This document shows positions 1 to 64,000 of a DNA stretch of 64,000 nucleotides, piece after piece. A program made the translations under genes and the position numbers. Source of the DNA: Fervidobacterium gondwanense DSM 13020 (GTDB taxonomy: Bacteria > Thermotogota > Thermotogae > Thermotogales > Fervidobacteriaceae). The stretch lies in the NCBI RefSeq assembly GCF_900143265.1, contig NZ_FRDJ01000001.1, positions 62,001-126,000 on the forward strand, read 5' to 3'. Numbering within the stretch: position 1 is the stretch's first letter; every line of letters begins with the position of its first letter. The notes beneath the pieces are model-generated. The model ran no database searches. It was not told where the DNA came from and worked only from the letters and a program-made list of their open reading frames with translations.

Positions 1-2
1 TT

Positions 3-383
3 GTTGCGAAGATACTCGCAACTCAAAAGATGATGAAGACTACAATAACGCTTTACGCTTACTATGATCCGAAGAACCCGTCGGTTAAAACGTTCAGCTT
101 TTCGGAGCCTAATTTGGTGATCCTTGACAACAACTTCATAATACCGCACTTCGAGATGATGCTGAAAATGCCTCATCCGAAGTTCCAGATCCTCATCCCG
201 CAAGCTCTCTTCAATCCATCGAAAACTGAGAAGGCTTCGGGCATCGCTGAACTCAAACGGTTGGAAAAAGATATTTACGTGCTGAGCTACGAAGGTACTG
301 ATATAAAGATAATAACTGATAAAGATGGCATAGTGAAGATGGAATATTCCAACGGCATCACTGTTGAAAGGGTGAAGAAATAA
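3..383 (+). CDS. Hypothetical protein, C-terminal part (cut by window start)
   Basis: The reading frame is open from the first bases of the window to a TAA at 381, so the gene begins outside. An ATG-ATG pair at 30 could be read as a start but has no ribosome binding site, and the coding-like frame continues upstream of it. About 126 residues are visible; they alternate hydrophobic and charged residues as in a small beta-rich domain, with no membrane segment and no motif I recognise. It lies just upstream of rsmA and may be co-transcribed. I do not recognise the family. Confidence 0.6.
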   Translation, partial: VAKILATQKMMKTTITLYAYYDPKNPSVKTFSFSEPNLVILDNNFIIPHFEMMLKMPHPKFQILIPQALFNPSKTEKASGIAELKRLEKDIYVLSYEGTDIKIITDKDGIVKMEYSNGITVERVKK

Positions 384-401
384 CTGAAAACATCTGACTA
401 C

Positions 402-1196
402 TTGAAAAAGTACGGAGTAACGCTTAAAAAATCGCTCGGGCAAAACTTCTTGTCGAACGAAACATTCGCCGAAAAGATCGTTCAGCTGTCGGAAATCGAG
501 AAAACGGATACCGTCCTTGAAATAGGAGCTGGAGCTGGAACATTAACGGTTGCACTTGCACAAACAGGTGCAACTATTTTTGCTATTGAAATAGATGAGA
601 GGATGCGACCAATACTCCAAGAAAGATTACTCACATACGAAAACGTCCACCTCATATTTTCAGACTTTCTCGCGTTAGATACATCTTTCTTGCCTGATGG
701 CTATAAATGCGTCTCGAACATCCCGTACTACATTACAGCGCCGATACTCAAAAAATTACTCTTCACAAATTTCAAATTCCTCACAATCATGATGCAAAAA
801 GAAGTTGGCGAGAGATTGCTTGAAAAACCCGGTAGCTCAAACCGCGGATTTCTAACTGTCGTGCTCCAAACCGTCGCAAACGTACAAAAGGTGCTTACAG
901 TTCCAAAGAGCGCTTTTGTGCCGAATCCAGATGTCGACAGCGTTGTACTGAAAATGACAAGAAAAGAACAGTTACCATTTTCAGACAATTATGAACTTGA
1001 ATCTTACTGGAATTTAGTTTCGAACGCATTCTCTCAGAAAAGAAAGACAATCTACAATAATCTAAAGACGTTTATTGACGATAAACAAAAGATAGAGGAA
1101 ATACTCTTAAAAGCAGGTGTTCAGCCGAACGAAAGACCGGAAGGACTGACTGAAGAACAGTTCGTAGCGCTGTGGAGAGAATGGAAAAGAATATAG
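402..1196 (+). CDS. rsmA: 16S rRNA (adenine(1518)-N(6)/adenine(1519)-N(6))-dimethyltransferase
   Basis: RsmA/KsgA dimethylates two adjacent adenines in the 3'-terminal hairpin of 16S rRNA late in 30S assembly, using S-adenosylmethionine. The 264 residues are full length for the family. The N-terminal KKSLGQNFL signature, the SAM-binding motif LEIGAGAGTLT (about residues 40-50), the acidic IEIDE that binds the ribose, the catalytic NIPYY (about 107-111) and the FVPNPDVDS segment are all present. Translation probably begins at the TTG at 402, 18 bases after the previous stop; no strong Shine-Dalgarno is visible, which suggests coupling to the upstream gene. The HAD phosphatase gene follows after 25 bases. 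Confidence 0.95.
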   Translation: MKKYGVTLKKSLGQNFLSNETFAEKIVQLSEIEKTDTVLEIGAGAGTLTVALAQTGATIFAIEIDERMRPILQERLLTYENVHLIFSDFLALDTSFLPDGYKCVSNIPYYITAPILKKLLFTNFKFLTIMMQKEVGERLLEKPGSSNRGFLTVVLQTVANVQKVLTVPKSAFVPNPDVDSVVLKMTRKEQLPFSDNYELESYWNLVSNAFSQKRKTIYNNLKTFIDDKQKIEEILLKAGVQPNERPEGLTEEQFVALWREWKRI

Positions 1197-1221
1197 GTGA
1201 AAATTTTTGGAGGGAAGCAGA

Positions 1222-2025
1222 TTGAAAAGAACATTTGTCTTCGACTTAGACGGCACAGTGCTGAATTCAAAGAACGAATTTCCTCAAGAAACGAAGCGAA
1301 TAGTTTTGAACATACTGGAAAACGGGGATAATGTTGTATTCGCAACTGGAAGAATGCACATCTCCGCAAAAAAACTCTTAGAAAACGTATTTGGAAAAGA
1401 CATTTTCCCCATAATCTCATACAACGGAGCAGTAATATATCTTCCTGAAAAGGGATTTATATTTGAAAAAACGCTCGACATGGAAACCTCATACAGAGTC
1501 ATCGATTTTCTCAGAGAAAGAAACACTCACGTTCAAACCTACGTTGATGACCTGCTGTACAGCGAAAAGGACGATGACGAAATAAAGCTCTACTCAAAAC
1601 ACGCGGATGTACCGTATTACGTGGTCGACGATTTGAAAGCTCTTCCACACCCTCCGATCAAAATATTGGCAGTTGGCGAGGCTGAGAAGCTTGACTTGAT
1701 GATAGAACCACTGAAATCGATAGTCGATGGCAGAGCAAACGTATTCAAGAGCTTTTCCATATTCCTCGACATAGTACCGTCCGATGCTAACAAAGGTATA
1801 GCTTTGCAATTCTTGGCTGAGCATCTCAATTTCGATTTGTCGAAAACAATAGTCTTTGGTGACAATGAAAACGACATATACATGTTCAACGTAGCGGGCA
1901 TGAAGATAGCGGTTGAAAATGCAGTTGAAAAATTGAAAGAGGTGGCTGATTTTGTCAGCAAGTCGAATGAAGAGAACGGTGTTCTTCACGCTTTTAATAC
2001 TCTTTTCCCTGAGTATACACGGTAG
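1222..2025 (+). CDS. Cof-type HAD-IIB phosphatase
   Basis: A haloacid dehalogenase superfamily phosphatase of the Cof subfamily, which usually dephosphorylates sugar phosphates or nucleotides; the substrate cannot be told from sequence. Motif I is FDLDGTVLNS near the N-terminus with the aspartate nucleophile, and motif IV is FGDNENDIYMF about 220 residues on. Between them lies a cap of the IIB type, and DANKGIAL carries the motif III lysine. Length is about 267 residues, normal for the family. I place the start at the TTG at 1222 because GGAGGG lies 7 bases upstream; the TTG at 1207 would sit on top of that site. Its 3' end overlaps the next gene by about 70 bases. Confidence 0.85.
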   Translation: MKRTFVFDLDGTVLNSKNEFPQETKRIVLNILENGDNVVFATGRMHISAKKLLENVFGKDIFPIISYNGAVIYLPEKGFIFEKTLDMETSYRVIDFLRERNTHVQTYVDDLLYSEKDDDEIKLYSKHADVPYYVVDDLKALPHPPIKILAVGEAEKLDLMIEPLKSIVDGRANVFKSFSIFLDIVPSDANKGIALQFLAEHLNFDLSKTIVFGDNENDIYMFNVAGMKIAVENAVEKLKEVADFVSKSNEENGVLHAFNTLFPEYTR

Positions 2026-2698
2026 GAATTTCCTGTGTACAAATAGATTGGAAGATTTCCTGAAAGACGTGAGCCTACTCACGCTCGGAAGTCTCGGGAA
2101 CACTTCGTTAGCCCAAGAAGTTGGGCAGTATGTAGGAAGTGTTGCAAAACAAGATGGTTACAGCTACTATCTTATTGGACCACTCGACACACTGAGTGTT
2201 GATGACAACGACTATTTCTACCGAGTGAATAAATCGCCATTCATAACCGCTGACATATACGAAAAATTCGCAACTGGGCTTGGCAACGCAGGGATAATAC
2301 CCGTATTCGACGGCAGAGGGAAAATCGACACAAACCTCGTCTCTTCCTTGGTAACACGAAAACTCACATATCCCGTCCTTGTCGAAGACGAAGGAAAGGC
2401 GAATTTGTTGCGCGCATTGGGATACAAGGCGGTATTCATTGTCGAAGAAAACGGCGAGTACAAATTTCTCAATAGTATTCCCGTGAGCTTGTACTGGAAA
2501 ATCCCTGTTCAGAACCCTGAAGAGCTCCGGAAAAAAGTGTTACTGAACTCAATAATATACCTTGGACCGGGCGAGGTACAAATCAGAAAATCGTTCGTAA
2601 CGTCCGGCGTTGTTGTCTTTTCAGATGAGGAATTTGTAATCTCAGAAGCTAAAAAGGCACTTGAAAAAAGAACAGCACCCGGTAGGGTGCCGTGGTGA
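1952..2698 (+). CDS. Exported protein, possibly a degenerate GH3 N-terminal-like domain
   Basis: About 248 residues with a typical signal peptide: MKRT followed by a hydrophobic stretch ending near SIHG. The TTG at 1952 has AAAGAGGTGG ending 7 bases upstream, while the ATG at 1967 lacks a well placed site. The order 'LIGPLDTLSVDD', 'FITADIYEKFATGLGNAGI' and 'FDGRGKIDTN' resembles the barrel of family 3 glycoside hydrolases (NagZ type), where the corresponding segments are the PxxDV, the SxxP..A..F..GL and the KHFPGHG regions; here the KHFPGHG motif has become FDGRGK. If the relation is real, the catalytic residues are lost. That is a by-eye similarity only. The gene overlaps the HAD phosphatase gene upstream, so the two are probably translated together. 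Confidence 0.55.
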   Translation: MSASRMKRTVFFTLLILFSLSIHGRNFLCTNRLEDFLKDVSLLTLGSLGNTSLAQEVGQYVGSVAKQDGYSYYLIGPLDTLSVDDNDYFYRVNKSPFITADIYEKFATGLGNAGIIPVFDGRGKIDTNLVSSLVTRKLTYPVLVEDEGKANLLRALGYKAVFIVEENGEYKFLNSIPVSLYWKIPVQNPEELRKKVLLNSIIYLGPGEVQIRKSFVTSGVVVFSDEEFVISEAKKALEKRTAPGRVPW

Positions 2699-2712
2699 AT
2701 TAGTTTTTCTCG

Positions 2713-3855
2713 TTATCTTATATTGTCTATAACATACTCTATCGCACAGATGCTTGCACCGACTAAGTTTGAGCTGATATCTCGAAAGATGGAAGGCATG
2801 ATGATGACTTTGGACGCAGCAGGTTTCAAAGCCTTCTTCCTGACAACAGAAATCAACTGCCGATAGAAATACTCAGGCATTCCTATAATCTCCCCGCCGA
2901 GTACTATAGCTTCTGCATTCACCGCGTTGATGATATTCACTATACCCTCACCAAGATTAGTAGCCATGTCGAGCAATATCTGTCTTGCTTCAGGCATCTT
3001 TGACAAGCTCTTAAAATCGGTGATTTGATGGTTTTTCAGTTCTTTTCTTGCTCTTCCCAAAGCGTATCTGATGGACGAGTACAGCTCCCAGCAGCCTGTC
3101 TTCCCGCAGTGGCAGGATTTATCGGAGTTAATATCCATCGTCATGTGTCCAAACTCGCCAGCCGAAAAGAACTTACCTCGGAAGAGCTTGCCGTTCAGCA
3201 TAACCCCAGTACCTACACCTTCTCTTACCAGAACGAAGACTATGTCGTTCACATTGGACAAAGCCTTCGAATAATACTTTTCAGCGAGGACCGAAAGATT
3301 CGCCTCGTTGTCCGCCATTATCGGCACTTCGATATCCAAGTACTTACCAATCTCTACATCACGCCATTCCAAATTAGGCGCGGTAATTATTATACCCTTA
3401 TCTGTATCGACGATACCTGGAATAGAAAGTACGACAAGCGATATATCGAACAGCTTCTTCAAATTGTGATAGTAATACTTCACTTTCTCAAAGAATTTTG
3501 AATAATCCTTTGGTGTCTTGAAAGTTTCAATAACCTTTATCGTTCCGTCGTAAAACCCGAGCGCAGCTGTTGAGTACGTAACGCCGACATCGAAGAGCAG
3601 GGCGATATGATAATCAGGATTTACCTTAAGCGATATCTTCTTTCTACCTGGAGAATCGCTCACCATAACACCCGCTTCGAAGATATGCCCTTCGGCTATG
3701 AGCTCGTTGACCAGCCTTGTGACACTGCTTGCCTTCAAGCCGGTCACTTCTGAGATGTCGTTCCTCGATATCGGCTTTCTTCTATGAAGGAGTCTCAGGA
3801 TGATCTTCTTGTTCAGGATCTTTATATTACTGCTGTCGTACTTGCTGATCGACAA
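2713..3855 (-). CDS. ROK-family transcriptional regulator of the xylose operon (XylR type)
   Basis: A 380-residue ROK repressor. The N-terminal 70 residues form a winged helix-turn-helix (RNDISEVTGLKASSVTRLVN), and the rest is the ROK sugar-kinase-like fold with DVGVTYSTAA, GVGTGVMLNG, AGEFGHMT and the zinc-binding CHCGKTGC. The start is the TTG at 3855, with GAGGTGAT spaced 6 bases upstream. It is the last gene of an operon that contains xylA, xylB and a xylo-oligosaccharide transporter, so xylose or a xylo-oligosaccharide is the likely inducer. This is inferred from context; Thermotogales ROK repressors are known to control sugar operons in this way. The downstream neighbour is convergent, only 14 bases away. 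Confidence 0.87.
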   Translation of the reverse strand: MSISKYDSSNIKILNKKIILRLLHRRKPISRNDISEVTGLKASSVTRLVNELIAEGHIFEAGVMVSDSPGRKKISLKVNPDYHIALLFDVGVTYSTAALGFYDGTIKVIETFKTPKDYSKFFEKVKYYYHNLKKLFDISLVVLSIPGIVDTDKGIIITAPNLEWRDVEIGKYLDIEVPIMADNEANLSVLAEKYYSKALSNVNDIVFVLVREGVGTGVMLNGKLFRGKFFSAGEFGHMTMDINSDKSCHCGKTGCWELYSSIRYALGRARKELKNHQITDFKSLSKMPEARQILLDMATNLGEGIVNIINAVNAEAIVLGGEIIGMPEYFYRQLISVVRKKALKPAASKVIIMPSIFRDISSNLVGASICAIEYVIDNIR

Positions 3856-3886
3856 AGGTTATCACCTCGTTGTGTTTTCTGTTAGG

Positions 3887-5383
3887 TTATTCGTATGATC
3901 TTGCCACACTTTCGAACGCACCTTTCAATGAATGATAAAGCGATTTGAAAATCTCATAATTGCGCTCGTAAATCTCGTGCCTCTCCTTGTTAGGTTCTGT
4001 GCTATCTGTAATAGAAATCCACTCCTTAGCTACCTTATCGGGCGCATTCCCACTTACAGCTGAGTACGCAAGAATAGCCGCACCGTAAGCTCCGCCTTCT
4101 TTACTTGAAACTTTAACGAGTCTTTTTCCAATAACATCAGCGATTATCTGCGTCCAGACCTTGCTCTTTGACCCACCGCCCGTAATCCTAAACTCTTTTA
4201 CGTTCGCTGATGGTATATGCACGTAGCAATCTTTCAATCCGTACGCAACGCCTTCATATATAGCTTTGTAAATCTCAAAACGGTTGTGCGCCGAACTCAA
4301 GCCGAAGAGCACACCCCTTGCATTTGGGTCTCTGTGCGGTGTGCGTTCCCCGTTAAGGTATGGCAAAAAGAAAAGGCCACGCGCCCCGGCGGGCACTCTA
4401 TCAACCTCACTATTAATAATATCATAATCTCTGAAATCTGTGATATCGTTGAACCAGTCTAAGGAATTCGTAGCAGACAGCATAACTCCCATGTAGTAAT
4501 TGACACCATCGACTACGTGTGCAAAGACGTGAACCCTACCTTCTTCATCCGGCTTTGCCGTAGGTGTTGGAACAAGCACAGTTCCAGAAGTTCCAACACT
4601 CACCATCGCCGTATCATAATCCGTAACACCTACACCCAGCGCTGCACAAGCGTTGTCTGCACCACCTGGCACTACTATAATCTCTTCATCCAACCCCAAC
4701 TCATAGGCTGTTTCAGGCGTAATCTTGCCAACGATACTGTTTGATTTCTTGATTTCAGGAAGCTGTTCTACTTTTAAGTTAAGAATCTCCAAAATCTCAT
4801 TATTCCATTCCCTTTTTCTTATATCGTATATCGCCGTTCCGGAGGCATCGGAATGCTCAGTTGAATACACATTCGTCAATTTGAAATTTATAAAATCCTT
4901 CGGAAGCATGAACATGTGTGATTTTGTAAAAACCTCCGGGTAATTTCTCGAGAGCCACAATATCTTCCCAGCTGTGAATCCTGTCAATATAGGGTTGCCT
5001 GTAATCTCTATAGCCTTGTGCTCCCCGCCAAGCTTTTGTGTTATCTCATCGCACTCTTTACCTGTTCTCTGATCGCACCAGAGTATCGAATTAAAGAGCG
5101 GCTCGCCCGATTTATCCACCGCAACGAGGCTGTGCATCTGCCCACTTGTGGAAATCGCACTGATTCTAATGCCGTGCTCTCTGGCATATGTCGAGAGGCT
5201 TTTCAATACAACCTTAACACCATTCCACCACTCGTTCGGATCTTCTTCTGCCCAACCTGGTTTTGGAGATATCAGCTTCAGAGGGTAATCTGATTTAGTC
5301 AATATATTACCGTCTTCATCTACCAAGATTCCCTTAATTGCGGTGGTGCCGACATCAAGCCCAACGACGCATATCTTGCTCAC
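3887..5383 (-). CDS. xylB: Xylulokinase
   Basis: An FGGY-family kinase that phosphorylates D-xylulose to xylulose 5-phosphate, the entry point to the pentose phosphate pathway. The ATP-binding GLDVGTTAIKG is at the N-terminus; QMHSLVAVD and the C-terminal GGGSKSKVWTQIIADV are typical of xylulokinases. About 498 residues, full length. The longest frame starts at 5410, but a perfect GGAGGT lies inside that extension, 6 bases before a GTG at 5383, so I use the GTG; this leaves a 4-base gap after xylA instead of an overlap. It is encoded between xylose isomerase and the ROK regulator, which fixes the substrate as xylulose with good confidence. Confidence 0.94.
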   Translation of the reverse strand: MSKICVVGLDVGTTAIKGILVDEDGNILTKSDYPLKLISPKPGWAEEDPNEWWNGVKVVLKSLSTYAREHGIRISAISTSGQMHSLVAVDKSGEPLFNSILWCDQRTGKECDEITQKLGGEHKAIEITGNPILTGFTAGKILWLSRNYPEVFTKSHMFMLPKDFINFKLTNVYSTEHSDASGTAIYDIRKREWNNEILEILNLKVEQLPEIKKSNSIVGKITPETAYELGLDEEIIVVPGGADNACAALGVGVTDYDTAMVSVGTSGTVLVPTPTAKPDEEGRVHVFAHVVDGVNYYMGVMLSATNSLDWFNDITDFRDYDIINSEVDRVPAGARGLFFLPYLNGERTPHRDPNARGVLFGLSSAHNRFEIYKAIYEGVAYGLKDCYVHIPSANVKEFRITGGGSKSKVWTQIIADVIGKRLVKVSSKEGGAYGAAILAYSAVSGNAPDKVAKEWISITDSTEPNKERHEIYERNYEIFKSLYHSLKGAFESVARSYE

Positions 5384-5387
5384 AGTA

Positions 5388-6689
5388 TTACCTCCCGCCG
5401 AATATGACATCGTTAATTACCATCTCAAGCAATTCTTGCTTGAGAGATTTGACTCTCACATCGGTTAAATCCTCAACGTAGGAAGACAGCTCATCAAGAG
5501 TTGTTTTGCCTTCCAGAATCTTCATTCCGATTTCAGAATTATACTCCGAATACCTCTCTTCTATCATCGGTTTTACCTTTTCTCTCAATTTCACTGCAAG
5601 CTTTAAACCGAGTGCAAACGCATCCATGCTGCTAACGTGTGCGTAAACGATGTCTTCCGGATCAATGGAAGCGCGCCTTACCTTTGCATCGAAATTGAAT
5701 CCGCAATCCAAACCGTTGTTTTCAAGAACTTCATACATTGCAAAAGTTGTTTCGTACACATCAGTTGGGAACTGATCTGTATCCCAGCCAAGCAGCAAAT
5801 CTCCGCGGTTAGCATCTATACTGCCGAGTTTCCCATTCAGCCTTGCAACTCTAAGTTCATGGGCAAAAGTATGCCCTGCAAGTGTTGCGTGGTTAGCCTC
5901 TATGTTCAGCTTGAAATGCTCGAACAAATTGTGCTTTTTCAAGAAATACAGAACAGTTGATGCATCGAAATCGTACTGGTGCTTTGTCGGTTCTTTCGGC
6001 TTTGGTTCTATCATAAGAACTCCATTGAATCCTATCCTTTCTTTATACTCAACAACCATCTCCAAGAACCTTGCAAACAGCTTTTCCTCTAACGCACTAT
6101 CTGTAAGCAACAAATTGTCGTACCCTTCTCTGCCGCCCCACAGAACATATCCAAGACCTCCCAATTCCTTTGTCACATCGAGCATCTTTTTCACCTGACT
6201 TGCTGCATACGAAAATACAAGAGGATTTGGCGAAGTTGCTGCTCCCTGCGCATAGCGTGGATGCGAGAAAAGATTCGCAGTACCCCACAACAACTTTACG
6301 TTGCTCGATTTCATATATTCTTTTATCTTCTCAACGACCTTGTCGAGAATCTTGTTAGATTCTCTTAGAGTTAAACCTTCGTGCGCCAAGTCCCTATCGT
6401 GAAACGTGAAATACTCGACGCCCGTCTTTTCGCAGAACTCGAACAAGGCATCTACCTTTGCAAACGCAGTGTCCATCGGATCTTTCTTAAACCAGGGTCT
6501 TTCAAACGTTGCAGAACCGAATGGGTCTTCTCCCCTGCTGTTGAATGTATGCCAATAAGCGACTGCGAACCTGAACCAATCTCTCATCTTCTTGCCAGCG
6601 ATTTCTTCCTCTGGATTGTAAAATTTGTAAGCTAAAAGATTCTTTGAACTTGGACCTTCGTAGACAACTTTTTCAACATTGAAGTACAT
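5388..6689 (-). CDS. xylA: Xylose isomerase
   Basis: Converts D-xylose to D-xylulose in the cytoplasm with two divalent metals. About 433 residues with the long N-terminal extension of class II enzymes, as in Thermotoga. Visible signatures are the catalytic histidine region FTFHDRDLAHEG, the metal-binding MIEPKPKEP and NIEANHATLAGHTF, and the C-terminal NRGDLLLGWDTDQFP. The start at the ATG 6689 follows GGAGGTG by 6 bases; the TTG at 6704 overlaps this site. It lies 34 bases after the GH3 glycosidase gene and 4 bases before xylB. Confidence 0.96.
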   Translation of the reverse strand: MYFNVEKVVYEGPSSKNLLAYKFYNPEEEIAGKKMRDWFRFAVAYWHTFNSRGEDPFGSATFERPWFKKDPMDTAFAKVDALFEFCEKTGVEYFTFHDRDLAHEGLTLRESNKILDKVVEKIKEYMKSSNVKLLWGTANLFSHPRYAQGAATSPNPLVFSYAASQVKKMLDVTKELGGLGYVLWGGREGYDNLLLTDSALEEKLFARFLEMVVEYKERIGFNGVLMIEPKPKEPTKHQYDFDASTVLYFLKKHNLFEHFKLNIEANHATLAGHTFAHELRVARLNGKLGSIDANRGDLLLGWDTDQFPTDVYETTFAMYEVLENNGLDCGFNFDAKVRRASIDPEDIVYAHVSSMDAFALGLKLAVKLREKVKPMIEERYSEYNSEIGMKILEGKTTLDELSSYVEDLTDVRVKSLKQELLEMVINDVIFGGR

Positions 6690-6723
6690 ACACTTCACCT
6701 CCAATAGATATGATCAAAAATAA

Positions 6724-9051
6724 TTAGAAAGTGTAAACTTTTGTAAAGAATACTCTATCTTCAAATACCTCTCTTCTCATTCCATCTACCTCAAAACTTC
6801 CTTTAAGCCTTATATCATCCGAAGAACTTCCAATCATGACGTTGTAAACCCCAGGCTCAACGCAGAGCTTCATATCGCGTCCGTAGAACGCGAGCACGTC
6901 CGTGTGGAGATTGAACAAAACTTTCCTCTTTTCGCCAGGTTTCAAATTCACCTTCGCAAAACCTTTCAGTTCCTTAACTGGCCGAGTTACTGAGGCACAT
7001 TCTCTTCCGATGTAAAGCTGCACAACCTCTTCGCCTTCAACTTCACCAGTGTTCTCCACATAAAGTGAAATTTCGACGCTTCCTGCCATTGGCACTTTTG
7101 ATGGAGAGATTTCTAACCCGCTGTAATCGAAATTAGTATACGAAAGTCCGTGACCGAACGGGAATAGTGGTTTGACACTCTCGTCAACGTAGTCACCATG
7201 CCAACTGGACCTTCCGCCAGACGGTTTGAAGTAGTGGAAGAGCGGAATCTGACCAGCACTTCTCGGGAAAGTCATTGGAAGTTTACCGGATGGATTGACT
7301 TTGCCGTAAAGCACATCGACTATTGCCTTTGCACCAATCTCACCTGGCAACCACGCCTCAACAATAGCAGAAACCTTGTCTACAACCCTGGTTAAAGAAT
7401 AAGGTCTGCCATTCAGCAAAGCGAGCACCACAGGCTTGCCAACCTTTGAAACCTCAATGATAAGTTCTTCCTGAACTCCGGGCAACTTCAAATTCGCGCT
7501 GTCCCTCGACTCACCCGTTGTGCAATCCATGGTCAAACCTGACCTATCACCAACTACAACTATCGCCACATCGCTATTCTCGACTGCTTTGAGCGCCTCG
7601 TTGAACCCTTCTTTCGAATCTCCCAAGACATCGCAACCTTTCGCGTATGTGAATTGAACACTTTCTTCTTTGAGCAACATCTCTATACTCTTGATCTTGT
7701 TCATGCTCTCCTCAACCGATTTCTTCACGCTTGAAAGATTGAACTTAGGCGCATCAAAAGCCAAGTTAACGTTCTCGAGCATTATTTTTATATGTGCTAA
7801 GTACATGTAATCACCGAGCATGTTCCTGACATCCGCCGCATTTGGTCCTATGAGTGCTACTTTCATATCTTTTTTCAATGGCAAGATACCGTCGTTCTTA
7901 AGGAGCACTATTGACTTTCTTGCAACTTCAAGAGCAAGCTCTGTGTTTTTTACAACCTTCGCTTTTGAAGGTTCTACGTACGGTTTATCGAACAAGCCCA
8001 ATTTAAATTTCATCTTCAAAATCCTTCTAACAGTTTGATCTAACAACTTTTCCGGAATAACCCCGCTTTTCACCAGGTCTAAGACATGTGCATAGCAATC
8101 GGTATTTGGTAATTCCACATCTATTCCCGCTTCAAGGGCGTATTTTGCTGCTTCGGCTTTATCCCTTGCTAATTTGTGATGTTCGTGGATCAACTTCACC
8201 GAGAAATAATCAGAGACAACGAGTCCATCAAATCCCCATTCTTTCCTCAGCACATCTGTTAAAAGCTCTCTGGAGGCGGCAAGAGGCACTCCGTCTATCT
8301 CGCTGTACGAATTCATAACAGAACCAACCTTCGCTACTTTCACGGCAGCTTCGAATGGGAACATGAAGATCTCTCTCAACTCGCGTGGCGGAATGTTAGT
8401 TGGAGCCCAGTTCCGCCCTCCTTCAGACGCGCTGTAACCGACAAAGTGCTTTGTAGTGGCAATGACTCCGTCTTTCAAGTCTTCTCCCTGCAGACCTTCG
8501 ACATAAGCACACCCCATACTTGCGACAAGATAAGGCGACTCTCCGAATGTTTCCTCAACCCTTCCCCATCTTGGGTCCCTTGCAACGTCAAGTACAGGAG
8601 CGAGCCCTTGGTGAATTCCCATATTCCTCATCTCTTGCCTTATCACTTTCGTAACTTCCTTTACCAGTTCAGGCTCCCACGTACTCGCCATCGCGATAGG
8701 CACAGGAAAATTCGAACCGTTGAGTCCCATATATCCAGTTAGGCATTCTTCGTGCATTAATGCTGGTATTCCAAGTCTCGTATTTTCTATCAAGAATTTC
8801 TGTACTTTATTGTCGAATTGAGCAACTTCTTCGGGTTGAAAGTTTGTTGCTCCACCCGGTCTTGAGATTTGACCTATGCCGTCCTTCAACAGCTCAAATG
8901 CTTTCCCTTCATCGAAATTCCCGTTCTCGTCGAGTAATTGATAACTCCAAACAGAACCGAGCTGGCTAACCTTTTCTTCCAGCGTCATTCTCGAAAGCAG
9001 GTCCTCAACTCTCAATTCAATAGGCTTAGAAGAATCCTTATATATCTCCAT
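6724..9051 (-). CDS. Family 3 glycoside hydrolase, beta-xylosidase/beta-glucosidase
   Basis: A 775-residue GH3 enzyme without a signal peptide, so it should act in the cytoplasm on imported oligosaccharides. The barrel domain carries LAPVLDVARDPRWGR, TKHFVGYSASEGG and the nucleophile aspartate in VVSDYFS. It is followed by the alpha/beta sandwich domain (TTGESRDSANL holds the usual acid/base glutamate region) and a C-terminal fibronectin-like domain (about residues 660-750, beginning near PFGHGLSYTNF). Context with xylA and xylB argues for beta-xylosidase activity on xylobiose or xylotriose; GH3 enzymes often also cleave beta-glucosides, so the exact substrate is not settled. Start: ATG at 9051 after GGGGGAG with 6-base spacing. 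Confidence 0.92.
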   Translation of the reverse strand: MEIYKDSSKPIELRVEDLLSRMTLEEKVSQLGSVWSYQLLDENGNFDEGKAFELLKDGIGQISRPGGATNFQPEEVAQFDNKVQKFLIENTRLGIPALMHEECLTGYMGLNGSNFPVPIAMASTWEPELVKEVTKVIRQEMRNMGIHQGLAPVLDVARDPRWGRVEETFGESPYLVASMGCAYVEGLQGEDLKDGVIATTKHFVGYSASEGGRNWAPTNIPPRELREIFMFPFEAAVKVAKVGSVMNSYSEIDGVPLAASRELLTDVLRKEWGFDGLVVSDYFSVKLIHEHHKLARDKAEAAKYALEAGIDVELPNTDCYAHVLDLVKSGVIPEKLLDQTVRRILKMKFKLGLFDKPYVEPSKAKVVKNTELALEVARKSIVLLKNDGILPLKKDMKVALIGPNAADVRNMLGDYMYLAHIKIMLENVNLAFDAPKFNLSSVKKSVEESMNKIKSIEMLLKEESVQFTYAKGCDVLGDSKEGFNEALKAVENSDVAIVVVGDRSGLTMDCTTGESRDSANLKLPGVQEELIIEVSKVGKPVVLALLNGRPYSLTRVVDKVSAIVEAWLPGEIGAKAIVDVLYGKVNPSGKLPMTFPRSAGQIPLFHYFKPSGGRSSWHGDYVDESVKPLFPFGHGLSYTNFDYSGLEISPSKVPMAGSVEISLYVENTGEVEGEEVVQLYIGRECASVTRPVKELKGFAKVNLKPGEKRKVLFNLHTDVLAFYGRDMKLCVEPGVYNVMIGSSSDDIRLKGSFEVDGMRREVFEDRVFFTKVYTF

Positions 9052-9078
9052 AGCGCTCTCCCCCAATCTTTATCAAAA

Positions 9079-10032
9079 TCATTTGTAAAGATAGCACATA
9101 ACCTTACTACCATTTACATCAAAATAAGGCGGTCTTTCTTTTCTGCATATGTCCATTGCGTACGGGCATCTTCCCGCAAACTTGCATCCAGTCGAAACGT
9201 ACTCAACCTCTTCTAAATCTGAGAGCTTTATCCTCGTGCTCCACTTTTTCTTTGGGTCTGGCTGAGGTATCGACTCCTTTAGCAGTTGCGTGTACGGATG
9301 TTTTGGTTCAGACAGCACTCGCTCTGTACTACCCGTCTCCACTATGTTGCCCCTGAACATGATGGCTATCCTGCCACCGAGGTAATAAGCCGTCATTAAG
9401 TCGTGAGTGATGTAGAGGATGCTTATTCCGAGCTCTTCGAGTTTCTTAAATAAATTAACGATCGACATTCTCAAAGAAGCATCGACCATCGACACCGGTT
9501 CATCGGCAACTAACAACTTTGGGTTTGTAAGCAAGCTCTTGGCTATCGAAATTCGCTGCAGCTGTCCACCGGAAAATTCGCTTGGATACTTGTGGTAAAA
9601 TTCGTCGAACTCGATGCCCACCGTTTTCAACTTCTCTGTTATTATCGCAGTCGCTTCTTCCTTGCTTTTTGAAATCTCAAAATTCTTCAGCGTATCGTAG
9701 AAATAGCTCTCAACTCTCCTGAGCGGATTAAACGTTGTGAACGGATTTTGGAAAACAGCCTGTATCTCCTCAAAAATCTCACTTCTTTTCTTGAGGTTGT
9801 CTATCCTCTTTCCAGAATAATACACTTCACCGCGAGTAACATCTTCAAAACCCAAGACTATCTTTGCTATAGTAGTTTTTCCACAGCCACTCTCGCCGGC
9901 TAATGTAAAGATCTCACTTCCGTTTATTTCAAAAGAAACATCATCTACAGCTGTTATCTTCGTTCCGCCTATTATACTGCCTATCCTGTAGACCTTCGTT
10001 AGGTGTTCAATCCTCAAAAGACTGTTGCTCAT
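9079..10032 (-). CDS. Oligosaccharide/oligopeptide ABC transporter ATP-binding protein (OppF-like)
   Basis: One of the two cytoplasmic ATPases of a family-5 importer. Walker A is GESGCGKTTIAK, the signature loop is FSGGQLQRIS, and Walker B is LLVADEPVSMVD, followed by the H-loop YITHDLMTA. The C-terminus has the cysteine-containing extension typical of OppD/OppF (CKFAGRCPYAMDIC), which may hold an iron-sulfur cluster. About 317 residues. The start at ATG 10032 overlaps the stop of the upstream ATPase gene by four bases (ATGA), with GGGGGTG five bases before it. Substrate is likely xylo-oligosaccharide, from the operon it is in. Confidence 0.92.
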   Translation of the reverse strand: MSNSLLRIEHLTKVYRIGSIIGGTKITAVDDVSFEINGSEIFTLAGESGCGKTTIAKIVLGFEDVTRGEVYYSGKRIDNLKKRSEIFEEIQAVFQNPFTTFNPLRRVESYFYDTLKNFEISKSKEEATAIITEKLKTVGIEFDEFYHKYPSEFSGGQLQRISIAKSLLTNPKLLVADEPVSMVDASLRMSIVNLFKKLEELGISILYITHDLMTAYYLGGRIAIMFRGNIVETGSTERVLSEPKHPYTQLLKESIPQPDPKKKWSTRIKLSDLEEVEYVSTGCKFAGRCPYAMDICRKERPPYFDVNGSKVMCYLYK

Positions 10033-11018
10033 ACCTTCACCCCCGAATGCAACCAGCATGCCACTTTTTGTCCACGTTCAACCTCTGCAAGCTGCGGTAC
10101 CGAATCTCTACACTGCTGCATTGCAAACGGGCATCTGGTATGAAATGCGCAACCTGAAGGCAGAGATGCCAAAGATGGCGGTGAACCTGGTGCGCTCTCC
10201 CTTTTTCTCTTTTCACCAAATTGAGGGAGAGATTCGATAAGGAACTTCGTGTACGGATGGAGCGGCTTTTCAAATATCTCTTCCGTTTTTCCTTCTTCGA
10301 CGATCTTGCCGGCGTACATTATGCCTATTCTGTCAGTCATGTTAGCGTGAACACCCATATCGTGCGTCACTAACACAATAGTATTTTTGTACTTCGCTTG
10401 AACATCTTTCAAAACTTGTATTACACCTCTCTGGGTAACGACATCCAGTGCGGTAGTCGGTTCATCCGCAACAATTATCTTCGGAGCGAGTATCGTCGCC
10501 AAGGCTATCGTAACCCTCTGTCTCATCCCACCTGAGAGCTGATGAGGATACGCATCCAATATCTCTTTTCTAAGCCCAAGCTCGACAATATGTTGCAAGA
10601 TATTGTCCCTCAATTCGCCTATTTTGAAGCCGTTAGCGTGCGGTTTCAAAAAGTCCTCAAACGTGTCCATTATCTTGGTTACCGGATTCAAGACATTCAT
10701 AGAACCCTGTGGCACGTAGGATATGAACTTCCACTTAAACTTCCTGCGTTCACTTGGCTGGATCTTGTAAATCGAAACCGGTTTATTCTCATCTATATAC
10801 AGCACATCGCCATCAACAACCCTCAATGGAGGCTCGACAGCGTCGAAAAGAGTTTTGAGAAGCGTACTCTTTCCGCACCCGCTTTCACCGGCGATGCCGT
10901 ATATCTCGTTTTGATTGAACGAAATACTCACTTCGTCAACAGCCTTAACAACAATTTTCTTTCCGTACACATCGAGATGGTAATATGCCTTTAAATTCCT
11001 CGTTTCGAGCACAGCCAC
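10029..11018 (-). CDS. Oligosaccharide/oligopeptide ABC transporter ATP-binding protein (OppD-like)
   Basis: The partner ATPase of the family-5 importer. Walker A GESGCGKSTLLK, signature LSGGMRQRVTIA, Walker B IIVADEPTTALD and the C-terminal CAFHTRCPFAMQQC extension identify the OppD type. About 329 residues. AGGTG ends 6 bases before a GTG at 11018, which I prefer to the GTG at 11027. The two ATPases together form the heterodimer that powers the OppB/OppC-like permeases encoded directly upstream. Confidence 0.92.
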   Translation of the reverse strand: MAVLETRNLKAYYHLDVYGKKIVVKAVDEVSISFNQNEIYGIAGESGCGKSTLLKTLFDAVEPPLRVVDGDVLYIDENKPVSIYKIQPSERRKFKWKFISYVPQGSMNVLNPVTKIMDTFEDFLKPHANGFKIGELRDNILQHIVELGLRKEILDAYPHQLSGGMRQRVTIALATILAPKIIVADEPTTALDVVTQRGVIQVLKDVQAKYKNTIVLVTHDMGVHANMTDRIGIMYAGKIVEEGKTEEIFEKPLHPYTKFLIESLPQFGEKRKRESAPGSPPSLASLPSGCAFHTRCPFAMQQCRDSVPQLAEVERGQKVACWLHSGVKV

Positions 11019-11028
11019 TGTTATCACC

Positions 11029-11883
11029 TCAAGCCTTTCCTATCCTCTGGATACGCATCCTTGGATCCAGGTACTCGCTAATGCTTAAAGACATAAGGTA
11101 CAGAGCCACAAAAATTAGGATGGAGAACAAAACGGGTGTAAGAACCCACCACCAATATCCTAAGAGCAATGCCTGACTCGATATCGACCACTGTAGCATT
11201 GTACCCAGTGTTGGCGTTTCGAGGTTGAAAACCCCGAGTATTGCCAAAGTAATCTCCATACCTATTGCCCACGACATATTTCCAATTAGCGTGGCGAATA
11301 TCAACGGAATCAAATACGGCATGTAATCTTTAAAAATAATGGAACTGGTAGATGCTCCCGAAAGAACTGATGTATATGTAAAATCCTGCTCACGGAGGCT
11401 GAGAACTTGAGAGCGCACAACGCGCGCATCCCAAGCCCAGCCAAAGACACCAAGCAGTAACCCGAGAGACGCGATTCCCATCCTTGCCTTAGCAATCATC
11501 GCGAAAAGCACAATTATCACGAAGAGAGGTATTACCAAGAAAGAATCGCTTAGGAACGTCAAAATCCTATCGGCAGCCCCACCCTTGAATCCTGCTATTA
11601 TCCCGATCAAGACAGCTATAACGCGCGAAACTAATCCGGCGATGAGTGAAGCTATCAATGAATTTCTCACTGCAAACGTGAGTAGCCAAAAGACGTCCTG
11701 TCCCATAGATGTTGTTCCGAGGATATGCGGCCAGTGTGGTGGTAAATTCCTCTCCACTACATTCCACCTATACGGATTGTAAGGAGAAAAGAACGATAAG
11801 AACGAAAGTACAACGAGTAACAAGAAAATCACGAAAGAGACTTTGAACCTATTATCTTTAAGTAGCTCCCTGAAAGTTTTCAT
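11029..11883 (-). CDS. ABC transporter permease (OppC-like)
   Basis: Inner-membrane permease of the sugar importer. An N-terminal cytoplasmic stretch is followed by a first membrane helix (VSFVIFLLLVVLSFLSFF), a periplasmic loop with NLPPHWPHILGTTSMGQDV, which is characteristic of DppC/OppC proteins, and further membrane helices. The EAA-like cytoplasmic loop lies near residues 180-200. GGGGTG precedes two adjacent ATG codons (11886 and 11883); the second has the better spacing. About 284 residues. Confidence 0.9.
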   Translation of the reverse strand: MKTFRELLKDNRFKVSFVIFLLLVVLSFLSFFSPYNPYRWNVVERNLPPHWPHILGTTSMGQDVFWLLTFAVRNSLIASLIAGLVSRVIAVLIGIIAGFKGGAADRILTFLSDSFLVIPLFVIIVLFAMIAKARMGIASLGLLLGVFGWAWDARVVRSQVLSLREQDFTYTSVLSGASTSSIIFKDYMPYLIPLIFATLIGNMSWAIGMEITLAILGVFNLETPTLGTMLQWSISSQALLLGYWWWVLTPVLFSILIFVALYLMSLSISEYLDPRMRIQRIGKA

Positions 11884-11908
11884 CATTTCACCCCATCTCA
11901 CTTGCATC

Positions 11909-12916
11909 TCATCTATATCTCACGCGCGGGTCTAATAACGGATAAATGAGGTCTATCACGAGCACGCTTGTTGTGATGACTATGATAGATATGCTCGTTA
12001 TGCCCATCAGCAAATTGTAGTCGCCTGTAAAAACAGCGTTGTAGAGCAGAGTACCGACACCGGGGTAAGAGAATGTCATCTCTGTGATTAGCGCACCGCT
12101 GAATATCTGACCAAGAGATAGTGCTAAACCAGTCGTCTGTGGCAACATCGCATTTCTAATAACATACTTGTAAACTATCTTCTTTTCCGGTACACCAGCG
12201 AGCTTTGCATACTTCACGTAATCTTCTGACTTAACCGTCTGAACGACAAGCTTCATCGCCTGGAACCAAACGAACATGCCTATCAAAAGCAATGACATCG
12301 CAGGTAGGAACGAGTGCTTTAGTATACTTACAATACTGTACCAACTGAACTTACTGGACATACCTGTCGCAAAAGCACTCCTAATTGGAAAGATAGGAAA
12401 GATATACCCAAGAATTATGAGTAACGTAAGTGCCAGTATATAGTAAGGCATAGGCCTTATTATCATCGCTATGAAATCGACAACCTTAACCCATCTCTTA
12501 TTCGAGAAATATCCTGCAAAACCACCGACGATATTACCGATTATCCACGCCAAGAGCGTTGTGATGAGCATAAGTCCCAACGTCCAAGGAAGTGATTGTG
12601 CAATAAGAAGCTTTACAGGCGTTGGGAATTGATAGTAAGACGGTCCAAAATCCGCCCTTACAAACCTCTTAAGGAAACTAACATATTGCTCCCATAACGT
12701 ACCCTCAAGACCATAAAGTTGCCTTAGGGTTTTAATCATCTGGTCAACCGACTTAGGATCCATATAGACCCCTTGCGTTGTGAAACGAGCGATGAACTGC
12801 TGAACTGGATCAGTTGGCAACAACCTTGGAATGAAGAAAACCATCGTTATGCCTACAAAAATTACAAGGAAATACACAATCAACCGAGGAATTAGATAGC
12901 TCTTTATAAACTTCAA
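11909..12916 (-). CDS. ABC transporter permease (OppB-like)
   Basis: The second permease subunit, 335 residues. It has the N-terminal membrane helix, the PRLLPTDPVQQF motif near the N-terminus that is usual in OppB/DppB proteins, and about five more membrane helices. Translation starts at a TTG (12916), eight bases after GGGGAGG. It is separated from the solute-binding protein gene upstream by a stem-loop (see 12962-12993), as is common where the binding protein must be made in excess. Confidence 0.9.
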   Translation of the reverse strand: MKFIKSYLIPRLIVYFLVIFVGITMVFFIPRLLPTDPVQQFIARFTTQGVYMDPKSVDQMIKTLRQLYGLEGTLWEQYVSFLKRFVRADFGPSYYQFPTPVKLLIAQSLPWTLGLMLITTLLAWIIGNIVGGFAGYFSNKRWVKVVDFIAMIIRPMPYYILALTLLIILGYIFPIFPIRSAFATGMSSKFSWYSIVSILKHSFLPAMSLLLIGMFVWFQAMKLVVQTVKSEDYVKYAKLAGVPEKKIVYKYVIRNAMLPQTTGLALSLGQIFSGALITEMTFSYPGVGTLLYNAVFTGDYNLLMGITSISIIVITTSVLVIDLIYPLLDPRVRYR

Positions 12917-12961
12917 AATGCATACCTCCCCTTGAGTTCAAACGTAAAAAATGACAATTTG

Positions 12962-12993
12962 AAAAAACCGGGGAGAGAGGCGTCTCCCTCCCC
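12962..12993 (-). terminator. Stem-loop with T-tract after the binding-protein gene
   Basis: On the minus strand, 20 bases after the stop of the binding-protein gene, a GC-rich hairpin (stem from GGGGAG pairing with CTCCCC, loop around ACGC) is followed by GGTTTTTT. It has the form of an intrinsic terminator, but the permease genes lie on the same strand just downstream, so it more likely acts as a partial terminator or mRNA stabiliser that makes the binding protein the most abundant product. Confidence 0.7.
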
Positions 12994-13012
12994 AATAATG
13001 AACTGCTTTATC

Positions 13013-14884
13013 TTATTTCTTCCCGGTAGGTTTCAAGAATGGTAACATATACTTGAAGTTTGGCCAGTGGTGATACGGCTGTGAGTACATATTTTCTGCG
13101 CCTGGGAAGTTCGTCCAGTAGTATTCGTCCCAAACTATAACGCCAGGATAGTTGAACGTTGGTATGCCAGGCATTTCCGCTACTAACAACTTGAGACCCT
13201 CAATTCCTAAACTAATAAGGTTTGAAGTATCGTCAGTCGAGGTGACTCTGAGTTTCTTTATAATCTCATCCATCGCTGGATTGGACCATCTCATGTAGTT
13301 ACCCCACGGTGCATTCTCGCCAATAGCTGCCTTGTAATCAGACAAGAACGGTTCGAGAACGCGGAACAAATCGGCACCGGCACCCCACGGCTCTCCTGCG
13401 GGCCAATCTGTGCTGACTTGGAACTCACCTTTCTGCCCCATTGTTGCCAAGGCATCCGTTGTCATAACTGTTACATCGATTCCGAAGTTCTTCCAAGCTT
13501 GTGATGCAGCAAATGCATTTCTGTACGATGGGTGTGCCGGGTTAGTCGTAGTAATTATCGTTATCTTCCACGGCGTACCATCCGGTAAGAGCCACTTTCC
13601 ATTCTTATCTCTCTTGAATCCATTCTTAATCAGCAGTTGCTCTGCAACGTCCGGTGCATATTTCCACCATCCAGGTCCGAATACTCGCCTGACCTCTGCT
13701 GGATCGCTTGGAACATTGTATCCCCTCTTTTTGGCGTACTCAGCCAATCTCGTTCCAGCAGTTGGGTCGTATGGTTTGAACTTCTTGCCGCCTCCGAGGT
13801 CAATTTCAAAATTCCTGAGCCATGAATCCATTCTCAGATAAAACATATCGTAGTATGCCTTTGTAAGTGGAATGTGAATTGGGCTCAACGTTACAGCGCC
13901 GTCGAATGAATTAGCAGCATATTCAACGATATCTATAGCCAAAGTTAGCGCCCAGCGCACATCCTTGTTGTCAAATGGTTTTACAGCAGTGTTGAAAGCA
14001 AGCCCCGTTATACATGGGTCAATATTGACAGTCCATGGAAAATCTTTTCTCCAAGCTCTTGCAGTATTCACACGTTGCATAACAGCCAGCATACCGGCGA
14101 TCGTAAGGTCCGCTGCATCGAGCTGGTGCTGAGCCATGGAAAGGATCTGTTGCTCGACCGTACCGCTTGCAATGAACAGTACGTACTTTGGCTGTGGCAT
14201 ACCATAAATCATGCCCGTCGGTGTCCTCTGCCAGTCGCTTCTTCTTTCCCACAACGTCCAATAACCGCCTTGATCCACATCCTTAAGCACGTACGGACCT
14301 GTACCAACTGGAGGATAGAAATTAAACGTGAGTGGGTCTTTAACCTTCTCAAACACATGCTTTGGAAGTGGTCTCAAAGCACCCCACCTATCGAGCCAAT
14401 ACGTGTGGAACCTTCCGTTTGGTTCCTTCAATTTGAACTTCACCGTGTAGTCATCGATCTTAGTGATTTGAACAACCTGCATCATCTGGTCGTGATATCC
14501 CATACCCTCAATCTTTTTCGCAAGCTCAACTGTGTAAATAACATCATCGGCAGTAAAAGGCACTCCATCGCTCCAGTAAACGCCTTTTCTCAACTTGAAC
14601 GTTACTTCAGTCAAGTCCTTACTGTACACTGGTCCACTCGCTGCGAGTGCGTTGATGATCTTTCCTGTAGCGTATTCAACACACCAGAGTGGCTCGAGCA
14701 ACAAGTTCTGAATTCCCCTGTCCTGCCACACCCAAGTTGCCCATACGTTGAAATTCGTGGGGTTAGCTGCTCTTCCTGTTAATGCATTAGCTATGAATGT
14801 CTCACTTCTCGGAATTCCCCCTGGTAAGTCTGCAAACAATACAACTGCAACAAGAACCGCCAAAATAGCCAAGAACCGCCTCAT
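13013..14884 (-). CDS. Family 5 extracellular solute-binding protein, probably xylo-oligosaccharide binding
   Basis: A secreted binding protein for the ABC importer encoded downstream. A signal peptide (MRRFLAILAVLVAVVLFA) precedes a mature SBP_bac_5 domain of about 600 residues, with VYWSDGVPFTADDVIYTVE and PVGTGPYVLKD as typical family motifs. The segment IPRSETFIANALTGRAANP after the signal is like the sugar-binding family 5 proteins of Thermotoga rather than true peptide binders. The first gene of the xylan operon; the start at 14884 follows GGAGGGAGTGTAT, whereas the longer frame from 14968 would bury the signal peptide. Ligand assignment is by operon context. Confidence 0.92.
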   Translation of the reverse strand: MRRFLAILAVLVAVVLFADLPGGIPRSETFIANALTGRAANPTNFNVWATWVWQDRGIQNLLLEPLWCVEYATGKIINALAASGPVYSKDLTEVTFKLRKGVYWSDGVPFTADDVIYTVELAKKIEGMGYHDQMMQVVQITKIDDYTVKFKLKEPNGRFHTYWLDRWGALRPLPKHVFEKVKDPLTFNFYPPVGTGPYVLKDVDQGGYWTLWERRSDWQRTPTGMIYGMPQPKYVLFIASGTVEQQILSMAQHQLDAADLTIAGMLAVMQRVNTARAWRKDFPWTVNIDPCITGLAFNTAVKPFDNKDVRWALTLAIDIVEYAANSFDGAVTLSPIHIPLTKAYYDMFYLRMDSWLRNFEIDLGGGKKFKPYDPTAGTRLAEYAKKRGYNVPSDPAEVRRVFGPGWWKYAPDVAEQLLIKNGFKRDKNGKWLLPDGTPWKITIITTTNPAHPSYRNAFAASQAWKNFGIDVTVMTTDALATMGQKGEFQVSTDWPAGEPWGAGADLFRVLEPFLSDYKAAIGENAPWGNYMRWSNPAMDEIIKKLRVTSTDDTSNLISLGIEGLKLLVAEMPGIPTFNYPGVIVWDEYYWTNFPGAENMYSQPYHHWPNFKYMLPFLKPTGKK

Positions 14885-15014
14885 ATACACTCCCTCCTCT
14901 TCACAGGATAGAAAGAAATACCTTCCAACAAAACCCCTCTCTAAGATACTCACCGCGGATTCTAACAATCAGGCAATAATTTTATTAATTACTTCCAGAG
15001 TGTAATCAATTAGC

Positions 15015-15042
15015 TTTATAACACACTTGTAATTTTAGACAA
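15015..15042 (-). promoter_or_regulatory. Candidate promoter of the xylan operon
   Basis: On the minus strand TTGTCT (15042-15037) is separated by 16 bases from TATAAA (15020-15015), about 130 bases before the start of the binding-protein gene. This is the best sigma-70-like pair I see in the 320-base gene-free stretch 14885-15204, which is otherwise AT-rich without open frames. Assigned by eye only. Confidence 0.45.
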
Positions 15043-15088
15043 AATTCGTTTAATAAAAGTAACGTTAAATGTCTTGAAGTTATAGTAT

Positions 15089-15114
15089 GAATTCTTTTAA
15101 TTTCTTAAGAATTC
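15089..15114. promoter_or_regulatory. Inverted repeat upstream of the xylan operon, candidate operator
   Basis: Perfect 8-base arms GAATTCTT and AAGAATTC separated by 10 bases, with the inner TTCTTAAGAA (15102-15111) itself a palindrome. It lies about 50 bases upstream of the candidate -35 box of the xylan operon and 90 bases beyond the end of the metallopeptidase gene. Its length and symmetry suit a dimeric regulator such as the ROK protein encoded at the other end of the operon. An alternative is simple AT-rich chance symmetry. Confidence 0.4.
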
Positions 15115-15204
15115 GAATTTTTTCAAAAAATATCTGTTATCTTTATCTACCGCAATTATAAAGCAATTAATTTTTGAGGATGGGAGAAAGTGAGGTCATG
15201 TCAT

Positions 15205-15903
15205 TTACTTTGGGGTTATTTCCAAAGACCATAAAAAGAGGCTCTTACCATTCTTCTTAAGCCAATTTCTAAACAATCTGTAATCAGGTACAAATTTTCC
15301 AACGAATCGCCAAAACTCTGGGCTGTGATCAGGATGTGCTATATGTGCAAGCTCGTGGACTATCACGTATTCAACAATACCCACTGGCGCCATAATTAAT
15401 CTCCAGTTGAGTGAAATCGTTCCTTTCGTGGAACAGCTTCCCCAGCGAGTTTTCGCATCTTTCACGACAACTTTTTTGTAGCTTATCCCCATAATCTCCG
15501 ATATCTCGTTAACCTTTTTAGGCAGATATTCTTCCGCTTGTTTTCTAAGCCACCAAATTGCCAATTTGTTGGCGTCGTCCACGTACCGCGGATTTAAAAA
15601 GAACGTCCCATTGACGTACCGCAATGGGACATTTGAATCACCGTTTAAGATTATTTTTCTCTCTTCACCGAAATAGAGTATCGCATTTTTACTCGTGAAC
15701 GCAGACTTCTGGGCGGAAAAACTTTCGACCAATTTCTTAATCTCAGACTCTTTCCTCTTCAAAAATTGTTCTAACTCTTTTTCGGTCATCGACTTCGGAA
15801 CTGAGATTTTCAGCGTTCCGTCGTAGTCTATGTAGATGGAGATTTTTCGGGTGTTTTTGTGCACTATTTTGTACTCAAAGGAGGACGTACTCAAAAAAAT
15901 CAT
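15205..15903 (-). CDS. YgjP-like zinc metallopeptidase domain protein
   Basis: A 232-residue protein of the SprT/YgjP (DUF45) metallopeptidase group. The C-terminal half has the zinc-binding HELAHIAHPDHSPEFW: HELAH is the HExxH motif with the catalytic glutamate and the third histidine follows in HPDHS. The preceding KTRWGSCSTKGTISLNWRL is the characteristic YgjP segment. The N-terminal part is a beta-rich domain of unknown role. Physiological substrate is unknown; relatives often accompany type I restriction genes or occur alone, as here. The ATG overlaps the stop of the upstream acyltransferase gene by four bases. Confidence 0.88.
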   Translation of the reverse strand: MIFLSTSSFEYKIVHKNTRKISIYIDYDGTLKISVPKSMTEKELEQFLKRKESEIKKLVESFSAQKSAFTSKNAILYFGEERKIILNGDSNVPLRYVNGTFFLNPRYVDDANKLAIWWLRKQAEEYLPKKVNEISEIMGISYKKVVVKDAKTRWGSCSTKGTISLNWRLIMAPVGIVEYVIVHELAHIAHPDHSPEFWRFVGKFVPDYRLFRNWLKKNGKSLFLWSLEITPK

Positions 15904-16649
15904 CCTTTATAATAGCTTTGGTTTTCCAGCAATTGTTCAACCGGAACATCTTTGTATTCCTTAGCAGGAACGCCCATGTATATCTTTCTTGGAACAGTGT
16001 TCCGTGTTAGAACAGACCCGGCAGCAACGAGCGTATCTTCTGCTATCTCGATGCCGGGCAATATCGTAGAATTCGCGCCAATTCGAGCACCTTTTCTCAG
16101 CGTTGGACCTTTGAAGTATTTCTTTCTCTCCTCAGTCCTGCCTAAGAAGTTGTCGTTTGTAAACGTGACACCCGGCGCTACAAAACAATAATCTTCGATT
16201 GTCGAAATTGCTGTAATATATGCGTTAGTCTCTATTTTTACGTATTTCCCAATTTTCGTTTTATTCTCAACAGCAACTCCCCTACCAATGATCGTATATT
16301 CCCCGATCTCAACATCTTCCCTAATGCTTGCCAGATCACCGACGAAAACAAAATCACCCAGTGTCGCTCCTCTATAAATCACGCAATTTGCCCCGACTGT
16401 AACGTACTTTCCAAGCAACAAAGGTGGTAATTCTTTCTCATCGGTTGTCGCAGACGCACTTGCTTTGAAAGGTTTCTTTCCAAGGACTGTGTTGTCAGCT
16501 ACAACGCACCCCTCACCAATGACTGTATCCTTTCGTATCACAACGTTGTGACCGATCACAGCGTTGTCCCCAATCACGACATTATCCTCAACAACAACAT
16601 TCTCACCAAACACAACGTTTTTGCCTATCTTCGCACTGCTGGATATCAT
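15900..16649 (-). CDS. Left-handed beta-helix acyltransferase (hexapeptide repeat)
   Basis: 249 residues made almost wholly of hexapeptide repeats ([IV]GxxxxI/V), so it should fold into a trimeric left-handed beta-helix acetyl- or acyltransferase. An insertion around residues 60-75 (ASATTDEKELPP) and the loop FTNDNFLGRTEERKK are similar to those of WbbJ/WlbB-type sugar N- or O-acetyltransferases (for example 3-amino-sugar acetylation). The acceptor cannot be identified here, because its neighbours (a radical SAM protein and a metallopeptidase) are not sugar genes. GGAGGTG is six bases before the ATG. Confidence 0.85.
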   Translation of the reverse strand: MISSSAKIGKNVVFGENVVVEDNVVIGDNAVIGHNVVIRKDTVIGEGCVVADNTVLGKKPFKASASATTDEKELPPLLLGKYVTVGANCVIYRGATLGDFVFVGDLASIREDVEIGEYTIIGRGVAVENKTKIGKYVKIETNAYITAISTIEDYCFVAPGVTFTNDNFLGRTEERKKYFKGPTLRKGARIGANSTILPGIEIAEDTLVAAGSVLTRNTVPRKIYMGVPAKEYKDVPVEQLLENQSYYKG

Positions 16650-16666
16650 ATCTCCACCTCCGTTAA

Positions 16667-17581
16667 TTAATCTGCCAACCTGAATTCCGGACCTATTTCT
16701 TTTGCAATTTTAAGTACTTTTCTGTACTCTTCTATTGTTATTCTCCTTGCTATTTCAGGGTATTTATGCGCTTGATACGTCGGATAATACTGTGCCATGA
16801 TATTAACATAAGCCTTCGGTGAGACGTTTCGGGCAATAAATCTCAGCACCTCTTCGCTTTTTGCAATATCGTTTGGCAACACAAGATGCCGAATTATCAG
16901 TCCTTTAACCGCTATGCCGTATTCATCGACTATCAAATCACCCACTTGCCTTTGCATCTCTATAAGCGATTCTTTCGCATATAAGGTGTAATTATTAACA
17001 CCAGAGTACACACGAGCGTTTTCGTCGTCTCCGTACTTAAAATCTGGCATGTATATATCAATTATACCATCTAATAATGTGATAATTTCCTTTCTTTCGT
17101 ACCCACCACAGTTGTAGACTATCGGTATTTTCAGTCCATTTTTTGCAGCAATGTTGATAGCACTCACAATCTGCGGAGCATAATGCGTTGGCGTAACTAA
17201 ATTTATGTTGTGACACCCCATGTTCTGCAACCGAAGCATGATGTCTGCAAGTTCCTCAATGCTAATCTTCATTCCTTCTCCAAGCTGACTAATCGTAAAA
17301 TTCTGACAAAACACACATCGCATGTTGCAATGCGTGAAGAATATCGTCCCTGAACCATTTCTCCCGACTAAAACAGACTCCTCGCCAAAGTGCGGTCCAA
17401 AGCTTGAAATCTCTACTTCGGCCTTTGCTTTGCAAAAACCCTTTTGCCCTGCTAACCGGTTTACACCGCAGACATGTGGACATATGTCGCACTTTTCAAG
17501 GCGAGCCATTAATTCTTTTGCAATTTTCTCAAGCGTTCCATCTTTCGACTTCTCAATATACAAAGGTGCGTACATACTCAC
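16667..17581 (-). CDS. Radical SAM protein, PflA-like (COG1313 type)
   Basis: A 304-residue radical SAM enzyme. The [4Fe-4S] cluster motif is CNMRCVFC (CxxxCxxC, about residue 90), and an N-terminal cysteine cluster (CDICPHVCGVN ... GFC) precedes it as in the pyruvate formate-lyase activating enzyme-like family without a known substrate. Later conserved pieces include NLVTPTHYAPQI, YNCGGYE and MPDFKYGD. The family is widely annotated as 'putative PFL-activating enzyme', but no glycyl-radical enzyme is in this window, so its partner is unknown. Start codon is probably the GTG at 17581, after TAAGG. Confidence 0.87.
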   Translation of the reverse strand: MSMYAPLYIEKSKDGTLEKIAKELMARLEKCDICPHVCGVNRLAGQKGFCKAKAEVEISSFGPHFGEESVLVGRNGSGTIFFTHCNMRCVFCQNFTISQLGEGMKISIEELADIMLRLQNMGCHNINLVTPTHYAPQIVSAINIAAKNGLKIPIVYNCGGYERKEIITLLDGIIDIYMPDFKYGDDENARVYSGVNNYTLYAKESLIEMQRQVGDLIVDEYGIAVKGLIIRHLVLPNDIAKSEEVLRFIARNVSPKAYVNIMAQYYPTYQAHKYPEIARRITIEEYRKVLKIAKEIGPEFRLAD

Positions 17582-17605
17582 CCACGCCTTACAATTTCGC
17601 AGAAA

Positions 17606-18690
17606 TTACTTTCGCTTAAAACTAATTCTCCAAATGTAAAAATCCTTCTTGTCCGAGCTCGTGAACAGATAGTTATATGAATACGTATAATTCACACTGT
17701 TAATGTTTGCATAAATCAATGCATCATTCACCGCTCTTGAAAGATTACTGGCTATAAAATCTCCTTCACCTACTAAGAGTACTTCCTTCCCATTCTTAAT
17801 CATATAGTAAATGTAATTCACCAGTTCGTCGTATTTCAAGACTAAATATCCATACAGCAAACTGAATGTTTCCCTCGCAGAGCTACTGTTGTACCTGACT
17901 ATTTCCTCATACAACTTCTCTGCGTAACTCTTCGCAGAAATCGTGCCTGGAAGCTTTGTTTCCGGATAGTGCGAGTACTTTGCTTGATTCGTGCCGAAAA
18001 ACAAATATGCATTTACTCCCATGCTGTCGTTCCACGTTGTGTCGACATAGAACAGCTCACTGCCTATCTTCACGACATTCCAAGCGTGCGATTGAAGAGC
18101 TGTCGCATCCTTTCCTGGTACTTTCCCCTGCCCGCTTACCAAATATGCCTGCAATCCAGCCGCTTTCGCTAACCGATAGAACAGCAGTGCGTAACCCTGG
18201 CACACACCCCTGCGGTTCTTGAGCGTTGCGTAAGCGCTTTTGTACGTATACGAACTATCGTATTCGATATTCAGCTTCATCCATTCGTTTATCATGAAGA
18301 CCTTCTTTGTATCACTCTTATACCATTCAATATAGCTGAAATATTCTTCTGGATAAAATCATCTACAGCCTTTCGCTCTGCGGGTGTTTCGACGTAAGTG
18401 TACGTGATAGTCGTTGTTACGGTACCGAGCTGTTCAACTGAATTCTCTTCCCATCGCTGCAAAAATAAACTTTCACCGATGCTCTTAATAACCGAATCTA
18501 CGACTTTGAGCATCGTTGAATTATTCGTCCCGTACGCTAACAAAACTGTTGTCGGTTCAAAGTTCAAAATATCGGTCACAATAACTTTCTCTATCTCATC
18601 TGCCGAGCGCACTTTGTACGTTTGACCAATGAGCATTGTGTCGATTGATATCAAAACAACAAAGCAAACTAAACAAACTTTTCTAAACAA
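17606..18690 (-). pseudogene. Exported transglutaminase-like protein, frameshifted
   Basis: Two overlapping frames read like one gene. The upstream part (18690-18292) begins at a TTG seven bases after GGAGG and has a signal peptide ending near LIGQ. The downstream part (from 18295) holds a transglutaminase/protease-like core: RGVCQGYALL (cysteine), SHAWNVV (histidine) and YVDTTWND (aspartate). In the frame of the core, the sequence stays protein-like upstream of its ATG (YIEWYKSDTKKVF), back to a four-base A run on the plus strand at 18355-18358. There it would join the first frame after KAVDD. So one roughly 360-residue protein has been split by a single-base slip. Alternatives are two ATGA-overlapping genes, or a sequencing error. 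Function of such secreted domains is unknown. Confidence 0.72.
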
Positions 18691-18732
18691 CCTTCCGCCT
18701 CCAATCTGGGAATGTTGCTGTTCGGATAACTT

Positions 18733-18778
18733 TCTCGACACCGTCGACAAGCTCGACAATTTCTGGACAGGCTCGACA
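18733..18778. repeat. 46-bp direct repeat, copy 1
   Basis: This copy differs from the one at 21733-21778 by one base (position 28 of the unit) and lies exactly 3000 bp away in the same orientation. Internally it holds five variants of the heptamer CTCGACA (CTCGACA, GTCGACA, CTCGACA, CTGGACA, CTCGACA) at intervals of 9, 9, 11 and 9 bases. The copy lies immediately upstream of the start of the frameshifted transglutaminase gene and before the first ATPase gene. Confidence 0.85.
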
Positions 18779-18820
18779 GCAGTCTATTGAAATTATATCA
18801 CAAGATTGTCGCCGGCTTAT

Positions 18821-18870
18821 TTATGGTATAATATACTAAGCGTTATTATACTAATTTAGATTAGTATAAT
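18821..18870 (+). promoter_or_regulatory. Extended -10 promoter and perfect inverted repeat of the first ATPase gene
   Basis: TTATGGTATAAT (18821-18832) is an extended -10 element (TGG-TATAAT); the same 12 bases recur before the second ATPase gene. Just downstream, at 18845-18870, perfect 11-base arms ATTATACTAAT and ATTAGTATAAT flank a TTAG spacer. The repeat would cover the transcription start region, the usual position of a repressor operator. The gene start follows 37 bases later after GAGGTGAT. Confidence 0.65.
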
Positions 18871-18906
18871 CACGATTATAATATCAAACCGCAGAGGTGA
18901 TGAAAG

Positions 18907-20286
18907 ATGTTTATTAACAGGTTTGAAGAGAAGGATTTCCTCAACAACCTTATAAGCTCAAACAAACGCGAAGTTGTGATACTATACGGTAGGAGAAGAG
19001 TTGGAAAGAGTGCGTTGCTGAAAGAAGTTACAAAAGACAAGAAGGTGTTTTATTACACGGCACGCAAGGTATCAAAAGCTGAACAGCTCGAAACATTTTC
19101 AAGAGTCCTTGGCTCATTTCTCAAAATCGGGAACGTGTCTTTCAAAACGTGGGAAGATGCTCTGAGATCGCTATTCACTCTCTCTACGAAGGAGAAAGTT
19201 ATAGTCGTCCTTGATGAATTTCAGTACCTTGCAGAGAATAACGAAGAAATCCTATCTGTTTTGCAGATTCTTCTTGATGAGTATGAAAATTCAATGCTAA
19301 AGTTATTTTTTTGTGGCTCAAGCATAAGTTTCATGGAGGGTGTATTATCACACAACAACCCACTCTTTGGAAGAAAAAGTGCAGTTTTAAAGCTGAATCC
19401 TGTATCTTTCGAGCACCTCAAGCTTTTTATCCCACAGTACGATTATCACCAACTTTTAGAAACATACTCTATAGTCGGTGGTGTGCCTTACCACTTAACG
19501 CTATGGGATGGTACAAAAAGTGTGCTTGAAAATATACAGAACCTGTTTCTAAAACTCGGTGCCCCGCTTAAAGAAGAACCGAGCTTTATTCTCTTTCAGG
19601 AACTTCGCGAACCAGCAATGTACCAATCAATATTGGAGGCACTTGCAAGCGGAAGAAATAAATTGAGCGAGATAACCTCATTTATCGGCGAAACCGATTC
19701 AAGAAAACTCCAACCGTACATAAAGTCGTTGATGACACTAAAATTAATCAAACGCGTCTCGCCTGCGTTATTCAAGAATCCACACAGAACAAAAGATTTC
19801 CGATATGAAATTGAAGATGAACTATTCAGATTCTGGTATAGATACATATTCCCTTACAAAGAGAACGTCGACTTGAACGAGTATCAACATGTTTTAGAAA
19901 ACATAAAAGCGGACTTGACACAATACGTCTCATTCGAATTTGAAAAGCAAAGCACTCAATATGTCAAGAAAGCCTTTAATCTTGTGCAAGCAGGAAGATA
20001 CTGGGCGAAAGATATAGAGATAGACATTCTTGGAAAAGATAATAACGGGAGGATATATGCTGGAGAAGTTAAATGGAGAAACAAAAAGGTTGGGTTGAAG
20101 GAATACATCGGCCTAAAGACAAAAGCCGACAAGCTACGAATACCCGTAGACTATTTCATACTCATTTCCAAGAGTGGATTTGAAGAAGACCTCTTCAAAC
20201 TAAACGAGAATCTCTATCTAATAGAATTCACAAAAGAAAATGGATGGGTTGTTAGATTTTCTCCTGATTCATCGGCAGAACGATAG
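18907..20286 (+). CDS. Archaeal-type AAA+ ATPase with C-terminal DUF234 nuclease-like domain
   Basis: 459 residues. The N-terminal half is the PF01637 P-loop ATPase: Walker A GRRRVGKSALLKE at about residue 30 and Walker B VIVVLDEFQYLAE near 100, with a sensor region LFFCGSSISFMEG. The middle part is a winged-helix segment (NKLSEITSFIGETDSRKLQPY). The C-terminus has the DUF234 PD-(D/E)XK-like core: DIEIDILGK, then GEVKWRNKK. Many thermophiles carry several of these genes, and their role is unknown; defence, mobile element or DNA-end processing have been proposed. It has its own promoter with an inverted repeat and, with the next gene, is enclosed by 46-bp direct repeats. Confidence 0.88.
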   Translation: MFINRFEEKDFLNNLISSNKREVVILYGRRRVGKSALLKEVTKDKKVFYYTARKVSKAEQLETFSRVLGSFLKIGNVSFKTWEDALRSLFTLSTKEKVIVVLDEFQYLAENNEEILSVLQILLDEYENSMLKLFFCGSSISFMEGVLSHNNPLFGRKSAVLKLNPVSFEHLKLFIPQYDYHQLLETYSIVGGVPYHLTLWDGTKSVLENIQNLFLKLGAPLKEEPSFILFQELREPAMYQSILEALASGRNKLSEITSFIGETDSRKLQPYIKSLMTLKLIKRVSPALFKNPHRTKDFRYEIEDELFRFWYRYIFPYKENVDLNEYQHVLENIKADLTQYVSFEFEKQSTQYVKKAFNLVQAGRYWAKDIEIDILGKDNNGRIYAGEVKWRNKKVGLKEYIGLKTKADKLRIPVDYFILISKSGFEEDLFKLNENLYLIEFTKENGWVVRFSPDSSAER

Positions 20287-20349
20287 CAGAAACTCGGTAC
20301 TATCAAACAAGCGCAAAAACATATAGACTTTTGTGATTTTCGTACTAAT

Positions 20350-20422
20350 GTGGAAATCCACTTCCATTTTAGTCCGAGAATTTAGGAAGTCGACTTCCAG
20401 AATTCTCGGATTATGGTATAAT
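20350..20422 (+). promoter_or_regulatory. Palindrome-rich promoter of the second ATPase gene
   Basis: Within the 175-base gap, three symmetric elements are stacked. GTGGAAATCCAC (20350-20361) is a perfect inverted repeat. A 36-base palindrome at 20374-20409, centred on GTCGAC, pairs all but two positions per arm. Two related 14-base motifs, GGAAATCCACTTCC (20352-20365) and GGAAGTCGACTTCC (20385-20398), match at 12 of 14 positions and are 33 bp apart, about three helical turns. The extended -10 TTATGGTATAAT follows at 20411-20422, so the palindrome covers the -35 region. This looks like a two-site operator for a dimeric repressor. Confidence 0.65.
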
Positions 20423-20461
20423 TGTACCTGAGCTGTCGAATCCTCAAGGGAGATGAGAGCG

Positions 20462-21718
20462 ATGAGGTTAATAAAACGAGAAATCGTAAAGGAATTAAGA
20501 CAGCATTTGCAAAAGCCAGAGATAACGTTTCTCGTTGGACCAAGGCAAGCTGGGAAGACAACTATTCTCAGAATCTTAGAAAACGAGCTGAAAGCTCAGG
20601 GAAAGAAAACACTCTTCCTCAACCTCGATATCGAGGAAGATAAGATGCATTTCTCCTCTCAATCCAGCCTTCTAAAGAAGATAGAGCTCGAAATTGGCAA
20701 AGAAGGTTTCGTGTTTATCGATGAAATCCAACGAAAAGAAGATGCAGGTGTCTTTTTAAAGGGTATATACGACATGGGTCTACCGTATAAATTCATCGTT
20801 TCTGGCTCTGGAAGTGTGGAGCTCAAAGAGAGGCTTCACGAATCGCTCGCAGGTCGAAAGCGCTTGTTTGAGATATCTACGCTATCTTTCGAGGAATTTG
20901 TTAACTTCAAGACGGACTATAGATACGAGATGAACTTAGAGACATTCTTTGACTTAGAAAAAGCCAAAACTCTAAGTCTACTAAATGAGTATCTGCACTT
21001 TGGTGGATATCCAAGAGTTGTATTAGAAGACCAATTAAAGGAAAAAAGACTAACGATAAGCGAGATATACAGAAGCTATGTTGAAAAGGACATAACGTAC
21101 CTGCTCCGCGTTGTGCGAATTGAAGAATTCACCACACTTGTAAGAATCTTAGCTTCTCTGTCAGGAAGAATGCTTAATCTAACAAACCTGTCTTCTGAGG
21201 CGGGAGTATCGTCGAAAACCGTAAAGCAATACCTATGGTATCTACAACAAACATACATAATAGACCTGATAACACCTTTCTCAACAAACCGAATTAAGGA
21301 ATTAACAAAAGCACCGACTGCCTATTTCACAGACTTGGGCTTGAGAAACTACGCTGCAGGTGTTTTTGGAAACCTTGCTGATTTTGGTTTCGTCTTTCAA
21401 AACTTCGTTTATTTGAAGCTCAAAAGACTTTCTAAAGAGCATGATTTCACCGTGCACTTCTGGAGAACGAAAGATAATGCTGAGGTAGATTTCGTCCTCA
21501 CGAAAGAAGACAAAATCATCCCAATTGAAGTCAAATACAAGAGCATTGAAGAGCCAGCTGCGACAAGAAGCTTGCAGAGCTTTATCAACAGATACGACCC
21601 TGAGAAGGCAATATTGGTAAACATCTTCGGAAGACGAACAGAAAGAATAAAAGATACTACGCTGGAGTTAGTTCCGTTCTACATGCTTGACAAGTTGATA
21701 TCGGGGTTATTCTCCTAA
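20462..21718 (+). CDS. AAA ATPase with DUF4143 (AAA_14 type)
   Basis: About 418 residues. AAA_14 ATPase domain with Walker A GPRQAGKTTILR near residue 30, Walker B FVFIDEIQR near 88 and the sensor VSGSGSVELKERL. A winged-helix segment (LNLTNLSSEAGVSSKTVKQY) precedes the DUF4143 C-terminus, which ends in a PD-(D/E)XK-like core: HFWRTKDNAEVDFVL followed by PIEVKYK. The ATG at 20462 is nine bases after AAGGGAG and is preferred to the ATG at 20453. Function is unknown in the family. The palindromic promoter sets it apart from the gene upstream, so it is probably transcribed and regulated separately. Confidence 0.9.
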   Translation: MRLIKREIVKELRQHLQKPEITFLVGPRQAGKTTILRILENELKAQGKKTLFLNLDIEEDKMHFSSQSSLLKKIELEIGKEGFVFIDEIQRKEDAGVFLKGIYDMGLPYKFIVSGSGSVELKERLHESLAGRKRLFEISTLSFEEFVNFKTDYRYEMNLETFFDLEKAKTLSLLNEYLHFGGYPRVVLEDQLKEKRLTISEIYRSYVEKDITYLLRVVRIEEFTTLVRILASLSGRMLNLTNLSSEAGVSSKTVKQYLWYLQQTYIIDLITPFSTNRIKELTKAPTAYFTDLGLRNYAAGVFGNLADFGFVFQNFVYLKLKRLSKEHDFTVHFWRTKDNAEVDFVLTKEDKIIPIEVKYKSIEEPAATRSLQSFINRYDPEKAILVNIFGRRTERIKDTTLELVPFYMLDKLISGLFS

Positions 21719-21732
21719 GAGTTTCTTCACTG

Positions 21733-21778
21733 TCTCGACACCGTCGACAAGCTCGACAAATTCTGGACAGGCTCGACA
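21733..21778. repeat. 46-bp direct repeat, copy 2
   Basis: Second copy of the heptamer-based repeat, in the 70-base gap between the convergent ends of the ATPase and amidase genes. Same orientation as copy 1 and one mismatch. Because copy 2 is between two 3' ends while copy 1 is near a 5' end, a shared promoter or terminator role is unlikely. A footprint of insertion or recombination, or a dispersed repeat family, fits better. Confidence 0.85.
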
Positions 21779-21789
21779 ATCGCATAAAA

Positions 21790-22686
21790 TCAAATAGATA
21801 CGCCTAATCTCTCTAAGATATCCACAGGCATGCTGAACCTTGTGGTGACAAGCGGGTCCACAACCTGAGAAATCTCCGTATTCCCAACTATGCTAAACAA
21901 CATCACCAATTCTTCGGGACTAATATTCGTTCGGCTCATTACGAACTCAAACATATCGCCCACAGCTTCTTTCACAGCTTCATCGAGCGTCTTTGATGAG
22001 ACCAATGTGAATACTATTCCCTCGGACACAACCATGGGGTTCTTTAAACTCAAGTTCTTTCGTACACGCACTACTGTTCGAACTTCTCCTGCGACTTCTA
22101 TTCCAGTACCGCAAACCTCCCCATCGCCCATGAGCGCATGCAAATCACCAAGTGCAAGCAAACCACCTTTGACGGAAACTGGTAAAAACACCCTTGCACC
22201 TTTCTTTATGTACCTCGTGTCCAAATTCCCACCGTGCGAACCCGGCGTTCCGCAATTTATCGTCCCTTCCTTCGGTGCAACACCGATTACACCTACCATG
22301 GGTTCTATATCGAGCTCCAAATCGTTGAAAATAGCCTTCGAATTCTCAACCTTGACTATTTTTGTATAATACCCCTCGAACTTCCCTCCAAGCGGTCCGA
22401 GTCCTTTTCCCGTTGCCATCACACCTTGATTATTCACTTTTATATCCACTATCTGTATTTCCAGCACATCTCCCGGCTCTGCACCGTTCACAAAGACTGG
22501 ACCAGTTGCTGGATTTACCTGGTTCCAGTCGAGGCTCTCAAGCTTATCTTCGCAAGTCTTTATCTGGTTGGAAAAACAATCAAGCGTTTCGAAAACAACC
22601 TCATCACCGCTATTTACAGAAACAGCAGGAGCATTATCCGGCGAAAATGCGAAAACCTTCTTTTGCGTATCTACAAAATGCCTCAC
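21790..22686 (-). CDS. Acetamidase/formamidase family protein
   Basis: About 298 residues, full length for the FmdA/AmdA family, which hydrolyses formamide, acetamide or similar small amides to ammonia and the acid. Diagnostic pieces are NPATGPVFVNGAEPGDVL, the GTINCGTPGSHGGNLD segment with metal-ligand histidines, and GDLHALMGDGEVCGTG. The start is probably the GTG at 22686, six bases after GGGGGG; an ATG at 22692 is too close to the site. Actual substrate is not known. It sits immediately after a HAD phosphatase gene in what seems a two-gene operon. Confidence 0.9.
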   Translation of the reverse strand: MRHFVDTQKKVFAFSPDNAPAVSVNSGDEVVFETLDCFSNQIKTCEDKLESLDWNQVNPATGPVFVNGAEPGDVLEIQIVDIKVNNQGVMATGKGLGPLGGKFEGYYTKIVKVENSKAIFNDLELDIEPMVGVIGVAPKEGTINCGTPGSHGGNLDTRYIKKGARVFLPVSVKGGLLALGDLHALMGDGEVCGTGIEVAGEVRTVVRVRKNLSLKNPMVVSEGIVFTLVSSKTLDEAVKEAVGDMFEFVMSRTNISPEELVMLFSIVGNTEISQVVDPLVTTRFSMPVDILERLGVSI

Positions 22687-22706
22687 ACCCATCCCCCCTA
22701 CTAAGA

Positions 22707-23327
22707 TCACTCTACAGGATGCCCCAACACTTTTTCAAGCTCTTCTTTCAAAACCCTGTAGTCGGTCAAGTGTATTACTGAAAATCCCAACCTACTTGCC
22801 GTCTCGATATTGTCCTTCCTATCATCTATAAACAGCGAATGCATCGGCACAACACCGTAGCGCTCCATAAGCTCGTAGAAGATATCCTCATTCGGCTTTA
22901 TCTTTTTCACGTGGCTCGATATGACCATACCGTCGAAATACTTAAAGAATTCAAACGTATTGTACACATGCTCAAACGCTTTGTAGCTGAAATTAGAAAG
23001 CACGAGCAGCCTGTATCCCATCTTTTTCAACACCGGCAACAGTTTGGCATTCTCCTCAATCGGTTTCAAAAGGCTGAGCACCGCACTCTTCATGTGGCGA
23101 ATGTACTCGCCATACTCGGGGTATCTTTCCTCAACCATCTTCCAAAACTGGGCTTCTGAGATCTCTCCCTTATCCATCAAGTTCCACTCTTCAATCGAGA
23201 AAACCTTCTCCGTTAGCACCTTCGCAACTTCTTCGTCGAAGTGCTCTACCATGTACCCGTAAGGGTCCCAGTGAATCAAAACTCTCCCAAGGTCGAAAAC
23301 AATCGTATCTATCTGTTTAGCCCCCAT
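22707..23327 (-). CDS. HAD-superfamily hydrolase, subfamily IA (YihX-like)
   Basis: About 206 residues. Motif I VFDLGRVLIHWDP carries a single aspartate followed by Gly where the second catalytic aspartate normally lies, as in YihX-type phosphatases (DLGxV). Motif II is LLVLSNFS, motif III the lysine in HVKKIKPNEDIF and motif IV FIDDRKDNIETA. Such enzymes dephosphorylate sugar phosphates (YihX acts on glucose 1-phosphate). The start at ATG 23327 follows GGAGG by nine bases. It shares a transcription unit with the amidase gene. Confidence 0.87.
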   Translation of the reverse strand: MGAKQIDTIVFDLGRVLIHWDPYGYMVEHFDEEVAKVLTEKVFSIEEWNLMDKGEISEAQFWKMVEERYPEYGEYIRHMKSAVLSLLKPIEENAKLLPVLKKMGYRLLVLSNFSYKAFEHVYNTFEFFKYFDGMVISSHVKKIKPNEDIFYELMERYGVVPMHSLFIDDRKDNIETASRLGFSVIHLTDYRVLKEELEKVLGHPVE

Positions 23328-23377
23328 AATATCCAACCTCCCTCTGCTTTCTTGGATTACATTTTATCACATCTTCA

Positions 23378-23386
23378 TGATATAAT
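23378..23386 (+). promoter_or_regulatory. Extended -10 element before the glycosyltransferase gene
   Basis: TGATATAAT, an extended -10 box, lies 46 bases before the ATG at 23433 in the divergent gap after the HAD gene. No convincing -35 box is present at the usual distance, as expected for extended -10 promoters. Confidence 0.5.
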
Positions 23387-23432
23387 AAATTCCGTCGAAT
23401 TTCTAATCATCTTAAAAGGAGAGAAAATAAAT

Positions 23433-24428
23433 ATGGCTGTTCTACCACTCGTTTCGGTAATTCTCCCAACTCTCAACGAAGAAAAAACAATCGAAAAGAC
23501 AATAATTAGCTTTATCGAATCGGATTACCAAAATGTTGAACTCATAGTCGTCGACGGCATGAGCTCAGACAGAACGAGAGAAATAGTCGAAAGGCTCAAA
23601 GAAAAATACCCAAACAAAATAAGATTGCTTGAGAATTCCAAAAAATATACGCCATCCGGTATAAACATCGGCATCAAGAATGCAAACGGAAAGTACATTA
23701 TGCTTGCAAGCGGACATGCGTCTTACTCAAAAAATTACATCTCTGCCTGTGTCCAAGCGCTTGAAAACAACGAATGCGACGTAGCAGGCGGGGTTATGGA
23801 AGTCTTGCCAAGAAGTAGCAACGTAAAAGCCGTTGCTATAAGCGAAATATTGAAACACCCATTCGGAATAGGCGGTGCGAAATATAGAACAAACAACCAG
23901 AAGAAAGAATACGTCGACACCGTTGCGTACGGCATATACAAAAGGGAAATCTTTGAAAAAGTAGGGCTTTTCAATGAAGAACTAATAAGAAACCAAGACA
24001 TTGAATTCAACATCCGATTAAAAAACGCTGGCTACAAGATATTGCTCATTCCAGAAGCTCGAGCATATTACTATGCGAGGGACACATACACAAAACTATG
24101 GCAAAATAACTACTCAAACGGCTTTTGGGTAACCCACAGCTCCAAATTCGTCAAAAGGGCATATCGACCAAGACATTTAGTGCCGATGCTCTTTGTCTTG
24201 TATCTCATTTCTTTGCTCTTATTGCTCTTGCCAGTGAATAGAGTTCTGAAGTTTTTATACGCACTCCCTGCTTCTCTGTACCTGGCTCTGAGCATTTACT
24301 TCTCATCACAGGTTGCAATCAAGCACAAAAAGATTGCGCTCGTTCCTTATACATTCTTTTCATTCTTAGTTTTGCACATCTCATATGGCATCGGTTCGAT
24401 AGTGGGAATCTTTAAGAATAGGAGATGA
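23433..24428 (+). CDS. Family 2 glycosyltransferase, membrane anchored
   Basis: 331 residues. The GT-A domain begins at once: VSVILPTLNEEKTI, then VVDGMSSDRTRE with the nucleotide-binding aspartates, and RNQDIEFNIRLKNAGYK as the acceptor-side motif. The C-terminus has two to three membrane helices (LFVLYLISLLLLLLPV and onward). Similar to ExoA-like succinoglycan glycosyltransferases. The ATG at 23433 follows AAAAGGAGAG; the open frame upstream to 23241 overlaps the promoter and the divergent HAD gene and is not coding. The LCP gene starts seven bases after its stop, so both probably serve cell-envelope polymer synthesis. Confidence 0.88.
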   Translation: MAVLPLVSVILPTLNEEKTIEKTIISFIESDYQNVELIVVDGMSSDRTREIVERLKEKYPNKIRLLENSKKYTPSGINIGIKNANGKYIMLASGHASYSKNYISACVQALENNECDVAGGVMEVLPRSSNVKAVAISEILKHPFGIGGAKYRTNNQKKEYVDTVAYGIYKREIFEKVGLFNEELIRNQDIEFNIRLKNAGYKILLIPEARAYYYARDTYTKLWQNNYSNGFWVTHSSKFVKRAYRPRHLVPMLFVLYLISLLLLLLPVNRVLKFLYALPASLYLALSIYFSSQVAIKHKKIALVPYTFFSFLVLHISYGIGSIVGIFKNRR

Positions 24429-24435
24429 GAAAGAT

Positions 24436-25392
24436 ATGCAAAATTTCTTGAAATTCATTGTCGCATTCTCGTTATCTTTGATAATAACAGCAATCATCGT
24501 CGGGGTATACCTCAACACAAGGCTTGAAAAAATTAAATTCACAGACTTGTTCAGTCTCGAAGAAGTTTATGCCGCAAAAGATACGAACAACCCGACAGCT
24601 CCAAGCAACGAAAAATTTGCGGCTGTGCTCTTTGGTCTTGACGCAAGGCAAGAAGGAGAACACGCAAGGAGCGATACGATAATGGTATTGCTAATAGACC
24701 ATGCTAATAAAAAAATAAAGCTTGCTTCGATAATGAGAGATCTGTACGTTAAAATCCCCGGATTTGACAAAAGAAAGATAAACAGTGCATACGAACTCGG
24801 CGGTCCGAAACTTGCACTTGCAACGCTTAACAAAACGTTCCAGTTATCTTTAACAAGATACGCTACCGTCGATTTTGAAGGGTTCGAAAAGATAATAGAC
24901 GCCGTCGGTGGCGTTGAAATAGATGTTAAACCAGAAGAAGTTGAACATATAAACATAAACATGCGAGAGGTAAAAAATTTGCTTGGCGGAAAACTTCCTG
25001 AAGTCAAAAAGCCCGGCTTGCAAAAACTGAATGGGCGACAGGCTCTTGCATATGCAAGGATAAGATACGTTGGCAATGCTGACTACGAGCGCGTTCAACG
25101 CCAACAGAGAGTCCTCGAGCAGGTATTTGAAAAGCTGAAGAGAGCTTCGGTATCTACAAAACTAAGGGTAATCAACATGGTGCTTCCATATATAGAAACC
25201 AACATTCCAAAGTCAGAGCTCATCTCGCTCGGAAGCAGGAACTACTCGACATACACACTCGAAAGATTCAGAGTGCCAATAAACGGTTCATTCCAAGAAG
25301 GACACGCAATGATAGATGGTGTGAATCAGTGGGTGTTTATAACAGATATACCCAAAAACATAAAAGCATTGCATGAATTTCTGGGAAAGTGA
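24436..25392 (+). CDS. LytR-CpsA-Psr (LCP) family protein
   Basis: 318 residues with an N-terminal membrane anchor (about residues 5-25) and an extracytoplasmic LCP domain. Typical pieces are LFGLDARQEGEHARSDTIM, the arginine-containing SIMRDLYVKIPG, INSAYELGGPKLALATLN, DFEGFEKIIDAVGGVEI, and the YARIRYVGNADYERVQRQQ motif. LCP enzymes transfer undecaprenyl-linked glycans to a surface acceptor. In a Thermotogales cell with a thin wall and toga the acceptor is unclear. The adjacent membrane glycosyltransferase may supply the glycan. Confidence 0.92.
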   Translation: MQNFLKFIVAFSLSLIITAIIVGVYLNTRLEKIKFTDLFSLEEVYAAKDTNNPTAPSNEKFAAVLFGLDARQEGEHARSDTIMVLLIDHANKKIKLASIMRDLYVKIPGFDKRKINSAYELGGPKLALATLNKTFQLSLTRYATVDFEGFEKIIDAVGGVEIDVKPEEVEHININMREVKNLLGGKLPEVKKPGLQKLNGRQALAYARIRYVGNADYERVQRQQRVLEQVFEKLKRASVSTKLRVINMVLPYIETNIPKSELISLGSRNYSTYTLERFRVPINGSFQEGHAMIDGVNQWVFITDIPKNIKALHEFLGK

Positions 25393-25414
25393 TTACGATA
25401 TCCCCCATTTAACG

Positions 25415-26827
25415 TTAGTCACTTTGGCTTTCAGGCTTTACAAAATGAAATACCGTTCCTGGCTGATCTACTCTATAAAAACCATGGTAGCCGAACCAGT
25501 CCCTTATGCCTTGCACAAGATTTGCTGGCAAATTCTCGGAGGTTACCGATAAGTAAAAGTCGATACTTGAATTAATGACAGGAATAGGTATTGCAGCTCC
25601 ACGGCAGAGATTGCTCAACGCCATAGTACTTGGCAACAGCTTCTCTAAAACTGCTCTAAAATCCCCGTCTTCTATGAGACAGTTGCTGAAATTCAAGTTG
25701 TGCTTCAAAATGGAGTCAATTAACGAAGATTCAAGAATACTGCCTTTTCTCCAAACTTTAAGCACTTTCTCCAAGTCAGTTCCATAATTAAATATCTGCG
25801 ACGCTTTTGTCAAAAGCCATAGCCCCTCGGCGTGTGCGATCAAAGATGAGAAGAACAAAGCGTCTCTTAATGTTTCGAAGCTCTCAATAACTTTAGAACT
25901 GCTAATTGTTTCCCTCTTTTCTGCCACAGAACGTCGAAGCTCCTTGTAGGTAGAGATTATCCTTGAATTTACTGATGCAGATATAGACATTGCAGGTACT
26001 CCTATTTCCAGTGCAGTTTGGGTAAACCAAAGCCCAGTACCCTTTTGCTCTGCTAAGTCTAAGATAACATCAACATAAGGTTTCCCTGTCTTCTCATCTA
26101 CTTGTTTCAATACAGCCGAAGCAGTTCTTAGCAAAAAGCTGTCAAAATCCTTTTTATTCCATTCTTCAAAAACGTCTGCTATTTCTTCATGTGTCATTCT
26201 CATTAAGTTTCTCATTACATAGAAAACTTCCGAAATAGCACCGATTATAGCGTACTCTATCCCATTATGAACCATTTTCACAAAATGGCCAACCGACCGG
26301 TTCCCCATGTACTCTACACACGGTCCATAATGGCTCTTTGCAGCAACAAGTTTAAGTGAGTCTTCTAAGTCCTTGTAAGCAGAGAAATCTCCGCCGGGCA
26401 TCAGTGCCGGTCCTTTACGTGCACCTTCAGAACCACCTGATATACCGAGTCCAACAAATCTAAGACCCTGAGACTTCAAATACTCGTATCTCCTCTCTGT
26501 ATCCTTATAGTACGAATTTCCAGAGTCAACGATTATGTCTCCAGGTTCGAGGTAAGGCAGTAATTGCTCGATTGCTTCGTCCACGGGCTTTCCTGCTGTA
26601 ATGAGCAATATTACTATCCTTGGTTTATCTAAAGAAAATACAAAATCCGACACGTTCTTAAAACCAGAAACCTTGCCAGTGTCACTGATTGTTTTTAACA
26701 ACTCGTCAACAACTTCAATTTCCCTATTGAAAACACTAATTTGAACACCATTATCTGCAAAATTCAGTGCAAGATTCCTTCCCATCGTTCCAAGGCCAAA
26801 AATTCCAAGTCTGGATAATTTACCCAT
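25415..26827 (-). CDS. gnd: 6-phosphogluconate dehydrogenase, decarboxylating
   Basis: 470 residues, full length. Oxidises and decarboxylates 6-phosphogluconate to ribulose 5-phosphate. The Rossmann motif is GLGTMGRNLALNFADNG; downstream are the substrate-binding GLGISGGSEGARKGPALMPGG and the catalytic VGHFVKMVHNGIEYA, and the all-helical C-terminal domain has LDLAEQKGTGLWF. It is the last gene of operon A, behind a TctABC-type transporter and a gluconokinase-like kinase. The set makes chemical sense as gluconate uptake, phosphorylation and oxidative decarboxylation. AAGGTG precedes the ATG. Confidence 0.95.
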   Translation of the reverse strand: MGKLSRLGIFGLGTMGRNLALNFADNGVQISVFNREIEVVDELLKTISDTGKVSGFKNVSDFVFSLDKPRIVILLITAGKPVDEAIEQLLPYLEPGDIIVDSGNSYYKDTERRYEYLKSQGLRFVGLGISGGSEGARKGPALMPGGDFSAYKDLEDSLKLVAAKSHYGPCVEYMGNRSVGHFVKMVHNGIEYAIIGAISEVFYVMRNLMRMTHEEIADVFEEWNKKDFDSFLLRTASAVLKQVDEKTGKPYVDVILDLAEQKGTGLWFTQTALEIGVPAMSISASVNSRIISTYKELRRSVAEKRETISSSKVIESFETLRDALFFSSLIAHAEGLWLLTKASQIFNYGTDLEKVLKVWRKGSILESSLIDSILKHNLNFSNCLIEDGDFRAVLEKLLPSTMALSNLCRGAAIPIPVINSSIDFYLSVTSENLPANLVQGIRDWFGYHGFYRVDQPGTVFHFVKPESQSD

Positions 26828-26863
26828 GCTAACACCTTCTTTAAATTCACATACTGCCTGATA

Positions 26864-27358
26864 TTACCAGTACATTCCTTTTGGGAGAACAAGTTCAAAC
26901 ACCTTCTCGAAAAGATACCACAATCCAACAGTTATTACAAGCGAATAGATGATTGCAACCGGAAGATTCTTTGCATTGAAATCGTCTTTTAAAAGGACAA
27001 AATTGAAGAAAACAAGAATGACACTTGGTATAAGGAATCCAAAATATCTCAAAGAAAAGATGTACACTATAAAAACCGCCAAAAATACGAAAACATCTCT
27101 TACACCTTTCTTCAACCATGAACTGCTATTGTTCTCTGTTGCTGCATCAAAACCTTTCTTCTTAGCGGAGATTACAATTTCTCTTATCAGCCAAATAACG
27201 GAAATAACAAGCATCAAAATTGACAATACTTTCGGAAAAAAGTCCCCGCCCAAAGCTCCTCCAAACTTCAATGTTCTTATATTCAATGCTTGAAGATATA
27301 CAATTATCGATACTATTATAAAAATCAAAGCAGGAAAAGCATTCTTAAATCTCGACAC
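26864..27358 (-). CDS. tctB: Tripartite tricarboxylate transporter small membrane subunit (TctB-like)
   Basis: About 164 residues with four hydrophobic segments (ALIFIIVSIIVYLQAL, ILMLVISVIWLI, VFVFLAVFIVYIFSL, and the C-terminal VAIIYSLVITVGLWYLF), as in TctB proteins. A GTG at 27358 follows GGAGGG by seven bases. Identification rests on size, topology and position between TctC- and Gnd-coding genes in a TctCBA-type locus. Substrate of the system is probably a sugar acid such as gluconate. Confidence 0.82.
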   Translation of the reverse strand: MSRFKNAFPALIFIIVSIIVYLQALNIRTLKFGGALGGDFFPKVLSILMLVISVIWLIREIVISAKKKGFDAATENNSSSWLKKGVRDVFVFLAVFIVYIFSLRYFGFLIPSVILVFFNFVLLKDDFNAKNLPVAIIYSLVITVGLWYLFEKVFELVLPKGMYW

Positions 27359-27385
27359 TTGGCATCCCTCCACATCTTGAAATAC

Positions 27386-27408
27386 GGGGGCAGGGCTTTC
27401 CTACCCCC
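27386..27408 (-). ncRNA. mRNA stem-loop between tctC and tctB
   Basis: A nine-base-pair stem (GGGGGTAGG with CCTGCCCCC, one G-U pair on the minus-strand transcript) around a short loop lies 15 bases after the stop of the binding-protein gene. There is no T-tract, so it is more likely a 3'-end stabiliser or processing signal than a terminator. Similar structures follow the two other binding-protein genes of the window. Confidence 0.6.
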
Positions 27409-27422
27409 AAATCATGATCTGT

Positions 27423-28376
27423 TTATTTTACAGTTTCAGCAGCTTTTTTGTAGATAGCATCTTGCTTTTTCCAGAAGTCTTCAAGGTCCTTTCCTGTTTT
27501 GAAGAATGGTGTAGCGTAAGCAACTTCTGCTAACTTCTTCTTAAACTCAGGGTCTGCAACTATCTTTGCTATTATTTTATTGAACTCGCTAACTATACCC
27601 GGTAGAGTTTTTGGTGGGAAGAAGAATGTGTTGGTCATTGGGAAGTTCAACTCCGGAAGTCCCAACGAAGCAGAAGTTGGCGCATCTGGTATAAATGGAT
27701 CAGGCTCATCATCGTGCAATGCAAGAACCTTTATTTGCCCATTCTTTATGTACTGGACAGCTGAAACTAATGCGAGTGGAACGACATCAACGTGCCCACC
27801 GAGTAATGCTGTAATCCTTTGAGCATCTCCACCCTCATTTGGTACTACCCTAAATGCACCAGGAGCAGCCATTTCGACGGGTGCATATTCCAGATACGCA
27901 ATTCCGCCAGCGCCAGCACCGTAGACATACTTTTTCGGGTTTTTCTTGGCATCTTCTATGGCTTCCTTAAGGTTTTTCCAAGGTGCATCTGCACGTGCAG
28001 CAGTAATTCTAGCAGTTTTTGTAACCACACAAGCTGGTGTGAAATCCGTCCACTTAATATTCGCAACGCCTAAGTAGTAATTTCCAAGGATAGCCTGGTG
28101 GTACCAAAGGACTGTGTAGCCATCTGGTCTTGTAGTGAGCATCTGTTGTGCCGCAACTGCTCCTTCTGCTCCGACAACGTTTGTAACTACCATATCTTTC
28201 CCTGTATACTTCTTCCAGAACTCTGCAATGAGCCTTGCCATGATGTCACTTGCTCCACCTGCAGAATACGGAACAACTACTGTTACAGGCTTCTCTGGGT
28301 AAGCTGCAAAAAGCGATGCTGTTCCAACCAAAAGAACCACCAAAGTCAGAACTACCGTTAAGAACCTCTTCAACAT
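27423..28376 (-). CDS. tctC: Tripartite tricarboxylate transporter substrate-binding protein (TctC/Bug)
   Basis: About 317 residues with a signal peptide (MLKRFLTVVLTLVVLLVGTASLFA). The mature part starts with YPEKPVTVVVPYSAGGASD, the ligand-loop motif of the Bug family, and contains YVYGAGAGGI and LLGGHVDVVPLAL. It delivers a carboxylate to the TctAB membrane pair encoded on either side of it. Start ATG 28376 follows GGAGG by about eight bases. Confidence 0.9.
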   Translation of the reverse strand: MLKRFLTVVLTLVVLLVGTASLFAAYPEKPVTVVVPYSAGGASDIMARLIAEFWKKYTGKDMVVTNVVGAEGAVAAQQMLTTRPDGYTVLWYHQAILGNYYLGVANIKWTDFTPACVVTKTARITAARADAPWKNLKEAIEDAKKNPKKYVYGAGAGGIAYLEYAPVEMAAPGAFRVVPNEGGDAQRITALLGGHVDVVPLALVSAVQYIKNGQIKVLALHDDEPDPFIPDAPTSASLGLPELNFPMTNTFFFPPKTLPGIVSEFNKIIAKIVADPEFKKKLAEVAYATPFFKTGKDLEDFWKKQDAIYKKAAETVK

Positions 28377-28402
28377 ACACCACACCTCCTAATATGGGGT
28401 CT

Positions 28403-29917
28403 TTACGCCCGCGCTCTTTTTGAAACGTATGTGTTAATGTACAGGCCTAACGCAAATAAGAAGACTGCAAGAACGATCAAAGTGAGTGATATTGGCCTTG
28501 TAAAGAGTGGAACCAAACTGCCTTGTGACAAGGACAGAGCTTGTCTCAAACTCTTCTCAACAATAGGTCCCAAAATAAAGGCAGTGATGAGTGGAACAAG
28601 TGGGAAGTTTATCTTTCTCAGAACGTATCCAAGAAACCCAAAGAATAACGCTACCCATATGTCAAATACCCTGTTGTAAAGTCCATATGAACCAATAATC
28701 ATCGCTACCGTTATAATTGGGTACAGATAGTAAGATCTTATGCTCAGTGCCGAAATAAAGAACCTCATCAATAATATTCCAAGCACCACCATAATTATGT
28801 TGCTAAGTATCTGAGCCGAGAATACAGTGTAAACACTACTTGGATTTTCTTTAAACAACATCGGTCCTGGAATCATTCCATGTATCATGAACCCGCCGAT
28901 CATCATAGCTGTTACTGAGTCACCTGGAATACCAAGGGATAGCAATGGAACAATAGCACCTGCAATAGTAGCGTTGTTTGCCGTCTCAGATGCAATAACA
29001 CCATCAGGAATACCTGTTCCGAATTTCTCAGGATGCTTAGAATAAGACTTAGCTACACCATACGCTAACACGCTCGAAGTAGCGCCACCAACACCGGGGA
29101 AAACCCCAATAATGAACCCTATCACAAGAGACCTAATGAAGTTAATAGGTTGGGAGAAGATAGTTCTTATAGAATCTCTCAAAATTTGGAATCCCATCTT
29201 CATCTTCTTTGTCTCTGGTGGTACGACAAACTTTGTCTTACTTTCGATTGCAACAAAAACCTCACTTATGCCAAACAAACCTATCAGCAGCGGCAGGATG
29301 TCGATGCCTGCTATCATGCTATCTATACCAAACGTCAATCTCTTCACACCTGTCAAAGGATCCGCACCAATTGTGGATATAAGAAGTCCTAATACTATAG
29401 AAAGCGAATTTAAAAGTATTCCTCCCTCAAACATACCTATACATCCAGCAAACGCGAGGATCCCAAGGGCAAGGTACTCAAACGGTCCGAACTTGAGGGC
29501 TATCTGAGCAAGCGAATACGTAGCAACTATCATTAGAAAAACAGCAGTCAGCCCGCCAAAGAACGAACTCATCAGCGAAATTCCCATTGCAAGCGGAGCT
29601 TGACCTTTCTTAACCATTGGGTGCGCGTCGAATGTTGTGGCAATAGAAGACGGTGTTCCAGGTATGTTTATCAAACCTGCTGATATAAATCCGCCAGAAA
29701 TTGCACCAACGTATATGGCACTCAACAAACTCAAAGCTGTGTACGGACTCATCCCATAAGTCAATGGAAGAGCCAATGCCACCCCCATCGTCGCTGTCAA
29801 ACCGGGAATACTGCCAAATATCATGCCCCAGATAGTGCCGATTAGCAAAATCAACAAGTTCTGCGGACTGAGCACTATTGGCATTCCAACTGCGAAAGTT
29901 TTCAAGAAAGCCTCCAC
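28403..29917 (-). CDS. tctA: Tripartite tricarboxylate transporter large permease (TctA)
   Basis: About 504 residues with 11-12 hydrophobic segments. The two family motifs are visible: IFGSIPGLTATMGVALALPLT near the N-terminus (quoted in part: GSIPGLTATMG) and the second GxFPGxGG-type GVFPGVGGATSS, plus SLGIPGDSVTAMMIGG. It is the ion-coupled channel subunit. Translation probably starts at a GTG at 29917, eight bases after GGAGG; the kinase gene upstream ends only 12 bases before it. Confidence 0.92.
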   Translation of the reverse strand: MEAFLKTFAVGMPIVLSPQNLLILLIGTIWGMIFGSIPGLTATMGVALALPLTYGMSPYTALSLLSAIYVGAISGGFISAGLINIPGTPSSIATTFDAHPMVKKGQAPLAMGISLMSSFFGGLTAVFLMIVATYSLAQIALKFGPFEYLALGILAFAGCIGMFEGGILLNSLSIVLGLLISTIGADPLTGVKRLTFGIDSMIAGIDILPLLIGLFGISEVFVAIESKTKFVVPPETKKMKMGFQILRDSIRTIFSQPINFIRSLVIGFIIGVFPGVGGATSSVLAYGVAKSYSKHPEKFGTGIPDGVIASETANNATIAGAIVPLLSLGIPGDSVTAMMIGGFMIHGMIPGPMLFKENPSSVYTVFSAQILSNIIMVVLGILLMRFFISALSIRSYYLYPIITVAMIIGSYGLYNRVFDIWVALFFGFLGYVLRKINFPLVPLITAFILGPIVEKSLRQALSLSQGSLVPLFTRPISLTLIVLAVFLFALGLYINTYVSKRARA

Positions 29918-29929
29918 AACGACCACCTC

Positions 29930-31468
29930 CTATACATCTATTAACTCTCGTATTGCGGTTATTTCTTTTTCAGTCATTTTCTGAAGCCACCGAGAGTACA
30001 AGATTTCATAAAACTCAACCTTTTGTTCGAATGGTTCGAATTTGCTGGCTTGAGAGTTCTTTCTGACAAAAGCATCGAAAGCATCTCTGTTTGTTTCTCT
30101 CAGAGCGAAGAGCACATTTCCCAAAACTGCATCGAATCTGTCCTTTCTGTAAAGAACATCTGAATTAAGCACAGTTGCCAGCAATTTCCCAAAACCAGCT
30201 ATTTCAAGCAATCCACCGGAGGCAACATATTTTGCAACAGTTTTGTGCTCTCTATCCATGCTTCTGACAGCTTCGACAGCCCTTCTAAACTTGAAAACCA
30301 ATCCTTCGAGAACAGCCCTTGTCATATCCGATAGCTCTGAATTTGGAGTTAGATTGTAGAATTCTGCTGACTGCCTTGGCAACCACCTTGTAGAGCGCAT
30401 CCCGAATACAGTAGGCCTAAAAAGAACTCTCTGATACGGAGATTCGCCAAGGTCTTCAAAAATATTACCCAAAACCTTCTCGTATTCGGAATAATCTTTT
30501 GATCTCAAATATCTATCTTTCCACCAATTTATCACATTCCCACAATTGTTTGTTGCACTGCCTACTATAAAGTTCTCCTTATCAAAAAAATAGCACCAAG
30601 GTCCATAACCCTTCATCAAGTGTTTACTCGGCGCTTCACCGCTAATTTTCCTAATAGCCGCACTTGTTCCCATCGAAATTGTTATCATCTGCTTGTCACC
30701 AAAAGTGGTTCCCATGCTCGAAGCTGCACCATCCGACGTGCCAGCGAAAACAGTTATTTTGAACTTCCTCTCATCAAATATACTTTTCAGAAAATCGCTT
30801 GGTTCGAACAACTCATCACCATGTACTACATCCGGAAATTTTGCTTTATCCACGTTTGCTAACTTTTTCAGCAAATCTCCAGCCCAACCTCTTGCCCTTA
30901 TATCATAACAGCCGGAACCCGATGCGATCGATTCATCAACAACATGTTTGCCTGTAAAAATATATAGCAACCAATCCTTTATCGAACCAATCTTTGAAGC
31001 AGTATCAAGGAGTTCCGCTTCGTTTTTGTGAAACCACATGAGCTTGTACAGTGGATAAGTAGTTGCAACAGGACATCCAGTTCTGAAATGAACTTCCTGT
31101 GCCAGTTCAGGATTTTTCAACACCTCAACAGCTTCCTGGGTTCCTGTTTCGTCAAGCCACGGAACGAGATTCCCTATTGGATTCAACTCTCCGTCAAGGA
31201 AGAGCAATGAATGGAGCATCGTGTCAAGCGAAATCACGAGCTCACATCTGTCGATTAACAAATCCAGTAAAAAAGCTGACGCATTAATCAAAGAAACCTT
31301 CACAGCTTTCAAAACATCATCAGGAGCAACTGTTATACGCCCCAGTGAATCTACCTTAAATGAATAGTTATAGGCAAACTTGTATACCACATCCAATTTT
31401 TCTTCTGAGAAAACAACAAGTTTTGTCCCAGAAGTTCCAACATCTAATCCCACATAGAAGCGCTTCAC
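29930..31468 (-). CDS. FGGY-family kinase, gluconokinase-like
   Basis: About 512 residues. GLDVGTSGTKLVVF is the ATP-binding N-terminus; the middle shows HSLLFLD, the FRTGCPVATTYPLYKLMW segment, SIKDWLLYIFTG and DESIASGSGCYD, an order found in bacterial gluconate kinases of the FGGY type. The C-terminal adenosine motif is ASGGLLEIAGFGK. First gene of operon A; its product with Gnd would turn gluconate into ribulose 5-phosphate. The GTG at 31468 lies behind GGTGGTGTTATT. Other FGGY substrates (xylulose, fuculose) are possible but less consistent with the neighbours. Confidence 0.85.
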   Translation of the reverse strand: MKRFYVGLDVGTSGTKLVVFSEEKLDVVYKFAYNYSFKVDSLGRITVAPDDVLKAVKVSLINASAFLLDLLIDRCELVISLDTMLHSLLFLDGELNPIGNLVPWLDETGTQEAVEVLKNPELAQEVHFRTGCPVATTYPLYKLMWFHKNEAELLDTASKIGSIKDWLLYIFTGKHVVDESIASGSGCYDIRARGWAGDLLKKLANVDKAKFPDVVHGDELFEPSDFLKSIFDERKFKITVFAGTSDGAASSMGTTFGDKQMITISMGTSAAIRKISGEAPSKHLMKGYGPWCYFFDKENFIVGSATNNCGNVINWWKDRYLRSKDYSEYEKVLGNIFEDLGESPYQRVLFRPTVFGMRSTRWLPRQSAEFYNLTPNSELSDMTRAVLEGLVFKFRRAVEAVRSMDREHKTVAKYVASGGLLEIAGFGKLLATVLNSDVLYRKDRFDAVLGNVLFALRETNRDAFDAFVRKNSQASKFEPFEQKVEFYEILYSRWLQKMTEKEITAIRELIDV

Positions 31469-31569
31469 AATAACACCACCATTATCAATTTTTTCAAACA
31501 TCGCAAAAGATATGAAACTTCTTTTGCTCGACCTTTTTCAAAGCTATAACAATCCGCTATATGGTATAG

Positions 31570-31623
31570 TGGTCTTACCAATAATCGAAAAAGATTTTAT
31601 CACCTTATGAGTTGCTTCTACAA
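31570..31623 (-). promoter_or_regulatory. Promoter and GntR/FadR-type operator of operon A
   Basis: On the minus strand, TTGTAG (31623-31618), 18 bases, TAAAAT (31599-31594, with TG one base upstream as an extended -10), then, starting 14 bases on, the palindrome TGGTCTTACCA (31580-31570; TGGTAAGACCA on the minus strand). TGGT-N3-ACCA is the classical FadR-subfamily GntR operator. The same arrangement and spacing, with shared flanking bases (TTATCGA-like and GTGATAAAAT on the minus strand), occurs before operon B. The rest of the gap 31469-31841 holds only the terminator of operon B. Confidence 0.8.
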
Positions 31624-31785
31624 TATTGCAGAAATCACAAGAATGACTTCTAAGACTTTTATGCTCTTGATTTCAAAAGATTTCTACTGCTTGTTGATTA
31701 TTGCTAATATCTCTGAGGAGTAACTTCAAGTTTGAGCAAGTGCATGTTTCTAAATATCGCATAGCGAGTCGGTATGACCTCACTA

Positions 31786-31819
31786 ATGAAAAATGGCTTG
31801 CATGCGTTTGCATGCAAGC
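31786..31819 (-). terminator. Intrinsic terminator of operon B
   Basis: A perfect 10-base-pair stem, GCTTGCATGC and GCATGCAAGC around a four-base loop, lies 22 bases after the stop of the oxidoreductase gene and, read on the minus strand, is followed by CATTTTTCATT. It ends operon B and insulates the promoter of operon A, which starts 160 bases further on. Confidence 0.8.
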
Positions 31820-31841
31820 TACAAAGCAGCTATATATCTAA

Positions 31842-33425
31842 TCAAAGAACCTCATTAATCAACGTCTTTCTAACTGCACCAGTTCCGGCTATCATTCTTT
31901 TGAAAAGCTCTTCAACACGTTCTCCAATACCTGCTTCGTACAGGTCGACTTTGAAAAGCTGTTTGCTGGACAAGATACTTTTCAGCTGATCTTTAAATGT
32001 TTCTGGCCTGCCGAATTCAATGGAACCCAATTTAGACCTTAATTCGTCGAGCAACGGATCTGGACTCAGCTCGATATGATTACCGTTATCATCGACAGCA
32101 AGCAGATATCTCAACCAACCAGCAATAACCAATGGAATAAATTTAAGACTTTTAGCCGATAAAGAATTCGCACTTGCATAAGCAGCGAGCGTTTCTCCAA
32201 ACCTAATTGGTATTTTCTGAGATGTATCTGTTGCTATCCTCTGTGGGGTATCGGGCATATACCTGTTGGGCAATCTCCTTTTTAGAACTTCATCAAGAAA
32301 ATCTCGAGGTTCTATTATGGACGGTTTTTCAACAACCCTTACCCCTTCTTCGCCAACGCCTTCGACAAGTTTAACCAGTAATGCATCTTGCATCTCGTCG
32401 CTTATTTTCTTATATCCCAAAAGACATCCAAAGACTGCCAGTGCGGTGTGCAGAGGATTCAAGCACGCTGTAACTTTCATCCTTTCGAATCTTTCCACAT
32501 CTTCCCTGCCTGTAACGAATATATTGTTTTCCCCACACTCAAAAGCCGGTCTCGTACCTGCAAAATTGTTTTCAATTACTAAGTAATGAACTGATTCCAT
32601 GTTTACGAAATTAGCCACAAAACTTTTTTTATCAGTCATTGTGGCATGCAAGACTTCTATTCCCATCTCTTTAAGAATCTGAGCTATTTCTTGAGATGGA
32701 TTTGGCACTATTTTGTCTATCATAGTCCATGGATAAGCGACATTCGTTTCAAGATATTCCAAAAACTTTTCTTCAGCAAACTTGTTGTTTACCCAAGCTT
32801 GAGCAACTTCGATTATTGACTCTTTAAGTTTCAGGCCGTTCTTTGCAATGTTATCGAAACTCACTAATGTGATTGGATAACCAGTCGTTTTGAATCTGTG
32901 GTACAGCAAACTTGAAATCTTTCCTACAGTTGACTTCGGAGCAAGTGGCCCGCTTGTCATATCTGACGTAACAGCATCGAAATATTCTCCGCTTGCATTT
33001 TTCAGATTGTATCCTTTCTCTGTGATGGTTAGTGAACATATCTGCAATGACTCACTTTCGAAAATTGACCTTATTGCTTTCCAATCCTCAGAGACGGGAT
33101 CTCCGTAGAAGACATCAACTAAAGATAAAACCAGTTCAATGTTGAAAGTTCCGTCTGGATTTATTGAAATAGCGAGAGTCTGATTGTTGAATTTTCTCAA
33201 TGTGCTGACAATCCCTTCATCGTACAGTTCAATCCCGATTATTCCGGTATCATCTATCTTCTTTTCCACCAGGTGTTGTTGGATATTTGCTATGAATCCT
33301 CTGAATATATTCCCAACCCCGAAATGTACCCATTTTGGATTTCGAAAAGTATTTTCTCTTAAAGTCTGTGCATCAATCTCTGGAACTTTAACGCCCGCTT
33401 TTTTCAAAATGTCAATGTCGAACAA
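31842..33425 (-). CDS. Mannitol dehydrogenase family oxidoreductase (fructuronate reductase/mannonate oxidoreductase type)
   Basis: About 527 residues of the long-chain mannitol dehydrogenase family. The NAD-binding HFGVGNIFRGF is near the N-terminus and MTDKKSFVANF and KVTACLNPLHTALAVFGCLLG match the catalytic half (the lysine and the NxxH). Members reduce fructuronate to mannonate (UxuB) or tagaturonate to altronate (UxaB), or oxidise mannitol. The sugar-acid setting (KDPG aldolase, TRAP transporter) favours a hexuronate substrate. The longest frame starts at 33443, but AAGGAAGTG fits a TTG at 33425 better. Last gene of operon B. Confidence 0.85.
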   Translation of the reverse strand: MFDIDILKKAGVKVPEIDAQTLRENTFRNPKWVHFGVGNIFRGFIANIQQHLVEKKIDDTGIIGIELYDEGIVSTLRKFNNQTLAISINPDGTFNIELVLSLVDVFYGDPVSEDWKAIRSIFESESLQICSLTITEKGYNLKNASGEYFDAVTSDMTSGPLAPKSTVGKISSLLYHRFKTTGYPITLVSFDNIAKNGLKLKESIIEVAQAWVNNKFAEEKFLEYLETNVAYPWTMIDKIVPNPSQEIAQILKEMGIEVLHATMTDKKSFVANFVNMESVHYLVIENNFAGTRPAFECGENNIFVTGREDVERFERMKVTACLNPLHTALAVFGCLLGYKKISDEMQDALLVKLVEGVGEEGVRVVEKPSIIEPRDFLDEVLKRRLPNRYMPDTPQRIATDTSQKIPIRFGETLAAYASANSLSAKSLKFIPLVIAGWLRYLLAVDDNGNHIELSPDPLLDELRSKLGSIEFGRPETFKDQLKSILSSKQLFKVDLYEAGIGERVEELFKRMIAGTGAVRKTLINEVL

Positions 33426-33494
33426 AGTTTCACTTCCTTTCAAAACAAGTTCAGATTAAAATCCTTAAGCTTAGGAAGTTGCTTATTCTTACAA

Positions 33495-34253
33495 TTATAT
33501 TGCCGTAGATCCTCCGTCCATGTTTAAGAAAGCGCCTGTCATGAAGCTCGCCTCATCACTTGCAAGGAAGAGTATTCCGAAGGCAATCTCTTCCTCTTTT
33601 CCTAATCTTTTAACTGGGATTCTTGAAATCATGTTATTCAAAAGCTCCTGAGGATTTGGTGCGGCGTTTATCCTATCTGAGAGCCCCTTAGAGTATGTGG
33701 TTCCTGGACATATCGCGTTCACGCGTATGCCGTACTCGGCATAGTCTACGGCCATTGAACGAGTTAAGCCAAGTAAAGCTGCCTTTGACATACTGTATAC
33801 GCACCTTCTCTTTATGCCAACCAACCCAGCTTCAGACGAGACATTGACTATAACTCCGTATTTTTGATTTTTCATATATTCTACCGCATACTTTGAAAGC
33901 AGGAATGGTCCCTTCACATTTATATCGAACGTCTTGATATAATCTTGCTCTGTTGCTTCTTCGATGTTTCCGTAAGGCACGATGCCTGCGTTGTTAACCA
34001 AAATATCTATTTTTCCGAACTTCTCCACAACTTTCTCAATTATCGTCTTGGCATCAGTAGCAACATCACCTGGAACAAAGAATGCTTCCCCGCCATTTGC
34101 TAAGATCTGCCTCACCGTATCTTCGCCATTTTCAATTGACACATCGTTTACAGCAACCTTCGCTCCCAATTCTGCAAACATCATTGCGGTTCTACGGCCT
34201 ATTCCGGAACCAGAACCTGTTATTAAGACTACTCTATCTTTGAAATTCATCAT
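33495..34253 (-). CDS. Short-chain dehydrogenase/reductase
   Basis: A 252-residue classical SDR: cofactor motif TGSGSGIGRRTA, NNAGIVPYG, catalytic serine in VNVSSEAG, YSMSK (YxxxK) and the C-terminal NMDGG. Aspartate after the second strand (NDVS) suggests NAD(H). In a sugar-acid operon it may act on a keto-aldonate or an aldose, as gluconate 5-dehydrogenase-like SDRs do; the exact substrate is not determinable. GGAGG is seven bases before the ATG. Confidence 0.88.
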   Translation of the reverse strand: MMNFKDRVVLITGSGSGIGRRTAMMFAELGAKVAVNDVSIENGEDTVRQILANGGEAFFVPGDVATDAKTIIEKVVEKFGKIDILVNNAGIVPYGNIEEATEQDYIKTFDINVKGPFLLSKYAVEYMKNQKYGVIVNVSSEAGLVGIKRRCVYSMSKAALLGLTRSMAVDYAEYGIRVNAICPGTTYSKGLSDRINAAPNPQELLNNMISRIPVKRLGKEEEIAFGILFLASDEASFMTGAFLNMDGGSTAI

Positions 34254-34273
34254 AACTCCACCTCCCGAAACTA

Positions 34274-35560
34274 CTATCTTCCGAAAATCAGATTTGGCAC
34301 AATCAGTGTCAAATGAGGAATAAGGATTAACAGTAGTATTACTAAGATAGTGCTGATAAGAAATGGAATAGAAGCTTTTGTGTATTCCTCTATGGAAGCA
34401 TCAAGAACAGAGCAACCAGCATACATCGACGCTCCCACAGGCGGCGTTTGGTTACCCATAGCAGCTGACAAAATGAAGACTAAAGCAAAATGAATAGGAT
34501 TGATACCAAGAACTTGCGCAACTGGATAGAAAACAGGCGTAAGCATGAGAATCATAGCCGTTGCATCAAGGAAGAGCCCGAGGAAAACCAAGAAGAACGA
34601 AATAAGAACCATGAGTAATACTTTACTGTCGGTTACGTTTAGCAAAATATTTGAAAGCTTCTCAGGAATTCTCTCCCATACAAGTCCGTAAGTAAAGACT
34701 TGCGACATCATCAAAATTGCCATTATGCTTCCTATATCTCCAAGAGAGTTATCAAGAGTCTCAGTAAAGAACTTCTTCAAGTTCATTTCCTTATAGACAA
34801 GCATTCCAATTGCTATCCCATAGAATATCGCCAGCGCACCAACTTCTGACGGTGTAAATATTCCACCGCGTAGGCCAACGATTAGAAGGAACGGAAATAC
34901 GAGAGACCAGATATTAGCTCGCAAACTCCGTAACACTTCCGTAGCAGCTGCTCTCTTCTCCCTCTCGGGTTTCAACTTGAGTCTCATTGCACTTATCCAA
35001 ATAACTATCATATAAACAACAGTAAGAATCAGTCCCGGCAAAATACCAGCCGCAAAGAGTCTTCCGATTGAAACTTGCGCTATGCTACCGTACAAGATAA
35101 AGGCAATTCCAGGGGGAATGATCGGCACAACCAACGACGTCCAAACGTTTACAGCAACCGCAAACCCCTTTGGATAGCCCCTCTTAAGCATCTCAGGTCC
35201 CAACATTCTAGTCTCCATTGCAGCATCGGCGATGCTTGAGCCCGAAACTCCGCCCATCAAAGCGGACAAGACGGCTGAAATTTGAGCAAGCCCGCCATGC
35301 ATGTGGCCAACCAGCACTCCTGCAAAATCAAACAATTTCTTAGTAACGCCCGCGCTGTTCATTATGTTCCCTGCTATTACAAAAAGCGGAATTGCAAGAA
35401 GCGCAAAACTTTGAGTTTGCGACAGTGCCAACTGAATAGGAATCACTTTCGGTAAGTACGGTTGTTGAAGAAACCAAATAACACCAGAAATTCCTATCAC
35501 AAAGGCAATAGGCATGCCCATCAACATTAAAATCACGAAAGCTAATATAGAAAACGTCAT
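34274..35560 (-). CDS. dctM: TRAP transporter large permease (DctM/SiaM type)
   Basis: 428 residues, about 12 membrane helices. Family features include the N-terminal LMGMPIAFVIGISG, the MGGVSGSSIADAAMETRML segment (Na+ or substrate region), VWTSLVVPIIPPGIAFILYG, and FLGLFLDATAMILMLTPV. It forms the ion-coupled transport channel together with the DctQ-like subunit, whose stop overlaps this start by four bases (ATGA). Confidence 0.92.
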   Translation of the reverse strand: MTFSILAFVILMLMGMPIAFVIGISGVIWFLQQPYLPKVIPIQLALSQTQSFALLAIPLFVIAGNIMNSAGVTKKLFDFAGVLVGHMHGGLAQISAVLSALMGGVSGSSIADAAMETRMLGPEMLKRGYPKGFAVAVNVWTSLVVPIIPPGIAFILYGSIAQVSIGRLFAAGILPGLILTVVYMIVIWISAMRLKLKPEREKRAAATEVLRSLRANIWSLVFPFLLIVGLRGGIFTPSEVGALAIFYGIAIGMLVYKEMNLKKFFTETLDNSLGDIGSIMAILMMSQVFTYGLVWERIPEKLSNILLNVTDSKVLLMVLISFFLVFLGLFLDATAMILMLTPVFYPVAQVLGINPIHFALVFILSAAMGNQTPPVGASMYAGCSVLDASIEEYTKASIPFLISTILVILLLILIPHLTLIVPNLIFGR

Positions 35561-36033
35561 TTATTATTCCTCCCTTTTCGGAGCTCTTTGACGAACTTCA
35601 TTATGCTTGTTCTAAGTAGCAATGCAGCTCCGATTGGAACGCTAAGTGCAACTATGCTGTAGCTCAGATTGTGAAAACCTCCCACTTTTCTAAAACGCAT
35701 GCTGTAAGTAATGTAAATTCCCCAAACTAAAAAGTAAATATCGAATGCAATTATCAATAGATAATTTATCCTCTGAACCAAAGATTGTATTCGCTCCGGA
35801 AGTTTCTTAACAAACAAATCAACACGCATCATCTTATCTTCTGTCCACGCCACATCGGCCGCTATAAATGCCGAATACGCGAAAAGAATCAGCGAAATAT
35901 CGACAGCCCAGTTCGCTGGATATCCAAGAAACCTCGAAATTGCTGAATAAAATATCAGAATCGACGTGACAGCCAAGAATATTTTCCCTATAAACTTCTC
36001 AACCTTGTATAGAACTGCGTTGAGTTTTTTCAT
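35557..36033 (-). CDS. dctQ: TRAP transporter small permease (DctQ type)
   Basis: 158 residues with four membrane helices and the usual short helical pattern of DctQ proteins (AVTSILIFYSAISRFLG, WAVDISLILFAYSAFIAADVAW with DKMMRVDLF in the loop). The longest open frame begins at 36132, inside the binding-protein gene's end, but AAGGAGG lies eight bases before the ATG at 36033, which I take as the start. Confidence 0.9.
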   Translation of the reverse strand: MKKLNAVLYKVEKFIGKIFLAVTSILIFYSAISRFLGYPANWAVDISLILFAYSAFIAADVAWTEDKMMRVDLFVKKLPERIQSLVQRINYLLIIAFDIYFLVWGIYITYSMRFRKVGGFHNLSYSIVALSVPIGAALLLRTSIMKFVKELRKGRNNK

Positions 36034-36092
36034 ATACAAATCCTCCTTGGAAGAGTTAAGTGCCGAGCAGAGCTTCAAATCTAGACCAAAAT

Positions 36093-36120
36093 GCTGGAGG
36101 GCGAGCCTTACGCCCCCAGC
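36093..36120 (-). ncRNA. mRNA stem-loop between dctP and dctQ
   Basis: GCTGGAGGGCG pairs with CGCCCCCAGC (one bulged base) across a seven-base loop, nine bases beyond the stop of the dctP gene. No real T-tract follows. As with the two other binding-protein genes of the window, it probably protects the dctP message or partly blocks read-through. Confidence 0.6.
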
Positions 36121-36128
36121 AATCATGC

Positions 36129-37133
36129 TCATTTCACTTGCTTTATCTCCCTAATCAGCGTGTTTCGAGCAGTTTGAAGTCCTAATTTCTTGTAAGCCTC
36201 TTCTGCAGCTTTTCTGAACACGTCTTTATTAACATTTTCTACAATTATCATGCCTTTTTTCTTTACTTCTTCTTTCATCTGAGCGTTAATTTCCTTCATT
36301 ATTTTCAGTGATACCTCAATACCAGCTTTGTCAGCTTCCTCAACCAAAATCTGTTGATATTCCTTCGGTAAACTCTTAAACCACTTCGCACTTACTACCT
36401 CAAAGTTTATGAGCAGTATGTGCCCAGTCTCTGAGACGTATTTGAGTACCTCATACAGAGAGCCGCCCATTACATTTGCGTAGGTAAGTTCAGCACCATC
36501 TATCGCTTTTGTCTGGACAGCGGAATATATCTCCCCGAAATTAACTGCTACCGGCTGAGCACCTAGTGCTCTAACGGACTCCTGCCAAATTGGAGCGCCG
36601 GGTGTCCTGATTCTAAGTCCTGATAAATCAGCAGGCCTCGTGATAGGCTTGTTGGTTATAAAATGCCTGTACCCTTGCACCCACATGAAGGATATGACCT
36701 TGAATCCATACTTTTCCTCAAGTTCGGTAAGCCATTTTTGCATTGTCGGTGTTTGCTTCAGTTTTCTCAGTACGTCAATGACTTGCTCAGGAGTTGTAGC
36801 CCCGAGATAGTCGATAACGTATGGCGCGTTCAAAACGGCGATATCCTTTACATACATTCCCATTCTCGCAGAATCTGTATTCTGACCAACGTTAGCCCCG
36901 AGTCTCATCTGTTCCAAAATATCTTCTTCCACGCCAAGCTGTGCGCTGTGGTAAACTTCAATTTTCAATTCACCGTTAGTTCGTTCTTCAACAGCCTTAG
37001 CCCATTTCAAGAACGCTTCATGGTACGGTTCCCTTGGAGAAAGCACGTGATTGAATTTCAGAACGTATTTTGGCGCCGCAAAGCTGAATACTACGACCGT
37101 CAAAACAAGAACAATCATGATCCTTTTAAGCAT
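36129..37133 (-). CDS. dctP: TRAP transporter substrate-binding protein (DctP)
   Basis: 334 residues with a signal peptide (MLKRIMIVLVLTVVVFSFA). The mature domain shows KFNHVLSPREPYHEAFLKWA, VYHSAQLGVEEDILEQMRLG, GLRIRTPGAPIW (with the arginine that binds the ligand carboxylate) and VNFGEIYSAVQTKAIDGAE. It captures an organic or sugar acid outside the membrane. AGGAGGGG precedes the ATG. Upstream lies a 175-base gap (37134-37308) without an obvious promoter, so read-through from the aldolase gene is likely. Confidence 0.93.
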   Translation of the reverse strand: MLKRIMIVLVLTVVVFSFAAPKYVLKFNHVLSPREPYHEAFLKWAKAVEERTNGELKIEVYHSAQLGVEEDILEQMRLGANVGQNTDSARMGMYVKDIAVLNAPYVIDYLGATTPEQVIDVLRKLKQTPTMQKWLTELEEKYGFKVISFMWVQGYRHFITNKPITRPADLSGLRIRTPGAPIWQESVRALGAQPVAVNFGEIYSAVQTKAIDGAELTYANVMGGSLYEVLKYVSETGHILLINFEVVSAKWFKSLPKEYQQILVEEADKAGIEVSLKIMKEINAQMKEEVKKKGMIIVENVNKDVFRKAAEEAYKKLGLQTARNTLIREIKQVK

Positions 37134-37308
37134 ATCAACCCCTCCTTCATATGTTGTTCATCTTCCCCTCTAATGAATGAAACTTCCAGAAGAAATGTTC
37201 CCTTTCACCTCCTTTTAATAGCATTAATTAAAGCTCTAACGATTCGCAGATAATCTTTCGGGATTTGGGATCTATGAAGTTGAAGAGAATATTCCAAACT
37301 TCTAACGT

Positions 37309-37923
37309 TCATACTCCTATCTTCTTAAGCAGCGTTTCGATTCTGGCTTTTACCTCTTCCGTAGTTCCGGTTGTGAGAGAGCTCCCCATTCCAACGGCTG
37401 TAGCACCAACCTTAAACCACTCATCTAAGTTTTCTAAAGAGACTCCGCCAGTGACTATAAATTTCGCATCTGGAAATGGTCCTTTCATTGCCTTAACAAA
37501 TTCCGGACCCAAGACTTCTCCAGGAAAGACCTTTAACAGCTCATGCCCATGCGACATTGCCTTAACAATCTCCGTTGGAGTCATGATGCCCGGAACATAC
37601 AGTATATCCTTAGCCTGGCAAATTTCAGAAATCCTTTCGTCAAAATTCGGACCAACTATGAAACACGCCCCCGCATCGATTGCTTTCTCAAGCATATCAA
37701 CGTTAATTACCGTTCCGGCCCCAACATACACATCTGGAAACTCCTTCCTAAGCGTTCGTATAATCTCATGGGCATTTGGAACGGTGAACGTTACTTCAAC
37801 GAACTTCACACCTGAATTGCACAGCAGGTTCGCCTTGCTAAGAGCATCAGATACATCTTTGGTTCGTATGATAGTCACTAATCTGTACTTCTCAATTTCC
37901 TTAACCATATCCTTAGCTTCCAT
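37309..37923 (-). CDS. eda: KDPG/KHG aldolase
   Basis: 204 residues, a class I aldolase that splits 2-keto-3-deoxy-6-phosphogluconate to pyruvate and glyceraldehyde 3-phosphate (or 4-hydroxy-2-oxoglutarate). Motifs are the glutamate in FVEVTFTVPNA, GAGTVINVDMLEKAIDAGA, the Schiff-base lysine in LLKVFPGEVLG, and FIVTGGVSLEN. No 2-keto-3-deoxygluconate kinase of the PfkB type is in this window; either it is elsewhere or the aldolase acts on a phosphorylated product made by another enzyme. GGGGGATTC lies just before the ATG. Confidence 0.92.
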   Translation of the reverse strand: MEAKDMVKEIEKYRLVTIIRTKDVSDALSKANLLCNSGVKFVEVTFTVPNAHEIIRTLRKEFPDVYVGAGTVINVDMLEKAIDAGACFIVGPNFDERISEICQAKDILYVPGIMTPTEIVKAMSHGHELLKVFPGEVLGPEFVKAMKGPFPDAKFIVTGGVSLENLDEWFKVGATAVGMGSSLTTGTTEEVKARIETLLKKIGV

Positions 37924-37937
37924 CTTGAATCCCCCTA

Positions 37938-38690
37938 TCAGTGATTGAATTTTTCCTCCAAAATTTTCAGTCTCTCTGAAACTTCATCCTCCAATTTCTT
38001 CTCTGAGCCAAAGATTCTAACAATAGCTCTAATAATATGCTTTGCCATTTGGTTCCTTGCTTCTTCTGGATCTCCATCAACTATAGTTTTCACAATCCTT
38101 TCATGTTCCTCTTCAGTGTCTTTGTATGCAATTCCCACTCTTGTTGTGATCTTGATAACGTCAAAAACCTTTCCCATAATCGCGCCCTGCAAACTCTCGA
38201 GCATCTTATTTTTAGCTGCCTTTGAGATAGCACAGTGCAGTTCTTTATCGTACTCCACACGCTTCAAACTCATCCTGCTTGCATTTAAGTACTTTTGGAG
38301 AGCGCTCGTTATCGCCTTTATATCATCTTCCGTTCTTCTTAACGCCGCGAAAGCTGCTATTTCACTCTCCAAGGCAAGCCTTGCTTCCATAATTTCAAAT
38401 ATTTCCAGTTGCCTAGAGATTATAAGGTGTTTCGTAAAACTCTCCACGATTGATGAATTTAATTGCCGGGAGATGAAATTGCCCTTCCCCCATTTCTTCT
38501 CAACAATGCCAAGGAGTGCAAGCGATGTAATTGCTTCGCGCAGAGCAACACGACTAACCCCAAGCTCTTGCGCCAATTCTCTTTCGGGTGGAAGTGGGTC
38601 TCCTGGTTTCAGTTTACGATCAGAAAGCAACCTTATTATTTCCTCCACAATTCTTTCTGACGTCTGGACCTTCTCCAATTCTCTGAACAA
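37938..38690 (-). CDS. GntR-family regulator, FadR subfamily (FCD domain)
   Basis: 250 residues. The N-terminal winged helix (LKPGDPLPPERELAQELGVSR, here in part PPERELAQELGVSRVALREA) is typical GntR, and the C-terminal all-helical FCD domain begins near FEIMEARLALESEIAAFAA with the metal-binding acidic and histidine residues further on (ELHCAISKA, EEHERIV). TTG start at 38690, behind GGAGGTGGTATT. It is encoded inside operon B; the FadR-type operator TGGT-N3-ACCA at both operon promoters makes autoregulation and control of operon A likely. The effector is probably an aldonate or uronate, or a phosphorylated product. Confidence 0.92.
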   Translation of the reverse strand: MFRELEKVQTSERIVEEIIRLLSDRKLKPGDPLPPERELAQELGVSRVALREAITSLALLGIVEKKWGKGNFISRQLNSSIVESFTKHLIISRQLEIFEIMEARLALESEIAAFAALRRTEDDIKAITSALQKYLNASRMSLKRVEYDKELHCAISKAAKNKMLESLQGAIMGKVFDVIKITTRVGIAYKDTEEEHERIVKTIVDGDPEEARNQMAKHIIRAIVRIFGSEKKLEDEVSERLKILEEKFNH

Positions 38691-38709
38691 AATACCACCT
38701 CCAAACGAT

Positions 38710-40164
38710 TCATTTTCTCAAATAAAGTGTTTTGAGAATCTCCAAGAACCTGTCGTATTTAACATCGTATTTCTCAACAAGGTATTCATCTGGCTCGACA
38801 GATATCCGTACACTTTCCATGTACCTGTAGGCAGAGGAAATACCCTCGCTCCAACCGAGAGCAGCGCTACCTAAGAGAGCTGAACCAACAAGCGCCGGTT
38901 CATCGATTTGAAGAATCTCTATTTCAGTCTTCAATACATTTGCAAGTACCTTCATCCAAATGCCAAACTTTGTACCTCCGCCTGATGCGACAACTTTTGA
39001 AAAAGACACGCCGTACCCTCTCATCTCGTCAGCCATACTTCTAAGCGTAAATGCTACGCCTTCTAAACCAGCTAAAACTACATCCCTTTTTGAATGCCTC
39101 TGCTCGAGACCGTAAATAACGCCATGACTGTTGCTGCCAAACGAAAAACCGCGCTCGCCCGTCAGATAAGGAAAGAAAAGCAGATTATCTTCTACAACTA
39201 CATCTTCGATATCGATTGATCGAGGTCCCATGAGAGTTTTTAACCATGCCACAACTGAGCCGGCATTGTTCACAGAACCACCTATGAACCAGTTCCCGTT
39301 GCAAAGATACAGAGTTTGGCAACTGACAATCTCGCCTTTCCCAATAACCGGTTTATCGTATGCAACCCTCAACATTGCGGTCGTTCCGAGGTTCATAATC
39401 GCCTTCTTCTTTTCGTCGAACACGCCACTTGCTAATGCTACTGCCCCACCATCGTACAATCCGGCAACCACCTTCACGTTATTCTTAAGCTTTAAAAAGC
39501 TTCTAACCTCATTGGCTACTGGAATCAACTCAGGAGCTGGGACTATTGTTGATAAATTATCCCTTGTTATTCCAACCTTTTGCAGAATCTCGTCATCCCA
39601 ATCAAGCTTGTGAGTGTTGAAATATCCTGTGGAAGAAGCCGTACTCTCATCGGACAAGAACTTTCCTGAAAGCAAGTAGATTACGAAATCCTTTGATGAA
39701 AGAAATAACACGTCATTTCTCCTGAGTTCTTCAAATGTCTTTCTTAACCAAAAGACTTTGTACAACGAAGAGTGAAATGTAGGTGGCATGCCAGAGCGGT
39801 AGTATATCTCGTCTGGGTCAAAAATCCCAAGAAAATCGTTATGCACAACTCTGGATCTCGTATCTAACAGGGTGATTAAATTGGTGAGCGGCTTACCATT
39901 CGAATCAGCTGCCATAATCCCGAATATATACGTTGACGGAACTATGGCGGCGATGCGGTTTTCATATCCTTCTATAACCTTTTTAGTTGTCTTCAACAAC
40001 AACTTAGACAAGGCATTAACATCATGCTCCGCCTTTCCAAAGCTGTCTGTTATGAGCTTCAGCCTTTTCCTCTCGGACTTCAATATCTTTCCCTTTTGAT
40101 CTATTAACCCAACCTTGAGATAGCTCGTTCCCAAGTCGATAGCTAATATTAAATCCTGCGCCAT
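38710..40164 (-). CDS. FGGY-family sugar kinase, gluconokinase-like
   Basis: 484 residues. N-terminal AIDLGTSYLKVGLID, then YYRSGMPPTFHSSLYKVFWL, SSKDFVIYLLSG, DESTASSTGYFN and the C-terminal VASGGGTKFGIWMKVLANV. It has the same order of motifs as the kinase of operon A and probably phosphorylates a related sugar acid or keto-sugar, but the two are clearly diverged (different lengths and poorly matching middle parts). Its start overlaps the stop of the dehydrogenase gene by 16 bases, with GGAGGCG before the ATG. Confidence 0.87.
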   Translation of the reverse strand: MAQDLILAIDLGTSYLKVGLIDQKGKILKSERKRLKLITDSFGKAEHDVNALSKLLLKTTKKVIEGYENRIAAIVPSTYIFGIMAADSNGKPLTNLITLLDTRSRVVHNDFLGIFDPDEIYYRSGMPPTFHSSLYKVFWLRKTFEELRRNDVLFLSSKDFVIYLLSGKFLSDESTASSTGYFNTHKLDWDDEILQKVGITRDNLSTIVPAPELIPVANEVRSFLKLKNNVKVVAGLYDGGAVALASGVFDEKKKAIMNLGTTAMLRVAYDKPVIGKGEIVSCQTLYLCNGNWFIGGSVNNAGSVVAWLKTLMGPRSIDIEDVVVEDNLLFFPYLTGERGFSFGSNSHGVIYGLEQRHSKRDVVLAGLEGVAFTLRSMADEMRGYGVSFSKVVASGGGTKFGIWMKVLANVLKTEIEILQIDEPALVGSALLGSAALGWSEGISSAYRYMESVRISVEPDEYLVEKYDVKYDRFLEILKTLYLRK

Positions 40165-41177
40165 CCTTGCGCCTCCAGCTTGATGATTACGTCTTTATTG
40201 ACCACTTCATCAGGAATTATCTTCTGCACAGCTCTCAAAATATCTGAAACAACTTTATCACCCATGCCCTTCATGCTTTCGAACGTATACGCTGCAATAT
40301 GCGGTGTAATGATTGCGTTATTGTATCTGAGCAGTGGATGGTCGCCTGTTATTGGTTCGCCTTCAACCACATCAACACCAATTCCACCAATCTTTCCTGA
40401 CTCAAGAGCATTTATGAGAGCATCTTGGTCAATCAATTCTCCTCTTGAAGTATTAATGATGTATACTCCCTTCTTCATAATCTCAAACTCTCGTGCGGAA
40501 AGGATATGGTAATTCTCCTTTGTCAGCGAAGAGCAGATGAATATTATGTCTGAACTCTTCAAAAGTTCATCTAACTCGACCCTTTTTGCCTGAATATTCT
40601 TTCCCGCATCTTCTTTGGCATATGGATCATAGAAAAGCACACTTGCACTAAAGCCAAAATGGACTATTTCTCCAACCCTGCTGCCTATATTCCCATAACC
40701 GATGATACCTACCACCTTATCCTTGAGCTCTATTCCAAAGAAACTCTGCCGCTTGCTCCATTCCGAGTTCTTGACTGCGATATATGCCTGTGGAACCTTC
40801 CTGATGATAGACATACATAATGCAACAGCGTGCTCAGCGACAGCTTCTCGCTCCGTTCCCCCTCCTACTTTTGTAACAATAACCCCCTTTTCGGTGGCTT
40901 TCACAACATCTATATTGTCATATCCGAGCCCATGCCTTGAAATTATTACTGTCTCATCCTTGTACTCAAAGAACTCAGAATCGAAAAACGGCGAGGTACT
41001 TGCAATGACATATTTGTAGCCGGCTAAGGCATCTGCCAATTCCTTCCCATGAAGTTTTGAAGGAAAAGTGAAACTATCAACGTCCAAATATTCTCTAAGT
41101 TTCTGCAGATGTTCAGGAAAATACTTTCCAAAACTGCTTGAATTCACTATCGCCAGTTTATCTCTCATATCAAACAC
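40149..41177 (-). CDS. D-isomer-specific 2-hydroxyacid dehydrogenase
   Basis: 342 residues. NAD-binding IIGYGNIGSRVGEI, catalytic arginine region FICSSLTKENYHIL, NTSRGELIDQDALI and the catalytic histidine in ITPHIAAYT. The family includes phosphoglycerate, glyoxylate/hydroxypyruvate and 2-ketogluconate reductases. As the first gene of a sugar-acid operon it is most likely a 2-keto-aldonate reductase. Start is either the GTG at 41177 or the ATG at 41168, both behind GAGGGGTG. Confidence 0.88.
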   Translation of the reverse strand: MFDMRDKLAIVNSSSFGKYFPEHLQKLREYLDVDSFTFPSKLHGKELADALAGYKYVIASTSPFFDSEFFEYKDETVIISRHGLGYDNIDVVKATEKGVIVTKVGGGTEREAVAEHAVALCMSIIRKVPQAYIAVKNSEWSKRQSFFGIELKDKVVGIIGYGNIGSRVGEIVHFGFSASVLFYDPYAKEDAGKNIQAKRVELDELLKSSDIIFICSSLTKENYHILSAREFEIMKKGVYIINTSRGELIDQDALINALESGKIGGIGVDVVEGEPITGDHPLLRYNNAIITPHIAAYTFESMKGMGDKVVSDILRAVQKIIPDEVVNKDVIIKLEAQGWRRI

Positions 41178-41227
41178 ACACCCCTCTTATTATTCTGACT
41201 TTCACACATTGTGGTCTTATGGTATGG

Positions 41228-41281
41228 TGGTCTTACCACTTATCGAAAGGCATTTTATCACTTTGAATGTTTAATCTGCAA
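41228..41281 (-). promoter_or_regulatory. Promoter and GntR/FadR-type operator of operon B
   Basis: On the minus strand, TTGCAG (41281-41276), 18 bases, TAAAAT (41257-41252, TG upstream), then, starting 14 bases on, the 13-base perfect palindrome GTGGTCTTACCAC (41227-41239; core TGGTCTTACCA at 41228-41238). Spacing of all elements equals that before operon A. The remaining stretch to the Fic gene (41282-41582) holds no open frame that looks coding. Confidence 0.8.
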
Positions 41282-41582
41282 TACCACTCTGCTGTCTTTT
41301 TTTCCAGAGAAATGGCTTTAGAATTCTTATTCTCATCTAAACTAAAATTTTCTCGTTTTTCTTGGATTTCTCACATTGCTTCTTGCAGACTATTGTATGG
41401 CTTCAACAAGCAAAAACTTAAGGAATTACGCTTGTTTCTTCAAAGTGCAGGAATGACATTCGAGGAAGGCATTCAAATTGTTAGAGGCGTGGCGTTTATT
41501 TGAGAGTGTCAGAGTAGCACATAAATATTCACAACTGACGTGGTGTGAAATGTCCTTAAGATCTTCTTTTGAATTCAAATAA
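41282..41582. other. Gene-free stretch, nothing recognised
   Basis: About 300 bases between the promoter of operon B and the 3' end of the Fic gene. Short frames on both strands (for example 41267-41503 plus) have no ribosome binding site and no protein-like pattern. No terminator hairpin of note was seen for the Fic gene. Confidence 0.5.
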
Positions 41583-42536
41583 TCACCGTAATTTAAAATA
41601 TTCTGGATACACTGCCCATCGTCCACCGATTTTTATGGCTATAACCGTCTTCCTCTCAATCATCTTCCTAACTGCATCGGCTGACTTGCCAATGATGCTT
41701 GAAAACTCATCTACACTCATCAGCTTTTCTTCATTAGTCTTACAGATAATTTTATCATATGTATCGATTAGCGCATATCCGATTATCTCAGCAAGTTCCT
41801 GTATATCTGATTCCCGAAAACAACTTTCGATGTTCTCGACTGTGAGCTTTTTCGGTGATTCTCGAAGAATTTTCCTAAGCCCTCTTTCTGCACTTTCAAG
41901 AGATTTTATGTACATATTTCTGTCTTCGTTTTCTACACCTTTTATTGTGACGTTCAGATATCCGTTATAGATCAGAAAGAAATTCATCAATAACCGTCCA
42001 GCTCTACCATTCCCATCCTCGAACGGATGTATCGATTCAAAAAAGACATGTGACATAGCTGTTGCTTCGTGCACAGGGAATTTTGAGTAGGCATATTTTG
42101 TAAACTCAAGCCACAATCTTATCCAGTCGTCCAAATCATATTCTGGAGGTCTGATTTTAGCGCCAGTTATCCTTATCGGTCCACTTCGAAAAGCTCCAAG
42201 CTTCTTTTCGTTTAACAAACCATCGAATAAAAATCTATGAACACTCTTAACAAACGCAAGAAAATATGGAGACTCACCTGTCTTCGAATACTCAAGCGCC
42301 ATTCCATACAGCATCTTGGCAGTTCGGAAATAATTGCTAACCTCACTTGCGGCTTTATACCTTCCGCCAACTGCATTTTCAAGTTCTTCTTCTGTTGCGA
42401 AGATTCCCTCTATCATTATTGAGTTTCGAGTTTCTTCTTTGAGCATGTATAGCCACTCTTTGTTCGTCACTTCAATGGGTACAAAATTGCACAAGCTTTT
42501 TCTCCATTTTATTAGGTCATGTAACACATTATTCAT
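41583..42536 (-). CDS. Fic family protein (class II) with C-terminal helix-turn-helix
   Basis: 317 residues. The Fic core motif HPFEDGNGRAGRLL (about residues 165-178) is intact, so transfer of AMP or another nucleotide-phosphate moiety to a protein hydroxyl is expected. The N-terminal RNSIMIEG fits the inhibitory (S/T)xxxE(G/N) helix of class II Fic proteins, which silences the site until it moves. The C-terminal about 60 residues (SVDEFSSIIGKSADAVRKMI ... WAVYPEYF) look like a DNA-binding helix-turn-helix. GAGGTGATG precedes the ATG. In the 170-base gap upstream, 9-base arms GTCCGGTTT (42556) and AAACCGGAC (42657) face each other 92 bases apart. Target protein is unknown. Confidence 0.9.
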   Translation of the reverse strand: MNNVLHDLIKWRKSLCNFVPIEVTNKEWLYMLKEETRNSIMIEGIFATEEELENAVGGRYKAASEVSNYFRTAKMLYGMALEYSKTGESPYFLAFVKSVHRFLFDGLLNEKKLGAFRSGPIRITGAKIRPPEYDLDDWIRLWLEFTKYAYSKFPVHEATAMSHVFFESIHPFEDGNGRAGRLLMNFFLIYNGYLNVTIKGVENEDRNMYIKSLESAERGLRKILRESPKKLTVENIESCFRESDIQELAEIIGYALIDTYDKIICKTNEEKLMSVDEFSSIIGKSADAVRKMIERKTVIAIKIGGRWAVYPEYFKLR

Positions 42537-42708
42537 TTGACATCACCTCATTTGTGTCCGGTTTTCAAAATAGTGCAAAACCATATTTGCGACGAATGCT
42601 TTACATAAATGCATATCAGAACATCGCAATTTGTCCAATTTCCGCCCAAAATAGCCAAACCGGACAACTGTTTACACAACAATAATCAAAAAGATACGTT
42701 GTAGTTAC

Positions 42709-43779
42709 CTATTTCATCACTGACCTTATTATCCTCTCCGATGCATGTCCATCGCCAAATGGGTTTTTAAGCTCACCTGGCTGGAATTCAAAAGCTTTGT
42801 ACATCGCATTTAATACGCCATCTGTCTGTGTGCCAGCAAGGACACCGAACCCGCTCTCAATGAGTTCCGGCCTTTCCGTTGTCTCCCTGCATACAACAAC
42901 GAATTTGCCGAACGTTGGTGCTTCTTCTTGAATTCCACCGCTGTCAGTTGCAACAAATTTTGCTCCTTTAAGCAACGCAGTGAGCTGCACGTAGTCAACC
43001 GGCTCGGTCAACTTCGCATATTTACATCCGTCAAGTTCTGAGTATACAATCTCCCTCACCTTTGGATTCTTGTGAACAGGAAAGACGAGGTGTATCTTCT
43101 CGCTTTCAGCAAACTTTCTCAACGCTTTCAATATATTCCTCATTCTCTCCCCTATATTCTCTCTCCTGTGCAATGTGACCAAGAAATAATCTCCATCTTC
43201 AAATATCCTCTTTCTCTCTTTATCCAAATCGAAATGCTCGACAACATACATCTGCGCATCTATAACAGTATTCCCCGTCACCAATATCCTGCTTTCATCG
43301 AAACCTTCCTTCAAAAGTGTCGCTTTTGACTTTTCCGTTGGTGCAAACATCTTCTCTGAAACTTGGTCAATCACCCTTCTGTTCATCTCTTCCGGGAACG
43401 GGTCGTACAAATCACCGCTCCTCAAACCTGCCTCTATATGCCCCACCTTAACACCCTTATTGAAAGACGCAAGGGCTGCTGCCATAGCCGTCGTCGTATC
43501 GCCTTGGACGAATATCCAGTCGTACTTTCGCTCTTTGAAAAGCTCTTCAAAACCGTGGACTACTTTGTACATAACGTCGTTGAGTGTCTGATTAGCAGTC
43601 ATGATGTTCATATCTATATCAGACTCAACGCCGAATATCCCCTTCATCATATCGACCATTTCCCTGTGCTGGCCCGTGCAGATGAAATCTGTATCTACAC
43701 CAAGTTCCTTCGCTTTCAAATAAACCGTCGCAACCTTGATTATCTCGGGCCTCGTCCCAAACACTATCCCTATACGCAC
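42709..43779 (-). CDS. wecB: UDP-N-acetylglucosamine 2-epimerase (non-hydrolysing)
   Basis: About 356 residues, full length. Interconverts UDP-GlcNAc and UDP-ManNAc for surface glycans. Motifs are FGTRPEIIKVA at the N-terminus, the catalytic-region VQGDTTTAMAAALASF, GHIEAGLRSGD, FPEEMNRR, LVTLHRRENIG and TDSGGIQEEAPTFGK. The GTG at 43779 has AGGTGGG seven bases upstream and is the likely start. It stands apart from the polysaccharide cluster 10 kb away, which contains a broken relative (54020-54649). Confidence 0.94.
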   Translation of the reverse strand: MRIGIVFGTRPEIIKVATVYLKAKELGVDTDFICTGQHREMVDMMKGIFGVESDIDMNIMTANQTLNDVMYKVVHGFEELFKERKYDWIFVQGDTTTAMAAALASFNKGVKVGHIEAGLRSGDLYDPFPEEMNRRVIDQVSEKMFAPTEKSKATLLKEGFDESRILVTGNTVIDAQMYVVEHFDLDKERKRIFEDGDYFLVTLHRRENIGERMRNILKALRKFAESEKIHLVFPVHKNPKVREIVYSELDGCKYAKLTEPVDYVQLTALLKGAKFVATDSGGIQEEAPTFGKFVVVCRETTERPELIESGFGVLAGTQTDGVLNAMYKAFEFQPGELKNPFGDGHASERIIRSVMK

Positions 43780-43845
43780 TACCATCCCACCTTTACAAAT
43801 AATCTTTTGAAATCTAAAATTATTCTACCATACAAAACCATCCAT

Positions 43846-44949
43846 TCAATTGCTAAACCTCTTCCTTGCATACTGCTCAAAAATCGGATCAACTATCTCA
43901 TACCTGCCCCTTCCAAGCTTTTCCACAATCCCATACTCAGAAAGCTTTTTCAAAATCTTGCTCAGTACCGATGAACTTGGAATACCGTATCGCTCTAACG
44001 TCTCAGATGAGAACAAATCGCTCGACTGTTCTGCGATTAACTTAAGTGCGTTTTTTACATACTTGTACCCAAGGGTTTCAATTAACACATCGTAGTTGTA
44101 AGATTCCTTCTCGACAATCTCATAAAACGCATGCTCCACATCATCAAAACTCACCTTTCCATCAGCCCTGTTCCACAACTCGTATCCAAACAGTTGCAAA
44201 TAATACGCATGTCCCTTCGTCCTGGCATAAACTTCTTTTGCCAAATCAGGAGAAATAACCTTCCCTGTTCTTCCGAACTGCCTCACAAGATATTCAACAC
44301 AATCGTTTTCTGGCAATAACGAATTCAAATCGAATCTCAGACATGAATGGTACAATATGCCAGAACTTTCAAAAAACAACTGCTCGAGCATGTGCTTGAA
44401 AGAACCGGAGAAGATAAACACAACGTTCTCCCTGGACTGCAAATAACTCCTCAAACTCTCCGCCAAATTCTTGTGGATATTCTTGTAGGCTTGGAACTCG
44501 TCCAAGATAACGACCAGCCGCTCATTGAGCTCTCTTTGCGCTTTGTTCAGCAATTCGTACAATCCGTTGAGAAGCGCTTCATCGTCAACTTCCTTCGAAA
44601 AAGAAATTCCGACAAGACCAAGATTAAGCTCAATACTGAAAGGTAAACTTTTCAGATAATTCACAACAAACGCCATCAAATCCGTCCTTCGCAAAATCTC
44701 AAAAATCTGTCTAACTAATGCACTAACAAACCCATTAACCGAATAAACACCGAACAAATCAACATACAAACAATTAAACCCACTTTCTAATGCGAATTTC
44801 TGCAAAAACCAAGTCTTGCCAAACCTCCGAGGTGCGATAACTACAACATTGTTTCCACTCCTAACACTCTCCAACAACTCAGCGTACTCTTGTTCCCTAT
44901 CAACGAAATTTTCAGGATTGTAAGACCTGCCAATCTTGAATGGATTCAT
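43846..44949 (-). CDS. Archaeal-type AAA+ ATPase (PF01637 family)
   Basis: About 367 residues. Walker A APRRFGKTWFLQK near residue 40, Walker B VVILDEFQAYKNI near 155, sensor FIFSGSFKHMLEQLF, and a C-terminal winged helix (SSSVLSKILKKLSEYGIVEK). Unlike the gene at 18907 it ends after the winged helix and lacks the DUF234 nuclease-like domain. The first residues MNPFKIGRSYNPENFVDRE are a common beginning in this group. The start at ATG 44949 follows GGGAGGGG by seven bases; the frame upstream to 45225 is not protein-like. Cellular role unknown. Confidence 0.87.
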   Translation of the reverse strand: MNPFKIGRSYNPENFVDREQEYAELLESVRSGNNVVVIAPRRFGKTWFLQKFALESGFNCLYVDLFGVYSVNGFVSALVRQIFEILRRTDLMAFVVNYLKSLPFSIELNLGLVGISFSKEVDDEALLNGLYELLNKAQRELNERLVVILDEFQAYKNIHKNLAESLRSYLQSRENVVFIFSGSFKHMLEQLFFESSGILYHSCLRFDLNSLLPENDCVEYLVRQFGRTGKVISPDLAKEVYARTKGHAYYLQLFGYELWNRADGKVSFDDVEHAFYEIVEKESYNYDVLIETLGYKYVKNALKLIAEQSSDLFSSETLERYGIPSSSVLSKILKKLSEYGIVEKLGRGRYEIVDPIFEQYARKRFSN

Positions 44950-45048
44950 CAGCATCCCCTCCCGCTTAAACAAATATCCAATAAGATGTATCCACGTATT
45001 AATAAACTTAAGTAGATACATATCTTTGGAATACGAATTCAGCCTCCC

Positions 45049-45096
45049 TTGACACGGGAGAAATTTTTTTGCTATAATTAGTATACATTTGTATAC
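45049..45096 (+). promoter_or_regulatory. Consensus sigma-70 promoter with inverted repeat
   Basis: TTGACA (45049-45054), 18 bases, TATAAT (45073-45078): both boxes are perfect, the strongest promoter match in the window. Directly downstream, GTATAC-ATTT-GTATAC (45081-45096) is an inverted repeat that would cover the transcription start and could be an operator. It drives the small gene at 45158, 60 bases further on. Confidence 0.85.
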
Positions 45097-45157
45097 ATAT
45101 TTAAAAACCCAACACCTCAAACAGAGAAAAGAAGCATAAAGCCGTGGGGGGATTAAT

Positions 45158-45568
45158 GTGGAACTTGCAAAAAGAATAGAAGACTTAGAACCACAAGCAG
45201 CGGTTGACAACAGTGCAAAAAGCACAAGAAAGTGGCACGAAAAGGTGCTCAGCTATGCACACCTTGTGCGCAGGTGGACAAGCTATTTCTGGAAAATCAA
45301 CAAAGCTTACCTATATTCATACGAAGACTTAGAACAAACCATATGGTACATACTCATGGTAGGACTGCAAGAATTCGACGGCAGGGGAGATGAGGAGCAA
45401 TTCCTTAACTGGTATATCAGAAACAAAATTGTTTCTGTAATCATGTACGGCAAAAAACCTCCGAAATGCACACATCTGCCATTCACACCTATAAGATTCG
45501 ACTACGTCTCGCCAGATGATTTAGCAGAAGTCAATGGACTCTTCTACTCAGACTTGGATGGTGAATAA
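45158..45568 (+). CDS. Small protein resembling sigma-70 region 2
   Basis: 136 residues, GTG start behind GGGGGG. The middle (residues 53-95) reads YSYEDLEQTIWYILMVGLQE, then F-D-G-R-G and FLNWYIRNKIVSV. This follows the pattern of sigma-factor region 2 (D-L-x-Q followed by an acidic FD turn, then an aromatic-rich helix with IR..I). There is no region 4 and no membrane segment. By-eye similarity only; it could equally be a phage-like or wholly new small helical protein. It is a monocistronic unit with a consensus promoter, a possible operator and an excellent terminator. Confidence 0.6.
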   Translation: MELAKRIEDLEPQAAVDNSAKSTRKWHEKVLSYAHLVRRWTSYFWKINKAYLYSYEDLEQTIWYILMVGLQEFDGRGDEEQFLNWYIRNKIVSVIMYGKKPPKCTHLPFTPIRFDYVSPDDLAEVNGLFYSDLDGE

Positions 45569-45590
45569 TAAAAGCATACTTGAACAAAAT

Positions 45591-45621
45591 GCCTCCGCAG
45601 AAGTTCTGCGGAGGCTTTTTT
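45591..45621 (+). terminator. Strong intrinsic terminator
   Basis: A perfect 10-base-pair GC-rich stem, GCCTCCGCAG and CTGCGGAGGC with a five-base loop, followed at once by seven T residues. It closes the unit of the small sigma-like gene, 22 bases after its stop. Confidence 0.95.
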
Positions 45622-45750
45622 TATTTAAATCTTAAATTCTGACATGCATCATTCTAAATCGGAGAAAAAATATCTCCAACAAACCTTCCTTTTTCACTGT
45701 ACTTGGAATGAGCTTGCCAGTTCGAGTTGGTAGGATTTTATAAATTATAA

Positions 45751-45909
45751 TTTACAAAATCGGCCGAATTTATAAAGTGGACTTTACAAAAACCGACCAA
45801 GTGTGATGGAATACTTCTGAAGCGCATCAGAGAATTGGGGAATAAATATGCGGTTCTCAACGGATATTTCGCTTCTTCAGAACTTGAATCCATGGTGGTG
45901 CGAAAATGA
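45751..45909 (+). pseudogene. Coding-like fragment without start
   Basis: A 52-codon open frame with a protein-like composition (it includes KCDGILLKRIRELGNKYAVL and ends in ELESMVVRK) but without a start codon or ribosome binding site. A TAA lies directly upstream, and the TGA at 45907 is part of the first TGATGCATCA element. It may be the tail of a DNA-binding protein, for instance an AbiEi-like antitoxin, whose front was lost. That identity is a guess. The rest of 45622-46014 holds nothing else except the palindrome array. Confidence 0.35.
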
Positions 45910-45958
45910 TGCATCACCAACAACACATGATGCATCATTGACGCAATATGATGCATCA
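45907..45958. repeat. Array of three TGATGCATCA palindromes, 21-bp period (array 1)
   Basis: Perfect 10-base palindromes start at 45907, 45928 and 45949. The period is exactly 21 bp (two helical turns), and the second spacer is TTGACGCAATA. The same unit with the same period is repeated at 47490-47541 on the other side of the broken ATPase gene. Such phased palindromes are typical of cooperative binding sites for a dimeric protein, such as operators or iterons. Confidence 0.85.
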
Positions 45959-46014
45959 ATTTTGTACCGACAAGCCACCCTACCTTGGCGTTGTCTGTCC
46001 TAAAAATCAAACTT

Positions 46015-46275
46015 TTATTCCCGTGCCTCCTGTTTCCTGCTCCTTATTTTCATTAATATGACAAAACAACAAGAAGCACAATATTTAGAATACTTTTTGC
46101 ACAATAATGACCTTCTTGACCTCTTCGTAGGGCAATATTTGCAATAATTGACCTTTTCAAAGGTCAGTTTCTTACCATCCTCACTGAGCACAAAACCGAC
46201 GCTTTCGCACCAACTGATAAACCAAATACAAATAGGCACAAGTATACCATCAGATGAGTCTGTGTTGTTAGTCAT
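46015..46275 (-). CDS. Short ORF after the broken ATPase, doubtful
   Basis: 86 codons, starting six bases after the stop of the ATPase gene with a weak GAGG-like site. The first 35 residues (GILVPICIW, then WCESVGFVLSEDGKKLTF) look like a real protein. The remainder becomes cysteine- and basic-rich (CKYCPTKRSRRSLLCKK) and does not. In another frame, the same stretch reads QILPYEEVKKVIIVQKVF before a stop, which looks more natural. So this may be the remnant of a frameshifted partner gene; OLD-like ATPases often have a small partner directly downstream. Not recognised with confidence. Confidence 0.3.
   Translation of the reverse strand: MTNNTDSSDGILVPICIWFISWCESVGFVLSEDGKKLTFEKVNYCKYCPTKRSRRSLLCKKYSKYCASCCFVILMKIRSRKQEARE
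46149..46166. repeat. Inverted repeat TGACCT-N6-AGGTCA
   Basis: Perfect six-base arms with a six-base spacer (TTTCAA), inside the distal part of the short ORF after the ATPase pseudogene. Fifteen of its 18 bases match the site at 47729-47746 in the promoter of the DUF4143 ATPase. Additional TGACCT half-sites stand at 46108 and 46117. Confidence 0.7.
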
Positions 46276-46281
46276 CTAACC

Positions 46282-47364
46282 TCAAACCCCATCTATTGCG
46301 GTGTCTAGTTCCTCTTTTGAGTACTCTACTATCTCTCTATTTCCATCGAACCGGTCTACCCTGTAAACTTTCAAGTCATATTCTTCGACTTTTGAATACG
46401 CCTTGTGCGCAGCGACCAAACATTCGTAGCTATGCGTTGTTGCAAAGATTTGGACATTGAGCTTGCGTGTCAAGATTGATATGTGTGTCCAGTACTCCTC
46501 CAATATCGAATAGTGGATACCATCTTCCACTTCATCAATCAACAAAACTCCACCTTTCGCATTGTACATCGCCAAGGCTATATCGATAGTCCTAACCAAC
46601 CCATCACCAAGATAATAAATCGGGATAAATTTCCTTATTCCAATATCGGCATGTATGATTGGAACGTTACCGATCACAAGTATTGCAAGGTCGTTAATTT
46701 TTGGTTCCACTGCCTGAATCATTGAGATGATTTCCACAAAACTCTCTCTGTCAGAAACAACAGTGCTGAAACGCTGCGCCATTTCCAAAGGAGCGCTTCT
46801 CCTTTTGGCATCAAGAAAAACGCAAGGAAATGGTGGTGGAGGCGGTGCAGGAAATCCTCTAACTCCAAACTGGTCAACAAGTAAATAAGTCTCCTGATAA
46901 GTCTCCTGTAATTCCTCATTGCTACGAGTGCTTTCCAGTTCCAAAACATGGACAGATTCGGCAGATACTGAGCCGATGTCAATTCCGGCATTCCTCATTC
47001 TTTGGAGAATACTGAGTTTTTTATTCGTATCTGCGTTTTTTAATACCGTCTTCTGGTGCGTATTCTGACCAGAACTGGTGATAATGATTGGTGTATCAGG
47101 ATTTAGATTGTTGAACAATGAAGTCCACGGGGTCTCAGCTGACTGCAAAGGATCTATTTTAAACGCTTCGATTCCTCAAAAGACGTTAACTCTGAACGCA
47201 AGCTCCGGGTTGTACAACCCACTGTGAATAAACAAAGCTTCAAGCAACGTTGTCTTGCCTGAGCCGTTTTTCCCAACGAACAGATTAACCCTACCAAGAT
47301 TTCCCACTGTTAAGTTGCTGAAACACCTAAAGTTTTCAATCTGTAATTTTTCGTATCTAAGCAT
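46282..47364 (-). pseudogene. OLD-like AAA ATPase interrupted by an in-frame TGA
   Basis: Two pieces are in the same frame. The first (from ATG 47364, behind AAGGTG) has KLQIENFRCFSNLTVGN and Walker A FVGKNGSGKTTLLEALF. It stops at TGA 47178-47176 after AFRVNVF. The frame continues with GIEAFKIDPLQSAETPW, so one codon (probably CGA, arginine) has become TGA. The rest holds GGVLLIDEVEDGIHYS (Walker B with the acidic pair) and FATTHSYECLVAA (the H-loop-like end), as in ATPases of the AAA_15/AAA_21 group that belong to OLD-family defence nucleases. Repaired, the protein would have about 360 residues. No TOPRIM nuclease domain is present, so a separate partner would be needed. Confidence 0.8.
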
Positions 47365-47489
47365 TCCAGTCACCTTCTCAATTGCTTTTATTAAGACATA
47401 TTAATTTTATCACAAGAGTACAACGTTCAGAAAATGATGAACTTTCGAAATCCTTTGGCGTAAGAAAAAAAGCATTAGTTTAACACATT

Positions 47490-47541
47490 TGATGCATCAT
47501 TGACGCAATGTGATGCATCAGGCAACAAAAATGATGCATCA
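47490..47541. repeat. Array of three TGATGCATCA palindromes, 21-bp period (array 2)
   Basis: Perfect palindromes begin at 47490, 47511 and 47532, again 21 bp apart. The first spacer TTGACGCAATG matches the second spacer of array 1 but for one base, so the two arrays are direct repeats of each other, about 1.56 kb apart. This array lies about 125 bases upstream of the start of the broken ATPase (transcribed away from it), in the 430-base gene-free stretch 47374-47803. Confidence 0.85.
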
Positions 47542-47696
47542 GTTCGGCATGGAGATACGAAGTATAAATTTGCAAAATCATTTGAAAACTTCTTATCTAT
47601 GGTTTACATAACTGCCTTTCTTCTGAAAACTTCCCCTCTGAAGAAAACGACAGAAAAGCCGCATATAAAATAGTTTTCTAACAAGTTCTGCTCTGA

Positions 47697-47761
47697 TGAC
47701 CTATGAAAAAGTCAAAAGTTACAAAATTTGACCTTTTGATAGGTCATTTTTGTGGTACAAT
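47697..47761 (+). promoter_or_regulatory. Two operator-like repeats and extended -10 of the DUF4143 ATPase gene
   Basis: TGACCT-N6-AAGTCA (47697-47714, one mismatch) and TGACCT-N6-AGGTCA (47729-47746, perfect) are 32 bp apart, about three helical turns. The extended -10 TGGTACAAT (47753-47761) follows nine bases after the second. The arrangement resembles a two-site operator and repeats the logic of the promoters at 18821 and 20350 with a different sequence. Confidence 0.65.
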
Positions 47762-47803
47762 ATCTGTGGATTTTACTACAGCAGTATCAAGGGGGCAAAA
47801 AAG

Positions 47804-49132
47804 ATGACACGCGAAGAGATATTACAAGTTCTCATGAGATGGAACAACTGGGGAAGAGGAATGGCAATAAATACCATTCTTAGAACAACGAGCGAAGAAG
47901 CAAACATTTTAATAAATTACCAAGGCGTCGTTGTGATTAAAGGACCGCGTCGAGCAGGAAAATCGACGCTTCTGTACCAAGTTATGGACACTCTCTCAGC
48001 CGAACGAGAGCAACGAAGCCTTTTATATGTCAACTTCGAAGACTATGCGTTTTCTTCCGAAAGACTGACACCAAAAATGATTGAAGCCATAATCGATGTT
48101 TACAGGCAGGAGATATATCCGGAAGGTAATTTCGTACTGTTCTTGGACGAAATTCAAAACGTTGAAAACTGGCACAGATGGGTTCGAACGGCTATCGATT
48201 CTGGTCTGGTGAAAACGATTTTCGTGACTGGTTCTTCATCTAAATTACTCTCTGCTGAATTTGCAACGTTACTTTCAGGAAGACATGTAGACATCGAGCT
48301 GTTGCCTTTTTCGTTCAGAGAGTATGTCAACGCTGAAGGATATAACCCATCGGATAGAATTGAAGTGTTGTCAAATAGCAACTTGTACCTTTCTCTTCTC
48401 AAAAATTACCTTACGTACGGCGGATTTCCAGAAGTAGTTGTCGATGAAAAGAAAGAATTTCTTGCATACAAAATCCTGTCTCAGTATGCAGAAGACATGA
48501 TCCTTAAAGATGTAACGGCAAGGTACAACATTCAAAATCTAAGGCTTTTGAAAGCACTTTCAAAAATAATCGCACAAAATGTGTCAAACAAACTCTCTAT
48601 CCGGAAGCTTCAACGGGAACTTGAAGAAGTTTTCGGAGAGAAATCGTCAACGACGACTTTTTCCAATTACATCGACCACCTGGAATCCGCGTACTTCTGT
48701 TTTAGCGTACACAAATTCGACTATTCTGTGAAAGAAAGTACCAAGTCGCCCGCAAAATATTACCTTGTCGACACAGGTTTGAGGAACGCAATTTCACCGT
48801 CATTCACTCCCGACCGCGGACGATTACTCGAAAATGCAGTCTACCTAAAATTACGTGCAATTTATGAAGAAATATACTATTGGGAAGGGCGGAACGAAAT
48901 AGACTTTGTATGTCGAAAAGAGAATAGGCTCGACCTCTATAACGTAGCATATGCTTCAAACGAGGATGAAATCAAAGATAGAGAATTAAAAGGCTTTGCT
49001 GAATTCCCATACCGCTCGAACGGAAATTACCTCATAACTTGGGATTTGTGGAAAGAAATCTCGTACAACGGCGTGAAGATACAATGCATACCTGCGCATT
49101 TGTTCTTGCTCAATATGTGGAAACAAGATTAA
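47804..49132 (+). CDS. AAA ATPase with DUF4143 (AAA_14 type)
   Basis: 442 residues. Walker A GPRRAGKSTLLYQV near residue 48, Walker B FVLFLDEIQNVENWHRWV near 115, sensor VTGSSSKLLSAEFATLLSG with the usual SGR..D..LLPFSFREY, then the DUF4143 region (YGGFPEVVV ... DTGLRNAISPSF) and a nuclease-like end (IYYWEGRNEIDFVCRK). The expected lysine-containing strand after the aspartate is poorly preserved (LYNVAYASNE), so nuclease activity is doubtful. ATG at 47804 is eight bases after GGGGG; the frame extension to 47750 overlaps the -10 box. Function in the family is unknown. Confidence 0.9.
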   Translation: MTREEILQVLMRWNNWGRGMAINTILRTTSEEANILINYQGVVVIKGPRRAGKSTLLYQVMDTLSAEREQRSLLYVNFEDYAFSSERLTPKMIEAIIDVYRQEIYPEGNFVLFLDEIQNVENWHRWVRTAIDSGLVKTIFVTGSSSKLLSAEFATLLSGRHVDIELLPFSFREYVNAEGYNPSDRIEVLSNSNLYLSLLKNYLTYGGFPEVVVDEKKEFLAYKILSQYAEDMILKDVTARYNIQNLRLLKALSKIIAQNVSNKLSIRKLQRELEEVFGEKSSTTTFSNYIDHLESAYFCFSVHKFDYSVKESTKSPAKYYLVDTGLRNAISPSFTPDRGRLLENAVYLKLRAIYEEIYYWEGRNEIDFVCRKENRLDLYNVAYASNEDEIKDRELKGFAEFPYRSNGNYLITWDLWKEISYNGVKIQCIPAHLFLLNMWKQD

Positions 49133-49187
49133 GTAGTCTCAGCAATGCCTCACTAAGTGTAAGAGTATGCTTTAAGAAGGTGTGAAA

Positions 49188-50762
49188 ATGCTTGAACAAT
49201 TGCTGAAAATGGGAGAAAACGAACGCGTTGAATTCAAATCCGATAAAGAAGGACGGTTGAAGATAGACACAATAGTTGAAACTATTGTTTGCCTTGCAAA
49301 TCACAAAGGTGGGTATTTAGTCATTGGTGTAGAAGATGATGGAACTGTTTCCGGCACACAAAGGCTGAAAGGAGAAAGAATTCAAGAACTTAGAGCCAAG
49401 ATATATGCCAAAACAGAGCCACACTTACCGGTACGAATTTGAGTTGAAGAGTACAGCGAAAAAGAAGTTATAATAATCGAAGTACCAAGACAAACACTAA
49501 CAGCAACTTCTGATGGAAGGTATCTGAGACGTGGGATAAGACAAGACAACAAACCCATATGCCTTCCCCTTGAGCTTCACGAAATCCTGTCTTTACTCAC
49601 TTTTGTAGGACAAAAAGACATGACAGCTGAGAAGCTTAACCTTGGAAAAGAAGCACTGGACGAACCATCTTTTGACTTACTGCTGAAAACCACGAAGGAA
49701 AACCAACCAGAACTCAGAAACCTTTCGAACGACGAACTGCTGAGAATACTTGGTGTCTTAACGACTCAAGGGAATATAACTTTAGCTGGCTTACTTGCAT
49801 GTGGCATGGAAGACATCCTTCATGAATTCGTTCCATTCCACGAAGTTATACTAAACTACTTCGACGGAGCTGAACTAAAAGAGCAGAAAGTATATCATAC
49901 TAATTTGATAAGCGTATTTACAGAACTAATAAATATATACAAGGTTTACAATAGAGGCATCGGAGAAGTGATAAAAGATGGGATAAGATACGAAATCCCG
50001 CTTATTGATAACGAGGCTTATAGAGAGGCTATCTCTAACGCATTGATTCACAGAGACTTTTCAATCGCCGGTTCTGTTTCGATAAATTGGTACGAGGATG
50101 GAAGATTGGTCATCTCAAATCCCGGCGGATTCGTCGAAGGCGTAACGGTGGACAATATACTATCTGTAACCCCATACCCAAGAAACCCGCTACTCTCTGA
50201 GCTATTCAGAAGAACGGGTATTGTAGAAAAAACAGGGCGTGGTGTTGATAAAATATCCGTTGGGCAGGCAAAATATGGAAAACCCCCTGCCCATATGGGA
50301 TGTCGACAGCAAACACGTCTCGCTCACTCTCATCGGAACCCTGTGGAACAGACAAGTAGCCGAAAAACTCGTTGGAGAAACCCTCATTCCCGAAGAAATG
50401 CTTATCATGTACCATCTTTACACAAACAACGGAACAGCCATGCTCGACGAACTCGCAAGAACCATCCAACGAAGAAAAGAAGAGGTATTATACTTCGTCT
50501 GGCGTTTGGAGGAACGTGGGTTTGTTAAGCGAACAAACGGAAATGTATTTGTCAAAGAAAGACTCAAAGCCGCAACAGAAAATGCGGAGGACACAATCAT
50601 CGAACATGTGAAATCGAAAGGGTTCATAACACGCTCAGAAGTAGCACAAATGCTCAATGTCAGTCCATCAACAGCGTTGAGAATACTCGTTCAAAAAGTA
50701 TACTGAAACGCATCGGAACACATGGTGGAACAAGGTATGTACTCGATGAAAATCAACGATAA
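49188..50762 (+). pseudogene. AlbA_2/Schlafen-like ATP-binding transcriptional regulator, three lesions
   Basis: A COG2865-type protein of about 525 residues if repaired. The N-terminus (MGENERVEFKSDKEG, LANHKGGYLVIGVEDDG) is the AlbA_2 domain. TGA at 49440 interrupts it; the same frame continues with VEEYSEKEVIIIEVPRQ. The middle has the GHKL-like AISNALIHRDFS, ISNPGGFVEGV and GIVEKTGRGVDKI. At a five-C run (50283-50287) the coding pattern jumps one frame (to PLPIWDVDSKHV), and at a five-A run (50693-50697) it jumps back (to LKRIGTHGGTRYVL, stop TAA 50760). The second and third lesions compensate each other. Start ATG 49188 follows AAGAAGG. Either a decaying gene or one with homopolymer sequencing errors; the TGA is not explained by the latter. 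Confidence 0.82.
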
Positions 50763-50777
50763 CCCGGCTATTAGGAC

Positions 50778-50800
50778 AATCGTTTCACGTTGAAACGATT
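50778..50800. promoter_or_regulatory. Perfect inverted repeat at the start of an ATPase gene
   Basis: AATCGTTTCA-CGT-TGAAACGATT, perfect 10-base arms with a three-base spacer, ends right before the ribosome binding site AGGGGTG (50801-50807) of the gene at 50814. It could be a repressor operator, or an RNA hairpin that controls access to the ribosome binding site. No T-tract follows, so it is not a terminator. Confidence 0.65.
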
Positions 50801-50813
50801 AGGGGTGAAAAAA

Positions 50814-51983
50814 ATGAGCATTAGTGAACTGATAGAAAAATTAGAGCTCCAAATGGAGAGGCTTATAAACTCAATACCTGAGAAGCTGAGACCGTATTTC
50901 CAGGAGCTGGACTCTATGTTCATAAGTAAAGCTATCCTACTCTACGGTCCAAGAGGAACTGGAAAGACAACGTATCTTTTGCTGCGTGCAAGAGAAAATA
51001 ACATGCTGTACGTCTCAGGAGACGACATTCGCCTCTTGCAACACCCATTTTATGATTTAGCCGAAGAAATCTTGAAAAACTACTCTGGAATAATCATTGA
51101 CGAAGTTCATGGAATAAAAGATTGGGGAACCATTATAAAGAACATGTACGACTCGTTTCCAAACAAAAAAATATGGCTCAGCGACAGCAGCTCAGTCCTT
51201 CTAAGAAAGAGCGTTGCTGATTTATCAAGAAGGTTTGTTATCATAAAACTCCCACTAATGTCTCTAAGAGAATACATCTACTTCGAAACAGGCAAGATTC
51301 TACCAAAGATTGAAAATGTGTTCGACCAAGCAAGCTTTGACATAGCAAAGCAGATTCTCAAGGAAGTCGATGCTATGACTTACTTCAATAAGTACAAAGA
51401 GCACGGCACAAGACCGCTCTACATTGAGGGAAATTTCAAAGAGAAGATGATGAACGTCGTTGAAAAGACGATATACTACGACATGCTCAGCATTTTGGAG
51501 AATGTCAGCGAAAACCACTATGGAACGATGAAGGCGATAATAACACACCTGCTCTTTTCCAAGATACCAACCGTGAACGTTGAAACAATGACAACAGAAT
51601 GGGGCATCGGAAAACCGAAGTTCTACCAATTGCTTCAGAAATTGGAAGACGTTGAAATGATAAACACTGTCGACTATACAGAAATCAAAAAAGCCTACAC
51701 AAAAGGTGCGAAAATCTTCCTCGCAGACCCGACGCTGTACTACGTGTACGAAGGCGAGGTTGAAAACTTCAGGGAAGCTTTTGTTGTGGCAATGCTCAAA
51801 GAGAAAGGAAAGATACTCGCCAGCAAAGATGAAACCAAAGGCGACTTCGCCTTCAACAACCTCATGTTTGAAGTTGGCGGGAGAAACAAAAAAACAAAAG
51901 AAAGCGACTTTGTCATCCGCGACGACGTCGATATACCGCTTAAAAATATCATCCCACTCTGGATACTCGGAATGATGTGGTGA
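50814..51983 (+). CDS. AAA_14-type ATPase, divergent DUF4143 relative
   Basis: 389 residues. Walker A YGPRGTGKTTYLLLRA near residue 44, Walker B GIIIDEVHGIKDW near 93, sensor WLSDSSSVLLRKSVADLSRR. The middle contains a winged-helix-like segment (WGIGKPKFYQLLQKLEDV). The end (GDFAFNNLMFEVGGRNKKTK) keeps the aspartate-then-glutamate-x-glycine...lysine order of a PD-(D/E)XK nuclease fold. It is shorter and more diverged than the DUF4143 proteins at 20462 and 47804. ATG at 50814 with AGGGGTG six bases upstream. Converges on the esterase gene six bases beyond its stop. Confidence 0.85.
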   Translation: MSISELIEKLELQMERLINSIPEKLRPYFQELDSMFISKAILLYGPRGTGKTTYLLLRARENNMLYVSGDDIRLLQHPFYDLAEEILKNYSGIIIDEVHGIKDWGTIIKNMYDSFPNKKIWLSDSSSVLLRKSVADLSRRFVIIKLPLMSLREYIYFETGKILPKIENVFDQASFDIAKQILKEVDAMTYFNKYKEHGTRPLYIEGNFKEKMMNVVEKTIYYDMLSILENVSENHYGTMKAIITHLLFSKIPTVNVETMTTEWGIGKPKFYQLLQKLEDVEMINTVDYTEIKKAYTKGAKIFLADPTLYYVYEGEVENFREAFVVAMLKEKGKILASKDETKGDFAFNNLMFEVGGRNKKTKESDFVIRDDVDIPLKNIIPLWILGMMW

Positions 51984-51989
51984 GGGAGG

Positions 51990-52875
51990 CTACAATCCAC
52001 TCAGAATGTTTTTCAGCTTTTCTAAAGCATCTTTCGATTCCCTAAGGAACGTCAAAATCACCCAGTCGTGAAACAAACCGTCGTACTCGAAATAATTGCA
52101 TATAACTCCTTGCTCTTTGAGCTTATCGCTCAACTTCTGTGCATCTGGATTGAGGATATCATGTGTACCCGTGAAGATACTCACCGGAACAAAATCTTTG
52201 AAATCCCCATAAATTGGACTAACGTGCCAATCTTTCAAATCCAGCCCTGTGGCGTACTTCTCAGCTGCTGCTTTCAAACCCTTGACTGTCAAAATCACAT
52301 CCTTACTCTCAACATTCGCAATCTCGGGATTCTCCATACTCACATCAACCCATGGCGAGAAGAGAACAATGTGTTCAGGCAATCTTCTATTCTCGTCTCT
52401 CAACTTTTGTGCAAATCCGAGCGCCAGTCCCCCGCCTGCCGAATCGCCGATGAAAACAAATTTTTTGCCTGAATATTTCTCGAGCAGCATTCCATAAAGC
52501 TTATCCACAAACTCGTAAGTTTCTCTCCACGTATTCTCAGGCGCAAGCGGATAATCCGGAACAACGACAAGTGCGTTCAACTTATCAACTAATTTTCCAA
52601 CCAAATCCCAGTGCATTTTAGTTATATTGCCAACATACGCTCCACCATGCAAAAAAAGAACCACAGTACGTGGTTCTGAAATCTTCGGTGTAACTGCCCA
52701 TACACAACCGGCCAAGCAGAGTAAATTCTTCTATGCTGAATTTTCTAAATAACTTCTTCATCGGCTTGGCAGGTTCCCTCTTCAACGAACCGTCAGCTAT
52801 TCTCTTTTCAATGATATACTTAAATCTAAACGACCTTAGGAAAAACTGAATAGTTGATGTTTCAAAACTCGCCAT
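51990..52875 (-). pseudogene. Alpha/beta hydrolase (HSL-type esterase), frameshifted
   Basis: The core frame (52715-51990) has the oxyanion-hole motif HGGAYVGN, the nucleophile elbow GDSAGGGLA, and the catalytic aspartate and histidine near GTHDILNPD and LFHDW, typical of hormone-sensitive-lipase-like esterases. That frame lacks the N-terminal cap helix, which is found in another frame from the ATG at 52875 (MASFETSTIQFFLRSFRFK ... LLGRLC). The two join at a three-G/C run (52697-52699 on the plus strand): removing one base gives ...RLCMAVTPKISEP. The repaired length of about 294 residues is right for the family. Real mutation or sequencing error cannot be told apart here. Confidence 0.78.
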
Positions 52876-52889
52876 AGTTTCAGTTACTC

Positions 52890-53996
52890 CTAATCTTTAA
52901 ACACGAACTCTAAGAACTCTCCTTCCTTCTCTTCATCCCATACAAAAAGGTGCTTGCATTTCTCTACATTCTGCCTGTAATACTCATAGTTTTCAAACGC
53001 ATCAAGTATCTTTTTCACCGAACCTTCCACATCACTTGGGTCAATCACAACACCAATTCCGTACTTCTCCACCAGTTTCACCATAGAGACGAACGTATTT
53101 TTGACTATTACTGGCGTTCCTGCAGCGATTGAATCGTAGAACTTATTTGGCAGCGAGAAGATGTCGTTCTTGTAAGTCTCATTTCCTGTAGTCGAGAAAG
53201 ATATAAGGCTGAACATCGACTTTGAAAGCTCCATCATCATCTGCTCGTACGGCAGAAAGCTCGTGTATTCGTGCGGGATGTCTTTGAAAATGTCGGAATT
53301 AATACCAATGACCTTGAACTTGATTTCTAAATCATTCAGCTTTCTTAATATTTCTTTCTCTTTGGATATGCCTCTTTGAATCTTTCCCACAAAGACAATT
53401 TCCTTACGCTTCTCGGTCGGCTCAACTGATAAACTTGCGTAATTTGGAAGAACAAGTACCGGTTTCCTGAATTCAACTTTTTCGAAGATGTCGCTCATCG
53501 TCTCTTCGGAAACGAAAATCAACTTGTCAGATAGCTCTATCTGCTTCTTGAAGAAGTTCCAAGCTATCTTTTCAATTATTCTCTTGGAAAATCCCGAAAG
53601 TGTCTTTAGAAAATTCTCTGGATGGTACTCATGGATATCAAAAATTATCCTTTTTCCTCTTTTTTTAGCAATCTTAAAAGCTTTGACTGGCTTAGTTGGC
53701 AGGAAGTGATGAAAGTAAGCAATATCATAATCACTTTTTGCTATCAGTTCTAAAACAGCTTTGTCGAATCTCTGTCTCTTTGAAACCTCTTTCAAAAGCT
53801 CGGAGAAATTCTTTTTTTCACGTATCTTTCCATACAGTAAAGGCATATACGTAATATTTTTTTCCGTGTAACTATCTTCTTCTTTCGTTGATAGGTATTG
53901 ATAAATGACTTCGTTCTCTTTCGCAAATGTTTGAACAGTTCTGAAAACACGCTTATCATATTTAGGATGTGTATAACCGATAACAAGTACCTTCAT
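52890..53996 (-). CDS. Glycosyltransferase (family 4-like)
   Basis: 368 residues with a GT-B layout: the N-terminal domain begins MKVLVIGYTHPKYDKRVFRT and contains DIAYFHHFLPTKPVKAFKIA, and IIFDIHEYHPENF is typical of family 4 members. The C-terminal nucleotide-sugar domain has IVFVGKIQRGISKEKEIL and GTPVIVKNTFVSM with the expected glutamate region replaced by NKFYDSIAAGTPV. It transfers a sugar to a lipid-linked glycan in the cytoplasm; donor unknown. First listed gene of the polysaccharide cluster (promoter-distal end). Confidence 0.87.
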   Translation of the reverse strand: MKVLVIGYTHPKYDKRVFRTVQTFAKENEVIYQYLSTKEEDSYTEKNITYMPLLYGKIREKKNFSELLKEVSKRQRFDKAVLELIAKSDYDIAYFHHFLPTKPVKAFKIAKKRGKRIIFDIHEYHPENFLKTLSGFSKRIIEKIAWNFFKKQIELSDKLIFVSEETMSDIFEKVEFRKPVLVLPNYASLSVEPTEKRKEIVFVGKIQRGISKEKEILRKLNDLEIKFKVIGINSDIFKDIPHEYTSFLPYEQMMMELSKSMFSLISFSTTGNETYKNDIFSLPNKFYDSIAAGTPVIVKNTFVSMVKLVEKYGIGVVIDPSDVEGSVKKILDAFENYEYYRQNVEKCKHLFVWDEEKEGEFLEFVFKD

Positions 53997-54019
53997 CTAA
54001 GAATTCCACTCCTATCAAA

Positions 54020-54649
54020 TCATCTATTCAAAGTTTTACAAAGTATCTCGACTATCAATTCTGCAGCGTTACCTTTGCCATATACCCCACCTGAAAAATC
54101 TCTATAGTTATCTTCCATAACTGATTGGTACAAATTCTCTTCATCCGCCAATCTATTCCACCCAACTTCAACTAGCTCTCTCCATCCTGTATCAGGCATC
54201 AACACAACCGCTTGCTTTCCTGCAAAATACGCCTCTTTTTGCAACCCTCCGCTGTCCGTTATCACTTTCCAACATCTCTTCACCAAACCCATCAAATTCA
54301 AATAATCTACCGGCTCTATCACCGTTATATCTTTCAAGTATTCCTCTAAACCAAATTCTTGTACCCTTCTCTTCGTCCTCGGATGTATCGGAAAGACTAT
54401 CTTCTTCTCTACTGCTATCTTACTCAGCTGCTTGAATATCTTCTCAAGCTTCTCCTTATTGTCCACATTGAAATCTCTGTGCAACGTAACAACTATGTAT
54501 TTCCCTTCTTTCAACTTTAGCTCTTCGTATACGTCATACTTAAACCTCGGCTCCATCTCGAGGTATAAATCGTACGTCACATCTCCCACGAAATATACAC
54601 TTTTCTTTATGAACTGTGGTCGTGCACCAACTATGGATATCTATTTCAT
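54020..54649 (-). pseudogene. UDP-GlcNAc 2-epimerase remnant with internal deletion and stop
   Basis: The C-terminal half of a WecB-type epimerase is intact in one frame (YIVVTLHRDFNVDNKEKL, VFPIHPRT, EPVDYLNLMGL, TDSGGLQKEAYFAGK). Upstream in the same frame lies the true N-terminus: ATG 54649, a TAG two codons on, then ISIVGARPQFIK. This is joined directly to KSVYFVGDVTYD, which belongs roughly 130 residues later in the family. So the central part of the N-terminal domain is deleted and the third codon is a stop. The 189-codon piece may still be translated from an internal start, but it cannot form the two-domain active site. Confidence 0.85.
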
Positions 54650-54741
54650 TTTTGTTACTCCTTTGACTGAAGTATAAACTCATTTTGCCATAAACGTTTG
54701 ATTATGTGAGAAATAAAAAAGATACGAATCGGTGGAGCATC

Positions 54742-56019
54742 CTAATTGCTTAGATACTTATTTAGATACCAACCAGAAACCACGGATGATATCACAAAAA
54801 TAAGAGCTGTTGCTATTGCTGCTCCCACTGCTCCGTAATATTTTATCAGCAATATGTCTAAGATAACGTTTGCGATACCGCTGATAACCGCATTATAGAA
54901 ATTAACTTTCACTTTTCCAAGACTTGCAATTAAGTTCCCTGAAGGTATTCTAAATGTGCCAGCTATCAGGTAACCGAACGACAATATTCTGAATGGAATA
55001 ACCGCATCCAAATAGTTAGAACCAAAAACCAAACGAATGACAAAAGGAGCGAATGCTATCAGCAACAGACTAATCACTGAGTTTAATGCAAATAATCCCC
55101 ATGTTAGTTTTCTATAATAATGTTTGACAAACATCTTGTCATCACTATACTTCGCAAAATATGGATATGCAAAAGTCATTATCGACGCGGGTATGAAGAA
55201 TAGCGAGAATGGTATTAATGTGGATACCTTGTACGTTGCCACAATCGTCTCTGAGCGTATCATTAAACCTATCAGGAAAGTATCTATTAAGTATAAAGTC
55301 TGTGAGATACTGTTTGTCAACATACTTACTATGGAAAATGTCAAAAAGTTCCTTTGGATATTTTTTTCAGGAATATCTACATTCTTGAAGCCAGTGAGCT
55401 GATATCTCAGCAAGCCCAAAGCGAGAAAGATTGATAACACAAAAGCGGTATATCTTGCTACAACAAGACCGGTTACGTCAAACAATAATCCACATACTGT
55501 TGTAAAGACAAAAAGCATCATGGTATTGAAAACCGTTAAAATTGAAAATTGCTTATTCATTAACCTTGCTCTTGTAAAAGATTGGAAGACGTTAAAAATT
55601 ACAGTGACAAATGGTATAAACGAAAGCATCTGTAAAAATCTCCTGCTTCCAGCTATAGGAAGGTCAAAAAAGATTGTAAAAGCAAATATCGAAAGAGCTA
55701 ATAATATGTTGAAACTTGCTCCAACAAGTAATGAAAACTTAAGAAATGAAAGAGCTTCATTATTCTCCTTAGCCTTGCTTCCAAACTGAAGCAGCCCCGA
55801 ACTAATGCCCAATCCATCTAACAATAGAAAGAAATTCAAAATATTCAACGCATATGAAAATTGACCAAACGATTCCTTTGAAATTATTCTTGCTATTACT
55901 ACGGAAATACCGAACTGAATTATTCTATTTATGAGGCTTGCAGAAAAAATGTGGACAAAACCGTTCTTAATCAAAAACGCAAGCTCTCTGCCCCATTTTT
56001 TGTTAAACCAAGTCTTCAA
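54742..56019 (-). CDS. Polysaccharide flippase (Wzx/MATE-like)
   Basis: About 425 residues with 12 or more membrane helices. The N-terminus NGFVHIFSASLINRIIQFGIS and VIARIISKESFGQFSYALN are typical of the Wzx/PST family that flips undecaprenyl-linked oligosaccharides outward. TTG start at 56019, seven bases after GGAGGT; this overlaps the end of the AsnB-like gene by 17 bases. The cluster around it would assemble the repeat unit it exports. Confidence 0.88.
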   Translation of the reverse strand: MKTWFNKKWGRELAFLIKNGFVHIFSASLINRIIQFGISVVIARIISKESFGQFSYALNILNFFLLLDGLGISSGLLQFGSKAKENNEALSFLKFSLLVGASFNILLALSIFAFTIFFDLPIAGSRRFLQMLSFIPFVTVIFNVFQSFTRARLMNKQFSILTVFNTMMLFVFTTVCGLLFDVTGLVVARYTAFVLSIFLALGLLRYQLTGFKNVDIPEKNIQRNFLTFSIVSMLTNSISQTLYLIDTFLIGLMIRSETIVATYKVSTLIPFSLFFIPASIMTFAYPYFAKYSDDKMFVKHYYRKLTWGLFALNSVISLLLIAFAPFVIRLVFGSNYLDAVIPFRILSFGYLIAGTFRIPSGNLIASLGKVKVNFYNAVISGIANVILDILLIKYYGAVGAAIATALIFVISSVVSGWYLNKYLSN

Positions 56020-57754
56020 AATAATACCTCCATGCCTCAAGTATTGTTAAAGCTTGTGTTTTCTCAACAACTCCATAGTTGTAAAACAATTTACCAATTA
56101 AATCTCTGAAATTGTGGTCAGGAAACACCTTAACACAGTTAGGTACGATCGAAATTACGTTATTGAATCTCTCCTCAAAATAGTTTCTTAAATCATCGTT
56201 TGTTCTATACCAGTACTCAAAAGGGTTCATATGCCATTTTGAGTTTAAAGAACTTCCGTAAAGCAACTTGCTTATAGCCCTTCTGTACAATCCTCTCAGT
56301 GTAAACTTGTAGCCCATCATGCTATAAACCCTTTCTGTTATTCGCCCTTGTATCTTCTCCCATACATACTCAGCTGCTTTAGGGTATTTTTTCAAAATCC
56401 ACTTTTTGTAAATTCTGTGGTCATATCTATATTTCAACGGAATTTTCAGAGAGTATGTTAGAAAATCTACATCCAGAAAAGGTGAAGTAACCTCCGTCCA
56501 TCTTTGTATCGGCAAATTTCCGGAAAGTGCCCCGTTAAAGCCTCGATTGTAAAATTTGAATATCTCCAGATTCTCATATTTCATTTTGAGGTAATTCTGC
56601 TCATTTTCTGCCACCAATTCTTTCGAATATGCACCTGCGCCGGGTACGTACGGCGCATTGGGAGTTTCAGCATCATAGAACGTTCCGAGAATCACATCTC
56701 CAATTTGCCCTGTGTGGTACAATCCGAAATTGGAAAAGTTAATGAGTTTTACACAACTATTTGTGTGCGCTGAACCTGAGTAAAGAACCAAACCACCAGT
56801 TATATCTATCATCTCTGTTGCAGACTTAAGATATATTCCATTATCCAGAGACTTGAATAGCCATTCGTGTTTCAAGTCGCTTGCTATTTTCTTTGGCACT
56901 GTCTCGTCCAAATAGTTGGTCTGCGAAAAAGTCACGTTCAGCTGTTCTGTGTATCCCATTTCATGCGCAACCCACACTACCATTCTTGAGTCCAAACCTG
57001 CGCTCAACGTAGCAATATGCTTGTAGCCATATTCCCTATCCTTTTCAAATTCCAGCTCAATTGCGCGTCTAAAAAGCCTATCCACATTTTCGATAATCTC
57101 TTCTTCGCTTTGCGTTTCGTCTGGCGTATTGTCAAGCTTGAAATACTGATTTACCGTTACTTTACCGTTTTCGATCTTAATATAGTGTCCAGGTAAAAGG
57201 CGCTTTACCTCTTTGATCAACGTATAATCTTCCAACATGTATCCGTACGTCAGAAGACAGTACGCTCCAAACTCATCAAAGCTATATCTTATCCCGTTTT
57301 TCTTCAAATACGAAGCAACCCACGGCAATTCAGAACCAACAACAATGCCGTCCTCCAATACAGAATAAAAGACCCATTTGTCACCCACGTGATTCGTGTA
57401 GATAAGCCACTTATTTAATTTCTTGTCATAGAGTACCCCCGAAAAGCTTCCTCTGAATTCGTTGAAAAATGCTTCTCCACTTTTCTCGTACATCTCAATC
57501 ACTGTGTCTCTAAGATTTTCCTTCCCATATTTCTTGATCAGGCTTTTGGAATTCAAAATGACACCCTCGGTAAGAATTAAATACCTCTCATTATTCCAAA
57601 AAACTTTATCATTGAGAAACTTTCTAACAGTTCTCCTCTCAACGTGGAAACCATTTCCCTCGGTGCTTTCAACTAACAGATTTAGACTATCGTCAACTGG
57701 TGAAAATTGCTTATTCAACTTACCACTTCGTATCTCGCAAAAGAATCCCGGCAT
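56003..57754 (-). CDS. Asparagine-synthetase-like amidotransferase without the N-terminal cysteine
   Basis: 583 residues in the AsnB layout. The N-terminal glutaminase-like domain (about 1-200) begins MPGFFCE: the nucleophile Cys that must be residue 2 is replaced by proline. Glutamine hydrolysis is therefore not expected, though C6 is nearby. The synthetase domain is intact: LSAGLDSRMVVWVA is the ATP-pyrophosphatase P-loop (SGGxDS in canonical enzymes), followed by LDETVPKKIASDL. Enzymes of this kind in polysaccharide loci amidate uronic acids or use ammonia or another amine as nucleophile. GGAGG is seven bases before the ATG. Overlaps the flippase gene. Confidence 0.87.
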   Translation of the reverse strand: MPGFFCEIRSGKLNKQFSPVDDSLNLLVESTEGNGFHVERRTVRKFLNDKVFWNNERYLILTEGVILNSKSLIKKYGKENLRDTVIEMYEKSGEAFFNEFRGSFSGVLYDKKLNKWLIYTNHVGDKWVFYSVLEDGIVVGSELPWVASYLKKNGIRYSFDEFGAYCLLTYGYMLEDYTLIKEVKRLLPGHYIKIENGKVTVNQYFKLDNTPDETQSEEEIIENVDRLFRRAIELEFEKDREYGYKHIATLSAGLDSRMVVWVAHEMGYTEQLNVTFSQTNYLDETVPKKIASDLKHEWLFKSLDNGIYLKSATEMIDITGGLVLYSGSAHTNSCVKLINFSNFGLYHTGQIGDVILGTFYDAETPNAPYVPGAGAYSKELVAENEQNYLKMKYENLEIFKFYNRGFNGALSGNLPIQRWTEVTSPFLDVDFLTYSLKIPLKYRYDHRIYKKWILKKYPKAAEYVWEKIQGRITERVYSMMGYKFTLRGLYRRAISKLLYGSSLNSKWHMNPFEYWYRTNDDLRNYFEERFNNVISIVPNCVKVFPDHNFRDLIGKLFYNYGVVEKTQALTILEAWRYYFEDLV

Positions 57755-57807
57755 GTTATACCCTCCAAAGTTTAATTCTTAGTCAAGGCTATATTATCCA
57801 TACTTCT

Positions 57808-58905
57808 CTACCAATTTTCAAAAAATCTTTTAACCAACTCGTAGTTTTCTAATGTTCTAAGGTACTTATCCCACTCACCAATATCAATCCACGAATTTTC
57901 ACTGACTGGAAAATACGAGACTTTTTCCCCGGCACTTATCAGTGCTGTTACCAAGTCAGTCATGTTGAGATATCTATTTTCCGGTATAAACTCCAGAGCT
58001 CTTTTCTCGATGACGTACATACCAGAATTGAAAACATAACTTCTTGTTGGCTTCTCGTTTATCCAAATAACCCTTCCATTCTCATCACTCTCAATTAGCC
58101 CGTATGGAATAGTCTCGGTCTTAATCACTCCAACTATCGTAAGTAAGCTTTTGCTTTCAATATGGTAATCAAGTACTTCTTTGTAGTCCTCATTAACAAG
58201 AATATCGCAATTTGTGACAAAACATCTACCTTCGACTTTCTCTCTGAGTAGCGAGAGACTGCCCGCAGTTCCAAGTGGTGCCTGTTCTTCTAAATAGTGA
58301 ATATTTATATCATTAAGATTCAAATTTCCCAAGTAGTACTTAATCATTTCACTTTTGTAGTTAAGAGAAATATAAAAATCTTTTACTCCATATTTGTGGA
58401 ACCTATCTATTATCATTTCCAATATCGTCTTTTCACCAATTGGTATCAAAGGTTTAGGAATAACATTCGTTATTGGCTTTAAACGCGTCCCCTTTCCGCC
58501 TGCCATTATAACTACAGGAATATCCATCTCACCTTTTATCTTTGCTTGCAATTTACCAAATACATCCTCCCAAAAGTAAACATTGACAACGTCACCATTG
58601 TTGATAACTGGCAAAAATTCCGTTCTGTGCTCGAGCATCATCTCTCGTATCTTCTCAAAACTATCGGTAGGGTGCGCAATTCTAATGTTCTGCCTAACAA
58701 TTCTATATACAGGCGTGTCTAAGCTAACATTTCGAATGATAGCACGCTGTATATCTCCAATACTTAGGAGAGAAAAGAATTTCCCATTCCTTTCAAGAAT
58801 AAGAAGTTTTCTATTCGCTGAATCCATCCTTCTCAAAGCCTCGAATATCTTAGCATCATGTGGAATCGTTATTTCTCTAACTCTCTCGTCCTGCTTAATA
58901 CTCAA
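57808..58905 (-). CDS. CBS-domain sugar nucleotidyltransferase (PtmE-like)
   Basis: About 365 residues. Two CBS domains occupy the first 120 (ERNGKFFSLLSIGDIQRAII, EFLPVINNGDVVNVYFWED), followed by a nucleotidyltransferase domain with MAGGKGTRLKPITN, the PKPLIPIG motif, FVTNCDILVN (metal-binding aspartate) and WIDIGEWDKYLRTL. Architecture equals PtmE, which makes GDP-glucosamine for legionaminic acid in Campylobacter. The TTG at 58905, behind GAAGGTGAT, fits best; an ATG at 58920 is also possible. It follows the NeuD-type gene directly. Confidence 0.87.
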   Translation of the reverse strand: MSIKQDERVREITIPHDAKIFEALRRMDSANRKLLILERNGKFFSLLSIGDIQRAIIRNVSLDTPVYRIVRQNIRIAHPTDSFEKIREMMLEHRTEFLPVINNGDVVNVYFWEDVFGKLQAKIKGEMDIPVVIMAGGKGTRLKPITNVIPKPLIPIGEKTILEMIIDRFHKYGVKDFYISLNYKSEMIKYYLGNLNLNDINIHYLEEQAPLGTAGSLSLLREKVEGRCFVTNCDILVNEDYKEVLDYHIESKSLLTIVGVIKTETIPYGLIESDENGRVIWINEKPTRSYVFNSGMYVIEKRALEFIPENRYLNMTDLVTALISAGEKVSYFPVSENSWIDIGEWDKYLRTLENYELVKRFFENW

Positions 58906-58909
58906 CCTA

Positions 58910-59584
58910 TCACCTTCCATACCCTGCAAAGCTATCATTGATTTTGATCAATCTCGCTGGGTTGCCTACATACACTCCACCTTCAATATCCGCATCCTTT
59001 AATACAACCGCTCCAGCACCAATCAAAACATGGGGTGCGATTCGAACACCTTGTAACACCACCGCACCAGCGCCAATGAATGAATTTTCTCCGACATGCA
59101 CTCCGCCAGACAATATCGCTCCTGGAGCAATATGACTGTGCGCTTCAATCACACAATCGTGTTCAATAATAGCCCCTGTGTTTATTATGCAATTCTCACC
59201 AATTCTCGCTCCAGCATTTACAACCGCATTCTTTCCAATAAATGTACCTGCTCCTACAAGGGAATACCTTGAAACACTTGCAGATTTAGAGACTATCACA
59301 GGCAATTGAAACCCAATCTCTTTCAGTCTTCTGTACAACTTAGCTCGCGCATGGCTTACACCAACCATACCGAGCGTAACAAATGCAAACTTCACTCCAC
59401 TTTGGTAAATCTCTTCTAATTGCTCGTCGGTGAATTCTATCCTAACATCCAAAACCCGTTCCCCTATCTTACTTGGCATGTCGCTAATCATTACCTCATC
59501 AAACATATTCAGCTCTCTAATAGAGTCCAGCACCACTTCACAATGTCCACCGCCACCTAACAAAACGATTGCATTACGCAACAT
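58910..59584 (-). CDS. Sugar O/N-acetyltransferase, NeuD/PglD family
   Basis: About 224 residues. N-terminal Rossmann-like domain (NAIVLLGGGGHCEVVLDSI) binds the sugar nucleotide; the C-terminal left-handed beta-helix has hexapeptide repeats and the catalytic histidine in IIEHDCVIEAHSHIAPG. In bacillosamine and legionaminate routes this family N-acetylates the 4-amino group made by the aminotransferase encoded just upstream. Start ATG 59584 is behind GGTGGTG; the open frame to 59614 overlaps the aminotransferase gene. Confidence 0.9.
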   Translation of the reverse strand: MLRNAIVLLGGGGHCEVVLDSIRELNMFDEVMISDMPSKIGERVLDVRIEFTDEQLEEIYQSGVKFAFVTLGMVGVSHARAKLYRRLKEIGFQLPVIVSKSASVSRYSLVGAGTFIGKNAVVNAGARIGENCIINTGAIIEHDCVIEAHSHIAPGAILSGGVHVGENSFIGAGAVVLQGVRIAPHVLIGAGAVVLKDADIEGGVYVGNPARLIKINDSFAGYGR

Positions 59585-59600
59585 CACATTTGCACCACCA

Positions 59601-60695
59601 TTAAAGAACTTCATTCAACGTTTTCACAACGTACTCTATACCTTTTTCTGTATTCAGTGTAGAAGCTGGAAGGTTCAGCCCTCTTTTGTAAATATCATAT
59701 GCGTTCTTGTACTCTCCCTCTCTGTACTGCTGGTACATCGGGAACTCCACTATCGGCATGAATATCCTGCGCGTCGGTATTCCTTTCTCGGCAAGAAGTT
59801 TCTGGACTTCCTGAACAGATTTATCACCTTTCAACTTTATTGAGAAGAGCCAGTAAGAACTTTCAGCTCCGGGATAAGAGCCTTGAAATTCAACGTTGAG
59901 GTTATTTCTCAACCCCTCGGTGTAAATCTGTGCGAATCTTCTCTTCATTTCAAGAAATTGCGGAAACCTCTCGAACTGTGCAAGTCCTAAACTTGCTTCT
60001 AAATTCGTCATTCTGTAGTTAAATCCAATCTCTGGATGGTAGTATCCCCTCGATGTGTCTCTTGCCTGATTTGCAAGGAATTTGATGTGGTTTGCCTTCT
60101 TCTCGTCATCAGTTACTACCATACCTCCACCGCCGGTCGTAATTATCTTATTTCCGTTAAAACTGAAAACTCCCATTACACCAAACGTACCGGTAAATCT
60201 TTCTTTGTACGTTGCGCCGAGACTTTCCGTGGCATCCTCTATTACAGGAATTCCATATCTTCTTGATATATCCATTATCCTATCCATATCGCACGGATTT
60301 CCGTACAGATGGACCGGAATTATCGCTTTTGTGCGTGGGGTAATGTACTTTTCTATCTCATCAGGGTCGATAGTCCAAGTTTCAGGATCTACGTCAACGA
60401 ACACAGGTCTTGCACCAACATACATTATTGGATTCACCGTGGCAATAAAAGTCAAAACAGGAACAATGACTTCGTCACCCGGACCTATACCCAGTTCGTA
60501 CAGAGCCAAATGCAGTGCGCTCGTTCCGCTTTGTGTAGAAACAGCTCTCTTCACGCCAAGGTATTCTGCAAATCTATTCTCAAAAGTTCCAATATTTGGT
60601 CCTACTGACGACACGTAACCTGAATCTATGCACTCACACAGGTATTTCTTCTCCAATTCACCAACGTTTGGATCGTCAAGATATACCTTTACCAT
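59601..60695 (-). CDS. LegC-type DegT/DnrJ aminotransferase
   Basis: About 364 residues. A PLP-dependent sugar aminotransferase: TQSGTSALHLALYELGIGPG, IPVIEDATESLGATYK and the PLP lysine in FSFNGNKIITTGGGG. The beginning VYLDDPNVGELEKKYLCECI and TFENRFAEYLGVKRAV resemble LegC/NeuF-type enzymes, which form UDP-4-amino-4,6-dideoxy-N-acetylglucosamine from the LegB product. Start ATG 60695 after GGAGGGG. Adjacent to the LegB-type gene in the same operon. Confidence 0.9.
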   Translation of the reverse strand: MVKVYLDDPNVGELEKKYLCECIDSGYVSSVGPNIGTFENRFAEYLGVKRAVSTQSGTSALHLALYELGIGPGDEVIVPVLTFIATVNPIMYVGARPVFVDVDPETWTIDPDEIEKYITPRTKAIIPVHLYGNPCDMDRIMDISRRYGIPVIEDATESLGATYKERFTGTFGVMGVFSFNGNKIITTGGGGMVVTDDEKKANHIKFLANQARDTSRGYYHPEIGFNYRMTNLEASLGLAQFERFPQFLEMKRRFAQIYTEGLRNNLNVEFQGSYPGAESSYWLFSIKLKGDKSVQEVQKLLAEKGIPTRRIFMPIVEFPMYQQYREGEYKNAYDIYKRGLNLPASTLNTEKGIEYVVKTLNEVL

Positions 60696-60710
60696 TCCAC
60701 GCCCCTCCAA

Positions 60711-61682
60711 TTAGACGTTATATATATCAGGTTTGTAATACTGAAGATTAGCCTTCAACCACGCTATCGTTTCCCTTAATCCTTCATCAAGGCTGTACCT
60801 CGCCTGCCATCCGGTTATTTCCTTAGTCTTTTGCGGATTTGACAGTAAACGCTCGACTTCAGATTTTTCAGGCCTCAATCTCTCTTTCTCTTGGATAATT
60901 TCAATCTCAACCCCCATAATATTTGCTATCTTCCTTACTAAATCGCCGATAGAAATTTCAGTTCCTGTTCCAAGATTATAAACATCCCCGATTGTATCTG
61001 GATGTAGCCCAACAGCCAAGAAACCTTCCACAGTGTCTTTTACATACGTCAAATCGCGTGTTGGAGCCAAATTTCCTAATTTAATCTGCCTCTTTCCAGA
61101 AAGTATCTGCGTTATTATGGTTGGAATCACAGCCCTTGCGGACTGCCTTGGACCGTATGTATTGAAAGGTCTAACTATGGTCACAGGCGTATCAAATGAC
61201 CTATAATATGAAAGCGCAAGCAAATCCGCCGCCGCTTTACTTGCCGCATATGGTGATTGCGGGTTGTAAGGATGTTTTTCATCGATCGGCACATACTGAG
61301 CTGTTCCATATATCTCACTTGTAGAGGTTATCACTATCCTTTGCAGGTTCAACTTCCTTGCAGCTTCTAAAACGTTGTAGGTTCCTTCTATATTCGTCTT
61401 TATATATGCTAATGGTGAAATGTATGAATAAGGAATCCCAATCAGCGCTGCTAAATGGAAGACTACATCAACACCTTTCATTGCATCGTACACAGAATCA
61501 AAATCCCTTACATCGCCTGTATAGACCTCTATCTTGTCAAGGCATTCCAACGTCTCAAGCCATCCCCACTCATTTTTAAAATTGTACCTGACAAACGCTC
61601 TAACATCAAAACCTTTTTCTACTAAAAGCTCAACCAAATGAGAACCAATAAATCCTTCGGAACCTGTAACCAAAATTTTCAT
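60711..61682 (-). CDS. LegB-type NAD-dependent sugar-nucleotide 4,6-dehydratase
   Basis: 323 residues of the extended SDR family. GSEGFIGSHLVELLVEKGF binds NAD; TSTSEIYGTA and SPYAASKAAADLLAL supply the catalytic Thr/Ser and YxxxK. FNTYGPRQSARAVIPT and IGDVYNLGTGTEISIGDL are the same order of motifs as in LegB, which acts on UDP-GlcNAc (or GDP-GlcNAc). ATG behind GGAGGG; the start overlaps the upstream glycosyltransferase stop by four bases. Confidence 0.9.
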   Translation of the reverse strand: MKILVTGSEGFIGSHLVELLVEKGFDVRAFVRYNFKNEWGWLETLECLDKIEVYTGDVRDFDSVYDAMKGVDVVFHLAALIGIPYSYISPLAYIKTNIEGTYNVLEAARKLNLQRIVITSTSEIYGTAQYVPIDEKHPYNPQSPYAASKAAADLLALSYYRSFDTPVTIVRPFNTYGPRQSARAVIPTIITQILSGKRQIKLGNLAPTRDLTYVKDTVEGFLAVGLHPDTIGDVYNLGTGTEISIGDLVRKIANIMGVEIEIIQEKERLRPEKSEVERLLSNPQKTKEITGWQARYSLDEGLRETIAWLKANLQYYKPDIYNV

Positions 61683-62824
61683 ATTTTTCCCTCCAGTAGA
61701 TTGTCATATATTGTCAAGAAGTTATTAGCTACCTCCTCCCAATCACATCTTTTAGCAATAATTTTCTTGTTGACGACTGTCTTCTCCTTAAGTTCATATA
61801 GATTTTCTATTACATATGCAATCTTTGAAGACAACAATCCTGGTCCAAGGCGTGGTATAGTTTCAAAATATGCGCCTTCTCTTTTCAGTTCACTGTAATC
61901 CAACCACTCACCATTTATAACAATGCTCCCAGCATACAAGCTTTCTTGCATGGAAGCAGACAAAGCGTCAGAAACTTGAACATTCACCATTATGTCTGTT
62001 GCTTTCCTCAAAACTGCCACTTCCCGATCCGACATTTGCTCTTCCAGAATAGAGTACTTTATACCCCTCGATTTAAACTTCTCCTCACAGTATTGCTTTA
62101 CCTTTTCTCTGTGTTCGACATTGCCATAGGTCATTGGGAGGAAGACGAAAATGTTTTTAAAAGTATTGTAAAGTTTAACAACCTCGTCAATCATATACAT
62201 ATGATTCTTTCCTGGATCTGCTGAATATCCAAGCGTCAGAACAATGTTGTTCGCCGCTATCGAAAACCGCTTCTTAAATTTCTCAATTTCTTCCATACTC
62301 ACTTGATCAATAACCTTCAAATCAATTGGAACTGCAAATTTTGTCAGAAAGACCTTCTTATCCCTAACATCAAAAATCTTATAGAAATCATCTATCATTT
62401 TCTCAGAAGTTACGGTAACCACATCAGCACGCTTTATTACACTCTTTTGAATGATTTTCTTTATCATTGGAGTTCCCGAAATCCTATAAAGATCCGAACC
62501 CCAAAAAGTAACTACCAGTTTGCCCTTTCTAAACAGTTTACTCCACATAACGTACAAAATAGTCGGAGCATTAAAATAGTGTATGTGAACAATATCTGGA
62601 TGTTCAGCTGCAACTCTATCTATGATTTTTCTGGTATTGATAAGCTTTCTCAAGGAATTTTTCGTCTCAGGCAAAGCATAGATTTCAAGACCGTTATGTA
62701 TATACTTTAGACCACTCAGCACATAAAAGTTCAAGCGTACATCTCCTGCGCGTGACAAGCTCTCTAATAGTTTTCTGATATATATGCTGTTGTAATTACC
62801 AATGATCAGCACTTTCTTATTCAA
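61679..62824 (-). CDS. Glycosyltransferase family 4
   Basis: About 381 residues, GT-B fold. N-terminal VLIIGNYNSIYIRKLLE, HPDIVHIHYFNAPTILYVMW; the acceptor/donor cleft has FWGSDLYR; C-terminal domain has LTLGYSADPGKNHMYMI and the donor-binding SDALSASMQESLYAGSIVI (E-x7-E type). TTG start at 62824 after GGTGGG-rich site. It is paralogous to the next gene upstream (62852-63622), with a near-identical DNA block in the GYSADPG region. Confidence 0.9.
   Translation of the reverse strand: MNKKVLIIGNYNSIYIRKLLESLSRAGDVRLNFYVLSGLKYIHNGLEIYALPETKNSLRKLINTRKIIDRVAAEHPDIVHIHYFNAPTILYVMWSKLFRKGKLVVTFWGSDLYRISGTPMIKKIIQKSVIKRADVVTVTSEKMIDDFYKIFDVRDKKVFLTKFAVPIDLKVIDQVSMEEIEKFKKRFSIAANNIVLTLGYSADPGKNHMYMIDEVVKLYNTFKNIFVFLPMTYGNVEHREKVKQYCEEKFKSRGIKYSILEEQMSDREVAVLRKATDIMVNVQVSDALSASMQESLYAGSIVINGEWLDYSELKREGAYFETIPRLGPGLLSSKIAYVIENLYELKEKTVVNKKIIAKRCDWEEVANNFLTIYDNLLEGKI
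62106..62170. repeat. 65-bp block identical to 62916-62980 (copy in intact gene)
   Basis: Inside the intact glycosyltransferase gene, 65 bases are identical to a block 810 bp further on in the truncated paralog; similarity then continues with a few mismatches for another 60 bases. The flanking parts of the two genes are much more diverged. Confidence 0.85.
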
Positions 62825-62851
62825 ATTCCACCCACCCTCTTTCAAAGAATA

Positions 62852-63622
62852 CTAAACGAGCAATAAGGTATATACTTTAAGAACAAGAACGTACCTTTTG
62901 GTTATTTGTTCCAATTCTCTGTGTTCGACATTGCCATAGGTCATTGGGAGGAAGACGAAAATGTTTTTAAAAGTATTGTATAGCTTAACAATCTCATCAA
63001 TCATATACATATGCTTCTTTCCTGGATCTGCTGAATAGCCCAGAGTGATAATTATTTCATTTTCCCCGACAGAAAATCTTCTTCTGAACCATCGAAGCTT
63101 GTCTTCACTCAGTGAATCTATGATCGATAGGTCAATTGGTATTGCAAACCTGGTTAGTAAAATTGGCTTATCCTCGAATCCGAATATTTTCTGAAAGTCA
63201 TTTTTCATCTTGGGAGAAACCACCGTAATAATGTCTGCACGTTTTATCAGGAACTTCTGAAGTAATTTTTTAAGTAGTGATCTTGTTGGGTATCTATAAA
63301 GATCAGACCCCCACAGCGTAATTATTACTTTAGCGTCTTTTAATAAACTTTTGTAGAAAACATTTAACGGATCAAGAAAATGTATGTGTACTACGTCAGG
63401 TTTTTCAGAAGAGATTTTTTTAGAGATATAAATCGCATTGAAAATCCTTTGGATACATTTTTTCGGAACTGAGCATTCGTCAAACTGATCACTACTATAA
63501 AGACGTTTACCATCGCTCACTAAGCCAAAACTATATCGCTTTTTTCCTGCGACTACGAGATTGTCAAAGAGTTTTCTTAAGAAAATGCCCCTGCAATCTC
63601 CAATAATCAATACTTTCCTCAT
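62852..63622 (-). pseudogene. Truncated glycosyltransferase family 4 paralog
   Basis: 256 residues that align from the N-terminus (VLIIGDCRGIFLRKLFDN, PDVVHIHFLDPLNVFYK, LWGSDLYRYP, LGYSADPGKKHMYM) with the gene downstream. After FVFLPMTYGNVEHRE it leaves the family and ends within 20 codons (LEQITKRYVLVLKV...). The donor-binding part of about 120 residues, including the E-x7-E region, is missing, so the product should be inactive. ATG at 63622 with a distant GAGG. Probably a tandem duplicate that lost its 3' end by deletion at the repeated block. Confidence 0.8.
62916..62980. repeat. 65-bp block identical to 62106-62170 (copy in truncated gene)
   Basis: Second copy, same orientation, just before the point at which the truncated paralog loses its family similarity. 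Identity at the very end of the homologous part points to recombination or gene conversion here. Confidence 0.85.
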
Positions 63623-63784
63623 AACTTTGCTTTCATCCTCTCCAGTCTATGAGATTTTGTTGCATGGAAACTCAAAACTTACGCGGAATCCATCATTCCA
63701 TTTCCAACGAAGCGGTAAAATAAATCCTAAGTGGTTTATAACCCCATATTTAGCCACGTATTAGACATTTCATTCTCGAGCAAG

Positions 63785-64000
63785 CTACGGTTTCATGTTA
63801 TAACGTCGACAGCCAGCACATAGTAAGAAGAATGCGTATATTATCGTTATAAAAACAACTCTGGGTACTAGAAATCCTATATAAAACGTATGGAGACTCC
63901 CCATGTAAAGCCCGGTTAAGATGAACAGTAAGAAGAAATTTTTTTCTACGTCGTCAAACAATCGCCTTTCAACAGCTATCCTAATAAAAAGTCTAAGGTA
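63785..64000 (-). CDS. Membrane protein, C-terminal part (cut by window end)
   Basis: An open frame of 71 codons enters from the right edge of the window and stops at TAG 63787-63785; it has no start here. It contains DDVEKNFFLLFILTGLYMGS, a short loop with HTFYIGFLVPRV and a final membrane helix (VFITIIYAFFLLCAG) with a short basic tail. Position at the end of a polysaccharide cluster suggests an O-antigen polymerase or ligase-like protein, but the visible part is too short to name the family. The gap 63623-63784 holds nothing recognisable. Confidence 0.6.
   Translation of the reverse strand, partial: YLRLFIRIAVERRLFDDVEKNFFLLFILTGLYMGSLHTFYIGFLVPRVVFITIIYAFFLLCAGCRRYNMKP

Follow-up and report, generated by a model that had tools for sequence, protein, structure and literature searches.

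Two copies of a 46-bp direct repeat bracket a pair of ATPase genes in the genome of a Fervidobacterium, raising the question of whether the repeats are the recombination sites of the DNA between them or belong to something else. The window analysed here is a 64-kb stretch of this genome (host genome G000; G001 is of the same genus). The repeat, R, lies on the plus strand at 18733-18778 (R1) and 21733-21778 (R2), with 45/46 positions identical, a sole mismatch at position 28 (T/A), a start-to-start distance of 3000 bp and identity that stops at the repeat edges. Each copy is built from five CTCGACA-like heptamers, which in R1 start at 18734 (CTCGACA), 18743 (GTCGACA), 18752 (CTCGACA), 18763 (CTGGACA) and 18772 (CTCGACA), and the spacing of 9, 9, 11 and 9 is the same in R2. 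The coordinates, the one-base difference and the five heptamers had been described in the original prediction, made from the letters of the window, and we confirm them. Taken by itself, R shows no more folding potential than its shuffled versions and contains no attC-like palindrome; on this lack of a folding signal for the repeat alone, we rejected the idea that it acts as a hairpin or resembles attC.

Only two genes lie between the repeats, both on the plus strand and flanked by minus-strand genes. ATPase 1 (18907-20286, plus strand) is an AAA ATPase with ATPase_2 and DUF234 domains, and ATPase 2 (20453-21718, plus strand) combines AAA_14 with DUF4143; they fall into the PADLOC candidate defence families PDC-S27 and PDC-S01, respectively, assignments that are model matches only. 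An AT-rich palindrome at 18825-18890, outside R, lies upstream of ATPase 1 and is conserved at ATPase 1 homologues. To the left, R1 is situated within the 5′ leader of a transglutaminase-like gene (17606-18735, minus strand) that is frameshifted, as predicted, being broken into ORFs 18292-18759 and 17606-18295, and that is intact in relatives at 356-405 amino acids. To the right, R2 is found between ATPase 2 and an acetamidase/formamidase family gene (21790-22710, minus strand), beginning 14 bp past the ATPase 2 stop and lying 11 bp from the end of the acetamidase gene.

The host assembly (2.15 Mb in 26 contigs) holds no further significant copy of R. Across the phylum Thermotogota, R forms a family of 1-5 copies per genome with matches in 40/103 genomes at E 0.01, some of them weak. 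The commonest arrangement is a direct pair about 1.24-1.32 kb apart around a single gene, here called orc, that is absent from the window and encodes an AAA+ ATPase of around 385 amino acids with a winged helix, unrelated to the window ATPases. Members of the orc family are present in 36/103 genomes; the same search found none in G000, although R is present there. At the loci of the first of two orc subfamilies (group A), a position-specific scan found R, nearly always as a direct pair; the 3′ R is decayed in G001 and G020 and both are in G030, and the orc gene of G028 is split in two. R always runs antisense to orc, 2-19 bp separating the orc stop from the 3′ R and mostly 13-150 bp separating the 5′ R from the orc start (a few longest-ORF starts or ends of orc overlap R). 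Direct repeats scoring at least 25 bracket 26/33 orc genes of both subfamilies compared with 5/157 neighbouring genes, all five of which come from two genomes (G011 and G019) with a different dispersed repeat. The ends of R-orc-R are direct repeats in all pairs, with no terminal inverted repeats, and the AAA+ ATPase is the only ORF that they enclose, with no recombinase, relaxase or transposase encoded in the unit. Judged from this distribution, R goes with orc units and is no peculiarity of the ATPase pair that it encloses here, so that the window comprises two orc-less R sites around a DUF234/DUF4143 pair. R also bounds non-orc cargo in G082/G085 (4.1 kb), G069 (3.0 kb), G032 (1.5 kb) and G037 (1.3 kb). 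The exact 3000-bp spacing in the window is a coincidence, since R-R distances are otherwise those given above for orc and 1.3, 1.5, 3.0 and 4.1 kb elsewhere.

The orc product gives weak AAA matches against Pfam and scores 25.1 bits against TIGR02928 (orc1/cdc6), for which the cut-off is 181.3; it carries the motifs GETGIGKT, IDELDKE and GNPRDA. An AlphaFold model (pLDDT 84) comprises an AAA+ core and a C-terminal winged helix, and its best PDB match is the Sulfolobus Cdc6/Orc1 structure 2qby_A (Foldseek E 5e-12; VIA Z 18.7 over 318 residues, rmsd 8.2 Å). Two further archaeal Cdc6/Orc1 structures, 2v1u and 1fnn, each have a Z of 18.1, with rmsd values of 7-9 Å among the three; TnsC (Z 14.2) and MuB (Z 13.5), both AAA+ proteins that regulate transposition, match less well. 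The modelled fold is Orc1/Cdc6-like, with Walker A/B, sensor 2 and winged helix in place, and by that fold orc is a putative, replication-initiator-like ATPase.

A second orc subfamily (group B), about 36-41% identical to the first, is bracketed by its own repeat, for example TGTCACAACTGTCACAGATTGTCGACAGTTGTCACATAAGTCACAA, which has the same five-iteron layout in a different sequence (TGTCACA rather than TGTCGAN) and iteron starts at 1, 10, 20, 30 and 39 compared with 1, 10, 21, 30 and 39 in group A. No recognisable repeat pair was found at some group-B genes (G006, G012, G017 and G093). Several genomes harbour both subfamilies, each with its own repeat, as measured in G019, G022, G024 and G096. 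Protein and repeat distances are correlated (Mantel r 0.77, p 1e-4), with the same result after dereplication to 19, and pairs of subfamilies within one genome are separated by a protein distance of about 0.6 and a repeat distance of about 0.6. Species history alone could yield part of this co-divergence, but not the same-genome pairs. Because repeat and protein co-diverge, also within one genome, we infer that the orc protein recognises the iterons of R.

Comparison of loci indicates that R-orc-R is mobile, with near-identical copies at different loci and sites that are filled or empty in relatives. The Marinitoga units of G080 and G084 are 96.7% identical, yet their loci differ and they match for just 13-34 bp past the Rs, and those of G081 and G084 have only 1-2 bp in common beyond them. 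In several Thermotoga/Pseudothermotoga unit pairs the shared sequence beyond R is 1-2 bp long at one end and about 110 bp long at the opposite end, and three units of one family (f9), around 95% identical in different surroundings, share 14-74 bp. Filled and empty versions of the same site were identified in G004/G007, in G079/G082 and, less cleanly, in G024/G034. The first of these is the window's own locus, the R site upstream of the transglutaminase-like gene, which contains one R in G007, R-orc-R in G004 and G008, and R-ATPase-ATPase-R in the host; the original prediction had suggested looking in relatives for an empty site with one repeat copy, and the single R of G007 occupies just this homologous position. 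Between G007 and G004, one flank together with R is identical at 146/146 positions and the other flank is about 83% identical. In Marinitoga, a single R in G082 stands at the position of R-orc-R in G079, and the flanks of the two are about 84-94% identical; the third pair, G034 against G024, is weaker on one side. A hotspot beside an MNT/HEPN-like gene pair holds two R sites, filled or empty by species, together with decayed orc fragments. The second R of G082 is an insertion of about 66 bp relative to R-less homologous sequence in G079, meaning that new R sites arise (or are lost precisely); it is located in an A-run, which would mask any target duplication. Marinitoga R sites abut terminator-like hairpins. 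Apart from the pairwise G079/G082 case, a joined-flank search for R-less sites in Marinitoga returned flanks that were multicopy or matched separately.

Our main reading, to which we assign a probability of roughly 0.6, is that R is the repeat belonging to a mobile unit, R-orc-R, and that this unit moves through R; the mechanism that we favour is a mini-replicon integrating and excising at R. The orc ATPase would bind the iterons of R, and the unit would leave as a circle carrying one R through recombination between its two Rs; the circle would then re-enter at another R or at a new position, such that each passage would leave a solo R. As a circle with an initiator gene beside iterons resembles a minimal replicon, R would probably also serve as an origin or orc operator. 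Taken alone, the replicon step (that the unit is an initiator-iteron mini-replicon) seems to us to fall somewhat short of even odds. The plasmid, phage and IMG/VR collections contained no free circle, plasmid or phage copy of the unit, and a search of virus and plasmid sequences for the group-B repeat pattern found none. One IMG/VR pattern match (L246) was rejected, since its score is not that of an R and its surroundings are unrelated. Points against the main reading are the lack of a recombinase, relaxase or transposase gene in the unit, the lack of a free copy in these collections, and insertion at R-less sites, which needs more than R × R homologous recombination.

Part of the same evidence could be read as a regulatory module, in which R is the operator of orc, a second downstream operator allows looping, and recombination between the direct repeats occasionally deletes orc to leave a solo R. 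The 5′ R is close to the orc promoter, with TATAAT-like boxes between R and the gene at several loci, and is nearer to consensus than the 3′ R in Thermotoga, G020 and G001; the co-divergence of repeat and protein would also be expected. We consider this explanation unlikely, given near-identical units that occupy unrelated loci and lose their homology at R or close to it, the occurrence of Rs in genomes without any orc (G000, G007 and G023) and the one site that has gained an R relative to its R-less homologue.

That last insertion would fit a transposon-like, R-flanked element mobilised in trans by a recombinase encoded by the host or an IS, with R as the end sequence of the recombinase and the Orc-like ATPase as a target selector or regulator (compare TnsC, MuB and IstB). 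The terminator-like hairpins at Marinitoga sites suggest target choice, and TnsC and MuB are among the structural matches. Such an element is nonetheless doubtful: the ends are direct rather than inverted, there is no clear target duplication, no recombinase gene lies between the Rs and the closest fold is Orc1/Cdc6.

According to the original prediction, the repeats could be either the recombination sites of a 3-kb insertion carrying the ATPases or members of a dispersed family. If the ATPase pair were itself the mobile unit, the placement of R2 just after the ATPase 2 stop, as for the 3′ R of orc, would be expected, and the differing contents of the R site by the transglutaminase-like gene and the non-orc cargo bounded by R elsewhere, such as the 4.1-kb and 3-kb cases, would fit. 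So too would a segment of about 5.4 kb in G004 that is 98-100% identical to window positions 19951-25392, which indicates that the region moved between strains recently; it includes part of ATPase 1, ATPase 2 and an R2 identical to that of the window, and adjoins an IS21-like gene pair. This G004 copy is, however, without R1, R covaries with orc, and a second R-ATPase1-ATPase2-R case was not found. ATPase 1 homologues in other genera, at 68-70% identity, have no R in the flanking sequence that was read (up to about 1.5 kb), and the conserved palindrome upstream of ATPase 1 is a separate feature of that gene; on both grounds we rejected the view that R belongs to the window ATPases. Both outcomes that the original prediction had named as refuting it were observed: copies of R occur at unrelated loci without these ATPases, and in G004 and G008 both Rs are present with orc, not the ATPase pair, between them. 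We thus regard an ATPase-pair element as improbable. What holds of the original prediction is a low-copy dispersed family that behaves like recombination or attachment sites, with a single-copy site at the homologous position in G007; what does not is that the repeats are the ends of an ATPase-pair element, since R brackets orc and covaries with it. Direct repeats at other DUF234 ATPases were rejected as R, being a different dispersed repeat of the GAGGAATCTT type. Last, that R is a chance match or a functionless simple dispersed repeat, for which only its low copy number speaks, is already refuted and merits almost no credence, the chance expectation being around 6e-16 pairs in 64 kb and R bracketing one gene family phylum-wide.

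Under the main reading, either the Rs of the window would be two former landing sites that happen to flank the ATPase pair, or the pair would have been brought in as an R-bounded cassette replacing orc, the latter kept viable by the R-bounded non-orc cargo elsewhere. The window R pair differs internally at 1/46 positions, compared with at least 4 positions against every orc-bracketing R pair compared. Three points count against the main reading here: a search between and near the window Rs found no orc remnant, the window ATPases run in the direction opposite to that of orc relative to R, and in none of G007, G004 and G008 does the acetamidase gene directly adjoin R. The gene order around R2 has thus been rearranged, and the window underwent other changes too. 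R landing sites are often close to ATPases of the DUF234/DUF4143 kind, a large and poorly understood family listed by PADLOC as candidate anti-phage genes.

Assessed against Pfam, NCBIfam, PHROGs and PADLOC, the plasmid, phage and IMG/VR collections and the open-access literature, R-orc-R appears to be a very small mobile unit of heat-loving Thermotogota that has not been described before, its newness referring to the unit as a whole. No description of it was found in the open-access literature; an account in a subscription journal is possible. It would rank among the smallest mobile units known, and the two orc subfamilies, which coexist in some cells and each have a cognate repeat there, provide a natural test of binding specificity. 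With the odds leaning against it, we tentatively suggest a new class of one-gene selfish DNA that consists of nothing but an Orc1/Cdc6-like initiator of archaeal/eukaryotic type and its cognate iterons. Such an element would travel from one iteron landing site to another within bacterial chromosomes, would need no recombinase of its own and could take along R-bounded candidate defence genes, the window pair among them. The DUF234/DUF4143 ATPases (PDC-S27 and PDC-S01) of the window are cargo rather than owners of R.

Among known systems, IS and MITE elements and solo-LTR scars likewise leave solo repeats, and in Marinitoga insertion is beside terminators, but R-orc-R has direct terminal repeats, no transposase and 1-2 units per genome. 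Integron cassettes and att-site island arrays share the one-gene unit, the contrast of one repeat when empty and two when filled, and several same-orientation repeats at hotspots; they differ in that the R-orc-R loci read contain no integrase, R lacks the palindromic form of attC and the protein covaries with the repeat. Integrated iteron plasmids (Rep plus direct repeats) also combine an initiator-like gene with phased direct repeats that covary with the protein, and R-bracketed integration is what a circle with one R would give; here, no plasmid form was found, the would-be Rep is AAA+ and Orc-like, and the unit is about 1.3 kb with no other gene. Were an integrated iteron replicon proven, R-orc-R would be less of a departure from known elements. 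The archaeal orc1/cdc6 gene next to an ORB-bearing origin, in chromosomal or plasmid replicator units, resembles R-orc-R in its Orc1/Cdc6-like AAA+ and winged-helix protein and in being flanked by repeated sites presumably bound by its product. R-orc-R, by contrast, is bacterial, its same-orientation 46-bp arrays exactly bracket one gene, its position is not conserved, R is only a candidate origin and the protein sequence falls far below the TIGR02928 cut-off. Bacterial replication initiation uses DnaA, and with an Orc1/Cdc6-like protein that travels together with the repeats it probably binds, the archaeal and eukaryotic initiator fold would have found an unusual place in bacteria.

A segment of about 5.4 kb (19951-25392) matches another Fervidobacterium genome, G004, at 98-100% identity (L071 7132-11001 and L189 1-1572), compared with about 65-76% for other genes at this locus in the two species, and on this difference in identity we read it as having moved recently between them. 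An IS21-like pair adjoins the truncated ATPase 1 (the DUF234 ATPase) of the segment.

A large AT-rich inverted repeat (ATTATACTAAT...ATTAGTATAAT; 18825-18890) lies 5′ of ATPase 1. As such a repeat is also kept upstream of DUF234 ATPase homologues in other genera (L004, L006, L007 and L008), it is probably an operator or binding site belonging to the ATPase itself. Between ATPase 1 and the DUF4143 gene ATPase 2, a second inverted repeat with two 22-bp arms that are 86% complementary (20370-20413) is a possible operator or terminator. A further DUF4143-like ATPase, 32% identical to ATPase 2, is encoded at 47915-49000.

Elsewhere, in several genomes that all belong to one family (L176, L177, L078, L079 and L175), DUF234/DUF4143 ATPases and orc, the Orc1/Cdc6-like gene bracketed by the 46-bp repeat R, are grouped within about 2-15 kb of each other, which suggests that they use a common hotspot. 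In G028, orc is split into two distant halves (L073/L074), each with R and adjoined by IS200/IS605-like genes. R sites in several genera have an MNT/HEPN-like gene pair nearby (L086, L157, L158, L164 and L161), with short TTTATCGAA/TTCGATAAA-type repeats scattered at these loci, and two genomes from a single genus have a solo R in matching positions, flanked by CRISPR (Cmr/Csm-like) genes (L084 4371; L085 4324). In Marinitoga, R-orc-R units lie directly against terminator-like hairpins (L170, L172, L173 and L169), hinting at a target preference.

Follow-up and report, generated by a model that had tools for sequence, protein, structure and literature searches.

What do two arrays of short palindromes do on either side of a broken defence-type ATPase gene in Fervidobacterium gondwanense? 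The window analyzed here is a 64,000-nucleotide stretch of strain DSM 13020 (contig NZ_FRDJ01000001.1, positions 62,001 to 126,000), in which an earlier note had described six phased copies of a 10-bp palindrome and had suggested iterons, a cooperative operator, a looping function or two operators of a repressor since lost. Elements with several phased sites are normally the mark of a nucleoprotein machine, be it an origin, a centromere, a recombination complex or a strong operator. The phased element at this locus is conserved in the defence islands of a family of thermophiles, carries two classes of palindrome, lies mostly off promoters and has no obvious partner. The arrays and the genes around them are as follows.

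45158-45568, plus strand: small sigma-70 region-2-like gene, 136 aa (Pfam Sigma70_r2, E = 2.3e-4, under the curated cut-off)
45907-45958, no strand: left array, three copies of TGATGCATCA with a 21-bp period (motif search)
46282-47373, minus strand: AAA_21/AAA_15 ATPase (AbiLi-like), frame broken by one TGA (ORF and Pfam/PADLOC match)
47490-47541, no strand: right array, three copies of TGATGCATCA with a 21-bp period (motif search)
47804-49132, plus strand: AAA_14 + DUF4143 ATPase (PADLOC PDC-S01), beginning 57 bp past the right palindrome pair described below (domain and PADLOC match)

The six copies of TGATGCATCA start at 45907, 45928 and 45949 and at 47490, 47511 and 47532, forming two triplets that each have a period of exactly 21 bp, as the earlier note had it. 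When one mismatch was allowed, nine matches were found in the window as against 2.93 ± 1.69 in shuffled sequences, none of 100 of which reached nine, and the claim that the arrays are not due to chance is borne out. The 10-mer is also neither abundant nor unphased in the genome: the 2,146,020 bases hold seven copies, six of them in the window arrays and one elsewhere, with about 2.5 scattered copies expected from base composition (~40% GC). Phased pairs of TGATGCATCA were found genome-wide only at the two window arrays, and the reversed control gave none. Both a chance origin and an abundant 10-mer are thus ruled out by the shuffles and the genome count. TTGACGCAAT does recur as a spacer in both arrays, but it fills the second slot on the left (45938) and the first on the right (47500). 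The 10-bp core is the sole conserved part of the 21-bp repeat; the spacers are free, and the six window sites differ from one another in their flanks.

A survey of 45 genomes of the order with a sequence-only array model returned strong matches in six: the window genome (G000), three genomes of the same genus (G012, G013 and G015) and two Thermosipho-type genomes from another genus of the Fervidobacteriaceae (G027 and G029). The array is shared within Thermotogales, the setting in which the earlier note had proposed to look. Weak matches in G016, G024, G026 and G028 were chance-like on inspection. Arrays of the same genus comprise five sites in G012 and in G013 (one degenerate in each) and three in G015, and all 14 steps in the five genus-level arrays of the four genomes measure exactly 21 bp; G027 and G029 have a weaker, degenerate three-site array whose last step is 20 bp. 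At a distance of one turn beyond some cores there are partial sites: TGATGCGTTG in G012, and TGACGCA within the window-copy spacers. Arrays detected in Binatia, Accumulibacter and Bacteroidetes proved to be ordinary tandem repeats of a whole 21-bp unit, spacer included, and two viral-contig matches look like unrelated short repeats. No relative of the element was found in the plasmid and phage collections searched.

Each window array is one half of a composite non-coding element, of which the window holds two copies that have diverged and lie in direct orientation. Window positions 45617-46170 and 47463-47751 both align to a single stretch of G015 (locus L008), and both alignments end a few bases (~5 bp) past a feature that the earlier note had missed, namely two 18-bp palindromes of the form TGACCTN6AGGTCA that lie 32 bp apart downstream of each window array. 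The remaining parts of the two copies, none of which carries a strand, are listed below.

45617-45906: conserved left flank of the left element (45617-46170 aligned to G015 L008 9947-10447 at 64%, with a 95-bp block at 81%)
46117-46134: TGACCTN6AGGTCA-type palindrome, pair member 1, one mismatch (motif search)
46149-46166: TGACCTTTTCAAAGGTCA, pair member 2, 32 bp from member 1 (motif search)
47463-47751: right element, the complete unit of array, gap and palindrome pair (aligned to G015 L008 10173-10448 at 61%)
47697-47714: TGACCTN6AGGTCA-type palindrome, pair member 1, one mismatch (motif search)
47729-47746: TGACCTTTTGATAGGTCA, pair member 2, 32 bp from member 1 (motif search)

The gap between array and pair is about 140-160 bp in G015 and the window, where it measures about 155-160 bp in each copy, and 9 bp in G013. 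Exact TGACCTN6AGGTCA sites number two per genome in the four genus-level genomes, and all but one of these eight have an array within 200 bp; the exception, G012:1116425, stands without a second palindrome at its side. A pair with 31-32 bp spacing adjoins all five genus-level arrays and is found almost nowhere else, and no pair was found in the two Thermosipho-type loci. The N6 cores of the two palindromes have not been kept complementary to one another across copies. RNA folding of the array is strong (z = -5.9), a trivial outcome of repeated palindromes; Rfam gave only sub-threshold matches, none at the gathering score, and neither a tRNA nor a tmRNA gene was found in the window locus or in the loci of the five relatives. 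The conserved left flank also contains a 9-bp stem with a TCGA loop (45713-45734), which is kept in G015 (L008, within 9960-10108) through three one-sided changes that preserve plus-strand pairing and which suggests a structured transcript or a terminator.

Conservation between the copies is concentrated in the palindrome cores. The left and right copies are 43% identical in the gap and 33% in the left flank, and all 30 core bases are identical among the left, right and G015 copies. That the cores were kept while the surrounding DNA diverged indicates constraint on the palindromes. The core identity of the window copies could in part derive from gene conversion, as a run of 31 bp that includes one spacer has 30 positions in common. 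The G015 element is a mosaic, with array spacers closer to the right copy (17/22 versus 8/22 for the left) and a gap closer to the left copy (71% versus 47% for the right), which suggests that stretches have been swapped between copies.

The broken ATPase that the earlier note saw between the arrays is a single reading frame with one in-frame TGA (47176-47178), and AbiLi is the best PADLOC match to its larger part. The note's emphasis on the bracketing of one transcription unit did not hold up, since relatives carry one copy with other neighbours and without this ATPase (G015, for example, has a single element and no such gene); because the one element of the relatives adjoins other genes, the flanked ATPase is incidental. 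The same fact rules out looping between two arrays as a general function, relatives having a single array. Every array is set among defence, Fic, restriction-like or toxin-antitoxin genes, the neighbours being AbiLi/RloA-RloB, DUF4143 ATPases, Fic, an Mrr-like gene, ABC-3C and Phd-PIN. Four of the five genus-level copies (window left, G012, G013 and G015) lie between convergent gene 3' ends. The AAA_21 and DUF4143 genes start divergently to either side of the right array, which is about 117 bp upstream of a gene start; in G027 the array precedes RloA-RloB by 262 bp, and in G029 it precedes Phd-PIN by about 470 bp. The AAA_14/DUF4143 gene is the only one to start just 3' of any genus-level copy.

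The sigma-70 region-2-like gene at the left of the locus is present in 35 of the 45 genomes. The element is found 3' of this gene or of its 3' fragment in G000, G012 and G013, and in G015 a 4-kb operon lies between them. Same-strand 3' fragments of the gene are split by cargo genes (Fic, ATPases) in G013 (C1:322120, 335822-336177, 339847 and 344079) and in G012 (C1:1863811-1877287), and several partial copies also occur in a genome of another family (G005 C1:530198-540964). The 3' end of the gene looks like an accretion point for islands. Two similar short predicted proteins (MNLFET/MNVLELF...VERPKDG) are encoded near the G005 copies (L175 3003-3248 and 12935-13267), the first directly 5' of an intact sigma-like gene; they look like putative holin-like proteins. 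In G029, an ATPase_2/DUF234 gene and a truncated RloB gene meet at a GGTGTAT microhomology (L049 9330-9345, L050 270-290), apparently the scar of a deletion that took out an array and RloA.

The element may serve a neighbouring promoter, as a cooperative operator of a repressor or activator for adjacent ATPase, defence or toxin-antitoxin genes, with some copies left behind after gene loss. This would suit the right array between its two divergent starts and the G027 and G029 arrays upstream of RloA-RloB and Phd-PIN, and the identical 10-mer forms the core of the Treponema pallidum TroR operator TTTGATGCATCAAAA (PMC2628430), a match that we treat as a lead only. The T and A runs that accompany the TroR-type dyad TTTGATNNATCAAA are not kept beside the window sites, whose flanks vary. 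A promoter location, which an operator should have in most instances, is lacking in the four of five genus-level copies that lie between convergent ends, and promoter-like sites in the region are not above chance. Nor do isolated copies of the 10-mer point to a regulon: in the five relatives 13 further TGATGCATCA sites were inspected and every one lies within a gene, which gives no sign of one, and the seventh copy of the window genome falls on another contig, where it occupies a short intergenic gap. Fic genes occur in five of six array genomes versus one of 14 genomes without arrays (Fisher p = 0.002, uncorrected for kinship; the G015 Fic gene is a remnant). The four Fic promoters read are without the array motif, and shared islands are therefore the simpler reading of this co-occurrence. 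A Fic protein with a C-terminal HTH was considered as the array binder and rejected, as the Fic promoters read lack the motif and two have a different, TGTCCG-type motif. The latter, of the type TGTCCG(G/A)TTT, occurs in both orientations just upstream of the Fic genes in G000 and G027 (L181, L182) and is possibly those genes' own operator. The proposal of two operators of a lost repressor is likewise at odds with the convergent setting of most copies and with palindromes perfectly kept in diverged DNA. An operator is the foremost of the alternatives, and we still consider it unlikely.

Iterons are normally non-palindromic and conserved over their full length (~17-22 bp), and in pSC101 inverted repeats adjoin the repeats. 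The element could be read as an iteron-type replication origin or a partition site of an integrated plasmid-like element, as a helically phased triplet is followed by two palindromes and the distribution is sporadic and confined to accessory islands. The earlier note's iteron proposal is borne out by a resemblance in architecture, and it finds no support in the partners: Rep_3 (PF01051) has no match in G012, G013, G015, G027 or G029, the sole match in G000 scores 20.1 bits, under the cut-off of 22.4, and is on another contig, no initiator or ParM-type gene was recognized beside any copy, and neither a plasmid nor a phage relative turned up in the collections searched. What is conserved here is the 10-bp palindrome alone, as opposed to a whole iteron, and we rate such an origin as improbable. 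The chromosomal oriC is ruled out by GC skew (sampled over about 400 kb per genome): the switch falls at about 1.73 Mb in G015 and the array at 0.78 Mb, the corresponding values in G013 are about 1.2 Mb and 0.34 Mb, and to either side of the window arrays the skew is negative. The sharp edges of the copies raise the thought of a recombination or transposition site, in which the element would mark the ends of exchanged modules and the direct repeats of the window could excise the ATPase. The end of similarity so close to the palindrome pair, the G015 locus with one element and no ATPase, and an IS605-type element in G012 inserted directly after TTGAC (L009 14200-14215), where the first site of a second, now lost array copy would have stood, all fit. 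Selection on the element alone would also give sharp edges, the copies are direct and not inverted, no terminal inverted repeats were seen at their edges, and no recombinase or transposase is common to all loci, which places this reading lower again. Least probable is a functionless spreading repeat or tandem-repeat noise. The window genome does have two copies, and 21-bp tandem repeats with this 10-mer exist in unrelated phyla; those phyla repeat the whole 21-bp unit, whereas here the palindrome alone recurs between free spacers, the copy number is one or two and the cores are kept in diverged DNA.

The genomes themselves show where the sites lie, how they are phased, that they occur together and that they are kept in diverged DNA; from this we infer binding by a protein, cooperativity and a purpose. 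The element, part of the accessory genome of this family, is very probably a site at which a DNA-binding protein docks, in our view a multivalent one for a cooperative dimer, and the earlier suggestion of phased sites of the cooperative type is supported. The two-turn spacing of the palindromes would place identical dimers on one face of the DNA, as would the three-turn spacing of the pair, and this spacing is most naturally read as a dimeric protein loading cooperatively. In the mechanism that we propose, dimers of one protein would occupy three to five copies of TGATGCATCA (variant TGATGCGTCA), 21 bp or two helical turns apart, on one DNA face and in mutual contact, and the two 18-bp TGACCTN6AGGTCA palindromes, three turns (31-32 bp) apart, would be occupied by that protein or by another one. 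The resulting nucleoprotein complex would serve the island or module as a site of maintenance, partition, initiation or synapsis. With most copies off promoters and nothing that points to a regulon, a site that serves the island itself is favoured over an operator of a neighbouring promoter. We hold this island-serving reading tentatively, at a probability of about 0.42, and rank it above the operator, the iteron origin, the recombination end and the functionless repeat, in that order. Against it stand the lack of a binding protein and of a replication, partition or recombinase gene recognized consistently beside the element, the right and G027 copies upstream of gene starts, which suit an operator, the share that gene conversion may have in the core identity, and the absence of the pair at the two Thermosipho-type loci.

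A bolder version is a long shot: the element would be a cis-acting module of Fervidobacteriaceae defence islands, at which a protein on array and pair recruits, exchanges or maintains modules independently of promoters. If true, this would be a defence-island organizing site of an undescribed kind. No description of the array or of the composite element was found in the literature searched, and the genus-genomics literature, as far as it was searched, does not describe such arrays.

Several known systems share part of this design. Type III toxin-antitoxin ToxI loci also consist of tandem repeats and a hairpin with a T run followed by a gene, a resemblance limited to the right copy; the spacers here are unrepeated, no ToxN-like gene was recognized, and four of five genus-level copies have no downstream gene start, the sole gene starting just past an element being AAA_14/DUF4143 while the others face convergent ends. 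The parC/parS centromeres bound by ParR or by omega ribbon-helix-helix proteins likewise have tandem short sites on which dimers load cooperatively, in arrays that may flank a gene. Their sites are contiguous, whereas those of the element are two turns apart, and neither a motor ATPase gene (ParM, ParA, TubZ) nor a gene for a partition binding protein was recognized among the array neighbours scanned. The TroR operator of the DtxR/MntR family is one site in a promoter, flanked by T and A runs, in contrast to phased arrays with unconserved flanks that mostly lie off promoters. Plasmid iterons are helically phased, and the phasing matters (PMC5043065). With the iteron origins of theta plasmids (pSC101, P1, R6K) the element shares several short repeats in helical phase, and it differs from them in its chromosomal location, the lack of Rep_3 beside it, the free spacers around a palindromic core that alone is kept, and two palindrome families of different sequence. 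Phased palindrome arrays as such are already known; the composite of array and pair and its defence-island setting are new.
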